20,428 nucleotides of DNA from a virus, in IMG/VR virus record IMGVR_UViG_3300027796_000056, positions 1 to 20,428 of that record. One strand, written 5' to 3'. Every line of letters begins with the position of its first letter. The first letter of the stretch is position 1. The notes below the pieces were generated by a model. The model searched no databases, was not told the origin of the DNA, and worked only from the letters and a program-made list of their open reading frames with translations. A program made the position numbers and the translations under genes. This document shows positions 1 to 20,428 of the stretch, piece after piece.

Positions 1-116
1 ACATTTTTCTCAAATCTTTTTATCCCATAAGGCGGGTCAACAATGGCAAGGTCGAAATACTTGTCAGGGTACTCCGCCATCTTGGTCATGCAGTCTATAT
101 GTAGTAACTCAACCAT
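1..116 (-). CDS. DNA methyltransferase, N-terminal fragment cut by window edge
   Basis: The 38 codons visible contain the catalytic motif IV DPPYG of amino-methyltransferases (N6-adenine or N4-cytosine type), preceded by a KMAEYPDKYFDLAIV stretch. The ATG (116-114) directly follows the terminase stop, with no spacer. The first 32 residues are nearly the same as those of the methyltransferase at 4157-4801. At DNA level 31-100 matches 4716-4785 with three mismatches, and the two then diverge right after DPPYGI. This is therefore a second, paralogous enzyme, not an assembly repeat of the first. The 3' part lies beyond the window, so its AdoMet-binding half and its completeness cannot be judged. 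Confidence 0.8.
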   Translation of the reverse strand, partial: MVELLHIDCMTKMAEYPDKYFDLAIVDPPYGIKRFEKN

Positions 117-1766
117 TCAGAAAATTTGCGTACCGTGGAATGATTTGTTTGTTTCCTGCCATGCAGCAAGAGCCTGAAGACAAGCGATAACACCGTCTAT
201 CTTCTTTTTCTCACTGTCTTTAAGCGGTTTGACGTTGTTATTGAAGTCATGCCGCAGCTCAACATTACGCAAACAATATCTTGTAATAGGGTTATCGCTT
301 AGTACAACCTTGCCACATAGCATCAGTCGTTCAAACTCTCTCGTAGGGTTGTTAAAATTGCCAATAGTCTGTTGAAACGGCATCATCTTTATACCCTGCT
401 CCTCGCACTGAGTAGCCCATGCCGCAGCATTATATTTATCATAGAATACTCTGGTTATATCGCACTTTTCATCTACCATAAGCATATCCCTTGTGATGTA
501 GTCATAGTCGGTCACGTTGCCGGAAGTTGTCTTGAGGAAACCATGATAGGCCCATGTGCGGTACAGGTCTACATCAGCATTAACTTTTTTGTGAAGTGTC
601 TCTTTAGGTATATAATAGTCATTGATGAAATAATACTTATCGTCTTTGACAAACAGATAAGCCACTGCTGTTAAGTCAGTAGTGGATGACAAGTCAACAC
701 CGATATGACACTCCTCGCCTTTGAAGTCATCTATGTTAATCTTATCGGTAGATTTTATGATATATTCATCCGGTATCCATGTCTTGCCACTGTCACACCA
801 CATATTGAGGTTCTTGGTCTTTACACCTACCTCATCAGCGGGGGAGTTGATAGCCTGCAAAACCTGCTTCTCAATAAAGTCCTGCTTAACAGTTACTCCC
901 AGGTTAGGGTTAGCCTTAATCCATGTTGCAGGGTCGTGCCAATCATCTTTATCGTCAAGGGAATAGATGACACCAAAGAAGCTCTCGTCAGTTTTGTTGC
1001 CGGATATAATGTCAGAGGTTACAGTGCGTAGCTCATAACACGGAAGGTTCTTATCAAAGCCTGCGGTAGTGATGGTGATAAGCAGCGGATTGGTCCTCAT
1101 ACCCATTGACGAGCGGAGAACATCCCTAACAAATGATGTGGGAGCTGAGTGGTATTCATCAACTATCCCTACCGAACAGTTGTATCCGTCCAACTTAGAA
1201 CTATCCGCTGCCAATACCCTGATAAATGAGTTATTCTGATCGTAGTAAATATCCTTAAACCTGTGTTTAAGCATCCGCTTGTCAGGATTATAACCCGTAG
1301 CAAACCCGTCAACCATCCTGAAACCTATCTTTGCCTGATCGAGTGAGTTAGCGGTAAAGAGTATCTCCCCTCCGGCCTCACCGTCAGCAATAAGATGATA
1401 AAGCGATAACGCACCCACTAAAGCGGTTTTGCCGTTCTTACGTCCCATCTCGATATATCCGGTCTGAAAGCGGCGTGTCCCGTCATGGTTGTAGAAGCCG
1501 TAGATGTTAGCTACTATGAAATACTGCCAGGGCTGTAACTCGAAGTGCTTACCGGAATAAGTGCCTGTAAAGTGTTTGAGCTTGTGAATGAAGTTGACAA
1601 CCTTTGTAACAGCGCCCTCCCGGAAATCCCAAGCCTGCTCGCCTTCAACCTTGCCAGCGCAACTCATATCTTTCTTGAACCTTGCAACAGCATTCCGTAA
1701 ATGGATGCCACTTGGGATCTTTCCGGTGAGAACATCATCGCAATATTTGTTTACTATATCAAGCAT
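117..1766 (-). CDS. terL: Phage terminase large subunit (Terminase_1 / HK97-like)
   Basis: This is the ATPase-nuclease motor that packages DNA into the prohead through the portal. At 549 aa the length is normal for the family. The Walker A-like GRKNGKT is at residues 108-114, Walker B IVDE at 201-204, and a TTAG coupling motif near 233. The C-terminal RNase H-fold nuclease shows acidic residues in GVDLS (D358), FYDKYN (D443) and KKIDG (D524). The start overlaps the HNH gene stop by 8 nt (AATGCTTGA) and the stop abuts the second methyltransferase start. An HNH gene directly before a terminase is a common arrangement in HK97-type phages, where the pair can act together in DNA cleavage. No small terminase subunit is recognisable in the window. 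Family assignment is secure. Confidence 0.95.
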   Translation of the reverse strand: MLDIVNKYCDDVLTGKIPSGIHLRNAVARFKKDMSCAGKVEGEQAWDFREGAVTKVVNFIHKLKHFTGTYSGKHFELQPWQYFIVANIYGFYNHDGTRRFQTGYIEMGRKNGKTALVGALSLYHLIADGEAGGEILFTANSLDQAKIGFRMVDGFATGYNPDKRMLKHRFKDIYYDQNNSFIRVLAADSSKLDGYNCSVGIVDEYHSAPTSFVRDVLRSSMGMRTNPLLITITTAGFDKNLPCYELRTVTSDIISGNKTDESFFGVIYSLDDKDDWHDPATWIKANPNLGVTVKQDFIEKQVLQAINSPADEVGVKTKNLNMWCDSGKTWIPDEYIIKSTDKINIDDFKGEECHIGVDLSSTTDLTAVAYLFVKDDKYYFINDYYIPKETLHKKVNADVDLYRTWAYHGFLKTTSGNVTDYDYITRDMLMVDEKCDITRVFYDKYNAAAWATQCEEQGIKMMPFQQTIGNFNNPTREFERLMLCGKVVLSDNPITRYCLRNVELRHDFNNNVKPLKDSEKKKIDGVIACLQALAAWQETNKSFHGTQIF

Positions 1767-2097
1767 TGCGATATTCAGTATTAGTAGGGAAGTGCCGCAT
1801 GGGTTGGTGCAGCTTCTCGTGTGCCTCCTTATGACAAGCTATGCACAGCGATATGAGGTTGTCATAATCGTATGCCAGATCGTAATCAATGTCGTTAATG
1901 TCAAAGGGTATCTTGTGGTGAACCTCCTTAACCGGCTCTGTTAAACCTTTGGCAGCGCACACCTCACAGACAGGGTTTTCTGTTACCTTGTACTTGCGCA
2001 GCCGCTTCCAGCGTGGCGTATTGTAAATCTTCTGATAAGCAGATTTGTTGATTGTTACCTCTCGTGGCTTTGTCTTGGCAAGTGTGATGGTAGGCAT
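1759..2097 (-). CDS. HNH endonuclease, terminase-adjacent
   Basis: This 112-aa protein has the complete HNH zinc-finger nuclease pattern: a CxxC pair (C44, C47), the catalytic VHH core (H60-H61), the N of YDNLISLC (N80), then CxxCH (C85, C88, H89) and H93. Terminase-linked HNH proteins are reported to support cos cleavage or maturation in some phages, which is the likeliest role here. A homing endonuclease is a less likely alternative, because no intron or inserted copy is seen. The start is TGATG-coupled to a 32-aa ORF upstream and the stop overlaps the terminase start, so the three are probably co-translated. Confidence 0.88.
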   Translation of the reverse strand: MPTITLAKTKPREVTINKSAYQKIYNTPRWKRLRKYKVTENPVCEVCAAKGLTEPVKEVHHKIPFDINDIDYDLAYDYDNLISLCIACHKEAHEKLHQPMRHFPTNTEYRNA

Positions 2098-2195
2098 CAG
2101 TTGAGGCAGATGTTATATGGAAACCAAAGCCATGCGTGACATGGAGGAACAAAGTATTCTTTGAAGTAGCTGAGTGGATAGGTGTAGGTAGTCAT
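2097..2195 (-). CDS. Small aromatic-rich ORF coupled to HNH gene
   Basis: This 32-codon ORF begins at an ATG at 2195 and ends in a TGA (2099-2097) that shares its A with the HNH start codon (TGATG). The peptide is unusually rich in Y, F, W and P, with segments such as YFKEYFVPP and HAWLWFPYN, and has two cysteines. I recognise no family. The case for a real gene is the coupling, which is the same as at many junctions in this operon. Against it are the short length and odd composition. The start lies only 3 nt after a 12-bp inverted repeat, so it could instead be a leader ORF that passes ribosomes to the HNH start. Confidence 0.42.
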   Translation of the reverse strand: MTTYTYPLSYFKEYFVPPCHAWLWFPYNICLN

Positions 2196-2198
2196 AAG

Positions 2199-2270
2199 AC
2201 GGGAGGGATTTGAAACCTAACCTGAGACGGACTGTCATAAAGAGAACTCTTTAACCTTAATCCCTCCCGT
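2199..2270 (-). ncRNA. tRNA-sized inverted-repeat element, candidate structured RNA
   Basis: A perfect 12-bp inverted repeat (ACGGGAGGGATT at one end, AATCCCTCCCGT at the other) encloses 48 nt. Inside is a second perfect hairpin, TAAAGA-GTTC-TCTTTA. The whole is 72 nt, about the size of a tRNA, and TTTCAAATCCC near the 3' end resembles a T-loop. I could not fit T-stem and anticodon-stem pairings, so it is not a normal tRNA. No U-run follows, so it is not an intrinsic terminator. On the minus strand it ends 3 nt before the ATG of the 32-aa ORF, where a stable stem would hinder ribosome loading. A translational control element or a decayed tRNA are both possible. Confidence 0.4.
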
Positions 2271-2437
2271 AATATGACCGTTGTACTAACCATACACGCA
2301 ATTTAACCCATAAACGCATTATGAGTTACTTAATTCTGATACTCTTTATTTACAAGTTATAATACACATGGTTAATAACGCAAAAACCGCAAAACAGTTT
2401 CCCGTGATGCGGCTTCAGCAAATAGGTTGAGGTGTAG
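2271..2437. other. Intergenic region upstream of the structured element
   Basis: Together with the structured element this forms the longest gene-free stretch of the early block outside the pentamer array and the 10551-10852 leader region. I see no credible ORF. It is A/T-rich in the middle and holds one weak promoter-like match, listed separately. Confidence 0.5.
2353..2386 (-). promoter_or_regulatory. Weak Bacteroidetes-type promoter candidate
   Basis: On the minus strand a TTTTTG block (2386-2381) lies 21 nt before TAACTTG (2359-2353). This resembles the Bacteroidetes -33 TTTG and -7 TAnnTTTG pattern, although the -7 match lacks one T. It would start a transcript covering the inverted-repeat element, the 32-aa ORF, HNH, terminase and second methyltransferase. 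The match is imperfect and the sequence is A/T-rich, so it may be chance. Confidence 0.28.
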
Positions 2438-2668
2438 TTACTCGCTCTTATCCGTAAACTCCTTCAGCTCAAAGGAAATAACCTTCGACACTTTAAAGAT
2501 GTGGATAAACTCGTGATTGTCTATAAACTCAAGGCAAGTCCTGTCAACCTCTGCTATCCTGCCGTATAACCACTTGGGGTAGTTGTCGCCGTTAGCGTGT
2601 ATCAGGCCATACTGCCCTATCATTGTTTTAGCTTCTGCTGTTGTCATGCTGCTCTGAGTATTATCCAT
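2438..2668 (-). CDS. Hypothetical early protein, 76 aa
   Basis: This is a small soluble protein of unknown function with no family I recognise. The sequence reads like a compact beta-rich domain, with alternating hydrophobics in LYGRIAEV, FIHIFKV and VISFELKEF. Its start overlaps the 3' end of the membrane protein upstream by 25 nt. A second possible start (MTTAEAK) lies seven codons in. It is the last gene before the 340-nt region leading into the HNH-terminase group. Its coding sequence contains a perfect DnaA-box match (2500-2508). Confidence 0.7.
   Translation of the reverse strand: MDNTQSSMTTAEAKTMIGQYGLIHANGDNYPKWLYGRIAEVDRTCLEFIDNHEFIHIFKVSKVISFELKEFTDKSE
2500..2508 (-). promoter_or_regulatory. 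Single perfect DnaA-box match
   Basis: The minus strand reads TTATCCACA, the classical high-affinity DnaA box. It lies inside a coding sequence and I found no second perfect copy nearby. By simple base counting about 0.16 matches are expected on both strands of a window this size. It matters mainly because the same operon encodes a stand-alone DnaA domain IV. Confidence 0.35.
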
Positions 2669-2904
2669 TCATCCTTACTATGCCCCAGTGATACCACCAC
2701 GTTCTTTAAGTATCTCATCTTACGTTGCTGCTTCTGATACAACAGGTATTTAAGTTTAATCAGCCTGCCACCATCCATAAGCACCGCCCCACCAAGCAAC
2801 CCTACCAGGGCAGGGATAGCAAACACCACAGCAGGGATAGCTATTATTCCCAACTGCTCCGGCTGCACCGGATGTCCGTTGATGATGTAGTTAACGTATC
2901 TCAT
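2644..2904 (-). CDS. Small membrane protein, 86 aa
   Basis: I choose the ATG at 2904 (MRYVNYIINGH) over the in-frame one at 2928. It forms an ATGA overlap with the stop of the upstream gene, as most genes here do. A hydrophobic, Gly/Ala-rich stretch (about residues 20-45, including IIAIPAVVFAIPALVGLLGG) predicts one long or two short membrane segments. A basic tail with KYLLYQKQQRKMRYLK follows. The function is unknown. It sits among other tiny membrane proteins of the early operon and could act on the host envelope or in superinfection exclusion, but nothing in the sequence decides this. Confidence 0.68.
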   Translation of the reverse strand: MRYVNYIINGHPVQPEQLGIIAIPAVVFAIPALVGLLGGAVLMDGGRLIKLKYLLYQKQQRKMRYLKNVVVSLGHSKDEWIILRAA

Positions 2905-3236
2905 CCTTTCATACGGCTGCGAAACCACTCATAACAGAATAGAAAACCCGAATACATACCTTTTGTAAAACTCCTTTCTGTTCCTTCAAATAACTCTTCG
3001 GCTTCTTTTTTTGCCTCCTCCTCTGTTGGCATCAGCTTGTCGAGAAGGGCGTTGAGGTCGGATAGAAACAAATCTATCTTATCCTTATTCCAATCGCATT
3101 TATCAGGAGAAGTACAAATGTTTGTGTCGCTAATCCTCCAATAACAATCTTCAGGAGCGAAACAATGCTTTTCTCCATTATTCACATCGAAGTATTTCTC
3201 TGCGAACTCTCTCAGGAGTTCTTCGGGTGTCTTCAT
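2901..3236 (-). CDS. Hypothetical early protein, 111 aa, cysteine-containing
   Basis: I do not recognise this family. The N-terminal half holds five cysteines (in HCFAPEDC, NICTSPDKC and a later FLFC), a spacing that could bind a metal ion. The middle is an acidic helix (TEEEAKKEAEELFEG). The C-terminus carries aromatic residues (FLFCYEWFRSRMKG). Both ends are ATGA-coupled to neighbours, with the start overlapping the stop of the gene at 3233-3562. The opening MKTPEELLREFAEKYF resembles the opening MKTAKEFWNTQVP of that neighbour, so the two may be distant duplicates. Confidence 0.75.
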   Translation of the reverse strand: MKTPEELLREFAEKYFDVNNGEKHCFAPEDCYWRISDTNICTSPDKCDWNKDKIDLFLSDLNALLDKLMPTEEEAKKEAEELFEGTERSFTKGMYSGFLFCYEWFRSRMKG

Positions 3237-3562
3237 TGCTCATTCTCCTTCCAAACTCTTTCTTTAAACTTTGCCAGTAATTGTTCATTGTCCATTGTAA
3301 ATAGTCCATTATATTGTCCATCCTTAGACCATACAGATGTTCTTTGAGATGGTTGAAGTTTGTCTAACCAATCTATAAAGGCAATAACAAACTCTTTAGG
3401 GTAGTAGTCTTTCGTTGCCTCCTCAACCGCAAGGGCGGCATAGGCTTCTGCAAATCTGAACATATCTTTATGGTCAAACTTTGATGCCCAAAAATCACTG
3501 ACATACGTTTTATTAGCATCAGTAGGGACTTGAGTATTCCAAAACTCTTTTGCTGTCTTCAT
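3233..3562 (-). CDS. Hypothetical early protein, 109 aa
   Basis: This is a soluble, largely helical protein with no recognised family. Central features are FRFAEAYAALAVEEA and an aromatic FVIAFIDWLDKLQ helix. It begins at an ATG whose last bases overlap the stop of a 31-aa membrane protein (ATGA), and its own stop overlaps the next start the same way. The string of translationally coupled genes suggests fixed production ratios. Its placement in the early operon, between a DnaA-like gene and host-takeover-size proteins, gives no specific function. Confidence 0.75.
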   Translation of the reverse strand: MKTAKEFWNTQVPTDANKTYVSDFWASKFDHKDMFRFAEAYAALAVEEATKDYYPKEFVIAFIDWLDKLQPSQRTSVWSKDGQYNGLFTMDNEQLLAKFKERVWKENEQ

Positions 3563-3654
3563 TTCTCTCTTGTCTTTAGGTATTTAACAACCTCAAAGCC
3601 TATGCAACACAGGGCCGCAACAGCTATTATCATTCCAATTACAAACATCGTCAT
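3559..3654 (-). CDS. Tiny single-span membrane protein, 31 aa
   Basis: The ORF has 31 codons. It opens MTMFVIGMIIAVAALCCIG, a membrane-spanning helix, and ends in a short basic tail (KYLKTREK). It fits exactly between its neighbours: its ATG overlaps the stop of the DnaA-like gene (ATGA at 3654-3651), and its TGA overlaps the next ATG (3562-3559). Perfect coupling on both sides plus a clean transmembrane profile makes this a convincing gene despite its size. The function is unknown. Confidence 0.7.
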   Translation of the reverse strand: MTMFVIGMIIAVAALCCIGFEVVKYLKTREK

Positions 3655-3998
3655 ACTATTATCAGTTCGTCATTTTCAACCTTGCATCCGCTGTATATCT
3701 CCAGTGACAATGTAAGCGGTATCTCCAACTCAGCGTGCCTGTCACATATCTTATCTACCTTAGCCTTAAACTGCCTGTCGGTAGCACAGAGATTGTTAAC
3801 AGTGATAATTGAGTGTACCACCGTTGCATGATTACGGTTAAAGTAATCTCCTATATAGCGTAGGGTGCTGCTGCTGTACTTATGCATCATCCACATACAT
3901 ACCTGGCGTGAGTTGACAATCTCCCTAAACCGTTTGGGTGTAAACAAGTCCTCAACACAACATCCGAATAACTCGCAGGTGTACTGCTCAAGTGTCAT
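3651..3998 (-). CDS. Stand-alone DnaA domain IV-like DNA-binding protein
   Basis: This 115-aa protein matches the DnaA C-terminal box-binding domain. It has a basic stretch RFREIVNSRQVCMW and then the signature YIGDYFNRNHATVVHSI (about 48-64), equivalent to GxxFGGRDHSTVxHA in DnaA. There is no AAA+ ATPase domain. The start at 3998 is inferred: it makes an ATGA overlap with the upstream 52-aa gene, whereas an in-frame ATG at 4064 would overlap that gene by about 70 nt. Such proteins could compete with host DnaA for its boxes or mark a phage origin. The adjacent replication gene and methyltransferase support a replication role. The domain call is firm and the role is inferred. Confidence 0.82.
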   Translation of the reverse strand: MTLEQYTCELFGCCVEDLFTPKRFREIVNSRQVCMWMMHKYSSSTLRYIGDYFNRNHATVVHSIITVNNLCATDRQFKAKVDKICDRHAELEIPLTLSLEIYSGCKVENDELIIV

Positions 3999-4153
3999 AG
4001 CCATATCGCTGCTGCTATTGCCACTGCCAACAAACCCAGGAGGATAAAAAAGAATGTCCGGCATCCCTTCATCGTGCGCATCTCCTCCTCAAGATAATCC
4101 TCAGTCCTCTTGCGGTTGTAATACTCGTCACTGGTCATCATAAGTTTTTTCAT
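3995..4153 (-). CDS. Small C-terminally anchored membrane protein, 52 aa
   Basis: This ORF runs from the ATG at 4153 (MKKLMMTSDEYYNRKRTEDY) to a TGA at 3997-3995 that overlaps the DnaA-like start. The N-terminal 30 residues are charged and helical. The last 20 (FFFILLGLLAVAIAAAIW) form one transmembrane helix at the very C-terminus, so the protein would be tail-anchored with a cytoplasmic head. It starts 3 nt after the methyltransferase stop. Its existence shortens the DnaA-like gene. The function is unknown. Confidence 0.68.
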   Translation of the reverse strand: MKKLMMTSDEYYNRKRTEDYLEEEMRTMKGCRTFFFILLGLLAVAIAAAIWL

Positions 4154-4156
4154 AGT

Positions 4157-4801
4157 TTAGAATAGTTTGGTTTGTAAACAATGTATGTCAAAGCGTTTCT
4201 TTGCAGCAGTGTAGTAGTCAGCATCAATCTCACAGCCGACAAACTCAGCAATGCCGAAGTCATAAGCGGCAATAGCAGACGAGCCACTGCCTAAGTGAGT
4301 GTCAAGTATCTTGTCAGTAGGTTTAGCGTAGTTCTTTAAAAGCCACTTGTAAAGCTGTACGGGTTTTTGGGTGGGGTGGATGCGGTCTTCTTTCGCCTTC
4401 ATGTTTTCCTGAAGCATTCCGTTCCATCTATATTTAAATATTCTTGTTGGACTTTTAAATGATGTCCATGCCAATTCAGCATCAGCGAAGTTTCCTGTAT
4501 TGTCTTTATCCCATACGATAAAACAGGGCGTGTTATATAAATAGTCAATCATATAATTACCGCCCCAGATAATCTGATGCTTTGATACCCTCCTTAACTT
4601 TTCAAAGTATTCTATTGATGGGGTGTCATTATCCCATTCACTCTTTTTATATTGACTGACTACAGCACACTTTCCCCCCCCCACTTGCCCTGTCTTGGCT
4701 ATGTCTATCCCGTACGGCGGGTCAACAATAGCAAGGTCGAAATACTTGTCAGGGTACTCCGCCATCTTAATCATGCAGTCTATATTGAATAACTTAATCA
4801 T
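4157..4801 (-). CDS. DNA N6-adenine/N4-cytosine methyltransferase (N6_N4_Mtase)
   Basis: This 214-aa protein transfers methyl from AdoMet to an exocyclic amino group in DNA. Motif IV DPPYG is at residues 28-32, HPTQKP near 143, and the AdoMet motif I ILDTHLGSGSSAIA near 165. Catalysis before AdoMet binding is the beta-class order. No restriction partner is nearby, so it probably protects phage DNA or marks replication or packaging sites. A run of nine G in the sense strand (4674-4682) encodes VGGG shortly after motif IV, so slippage there would frameshift the gene. Its 5' end is nearly identical to the second methyltransferase at the left edge. It overlaps the 40-aa membrane gene by 8 nt. Confidence 0.9.
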   Translation of the reverse strand: MIKLFNIDCMIKMAEYPDKYFDLAIVDPPYGIDIAKTGQVGGGKCAVVSQYKKSEWDNDTPSIEYFEKLRRVSKHQIIWGGNYMIDYLYNTPCFIVWDKDNTGNFADAELAWTSFKSPTRIFKYRWNGMLQENMKAKEDRIHPTQKPVQLYKWLLKNYAKPTDKILDTHLGSGSSAIAAYDFGIAEFVGCEIDADYYTAAKKRFDIHCLQTKLF

Positions 4802-4916
4802 TCAACATTACCCTTAAACTACCAGCAATAAAAGCCAGAAAACACATTATTATCCATAGAGTTATCTGTAAGCTCCATATTCTATTCATTAGTGTTTCAA
4901 ATTGTTTTTCCGTCAT
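4794..4916 (-). CDS. Tiny membrane protein, 40 aa
   Basis: This ORF fills the gap between the replication gene and the methyltransferase. It starts at 4916, 7 nt after the replication gene stop, and ends with an 8-nt overlap into the methyltransferase start. An N-terminal charged helix (MTEKQFETLMNRIW) leads into a membrane span (ITLWIIMCFLAFIAGSL). The architecture resembles the other mini membrane proteins of this operon. There is no homologue I can name. Confidence 0.62.
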   Translation of the reverse strand: MTEKQFETLMNRIWSLQITLWIIMCFLAFIAGSLRVMLND

Positions 4917-4923
4917 TTGTCAA

Positions 4924-5649
4924 TTATTTTACTGCGTATTTGGTTAGGTTATGTTTTGCAACATCGTTAGGGTGCGCCCATACTGTTTTAGGCATATCAG
5001 GTAAGTTGAGTGCGGTCATCTGCTGCCAGATGTCTTTGTTGTTAAGGGCAAGCTGACACATCTCATCGTAGGTTTTGTACTTAGGAGCATAGGCAGGAGC
5101 TTTAGTAGCCGTGTCATGCTCCCGGTTATTCCACGTTGTCAAAGCGGCATCCCAGTTGCGCATTGTCTGTGAGCCTACCTTCCATCCCTTGCTCTCGTAA
5201 AAGGCAAAGAACGCATCAGCGGTGAAGGATGTTATCTCACGCTCGGCCATACGCTCAGTAATTTCAGAAAGCTGCGGCGGTATATTATTGTATTTCTTAC
5301 TTCCCTTTTCTATTTCTATTTCATATTTCTTATTTCTTATTTCCATATGGGCGTCCATATGGTCTTCCGTTTTTAGGTTCTTTCTTCTACTTTGATTGTA
5401 TTTAGCACGTCTCTCCGTTTCTAATAACATCCTTTCATTGTAGTAAAACCCTTGCTCGTCCTTGCGAAACTTAGCCCAAATCTTTGCATCAAAGCTGCCG
5501 CAGATAGTAAGCATATCATCCTCCGACAATTTACCGTTCTGATGCTGCAAAGCGAGCAAGGTTATATACTTTCCTTTCTGCTCATTAGTCATAAGCATCG
5601 TTCCGGTCAGAAAATCTTGACTATAAAATAAAAAACAAGGGTCTTTCAT
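4924..5649 (-). CDS. Phage replication/primosome-type protein (DUF1376-like N-terminus)
   Basis: The N-terminus (residues 1-75: FLFYSQDFLTGTMLMTNEQ, then YITLLALQHQNGKLSEDDM) resembles the winged-helix DUF1376/YdaU domain of phage replication proteins. A variable, charged linker follows (about 85-130). The C-terminal segment around 150-172 (FYESKGWKVGSQTMRNWDAAL) has the W-x-aromatic and NWxxAL pattern seen in replisome organisers and DnaD/O-like proteins that recruit helicase to the phage origin. At 241 aa it has a normal size. It lies directly downstream of the pentamer array, where many phages keep their origin. Domain evidence is by eye, so the exact family is less certain than the replication role. 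Confidence 0.72.
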   Translation of the reverse strand: MKDPCFLFYSQDFLTGTMLMTNEQKGKYITLLALQHQNGKLSEDDMLTICGSFDAKIWAKFRKDEQGFYYNERMLLETERRAKYNQSRRKNLKTEDHMDAHMEIRNKKYEIEIEKGSKKYNNIPPQLSEITERMAEREITSFTADAFFAFYESKGWKVGSQTMRNWDAALTTWNNREHDTATKAPAYAPKYKTYDEMCQLALNNKDIWQQMTALNLPDMPKTVWAHPNDVAKHNLTKYAVK

Positions 5650-5658
5650 AAATTACTT

Positions 5659-5674
5659 TTATTAAGTTTAATAA
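5659..5674. promoter_or_regulatory. A/T-only-armed palindrome before the replication gene
   Basis: TTATTAA-GT-TTAATAA is a perfect 7-bp-arm palindrome, lying 9 nt before the replication gene ATG. It abuts the downstream end of the pentamer array. It could be an operator for a dimeric regulator or an easily melted segment next to an origin. I cannot tell which. Confidence 0.4.
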
Positions 5675-6285
5675 CCATACCTGCCAAACCAAACCTCACC
5701 TCACCCCGTCTTACCCGATCATACCCAACCCCATCTCACCTAACCTCACCTGCCTAACCGTACCCTACCGTACCTATCCAAACCAGAACACTCCGCACCG
5801 GACCTCGCCTTACCATACCTGCCAAATCTCACCTTGCCTAACCAAGCCTCACCATGACGTGCCATACCTCACATTACCAAACCTCACCTGCCATACCATG
5901 ACTTATCTTAACAAACCTTGTCTTACCATACCAACCGCACCCCAACGCTCCTAACCTTGCCGCACCTGCCTCACCGTACCAAAACTCAACTGACCGCACC
6001 ATGCCAAACCTAACGAAACCCCAACCCACCGCACCTGCCTCTCCTCGCCATACCGTACCTAATCTCACCTTAACCGACCTTACCGGACCAAGCCTCACCT
6101 GCCTTACCAAACCACTCCATACCGCACCGTATCCCATCGTACCACACCGTACCTTACCTGCCTTACCACACCTCTCCGTACACAACCGGACCTATACGCA
6201 CCGGACCAAACCTAAGCACACCTGCCGCACCGAACCGGACCCCACCCCACCTTACCGTACCTAATCATACCTCACCTCACCTGCC
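5673..6285 (-). repeat. Phased degenerate GGTNN pentamer array with GGCA phase markers
   Basis: On the minus strand about 610 bp consist of pentamers with consensus GGTNN (NNACC on plus). By hand count 74 of 112 pentamers keep GGT exactly and 109 of 112 keep the first G, while the NN pair varies freely. A tetramer GGCA (TGCC on plus) interrupts the run ten times. ACCTGCC starts at 5679, 5748, 5817, 5886, 5964, 6033, 6097, 6156, 6220 and 6279. The spacings are 69, 69, 69, 78, 69, 64, 59, 64 and 59, each 4 nt plus 11-13 pentamers; the 78 unit has one extra tetramer, AACC. Units do not align beyond the consensus, so this is selected periodicity and not recent tandem copying. Frequent GGTAA and GGTGA put stops in the sense frames. 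It lies between two early genes, upstream of the replication gene. The function is unknown. Confidence 0.92.
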
Positions 6286-6288
6286 AAT

Positions 6289-6747
6289 CTATGCCATTGC
6301 CTCAATAGCCTCCTTAATAAGCTCTCTGACCTTTTCAAACTGATTGTAAGTCTTTAGCTTAACTTGAATAGATACCAACTGACTGCGTGTGGTCTTCCTT
6401 ACAAACTCCACATCGTCAGCGTCAAACGTAGCGATACTCTTATACCCCTCACCACTACATACAACCTCGTACACATCCAGGTTGCGTGTCTCACCATCAG
6501 AGATAACAACCACCTGTATGTTATTCAGAATAATCCTCGCCTGCTGTATCCTCCAATGATAACTTGCAACCTCATCATCCCATTCAAACAGCGGATGTAA
6601 TACGGACCGCTTCGGTGTAGCAGCCTCAACAATTAAGGTAGGCGTGAGCGTACCATTTAGGTTCTTAATCCGGTCCAGCTCTTCAGCGACCGCAGCGGCT
6701 TCAACTCCTTTGTTTAAGCCCTTAATTCTCCAGCTATATCCTTCCAT
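6289..6747 (-). CDS. Uncharacterised phage protein, 152 aa
   Basis: I know no function for it. The sequence has a conserved-looking centre (VLHPLFEWDDEVASYHWRIQ, about 49-68) followed by QARIILNNIQVVV, a pattern I associate with phage proteins of the replication/recombination block. The C-terminal part is charged and helical (QLVSIQVKLKTYNQFEKVRE). The stop lies 3 nt from the last GGCA of the pentamer array. The start follows the upstream RAMP-like gene by 2 nt, so the two are probably one translational unit and may work together. Confidence 0.8.
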   Translation of the reverse strand: MEGYSWRIKGLNKGVEAAAVAEELDRIKNLNGTLTPTLIVEAATPKRSVLHPLFEWDDEVASYHWRIQQARIILNNIQVVVISDGETRNLDVYEVVCSGEGYKSIATFDADDVEFVRKTTRSQLVSIQVKLKTYNQFEKVRELIKEAIEAMA

Positions 6748-6749
6748 AA

Positions 6750-7346
6750 TTATGCAACATTATCAAGTTCAAAACGACCATAGTTAAACTTGCCCTTCTC
6801 AGGACGCATCTCACCAATACCACAGCCATAACCAGCAGCCTTAACAAGCTGAAATATCTGGTCCATGCTGATAATACCTGCGTTAAATTCAACCGTCAGT
6901 ACAGCGGACCATTCAACATATTCCGGTCTGTAACGGATGTCAGCAGAACCCATACCAACACGTACCATGTCGGTCCTTAATCTTGCCTCTCCGTAAATCC
7001 TGATAAGTTGTGTTTCCTCGCAGTCAGCCTTCACGAAGAATGCCATCTGAGTGTCTTTCATTACCATGCCAATCATCTTAGCACCACGTATCATTGCAGC
7101 CTTCACACCAGCGGCCGGGAAACCCTCCCATCCCTCTGGGGAAACGTGCTTAGCCTGCTCGAAGTCATCTTCCGGTACACGGATGTCATGCTTCTTGTTC
7201 TTAGCCACACCACCCTGCTTGTCCTGAATTTCTCTCTTTGCCTTTTCGCTCCACTTGTGAACGATAAGCGGTGACACACCTACGATTGGAATTTTTACTG
7301 TCTGAATGTTAAATTCCTTTACTTCAACTTTGTTACTTGTTTTCAT
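6750..7346 (-). CDS. Phage protein with RAMP-like glycine-rich C-terminus
   Basis: This 198-aa protein opens with VKIPIVGVSPLIVHKWSEKA (about 17-36) and closes with AAGYGCGIGEMRPEKG followed by YGRFEL. The Gly-rich GxGIGExRPE...GRF pattern resembles the glycine-rich loop of RAMP (Cas7/Cas6-type, RRM-fold) RNA-binding proteins. That is a motif resemblance only. A nucleic-acid-binding role in phage recombination or replication fits its place between an HNH gene, the array and the SSB-like gene. I am sure it is a real gene. The function is not established. Confidence 0.82.
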   Translation of the reverse strand: MKTSNKVEVKEFNIQTVKIPIVGVSPLIVHKWSEKAKREIQDKQGGVAKNKKHDIRVPEDDFEQAKHVSPEGWEGFPAAGVKAAMIRGAKMIGMVMKDTQMAFFVKADCEETQLIRIYGEARLRTDMVRVGMGSADIRYRPEYVEWSAVLTVEFNAGIISMDQIFQLVKAAGYGCGIGEMRPEKGKFNYGRFELDNVA

Positions 7347-7384
7347 GATTTTAATTTGTATTAGTTAGTACTATGTTTAAAAAA

Positions 7385-7693
7385 TTATATCTTCATCTTT
7401 ATCATTGCCTCACTCATAATAGTATCCATCCGCTGCCGTCCGTTATATGTTCTGCCCCTTAGCTCAGGGTGCAGCTCTTGCAGCTTCTGCCGTGTCCGTC
7501 TGATGCTCTCAGGGTCAGCAAACCTTCCCGTCTTAAAATCCCAAGCGAAGTCCTTAAATGATTTATTAATTAGTTCTCCATCCTGTCTATCCCACACGTT
7601 AAGCATGAGCTGTCTGTCGTTGTCCCTCATCTCCGGCCAGTTAAGCAGGAGGTGGTAAACGATGTCTTTGATGTTATAAATCTTGTTTAGCAT
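7385..7693 (-). CDS. Hypothetical early protein, 102 aa
   Basis: This is a soluble helical protein with a helix-turn-helix-sized centre (FADPESIRRTRQKLQELHP) and a basic C-terminal part (ELRGRTYNGRQRMDTIMSEA). The arginine-rich helix would suit DNA or RNA binding. I recognise no defined family. It follows the small HNH gene by 1 nt (the TGA ends at 7695, the ATG begins at 7693). A 38-bp A/T-rich gap separates it from the RAMP-like gene, one of the few real spacers in this operon. Confidence 0.78.
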   Translation of the reverse strand: MLNKIYNIKDIVYHLLLNWPEMRDNDRQLMLNVWDRQDGELINKSFKDFAWDFKTGRFADPESIRRTRQKLQELHPELRGRTYNGRQRMDTIMSEAMIKMKI

Positions 7694-7694
7694 C

Positions 7695-7940
7695 TCACCA
7701 TCCGTTAAGTTTCATAAACTCATCATGTAGTATCTGCACCACCGTTACATTCAGCTTGTCGTGTGCCTTAGTATGACAGTAACGGCAAAGCCCCATCAGG
7801 TTACTTATAACATCCATGCCCTCACCCCTGCCGTCAATATGGTGCACGTCAACGGCCTTCCTGCCACACATCTCACAAGGCACAAAGTCCTCGATGCCGT
7901 AGCCCCAGTAATCCATGTAAACACGGCAGTGCTTAGTCAT
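7695..7940 (-). CDS. Small HNH-type zinc-finger protein
   Basis: At 81 aa it holds a full HNH core: CEMCGRK (CxxC, about 22-25), DVHHIDG with the catalytic histidines, then NLMGLCRYCHTKAH. It is shorter than the terminase-linked HNH protein (112 aa) and lacks its N- and C-terminal extensions. It sits in the replication block, so a packaging role is unlikely. Recombination or structure-specific nicking is more plausible. Its start is ATGA-coupled to the upstream gene. Family identity is clear and the substrate is unknown. Confidence 0.85.
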   Translation of the reverse strand: MTKHCRVYMDYWGYGIEDFVPCEMCGRKAVDVHHIDGRGEGMDVISNLMGLCRYCHTKAHDKLNVTVVQILHDEFMKLNGW

Positions 7941-8299
7941 GCCAGTTTGCTTTTAAAGTGTGTTATCAGTTTCTCCATGTGAGCATTGTAATAGTCAGTA
8001 AAAGTGTCATACCTCTCATCATTCTGCTCCCACATACGAAACATGACTGCCCGGAGGCGCTGGCCCGGAGTTTTCCCACCATCGTCATAATCAACCTTAA
8101 TTTTATCAAGAGTATCTATGTCTGCCGGACTAAAAGCATCAGGTGATATAGCAATGGTACAAGCGTTACGTGTAGCCTCTGAAATCTTAGCCACAAGGTC
8201 GGGCGCTGCCTCAGCAGATGTCACAATGCTAATCTTCATTGAGCGATCAGCTAATCCCCTGTAACCATCTATCTGTCCGGCAAAGACAAAGGTTTTCAT
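7937..8299 (-). CDS. Hypothetical early protein, 120 aa
   Basis: The N-terminal half reads as an alpha/beta domain: the first strand is TFVFAGQIDGYRGL, the second MKISIVTS, the third ACTIAISP. The C-terminal half is helical, with QRLRAVMFRMWEQND and a final amphipathic helix. The last part resembles short phage proteins of the recombination block, but I cannot name the family. It is coupled by ATGA overlaps on both sides (8299-8296 and 7940-7937), so it belongs to one continuous translational chain with the HNH gene. Confidence 0.78.
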   Translation of the reverse strand: MKTFVFAGQIDGYRGLADRSMKISIVTSAEAAPDLVAKISEATRNACTIAISPDAFSPADIDTLDKIKVDYDDGGKTPGQRLRAVMFRMWEQNDERYDTFTDYYNAHMEKLITHFKSKLA

Positions 8300-8538
8300 T
8301 TCTTCAACCCGTTAACGTACTCCTTCCACTTGTCGTTAATGTCAAGCCAGAACTCACGCCCTGCCTCAGTCTCTATAAACCTGAAAGCATTCTGTAAAAC
8401 CTTACCCACCCCTGCTTTTCTCCAGCTATACCGGGACAGGTATTTGTTTATAGTGATGCCTCTGTGGTTTAACAGCTCTTTCTGAAAAGCCAGCTTAACC
8501 TTATGCTCCTTTAGGAACTCAATAAACTGCTCTTCCAT
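8296..8538 (-). CDS. Hypothetical helical protein, 80 aa
   Basis: This is a small basic protein with helices at about 1-22 and 50-78 and a central RGITINKYLSRYSWRKAGVG segment. A fold with a helix-turn-helix is possible, but I see no diagnostic motif. It starts in a TAATG overlap with the lipoprotein gene and ends in an ATGA overlap with the next gene. No function can be assigned. Confidence 0.72.
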   Translation of the reverse strand: MEEQFIEFLKEHKVKLAFQKELLNHRGITINKYLSRYSWRKAGVGKVLQNAFRFIETEAGREFWLDINDKWKEYVNGLKK

Positions 8539-9092
8539 TATCGAATGATTATAGTGTCACCAACCTCACCGAAAGTCCACACCCTCATGCCCTCACCCGT
8601 GAAGGCGTGCCCCGGATCAGTCCAGCTGATAAGGGTATTATTGAAGTAATCCTCCCAAACAGGTATAGTATCAGTTCTCTGCCCATCTGCCCATAAATCC
8701 GTTGTGGCAAGTATCCTGTCGGCTATGTTATATATTGCGTCTATCTGCTCATACAAGCCCGTAATCAGTGTGCTATCGCCAAGCGTTATTACCGGAGGTA
8801 CAGTGTCAATAAGCGTCACGGTAAACATCAAATCAGTATGGTTATTGAAGTTGTCAATAGCCCGTATCAGCACGGTAGTAGTAGGAGTTGTCAGCCAGCT
8901 CCCCCGTGTCGGTGACTGCCATACTGTGTCAATGCCACAGTTATCGGTGTAGGTGAACATAGGTAGGTAATCCGGCAGGGCCGCACCGCACCCCTCGCCC
9001 ACCTGTAAATACTGCGGAGGCACTTGTGAGAATGTACAAACGCAACTGCTCAGGAGCAGCGCAAAAAGCGAAAATGTAATCAGTTTTTTCAT
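8538..9092 (-). CDS. Exported lipoprotein with HYR/Ig-like domain
   Basis: This 184-aa protein starts with a signal peptide (KKLITFSLFALLLSSC) whose LSSC fits a lipobox at C17. It should therefore be lipidated and carried to the host envelope. The mature part has features of HYR-type beta-sandwiches, YTDNCGIDTVW (about 49-59) and IDTVPPVI near 100, then an acidic, Trp-containing C-terminal region. Export is unexpected for a gene embedded among replication genes, well away from the lysis and tail blocks. Possible roles are altering the host surface, blocking superinfection, or a cargo gene. Secretion is well supported and the role is inferred. Confidence 0.8.
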   Translation of the reverse strand: MKKLITFSLFALLLSSCVCTFSQVPPQYLQVGEGCGAALPDYLPMFTYTDNCGIDTVWQSPTRGSWLTTPTTTVLIRAIDNFNNHTDLMFTVTLIDTVPPVITLGDSTLITGLYEQIDAIYNIADRILATTDLWADGQRTDTIPVWEDYFNNTLISWTDPGHAFTGEGMRVWTFGEVGDTIIIR

Positions 9093-9093
9093 G

Positions 9094-9564
9094 TTATTTA
9101 AGTGTTACTGCTATTGTTAATTTACTTGTCTTACTCGGCCTTACCACCTTCTCCCCGTCAGGAGTGATAGCACCCTCTGGCGGCAGGTTCTGTAAATACT
9201 TCTCCCGTGCTTTCTTAGCCTCTGTTACGGCTGCTATCTCAGCGTCAAGCATACTCCAGGTAGTGTCACCACAGCCGGAGTAATCGTACTTAACACCACC
9301 TTCACGCAGTTGTAGCTTACAACCTCTGTGCTCAAACATCCCACGCCCGTATTTCTCAGCCTCAGCAATAACAGCGGCCTTAATATCCTCATCAGCCCGA
9401 AGCTGTTTGATAACCTCTTCCATTGCCTTTAGCTGTACCTCAACGTCAAGAGGGTTGTACTCACCGTTTAAAAGCTCTTTCTTAGCTTTGTAGATGAAGT
9501 TGTGTATCTCATCATAGGTGCTCGGTGCAGCGTAGATGATTGATAATGCTTTCATTGTTTCCAT
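9094..9564 (-). CDS. Hypothetical early protein, 156 aa
   Basis: The first 85 residues are predicted as long helices (EIHNFIYKAKKELLNGEY, EVQLKAMEEVIKQLRADED), possibly a coiled coil. A cysteine-containing KLQLREGGVKYDYSGCGD segment follows, and then another helix before a basic tail. I have seen similar organisation in uncharacterised Bacteroidetes phage proteins near SSB and recombinase genes, but cannot name a family. The start at 9564 is supported by a TAATG overlap with the upstream stop, although METMK offers a second ATG at codon 4. Confidence 0.78.
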   Translation of the reverse strand: METMKALSIIYAAPSTYDEIHNFIYKAKKELLNGEYNPLDVEVQLKAMEEVIKQLRADEDIKAAVIAEAEKYGRGMFEHRGCKLQLREGGVKYDYSGCGDTTWSMLDAEIAAVTEAKKAREKYLQNLPPEGAITPDGEKVVRPSKTSKLTIAVTLK

Positions 9565-9746
9565 TAGTCAAGATTATTTAGTTTAAAAAACTGCTTAGGG
9601 TCGAAGTTTTCAACCTCATCATTAGCGTTATCCATAGCCCATTTCATCGCATCAAGACAAAGCATCTTAACCTCAAACTTGGTATAAATCTTAGGCTCAT
9701 CTGATATACTTATCAATACCGGAGTATATGTTATATCATTTGCCAT
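9564..9746 (-). CDS. Hypothetical small protein, 60 aa
   Basis: This is a small acidic, soluble protein with a beta-rich N-terminus (DITYTPVLISIS) and a helical centre (KFEVKMLCLDAMKWAMDN). Its start lies one base after the SSB-like gene stop and its own stop overlaps the next start (TAATG). Tight spacing supports expression with the SSB-like protein. No function can be assigned. Confidence 0.72.
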   Translation of the reverse strand: MANDITYTPVLISISDEPKIYTKFEVKMLCLDAMKWAMDNANDEVENFDPKQFFKLNNLD

Positions 9747-9747
9747 G

Positions 9748-10368
9748 TCAGAAGGGTAAGCCTGTTATTATGTCATCTACCTGTACCGGGGTGCTGCTAC
9801 CGCTGTTCATCCACTTGTATTCATCAGAGCTTTGTATCTTTTCTTTCAGATACTCACTCAGTCCGTCAAAAGTCTCCTGATCCCAGTTGTCATATTCCAG
9901 CCTCACGGTAGGATTAAGCGGATCAGGACAGTCAATACCTTTCGGCATACTACTGATATTGCTTACCTCCACATAATTCTTAGAAGGGTCTACCTTGCCG
10001 GGCCGGTGGATGATGTTAAGCATACAGGGTACACCCAAGAGCTTGGTAATATCAAACTTAGCTGCCTCCAGCTCCGTAAAGCCCTTGCCTCTCCAGCTCT
10101 CCAAATCCCTGCGTAAGTTGCTTTTCTCGTGCATACTAAGGGTATAAGTCTTACTTACCACATACGGCTCGTAGCCTTTCTCCTCGTGGAATATCTCCAT
10201 CTCGGTGGGTAGCTCCCACGTTAGCTGCACCTTCTTAACCCTCTTCAGTTCCCCGTTGTAGGTTTCGTCAACGGTTCCGATTTCGATCATCTTGTAGCAC
10301 CTGGCTACATAGTTACCCGGCTCAACCTTCTTAAAGTTGCCTTCCGGCTTAGTTGCAATAATTGACAT
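9748..10368 (-). CDS. SSB-like DNA-binding protein with acidic GLPF tail
   Basis: This 206-aa protein is probably the phage's single-strand-binding protein. The last residues, DDIITGLPF, imitate the acidic tip ending in PF through which bacterial SSB proteins dock partner enzymes. The body (about 15-140) is beta-rich with repeated aromatic and basic patches (YVARCYKMIEIG, KRVKKVQLTWELP), as expected for an OB fold. A conserved phage family often called single-stranded DNA-binding or replication protein has the same size. It is the second gene after the early promoter and is TAATG-coupled to the 60-aa gene before it. The OB fold is inferred, since no structural check is possible here. Confidence 0.65.
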   Translation of the reverse strand: MSIIATKPEGNFKKVEPGNYVARCYKMIEIGTVDETYNGELKRVKKVQLTWELPTEMEIFHEEKGYEPYVVSKTYTLSMHEKSNLRRDLESWRGKGFTELEAAKFDITKLLGVPCMLNIIHRPGKVDPSKNYVEVSNISSMPKGIDCPDPLNPTVRLEYDNWDQETFDGLSEYLKEKIQSSDEYKWMNSGSSTPVQVDDIITGLPF

Positions 10369-10550
10369 TAGTTTGTCTGGTATATCTGTTTTACATTAGC
10401 TACTGCCGTAAGCCTCTTGATTGTGGCTTTGAGTATCTCATGCAGCCACTTGTGACTGATGATGGTGTCTTCGTACTTGGTGATGACATGGTTCAGCTCC
10501 TTGCGGGTGCGGCACTCCATGATCTCGGTGTACACTTGCTGTGGTTTCAT
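10368..10550 (-). CDS. Small first gene of the early operon, 60 aa
   Basis: I place the start at the ATG at 10550 (MKPQQVYTEIMECRTRKELN). The same frame stays open to an ATG at 10694, but that extension runs through the structured leader and its terminator-like hairpin and would encode a basic, unstructured stretch. The 60-aa product is helical and charged and has no recognised family. Its stop overlaps the SSB-like start (TAATG). It would be the first product made once transcription passes the leader. Confidence 0.68.
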   Translation of the reverse strand: MKPQQVYTEIMECRTRKELNHVITKYEDTIISHKWLHEILKATIKRLTAVANVKQIYQTN

Positions 10551-10574
10551 ACTATTATGGTTTAATTGGTTAGT

Positions 10575-10671
10575 AAAAAAGGAAAGCCCGGACACTCGGA
10601 GCAACCGCCTCGCACGGATGCTACAAAACAAGTTATCCAGACTATGTCTTACCGACTGCCGGGCCATCCTT
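10575..10671 (-). terminator. Terminator-like stem with T6 in the early leader
   Basis: The closing stem of the leader (AAGGA..GCCCGG..TCGG against CCGA..CCGGGC..TCCTT) runs straight into six T on the minus strand (10580-10575). The G/C-rich core plus T-tract is the form of an intrinsic terminator, although the loop is unusually long (about 52 nt). It lies 25 nt before the first early ATG, so read-through must occur for the operon to be expressed. Confidence 0.5.
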
Positions 10672-10703
10672 AAATATCTGTTGTTGGTTTGCATAGTCTG
10701 GAT
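10575..10703 (-). ncRNA. Structured leader RNA / candidate attenuator of early operon
   Basis: This lies between the candidate early promoter and the first early gene. On the minus strand a long interrupted stem pairs 10652-10671 with 10579-10599 (AAGGA with TCCTT, GCCCGG with CCGGGC, TCGG with CCGA) and is followed by six T. Within its loop are two small hairpins, GGAT/ATCC and AGAC-ATA-GTCT. Separately, the very start of the leader (10703-10692, ATCCAGACTATG) is perfectly complementary over 12 bases to 10646-10635 inside that loop. Forming this helix would break both small hairpins and make a pseudoknot with, or compete against, the terminator stem. That layout suggests attenuation or a small RNA ended by the terminator. 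I do not recognise a known family. Confidence 0.6.
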
Positions 10704-10711
10704 TTACATAA

Positions 10712-10741
10712 CGAAGCTATTACTTATTATTTACATGACAA
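10712..10741 (-). promoter_or_regulatory. Candidate early promoter (Bacteroidetes -33/-7 type)
   Basis: On the minus strand TTG (10741-10739) is followed after 19 nt by TAGCTTCG (10719-10712). This matches the Bacteroidetes -7 consensus TAnnTTTG in all but one base, with the expected spacing. It sits downstream of the late-operon terminator and upstream of the structured leader, exactly where a new transcript must begin. Transcription would start near 10705. Confidence 0.5.
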
Positions 10742-10794
10742 CGCATGAAAGGCAATTATTTTACATCAGTAGCCTAATTTAGACAGCGTATAAA

Positions 10795-10831
10795 TAATAA
10801 AAGGGCGGTGTAAACCCCAAACCACCGCCCT
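10795..10831 (-). terminator. Intrinsic terminator of the late/lysis operon
   Basis: A perfect 9-bp G/C-rich inverted repeat (AGGGCGGTG / CACCGCCCT) around a 12-nt loop is followed on the minus strand by TTTATTATT. It lies 21 bp after the spanin-like gene stop and separates the late block from the early block. Confidence 0.85.
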
Positions 10832-10852
10832 CAAACGCACCTGCAAGCGCAA

Positions 10853-11254
10853 CTATCTGACAAACTTCAACAAACCCACTATAAGCAATAACACCACGAC
10901 AATTACAATTATCTTTGTCAGCACCGGTGACTTTTTACAAGGTACTGGTACTATCTGCTGCTCATAAATCGTCTTTATGCTGTCCCGGTACTCAATTACA
11001 GTGTCTTTCTGCCATACTTTAAGGTAAATAGTATCGTTAATTATCCATGCCGAGCCTCCTGCCGTGCCCGTAGAGGCATAAACGGTATCAGTGACGTGTG
11101 CTATACTGTGAACCGTGTCCGTCTTAACTGAGACGTAATAAACGGTATCATGCCACGCCACGCTATCCTGCAAAGGCCACTTTTCAGCACATCTTCGCTG
11201 TGTAGCACAGCTACTGGTTAATATCAGGAGTAATATCAGTATCTGTTTCAGCAT
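10853..11254 (-). CDS. Unimolecular spanin-like lipoprotein
   Basis: This 133-aa protein has an N-terminal lipoprotein signal ending in LTSSC (lipobox C16). Its periplasmic part of about 90 residues is rich in short beta segments (DTVYYV, DTVHSI, DTVYAS, DTIYLK). At the C-terminus is a single membrane span (IIVIVVVLLLIVGLL, about 114-129) with a basic end. A lipid anchor in the outer membrane and a transmembrane helix in the inner membrane on one chain is the topology of a u-spanin such as phage T1 gp11, which fuses the two membranes in the last step of lysis. It is the last gene of the lysis cassette and overlaps the holin-like gene by 44 nt. Function is assigned from topology and context. 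Confidence 0.75.
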   Translation of the reverse strand: MLKQILILLLILTSSCATQRRCAEKWPLQDSVAWHDTVYYVSVKTDTVHSIAHVTDTVYASTGTAGGSAWIINDTIYLKVWQKDTVIEYRDSIKTIYEQQIVPVPCKKSPVLTKIIVIVVVLLLIVGLLKFVR

Positions 11255-11444
11255 AGAATTTAGTTATTATCTTACCGATAACCAATATCACGTTTAACCC
11301 GAACACTACCCACATCTTTACCTCATCGGTAAAGGGAGCAGCCATAACCGCCCCTGACAGCAAGGGAGCAGAGAATAACATAACATCTCCTATACATTTG
11401 GCTGTGGGAGGTGTCCTTTTTGAGTAATTTGATAGTGCAATCAT
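11211..11444 (-). CDS. Holin-like membrane protein, 77 aa
   Basis: A short N-terminal segment is followed by two hydrophobic spans, about 19-36 (GDVMLFSAPLLSGAVMAA) and 43-62 (MWVVFGLNVILVIGKIITKF), and a charged tail (ETDTDITPD). Two spans, small size and position right after the endolysin gene fit a class II holin, which would open the inner membrane at the timed end of infection. It starts 2 nt from the endolysin stop and overlaps the spanin start. No sequence signature proves it, and the 12424-12696 and 11868-12047 products are rival holin candidates. Confidence 0.62.
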   Translation of the reverse strand: MIALSNYSKRTPPTAKCIGDVMLFSAPLLSGAVMAAPFTDEVKMWVVFGLNVILVIGKIITKFYAETDTDITPDINQ

Positions 11445-11445
11445 A

Positions 11446-11868
11446 TTAGAAGTATATTATTTTGTTAAATCCATCGTTTGCAACGTCAACATGAACCCAG
11501 CCCACCGTTCCCTGCTCGATGCGTATGTTAATCGGCATATCTCTTTTGTGCCTATCTATCCACTGCCGTATCTCCTCATCAAGCATATCGTTTACATTAA
11601 AATCCACTGCCTGAAAGCGGGTATGAGCCGATAAATACATCTCACCTGCCAAAGTTTTATCCTTAACAAGTGAGCACAGGTTACACCTGTAACCACGTTG
11701 GGAGTATTTGCCTCCGTTGCCGTAGGTATTAACGGTTATAGGTCTGTCTATCGCAGTCCTGAACCATTCGAGCCATTTGAGCAGGCGTGGATCCGCAAAT
11801 TGAAGGCTGTAACCGGCAAATTTGTGATAAACGTGCGGACAGACAAGCTCGTGAGGTTGAAAGTACAT
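11446..11868 (-). CDS. Peptidase M15 endolysin (D-Ala-D-Ala carboxypeptidase family)
   Basis: This 140-aa protein cleaves peptide links in peptidoglycan. The Zn-binding pattern of M15 peptidases is present: SAHTRFQAVDF (H and D ligands, about 97-107) and a C-terminal WVHVDV (H about 125) with E/D residues nearby. There is no signal peptide, so the enzyme would need the adjacent holin to reach the wall. It lacks a separate binding domain, as is common for single-domain M15_3 enzymes of Bacteroidetes phages. The start shares a base with the stop of the 59-aa membrane gene (TAATG). Confident call. Confidence 0.87.
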   Translation of the reverse strand: MYFQPHELVCPHVYHKFAGYSLQFADPRLLKWLEWFRTAIDRPITVNTYGNGGKYSQRGYRCNLCSLVKDKTLAGEMYLSAHTRFQAVDFNVNDMLDEEIRQWIDRHKRDMPINIRIEQGTVGWVHVDVANDGFNKIIYF

Positions 11869-12047
11869 TACTGCGTGATACCTTTTTTCTCAGCAAAGAA
11901 GCCCCATCCGACAAAATACAAGAACCACAAAATAGCCCCTACTGTCGGCAACACAAAGCACATCAGCCCGGTAATCATAACGCTCAGCATATTAAACCAG
12001 CTATTTTTATACAGCCTGGTGATGCCTGCCTTAATTTTTTCTTTCAT
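11868..12047 (-). CDS. Small membrane protein of the lysis cassette, 59 aa
   Basis: This gene fills the gap between the coiled-coil protein and the endolysin. The ATG at 12047 opens MKEKIKAGITRLYKNSWFNM. Two hydrophobic segments follow (MLSVMITGLMCFVLP and GAILWFLYFVGWGFF), and then a short tail (AEKKGITQ). The TAA overlaps the endolysin start as TAATG. A basic amphipathic start plus a two-span hairpin fits a holin or antiholin. Without it the lysis block would have an unexplained 180-bp gap. Confidence 0.7.
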   Translation of the reverse strand: MKEKIKAGITRLYKNSWFNMLSVMITGLMCFVLPTVGAILWFLYFVGWGFFAEKKGITQ

Positions 12048-12052
12048 CTTAC

Positions 12053-12424
12053 TTAGTTTAGTATATACTCTTTGACAATTGTTGCTATCGCCGCTATAAC
12101 CAAAACCACTATCGCCCCGATGAATACCTTTGGATGACGGATAAAGAACATAGCATCCTCTAACTTGTCATGGAGGTTCTCCATTTTTAACTCAAGTTTC
12201 TCAAACCTCTTTACGTTAGGACAGTTAGTAACCCTTGTATCTACAACGTGCTTGCCCCACTTAACCGCTCCCGTTAGTCTCTCATCAACCTTATCAAGCT
12301 CCTTCTCTAAATCCGTCACCCTGCCATTAGTGAGTTTAGTCTGTCCCTCTATGCGCTCAAGGGTTTCGTGCATGGTCTTAAACTGCAATTCAAGATAAGT
12401 TCTATAATCTTTCTGGTCTGTCAT
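12053..12424 (-). CDS. Coiled-coil protein with C-terminal membrane anchor
   Basis: I take the ATG at 12424 (MTDQKDYRTY), which overlaps the previous stop as TGATG, in place of an earlier in-frame ATG at 12496 inside the upstream gene. The 123-aa product has two heptad-rich helices (FKTMHETLERIEGQTKL, VTDLEKELDKVDERL; then FEKLELKMENLHDKLEDAM). It ends in one membrane span (VFIGAIVVLVIAAIATIV). Membrane-anchored coiled coils in lysis cassettes can be holin partners (XhlA-like). That is the nearest analogy and is based on architecture, not sequence identity. Confidence 0.7.
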   Translation of the reverse strand: MTDQKDYRTYLELQFKTMHETLERIEGQTKLTNGRVTDLEKELDKVDERLTGAVKWGKHVVDTRVTNCPNVKRFEKLELKMENLHDKLEDAMFFIRHPKVFIGAIVVLVIAAIATIVKEYILN

Positions 12425-12696
12425 CAAATATAAAGTATAATTGTTTCTACTATTACCCATGCGAACATAGCTGCAAACGCCCCGCACACGCCCCAAAAGA
12501 AATCGTAATAGTCAACCGTGCCCTTCTTCAGCCACAAATCCCAAATCAGCTCTTTACCTACTGCGGCAAGGCATCCAATGATAACGGCTATGCCTTTGTC
12601 CCATCCGTACAAATACCCATGAGGGATAACCGCAAAGAGTATCAGCACTATCAGCGTCACCGCTGCACAGGCGAGAAAGTGTTTAAGTTTATCCAT
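12424..12696 (-). CDS. Integral membrane protein, DUF2279/YfiM-like
   Basis: This 90-aa protein has three likely spans (about 8-25, 33-48 and 68-89). Between them are polar motifs: DKLKHF at the N-terminus, GKELIWD in the middle, and a YYDFFWGVCGAFAA segment before the last span. The pattern DK-x-x-HF, KE-x-x-D, D-x-x-(A/W)-G resembles YfiM/DUF2279-type proteins that recur next to phage lysis genes in Bacteroidetes. The conserved charged residues within the membrane suggest more than a passive pore, but the function is not known. Its stop is TGATG-coupled to the coiled-coil gene. Confidence 0.66.
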   Translation of the reverse strand: MDKLKHFLACAAVTLIVLILFAVIPHGYLYGWDKGIAVIIGCLAAVGKELIWDLWLKKGTVDYYDFFWGVCGAFAAMFAWVIVETIILYI

Positions 12697-12715
12697 TCGT
12701 TTATTTGCAACTACA

Positions 12716-14695
12716 CTAAAGCCCTAATACCGTCTTCCATTGATTGGCTGCTTCAATATTTCCTGCAACAGAATAATGAATACCATCGGTTGTCATTGTG
12801 GCGCCGTCATCTCCGCCTTCTAACCATATCCTCTCATCAAAGCCTTGATGAACGTTTGTTCTCTGTGCTATTACATTTGCTATGTGAGTGTTGATTACGT
12901 CACAAGCTGCCTCATAGTTTCTTACCCACACTAAAGCAAGATAAATCTGAACGCTGGGCCACTTTGTTGTAAGAGCATCTATTATGTATAAATAGTCGCT
13001 TTCAAAAGGAGCAAAATCTACCGTTTCAATATTATTAGCACCCAAATTTATTAACGCATAATCCGCCCTGTGGAGTCTTGTCGCCAATTGAGCATCAATT
13101 ACGTTCTGTATGCCTTCTACGCTGGCCCCGGGTAAACCGTACTTATTTGGTCTTGAACAATAACATCCAAAATCATTAGCATCCTCTATGTTGTATGCGA
13201 GGGTATTTTCAAAAGTGGCGGCCTGAGTCTTGCTATCTCCAAGCAAGAATATGTTTTTAGACAACTCTCCACGAGTCATGGTAAGTGGAATGAATGAGGC
13301 GGGAAATTGCGTGGGATAAGCAATAAATTTCTGCACTATTCCAGTTGATGAAATGTTTATTTTTATTCCTGTTTGTGTATTAAACGTAGCGCTTGTATAG
13401 CTATTGCCTAATGCAGTTTGCCCAAATATTATTATATTACCTTGGCATTTGATAAAATAATTAGTTACTGCACCGGCTGATGTATCAACTCCGGTTTTTT
13501 GTGCTCGCTGCGTTTCCGTCCCCAATACTTTTTCAAATAAAGTCAGAGTTCCCGTTCCGCCTCCGGCTTGTACACATCTTAATATCCAACAATTATCGTC
13601 GTCCTGCCTTCTAAAAAGGATATCTAATGTTTCGCCCGTTGCGGGAATCCATGAGAATTGCATAAACATATTTGCACTCTCAGCTGTGAAGGTTTCTCCA
13701 TTAGTAACTGCCGCTCTTTTGTAAACGTTACTATATAAATTAGTTTTGCCCCACAATCCCCCTAATTTTATTTCATACATATCGCTTATCGTTCCCGACG
13801 TATAAACATCTACATACAGACTTGAAGAGTACCAATCATAAATATTAGCAAATGCGTTAGCTAAATAAATTAATGTCCAGTCAGTATAGATACCGCCCTT
13901 AATTGCTGTTATACAGCCAACGTCAGCCTTTATTATCGCTAATTCATAGGTTACTCCCGCTTGGATAGCCTGACTTACATTAATTGTATTCCCATAATTA
14001 TAGGGATACATACCATTTGAGATAGTGAGCAGTCCTCCATTTATTGCGGTTAACCCCGTTCTTTGGTATCCAATCCTTATGTTACCAGTAAATTTAAGAT
14101 ATAGCAAATCGCCCACTTGATTTGTTCTTGTTGGGCCTACTATTTTAGGGTCGGCTAATTGTGATCCATATCCAGATAATGTTACAATATTACTTGCAAT
14201 ACTAACCTTATTGGTTGTATCAGTAATTGTTAATACTCCGGGGCCGGGTTCGCAAGTTCTTGGTGATGTTACGGGCGCTGAATCATCGGTTATAAAATCA
14301 TCATATAATGTATAAACATTATTTTCAACAGTAGCTGCCCCACCAGAAGGTGCAAATGTCACTATAATAATATCTCCATCCGCTACCGCAGAGGCTAATA
14401 CAACCGTCCATACGCCACCTGTCCATGATGCTAAACTAACAACTCTTGCTGCTCCATTAACAGTTGCGGTTATGTCTGTTGCAACCGACGTGCCCTCACT
14501 TGGGAATGTCAATACTACATTAGTAGGCGCAGCGTTCTCAACCGTAGCTGAAATTAGTGTCGCCCAGTAGGAACTCCACGAGATACCACCACCGCCTACT
14601 TTACCATACCTCCGTCTGCGTTTCTTTCTGCCAGGTGCTGACATGGTTTTTCCTATCTGTGGAGGCTCCGGTGGGTAATATGGATTGATTATCAT
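12716..14695 (-). CDS. Tail fibre/spike protein with C-terminal SGNH esterase
   Basis: At 659 aa, the N-terminus has a very basic patch (RKKRRRRYGKVGGGG, about 23-37) and a WSSYWATLISATVENAAP segment opening a beta-sandwich (about 40-125). The middle (130-470) looks like concanavalin-type beta domains. The end is an SGNH/GDSL hydrolase: block I GDS (nucleophile S488), block II G523, block III GANN (N554) and block V DGIH (D637, H640), so all catalytic positions are present. Such enzymes remove acetyl or other ester groups from capsule or O-antigen sugars. It follows the beta-helix spike gene, suggesting paired action on one receptor glycan. Enzyme family is secure and the substrate is unknown. 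Confidence 0.86.
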   Translation of the reverse strand: MIINPYYPPEPPQIGKTMSAPGRKKRRRRYGKVGGGGISWSSYWATLISATVENAAPTNVVLTFPSEGTSVATDITATVNGAARVVSLASWTGGVWTVVLASAVADGDIIIVTFAPSGGAATVENNVYTLYDDFITDDSAPVTSPRTCEPGPGVLTITDTTNKVSIASNIVTLSGYGSQLADPKIVGPTRTNQVGDLLYLKFTGNIRIGYQRTGLTAINGGLLTISNGMYPYNYGNTINVSQAIQAGVTYELAIIKADVGCITAIKGGIYTDWTLIYLANAFANIYDWYSSSLYVDVYTSGTISDMYEIKLGGLWGKTNLYSNVYKRAAVTNGETFTAESANMFMQFSWIPATGETLDILFRRQDDDNCWILRCVQAGGGTGTLTLFEKVLGTETQRAQKTGVDTSAGAVTNYFIKCQGNIIIFGQTALGNSYTSATFNTQTGIKINISSTGIVQKFIAYPTQFPASFIPLTMTRGELSKNIFLLGDSKTQAATFENTLAYNIEDANDFGCYCSRPNKYGLPGASVEGIQNVIDAQLATRLHRADYALINLGANNIETVDFAPFESDYLYIIDALTTKWPSVQIYLALVWVRNYEAACDVINTHIANVIAQRTNVHQGFDERIWLEGGDDGATMTTDGIHYSVAGNIEAANQWKTVLGL

Positions 14696-14698
14696 GGC

Positions 14699-14818
14699 TT
14701 AATTAGAATTAGTCTTAATAATATTTGTTAAACAAGTGAGGGCTGAGGTTTGACGGCTACCTATAAAATATTTCCGACACCCCCTATCCCTTCTTATGTT
14801 GCTCATTATCATCATCAT
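14699..14818 (-). CDS. Possible small ORF between spike genes, 39 aa
   Basis: The 120-bp gap between the beta-helix and SGNH genes holds an ORF that starts at clustered ATG codons (14818 onward) 1 nt after the previous stop. It ends 3 nt before the next start. It encodes a basic, serine/threonine-rich peptide (MSNIRRDRGCRKYFIGSRQT) without membrane span or known motif. The fit to the gap is good, but the A/T-rich 3' end and unremarkable composition leave real doubt. Confidence 0.3.
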   Translation of the reverse strand: MMMIMSNIRRDRGCRKYFIGSRQTSALTCLTNIIKTNSN

Positions 14819-14819
14819 A

Positions 14820-16796
14820 TTAGTATTCATAAGCACCTATCTCAGGTGGGTCGCTCACTGCCTGGTCATCATAGTCGGTAGTCAGACCTACATCTATACC
14901 TGCATTGATACACGGTGAACCTGCCTGTAGATGGTAATCAGATGCCGATACGAATGTAGGATCGTCTGTCACCATTGCAACTACTGTGTCGTTAGTTACT
15001 GTGCATGTAACAAACCTGTTATTGTTAGTTGCGTTGTGACTTATGTTCTTATCTATGCCAATAATATCAATAGTCTGATCTTCCCACTTACATGGAGTAT
15101 ATACATTAAACCATATATTGTTCTTTACACTAACATTAGACCAATCAGCACCAACACCTGTAACACTATCCTTTGCTACCATGTTTATGCCATATATCTG
15201 CACTGTACCATCAGCTCTATAGAATACGTTGTTATATACTCTGAAGTCATTGACTGCAGGTGTGTATGATGCGCTTGTCTTGACCATGTTATACTGCATA
15301 CCGTAACCTGTCATGGTTGCACTTTGTCCTATCTCGGTAAATATGTTGTAATAAACATAGAAGCCATCTATGTTCTGCACAAGGGAGTTTTCACGCAAAC
15401 TCAATACTAAAGCTGTCTGGAAGTTTGTGACATAGTTATTATATACATAAACACCTCCGTCAAATCCTGATTCAAATATTAATCCACTCTCTATTGTTAC
15501 GGGTTGAGATGCAAGTGCTATTATGTTATCATAGACCTTTAAAGCAAATCCATATCCACCTGCGTCATCCCATCCATAACCTGAGAAGTCAATGCCTCCG
15601 GTACATTCATTATTATATATCTCATTGCCACCTTTGCCAGTCCATAATTCTATTGCAAAAGCATATGAATACATACCAACCTCATCTCTCATATTGGTAT
15701 CTATGGTATTATCATAAATCTTACATCCTCTGAGATACCCGGCAATACACTTAATCCCATAACCATAACGCCCTCCTGTAACATTATCAATTATGTTAGT
15801 GTGAATGAGCATACCGCTCTGTCCTCCAATGCTCAGGGCTGCATAGGCAAAGTATGTACTCGCATCATATAAGAAGTCATCACTATTGTTAGTGAATGTA
15901 CAGCTATATATCTCGTTTCCTGTTGCATAGGTTGCCGGGGCAGCACTACCAGCAGCCCTGCCATCCCAATCAATAACAGAAGCATCGTCACCAAGAAAAT
16001 CAACTACCGTTACGTGGTGCATCTTTACATTACTACGGCATTTCATGGTCATACAGGTCTGAGCGGTGAGATTACCATCAAAAGTCAGATAACTTATACT
16101 CTGATTACCGTCTGTTCCCTGACTTGCACTGTGCAATCTCATCAGTGGAGCAAGTGCTGCTGCCGTTGTAATGATTGTTGTTGCTCCTGCGCCAATTATG
16201 CTTACCCCTACTGCAAGCTCACTATAAGTTGTCTCTGTAAATGTCCCTGCGGTGAGATGTATAACTGCTCCTGCCGTTGTTACTCTCGTACAAGCATAAG
16301 CAAGCGTCAGCCAGGGTGTATCTGACGAGCCGTCCACTCCTGCCCCATCTACCCCTGTTGGTGATACCCAATAAAACTCATCTACTGTCTCAACACCCCT
16401 ACCAAACCCTGTAGAATGTTTAAATGATGCGCTATAAGTTGCATTCTCAGCATCACCGGCTGACTTCTCAAGTGAGGTAATAATAAAATAACCTGTGTCA
16501 AACTGTATGGTTGTATCAAGTAATAGGGTATTTATCTGTTTCTCACCAAACTCAAGTTTAACCGGCAGGCGTAATACAATAGCGTCACGGATAATATCAT
16601 AACTACCATCATAGACAAACAGCCCGTCACATGAGGCTGATACATCCATCAGCCCTGCGGCATAGGTGCGTATCGTTCCTGTGCCCTTATTAGTACGCTC
16701 TCGTGGATCTACTTCGATGTTTAAGGTGTAAGATGTGGATGTTGCCAGAAGCACATCATCCTGCCACATATATAAGTCAGTGCCGTTTATTATCAT
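14820..16796 (-). CDS. Tail-tube-like domain fused to parallel beta-helix spike
   Basis: The first 130 residues of this 658-aa protein read as a TP901-type tail-tube fold: NGTDLYMWQDDVLLATSTSY, NKGTGTIRTYAAGLMDVSAS and DGLFVYDG, then a strand-rich end at YFIITSLEKSAGDAEN. From about 142 a right-handed beta-helix follows, with an opening of DUF1565/pectate-lyase type (WVSPTGVDGAG, DTPWLTLAYACTRV). Many N-rich turns come next (VYDNII, VYVYNNYV, VYNNVFY), and the closing AGSPCINAGID ... IGAYEY matches other pectate-lyase-like proteins. The helix probably binds or cleaves host polysaccharide. The tube domain may anchor it to the tail. It overlaps the hub gene by 4 nt. Confidence 0.82.
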   Translation of the reverse strand: MIINGTDLYMWQDDVLLATSTSYTLNIEVDPRERTNKGTGTIRTYAAGLMDVSASCDGLFVYDGSYDIIRDAIVLRLPVKLEFGEKQINTLLLDTTIQFDTGYFIITSLEKSAGDAENATYSASFKHSTGFGRGVETVDEFYWVSPTGVDGAGVDGSSDTPWLTLAYACTRVTTAGAVIHLTAGTFTETTYSELAVGVSIIGAGATTIITTAAALAPLMRLHSASQGTDGNQSISYLTFDGNLTAQTCMTMKCRSNVKMHHVTVVDFLGDDASVIDWDGRAAGSAAPATYATGNEIYSCTFTNNSDDFLYDASTYFAYAALSIGGQSGMLIHTNIIDNVTGGRYGYGIKCIAGYLRGCKIYDNTIDTNMRDEVGMYSYAFAIELWTGKGGNEIYNNECTGGIDFSGYGWDDAGGYGFALKVYDNIIALASQPVTIESGLIFESGFDGGVYVYNNYVTNFQTALVLSLRENSLVQNIDGFYVYYNIFTEIGQSATMTGYGMQYNMVKTSASYTPAVNDFRVYNNVFYRADGTVQIYGINMVAKDSVTGVGADWSNVSVKNNIWFNVYTPCKWEDQTIDIIGIDKNISHNATNNNRFVTCTVTNDTVVAMVTDDPTFVSASDYHLQAGSPCINAGIDVGLTTDYDDQAVSDPPEIGAYEY

Positions 16797-19399
16797 TTTA
16801 CTCCTATTTCAATTATGTCAACTGTCCATTCCCTGTTACGCACATCAAAGTTTGCCCTGTTGGTTGCAAAACACTTATAGTCTGCTCCTGTCACGTTATA
16901 CGGGTCTTGCAGATTATAAATAGGATAGTAATTGACAGGGTCACCCGCTGCTTCTGCCATGTTAAGCTGTATAAAGTGCCTGCCCTTGCTGTGCAATGAT
17001 GCTATCTCATCGGCTACTATCTCTATCAGAGGTTTTGCCTCAGCGTTGCCCGGATGGTTGCCCGTGTGCCATGACACAGTATAATCTACTCCTGCAGTAG
17101 CTGAGTATGTTGCCAGTTTGGTAGTGTCGTCACAGAGGATATTAGCCGTACCTGTTGATCCTGTAAGAGTAACCGTGTCAACCCTTGCAGCAGCAGCTAC
17201 AGCGGCAGTCTGTTTAGCGGGTGTAAATCCTCCGTTAAGGTTGCCTGAGTTATTGTGTATTGTTATAACTGAGAACCCTCCTACCTGCACTGCCTCTGTA
17301 AAAATAAGATCTGCACCGGCTGAGGTTAATGTAATATTGAAAACTACGAACCAACTCTCCTCGGCAGTTACAAAATCTGTTGCCGTGTCGGTAAGGTTAG
17401 TATTCCATATAACCCATTTGGTATAGCCGTTAAAGACTATATGTGCTACCCCTGATGATCCTGTCAGGGTTATGGTTGTAACCTGTGCTGTGCCTGTTGC
17501 GTTGGCTGTAGTATTAACCACACCGCCCGCAAGCGTGCCTGTAGCGTTGGTGATTGTAGTAGCCCCTGTAAAATCAGTGCCGGGCGTGTCGGAGGTGAAT
17601 ATCACATCTGCCCCGTTGCTCGTCAGTATTACCCCTCCGGCAAGGTAATCAAGTGCCCATGAGTTAACAAAGTCAATAGCCGTCTGATTAAGTGAGCCTG
17701 CTGTCGTGGCTATGGCCAAAGAGCCTTTAAACTGCTCAATGACGTTATGAATACCTGTATTGGCACAGTCACCTAAAATATAATCCTGCGTTATCTCAGG
17801 TGCGGTGATGGCATTAGTGGCGGAATATTCATTTGATACAATCTCCTCCACATCAGTAACAGACCTCCGTGCTGCTGTAGCCGTTGCAGCTCCTACCATG
17901 CCAGTAAAACTGAATAAACCCTTTAATAATCCCTGATACCACTTTTTCTTTTTCTTTTTTAGTGCCTGTGTTGTATCGCTCGTAGCATAAAAGCGCACGT
18001 TATTGATACACAAATAAAGCGATGCGTGAGGATATAAGACTATAATAAGAGATCCGCTTTCTGGAAGGCCGGTAACATACCGTGTCCATGTCTTCCACTG
18101 CCCTTGTCCCTTTGTTACGGTAGCCTCAGTTACGGATAGTGCAACTATTGGTGTATCCCATACAGCAGTCGTATCATCATCAGGCGTTGGGTGTGTAAGA
18201 TAATAAGGTGTGACGGTAGTCATAAGAGCTATGCCGAATATACCCGGAGAAACATCAGCCCCTGTGTCATTGATGAACTTATAGTCAAACTCAAACCGGA
18301 ACGTATCCGATGCTGACTGCCGAGCATAAGTACCGAAATACTGTAAAATATACGGCCCTGCAATATGAGGGTTAATGAGCAACCCTTCCGGCTCGCTGGT
18401 GCGGAACTGCAAGGGATGAAATACATTTGTACCTGAGATAGTCCAGTAATCAAAATGTTCAGTAATACGGTCAAAGCTGTCAGGGCTAAATCTGTGGTTT
18501 TCAATCCAGCTTTCCTTATACCCATAATCCTGCTCCGCTGTAAACTTACTCAGCGGTGACTGCATCATCAACACACCACCGGGAATATCAATTATGTCAC
18601 TTGTTGCTGACAATATAGGACGCTGTATGAACTGATCCGGGTCTATGTGTGTCCCTGCCCCGCCCGGAAATACCCGACCGTAAACTATATCCCCGATAAG
18701 CTCAATAGGACGGAATATGACAAACTCCCCAAGATGCTGCCTAATGATAGCGTTATACTTCAACAGTATGCTCTCAAGAACAGTATAACAATCAAATGCA
18801 ATGTTATCGCTGTCAATAAACACATCCTGATCTATAAGCACCTGGTTCATAGGGCTGTCAGTCGTGGCATCAGCCATACGATCCTCGTAGATGTTACAGA
18901 ACTCGGTAAACTGAGTGTAACCTATCTTGGCAAGCACTTTAAGCACAATGTCGCTCTCCTCATCCCGGCCGTTATACAGAGCACCGCTGTTATCATAATT
19001 GAGCGACCTGAGCAACCCAAGCCCGTCAGCGGCTACAAGAGACACAGTGTAGGGTACTGCGTCATACGGCTCAGTGTAATCACTCGTTAACCATCCCTGC
19101 CAGTAAAGTGTATTACCTGCTCCGTAGTATATCTTCATCTTATAGACCATATCCTCCGAAGAGTAAAAGCCGATGTACTCAAAGTTGGTATTACACTCTA
19201 AGTTTAATGTAGCCGTTGAGCCTTTGATAGGGTTAAGTATGAGACTGTCACCGGGAGTGAGCCATTCAATATTCAGAGGTTCGCCTGTAACTTGTAACGT
19301 AGCAATAGCAGCTTGCGCCTGATCTTTAAGAATATCAACACGCCAATCAACGCCGTTAATATCGGTAAACTCTGCTCTATGCGTTACAGTGAATGCCAT
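16793..19399 (-). CDS. Baseplate hub / tail-associated protein with inserted beta-repeats
   Basis: This 868-aa protein directly follows the tape measure (TAA then ATG, no spacer). The N-terminal 130 residues (FTDINGVDWRVDIL, GEPLNIEWLTPGDSL, YWQGWLTSDYTEPYD, AADGLGLL) match the gp27-like hub domain of Bacteroidetes siphophages. About 300-475 forms a carbohydrate-binding-like beta-domain. A KKKKKK run lies at 481-486 and a hydrophobic segment near 490-510. Residues 570-780 carry two and a half copies of a unit of about 100 aa (TVTLTGSTGTANI, then GADLIFT, then NNSGNLNGG). After these the hub-like part resumes (IEIVADEIASLHSKGRHFI). It probably forms the tail tip and starts host contact. Confidence 0.8.
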   Translation of the reverse strand: MAFTVTHRAEFTDINGVDWRVDILKDQAQAAIATLQVTGEPLNIEWLTPGDSLILNPIKGSTATLNLECNTNFEYIGFYSSEDMVYKMKIYYGAGNTLYWQGWLTSDYTEPYDAVPYTVSLVAADGLGLLRSLNYDNSGALYNGRDEESDIVLKVLAKIGYTQFTEFCNIYEDRMADATTDSPMNQVLIDQDVFIDSDNIAFDCYTVLESILLKYNAIIRQHLGEFVIFRPIELIGDIVYGRVFPGGAGTHIDPDQFIQRPILSATSDIIDIPGGVLMMQSPLSKFTAEQDYGYKESWIENHRFSPDSFDRITEHFDYWTISGTNVFHPLQFRTSEPEGLLINPHIAGPYILQYFGTYARQSASDTFRFEFDYKFINDTGADVSPGIFGIALMTTVTPYYLTHPTPDDDTTAVWDTPIVALSVTEATVTKGQGQWKTWTRYVTGLPESGSLIIVLYPHASLYLCINNVRFYATSDTTQALKKKKKKWYQGLLKGLFSFTGMVGAATATAARRSVTDVEEIVSNEYSATNAITAPEITQDYILGDCANTGIHNVIEQFKGSLAIATTAGSLNQTAIDFVNSWALDYLAGGVILTSNGADVIFTSDTPGTDFTGATTITNATGTLAGGVVNTTANATGTAQVTTITLTGSSGVAHIVFNGYTKWVIWNTNLTDTATDFVTAEESWFVVFNITLTSAGADLIFTEAVQVGGFSVITIHNNSGNLNGGFTPAKQTAAVAAAARVDTVTLTGSTGTANILCDDTTKLATYSATAGVDYTVSWHTGNHPGNAEAKPLIEIVADEIASLHSKGRHFIQLNMAEAAGDPVNYYPIYNLQDPYNVTGADYKCFATNRANFDVRNREWTVDIIEIGVK

Positions 19400-20428
19400 T
19401 TAAGTTAACCCTCCAAGTGAATTACTACTGCGTGCACTCGAATAAACAATGTCTCTGCCTTTAAGAACAGCCATGCCACCACCACCCGCCTTAACCGGGA
19501 CAGTACCCAAGCCCATACCTTGTGTCATAAATCCTTTAAACCCTCCCATAAGTGAAAGGAACTCTGCAAAGCCAGGTATCATAGACAGTACTAAATAGGT
19601 TGCTGCCAGTGCTGCCAACTTTACTATGATAGATTTGATAGCATCCAAAGCAGCCTTGCCGAACTCCTCCCATCCTTTTATCCCTGATGAAAACATATCC
19701 TCGAATAACCCTGTAATCTGCATTGATACGTCACGCTGAAATTCCAATTTTGCGTTGTAATTATCAAGTTCAATACCCATCTGTTTAGTCATCGCATCAA
19801 TCTCCTCAAGATTTGCTTTGATCTCAGCATAAGATTGATTTGTTTCGTCAACGTCAGGCTCAAGCCATTTGACATCAGGCATCTTTGACGTAATACTCGG
19901 AGCTATTACATCCTTTTTTTCGCCTGCCTTATCAAGTGTGATACCTAAGGTTGTTATCTGTTTTGTTAAACGTAATATAGCTGCATCACCATCAGCAGCA
20001 GCCTGCCTAACCTCTCCAAGCATACCCAAGAATACTTCCCACTGACCTTTCTTTGACAGTTCATCCTGTAGTCTTGTATAATCACTCATCAGGGCTTGCA
20101 GCATCATCAGCCCTTCACGTTCTTTTGCTTGTGAAGGCGTTAAATCTCCTAACGAAAGCTGATAATTAAGGTCATTAAGCCTCTTTGCATTAGCCTCTGT
20201 CTGACTGAAATAAACATCATAATTTTTAATGATGCCTATGAGATTGGACTTAACAAACTCCCAATATTTATCACTGGCGTTAAACAGCGTTTTGTAATAC
20301 TGCTCCTCGGCATCAATCCTCTTCTGTATCTCTGCGACATTAAGGTCAGTAATCTGTTGCTGTATGCTTACAGCTTCTTGTAACAGCGACCTTTTACGTG
20401 ATGGGTCTGTCTCCTCGGCAGCCGCAAC
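19400..20428 (-). CDS. Tail tape measure protein, C-terminal part
   Basis: The reading frame is open to the window edge, so the visible 342 residues are the C-terminal end only; the internal ATG near 20107 is not the start. The first 230 residues are long charged helices typical of tape-measure coiled coils (SIQQQITDLNVAEIQKRIDA, DYTRLQDELSKKGQWEVFLG). A short hydrophobic section near 275-300 (IIVKLAALAATYLVLSMIPG) is followed by a glycine-rich end (GMGLGTVPVKAGGGGMAVLK). In this protein class the C-terminus contacts the tail tip and can enter the host membrane. It sits immediately before the hub gene, as expected. Full length, and so tail length, cannot be read from this window. Confidence 0.85.
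   Translation of the reverse strand, partial: VAAAEETDPSRKRSLLQEAVSIQQQITDLNVAEIQKRIDAEEQYYKTLFNASDKYWEFVKSNLIGIIKNYDVYFSQTEANAKRLNDLNYQLSLGDLTPSQAKEREGLMMLQALMSDYTRLQDELSKKGQWEVFLGMLGEVRQAAADGDAAILRLTKQITTLGITLDKAGEKKDVIAPSITSKMPDVKWLEPDVDETNQSYAEIKANLEEIDAMTKQMGIELDNYNAKLEFQRDVSMQITGLFEDMFSSGIKGWEEFGKAALDAIKSIIVKLAALAATYLVLSMIPGFAEFLSLMGGFKGFMTQGMGLGTVPVKAGGGGMAVLKGRDIVYSSARSSNSLGGLT

What the first reader, a model, noticed from the sequence alone, without database searches (positions are those of the whole stretch)
5673..6285. A 610-bp phased pentamer array (GGTNN) of no recognised class
The sequence keeps G at position 1 of 109 of 112 hand-parsed pentamers and exact GGT in 74, with the other two bases apparently free. 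Units cannot be aligned with each other beyond that, so it is not a young satellite. The period appears to be under selection while the filler is not. It is non-coding in sense frames because GGTAA, GGTGA and GGTAG create stops. I know of no phage element with this form.
Basis: seen in the sequence. Interest (0 to 1): 0.92.

Follow-up and report, generated by a model that had tools for sequence, protein, structure and literature searches.

The report
Phage array of gapped guide RNAs
The odd five-base repeat is a bank of about ten RNA guides belonging to VIPR, a CRISPR-like phage weapon described in a 2026 preprint; the two 'free' bases in each repeat spell out, two letters at a time, the DNA of rival phages to be silenced.

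Summary
The array is real: window 5674-6281, minus strand, 113 pentamers (G first in 110, GGT in 75). It is divided by GGCA tetramers into blocks of 11-13 units, with one irregular stretch. It starts 7 nt after the stop of gene 6289-6747, just downstream of gene 6750-7346. That gene encodes a RAMP (Cas7/Csm3-fold) protein homologous to solved 'SUSP1 Vipr' (PDB 36pp, E=4e-15). This identifies a VIPR system (Viral Interference Programmable Repeat; preprint PMC13142463, 2026): Vipr, an accessory gene (vap) and GGY/NN guide RNAs whose NN pairs read the target with one skipped base. 'No recognised class' is therefore wrong, and the 'free' bases are the message. Independent support: about 80 IMG/VR contigs carry such arrays, always on the vipr strand (125/125), as do 21 of 21 cultured actinophages. 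Guides from relatives fit the one-base-skip rule best and point at rival phage genes (vap, portal, tape measure), in codon phase. Arrays turn over by whole blocks between phages with 99%-identical vipr-vap. No target was found for the window's own guides. Not in the preprint's main text: GGCA punctuation, block duplication. Transcription and activity here are inferred.

The parts
6750..7346 (-). vipr: RAMP/Cas7-like protein, 198 aa (phrog_4652)
   Evidence: Profile of 37 homologs hits PDB 36pp_D 'SUSP1 Vipr protein' E=3.8e-15; AF2 pLDDT 92.4; best Foldseek matches Csm3/Cas7 subunits, E down to 1e-6, VIA Z 11.4
6289..6747 (-). vap: accessory protein, 152 aa (phrog_15946), stop codon TAG at 6291-6289
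   Evidence: Same family found in 63 of 65 vipr loci; AF2 pLDDT 92.1, no PDB fold match; not the same family as the Felixounavirus (SUSP1-type) vap, E=0.21
6282..6285 (-). first GGCA, 3 nt after the vap stop codon (ATT GGCA)
   Evidence: Sequence; the 7-nt gap from stop codon to first unit recurs in many loci
5674..6281 (-). vrRNA array: 113 (GGY)NN pentamers in about 10 guide blocks
6227..6281 (-). guide block 1 (11 units): NN = GA GA AT TA AC AA GG GG CC TC GC
   Evidence: GGCA separator at 6223-6226
6163..6222 (-). guide block 2 (12 units)
   Evidence: GGCA separator at 6159-6162
6104..6158 (-). guide block 3 (11 units)
   Evidence: GGCA separator at 6100-6103
6040..6099 (-). guide block 4 (12 units)
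   Evidence: GGCA separator at 6036-6039
5971..6035 (-). guide block 5 (13 units)
   Evidence: GGCA separator at 5967-5970
5893..5966 (-). irregular block: 6 units, GGTT (5933-5936), 8 units; possibly a decayed or fused guide
   Evidence: GGCA separator at 5889-5892
5824..5888 (-). guide block 7 (13 units)
   Evidence: GGCA separator at 5820-5823
5755..5819 (-). guide block 8 (13 units)
   Evidence: GGCA separator at 5751-5754
5686..5750 (-). guide block 9 (13 units), followed by GGCA 5682-5685 and GGTAT GGT
4924..5649 (-). next gene of the operon (phrog_15768, weak DUF1376, replication-like), 24 nt after the array; probably not part of the system

Best explanation
This is a VIPR locus. The array is transcribed with the vipr-vap operon and yields RNA guides. 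Vipr, a small Cas7-like protein, coats each guide, probably one subunit per pentamer holding the GGY. The exposed NN pairs read double-stranded DNA as xNN xNN xNN, skipping one base per step, which in genes is usually the wobble base. A block of 11-13 units is one guide of 22-26 informative bases, and GGCA marks where one guide ends and the next begins. The bound complex, helped by Vap, represses genes of competing phages. Shown here: the genes, the fold, the strand and position linkage, the block structure, and the one-base-skip fit of guides from relatives. Inferred from the preprint: transcription, RNP formation, repression. Inferred here only: the role of GGCA. Unknown: the targets of the window's own guides.
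For: Vipr identity: 36pp, E=3.8e-15; RAMP fold. Linkage: arrays on the vipr strand 125 of 125; 66 of 82 pattern loci with an array have vipr or vap against 0 of 24 chance pattern hits; starting from Vipr alone, 48 of 65 loci have an array, and the 15 of the 17 GC-rich remainder that were rescanned all have GGY-type arrays on the vipr strand, none on the other. 21 of 21 actinophages: 2-7 sense matches each, 0 reverse, 0 control. Code: 723 guides against 2.27 Mb, guides with a hit at E<0.02: 22 at skip 1 against 10, 3 and 4 at skip 0, 2, 3; in their own loci, hits at E<0.01: 14 against 4, 2, 1. Examples: a guide of L036 matches the vap gene of relative L093 at 19/20 but its own vap at 17/20; a guide of L011 matches the portal/NUDIX gene of L083 at 20/22, its own at 18/22; three guides of L139 and L157 converge within about 180 bp of one tape-measure gene. 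These are in codon phase with the skip at the wobble base. Mechanism from PMC13142463.
Against: No target found for the window's own guides: six guide patterns against IMG/VR gave only chance-level extension. The skip-1 excess is modest in absolute terms and many of the 22 hits may be chance; the two strongest have E about 2.5e-4 and 5.5e-4 per guide, before allowing for 723 guides. No RNA data. The SUSP1-type 3' tail is absent and the vap family differs. Nine actinophage genomes gave no significant targets.
Confidence: 0.95

Rival explanations
1. The array is a DNA or RNA binding platform (replication origin, centromere, packaging site, or TRAP-like RNA ligand) in which only the GGT phase matters and NN is filler.
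For: It lies in an operon near replication-like genes (DnaA domain IV protein, DUF1376-like protein); the 5-nt period resembles the NAGNN spacing of TRAP sites (from memory).
Against: NN strings of relatives match rival genes best by one specific rule, in codon phase; arrays follow vipr and vap genes across unrelated phages; NN differ about 1.8 times more per site than scaffold positions between homologous blocks.
Confidence: 0.02
2. A decayed satellite, mutational artefact or assembly artefact.
For: Low-complexity look; some units depart from GGY.
Against: Same architecture in about 80 contigs and in 21 of 21 complete cultured phage genomes, always sense; GGCA is by far the commonest separator (711, next 32).
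Confidence: 0.01
3. A VIPR system whose guides in this array type overlap the GGCA boundaries, the 'staggered arrays with overlapping vrRNAs' of the preprint, so that blocks are not whole guides and GGCA is not a strict border.
For: In the 22 skip-1 hits, the two units just outside the block match the target at 0.38 (55/144) against about 0.27 for units 3-5 outside. The preprint mentions such arrays (its fig. S18 was not readable here).
Against: Match falls from about 80-95% inside the best hits to near background outside; adjacent blocks 0 and 1 of L139 have separate targets about 126 bp apart in reversed order; blocks are shared, inserted and lost as GGCA-bounded units.
Confidence: 0.3

Closest known systems
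VIPR type II of Felixounavirus SUSP1 / Pseudomonas fulva prophage (PMC13142463; PDB 36pp)
   Same: RAMP Vipr homolog, adjacent small vap gene, GGY/NN tandem repeats of 9-16 units, phage-borne, one-base-skip code in relatives
   Different: Window array is continuous and GGCA-punctuated, without the structured 3' tail between guides; vap is an unrelated family by sequence (E=0.21); about ten guides against four in SUSP1
VIPR types with 'staggered arrays' (PMC13142463 fig. S18, text only)
   Same: Possibly the same array type; guides packed head to tail
Class 1 CRISPR-Cas (Csm3/Cas7 backbone, type III)
   Same: Fold of the RNA-coating subunit; arrays of guides
   Different: No long repeats or contiguous spacers, no cas1/cas2 or Cas10 among the window genes scanned

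Membership tests
VIPR | Vipr protein: RAMP homolog with RRM core and G-loop | tested here: met
   36pp homology E=3.8e-15, AF2 + Foldseek/VIA to Csm3/Cas7
VIPR | Tandem GGY/NN repeats, 9-16 units, hypervariable NN | tested here: met
   11-13 units per block, one irregular block of 6+8; NN entropy 3.9 of 4 bits mid-block across 104 arrays
VIPR | Adjacent vap gene | tested here: met
VIPR | Target read as xNN, one-base skip | tested here: inconclusive
   Supported for arrays of relatives; no target found for the window's own guides
VIPR | Array transcribed into vrRNAs that bind Vipr; target repression | not testable with these tools
   Needs RNA sequencing and reporter assays
VIPR type II (SUSP1 clade) | Separate vrRNAs with an invariable structured 3' tail | tested here: not met
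   Blocks abut with only GGCA between them; a Felixounavirus locus has separate tracts with other sequence between
VIPR type II (SUSP1 clade) | vap of the SUSP1 family | tested here: not met
   Felixounavirus vap against the Vap profile E=0.21
CRISPR array | Repeats separated by contiguous spacers, with cas genes | tested here: not met
   5-nt units; no cas1/cas2 or cas10 found among the window genes scanned
Satellite / tandem repeat | Alignable repeat units | tested here: not met
   TRF finds only short fragments; NN highly variable
Rfam RNA family | Match to a covariance model | tested here: not met
   No match up to E=1

The most novel reading that the evidence does not exclude
GGCA-punctuated VIPR arrays are a distinct architecture in which each GGCA-bounded block is one guide, and guides are gained by block duplication followed by divergence of the NN letters under selection, rather than by copying target DNA as CRISPR does; rival phages aim guides at each other's vap genes.
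Probability: 0.45. Interest if true: 0.75.

Novelty: new member of a known kind. Interest (0 to 1): 0.6.

Why it matters
VIPR is proposed as a forerunner of CRISPR and reads DNA by a gapped code. This locus and its relatives extend it to a GGCA-punctuated array form across many uncultured phages and in cultured Mycobacterium and Gordonia phages, give independent support for the one-base-skip code, and raise a testable question: how can a guide whose letters are interspersed with GGY be written? Near-identical phages whose arrays differ by whole, partly duplicated blocks suggest duplication and divergence.

Tried and rejected
BLAST of the array region against phages: no match, as expected for hypervariable NN. 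Rfam: none. Coding: 11-13 pentamers plus a tetramer keep no frame. Satellite: rejected. TRAP-like ring ligand and replication origin: considered, abandoned once vipr was identified. Window guides searched in IMG/VR as 9-unit interiors of blocks 8 and 5 and 8-unit interiors of blocks 9, 2, 1 and 4: extension beyond the searched letters at chance. Window guides against the window itself: nothing. Actinophage guides against nine actinophage genomes: nothing above the chance threshold. Vap fold: no PDB match by Foldseek, so its function stays open. The preprint's supplement (types, fig. S18) could not be read, so the VIPR type was not assigned.

Full report
OBSERVATION. The minus strand of 5674-6281 parses into 113 pentamers, G first in 110 and exact GGT in 75. 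The 5-nt autocorrelation stands far above the rest of the window. The tetramer GGCA cuts the run into blocks of 11, 12, 11, 12, 13, (6+GGTT+8), 13, 13 and 13 units, and one GGCA sits 3 nt after the stop codon of gene 6289-6747. The gap of 7 nt between that stop and the first unit recurs in many relatives.

SURROUNDINGS. The genes here run on the minus strand: 6750-7346, then 6289-6747 (2 nt apart), the array, then 4924-5649 after 24 nt. The contig is phage: TerL, HNH, N6-methyltransferase, DnaA domain IV. It is a 20,428-base virus record.

RELATIVES BY ARRAY. A pattern scan, GGTNNGGTNNGGCAGGTNNGGT, found 106 stretches in IMG/VR; 82 held long arrays, nearly all with GGCA separators. Clustering their proteins gave two families as immediate neighbours: the window's 6750-7346 and 6289-6747 families. 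66 of 82 array loci have one or both, and several of the rest have arrays at a contig end; 0 of 24 chance pattern hits do.

WHAT THE PROTEINS ARE. The 6750-7346 profile matches PDB 36pp 'SUSP1 Vipr protein' at 3.8e-15. Its AF2 model (pLDDT 92.4) matches Csm3/Cas7 subunits of type III and VII CRISPR complexes. The neighbour has a confident model but no PDB fold match. After the 36pp hit and before reading the paper, the notebook recorded the hypothesis that NN is a discontinuous guide. The preprint PMC13142463 then named the system: VIPR, a Vipr RAMP, a vap gene, vrRNAs of GGY/NN repeats, and a one-nucleotide-skip code. It is the only paper on it found in the library.

REVERSE TEST. Fetching by Vipr alone gave 65 loci with enough flank: 48 have arrays by the GGT-tuned parser and 63 have vap. 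Of the 17 without, all GC-rich, 15 were rescanned with a GGY parser; each has an array on the vipr strand and none on the other. Strand agreement is 125 of 125, counting duplicates of some contigs. In 21 of 21 cultured actinophages with a close Vipr, sense GGCA arrays are present with no reverse or control hit.

THE CODE. Blocks of all arrays were decoded with 0-3 skipped bases against 2.27 Mb of fetched phage DNA, arrays masked. Guides with a match at E<0.02: 22, 10, 3 and 4 for skip 1, 0, 2 and 3. In the guides' own loci, hits at E<0.01: 14, 4, 2 and 1 for skip 1, 0, 2 and 3. The best cases are biologically sensible: L036 to the vap gene of relative L093 (19/20; own vap 17/20), L011 to the portal/NUDIX gene of L083 (20/22; own 18/22), and three guides of L139 and L157 to one tape-measure gene. 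One of the 22, the window-type block (L088) to L119/L120, was fetched with that very pattern and is not evidence. E-values assume equal base frequencies, so they are rough.

ARRAY TURNOVER. L024, L026, L029, L035 and L104 have vipr+vap 99% identical, yet most pairs share few or no blocks. L035 and L104 (99.9%) differ by one whole block, a diverged copy of its neighbour. Between homologous blocks, NN sites differ at 0.108 and scaffold sites at 0.059 per site. The last unit before GGCA is less variable than the others (3.49 against about 3.9 bits).

GGCA. Adjacent blocks can have separate targets (L139). Matching falls sharply at the block edge, but the two flanking units match at 0.38 against about 0.27 further out, which leaves room for slightly overlapping guides as in the preprint's 'staggered arrays'.

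LIMITS. No target was found for the window's own guides. No expression data exist. The VIPR type is unassigned because the supplement could not be read. The system kind is known; the locus, the GGCA punctuation analysis, the block turnover and the extra guide-target pairs are what this report adds.

Noticed in passing
L239-L257, L236, L237 (cultured Mycobacterium and Gordonia phages): GGCA-punctuated VIPR arrays next to 'hypothetical protein' genes; some arrays are overlapped by annotated hypothetical ORFs (for example UmaThurman gene 40). Donkeykong has two more blocks than Brocalys.
   Followed up: partly
L101:1569-1780 and 8612-8831: Two long GGTNN runs of about 38-42 units with at most one GGCA and no Vipr or Vap detected on the contig; one follows a clamp-loader-like gene. 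Possibly another array type.
   Followed up: partly
L079:3299-4247 block 1: A guide matches, at 20/26, what appears to be the antisense strand of the vap gene in its own locus; a second hint, with L036/L093, that vap is a favoured target.
   Followed up: partly
L236 and L255 (Gordonia phages ODay and Ecliptus): Reciprocal 15/18 skip-1 matches, each phage's guide to the other near the tape-measure gene; below the chance threshold of the search.
   Followed up: no
window 3651-4064: Phage protein with a DnaA domain IV (DnaA-box binding) without the ATPase part.
   Followed up: no
L011, L080, L083: Arrays on contigs where no vipr or vap was found; L011 and L083 carry two arrays each.
   Followed up: no
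window 5893-5966: Irregular block with a GGTT in place of GGCA, perhaps a fused or decaying guide.
   Followed up: no
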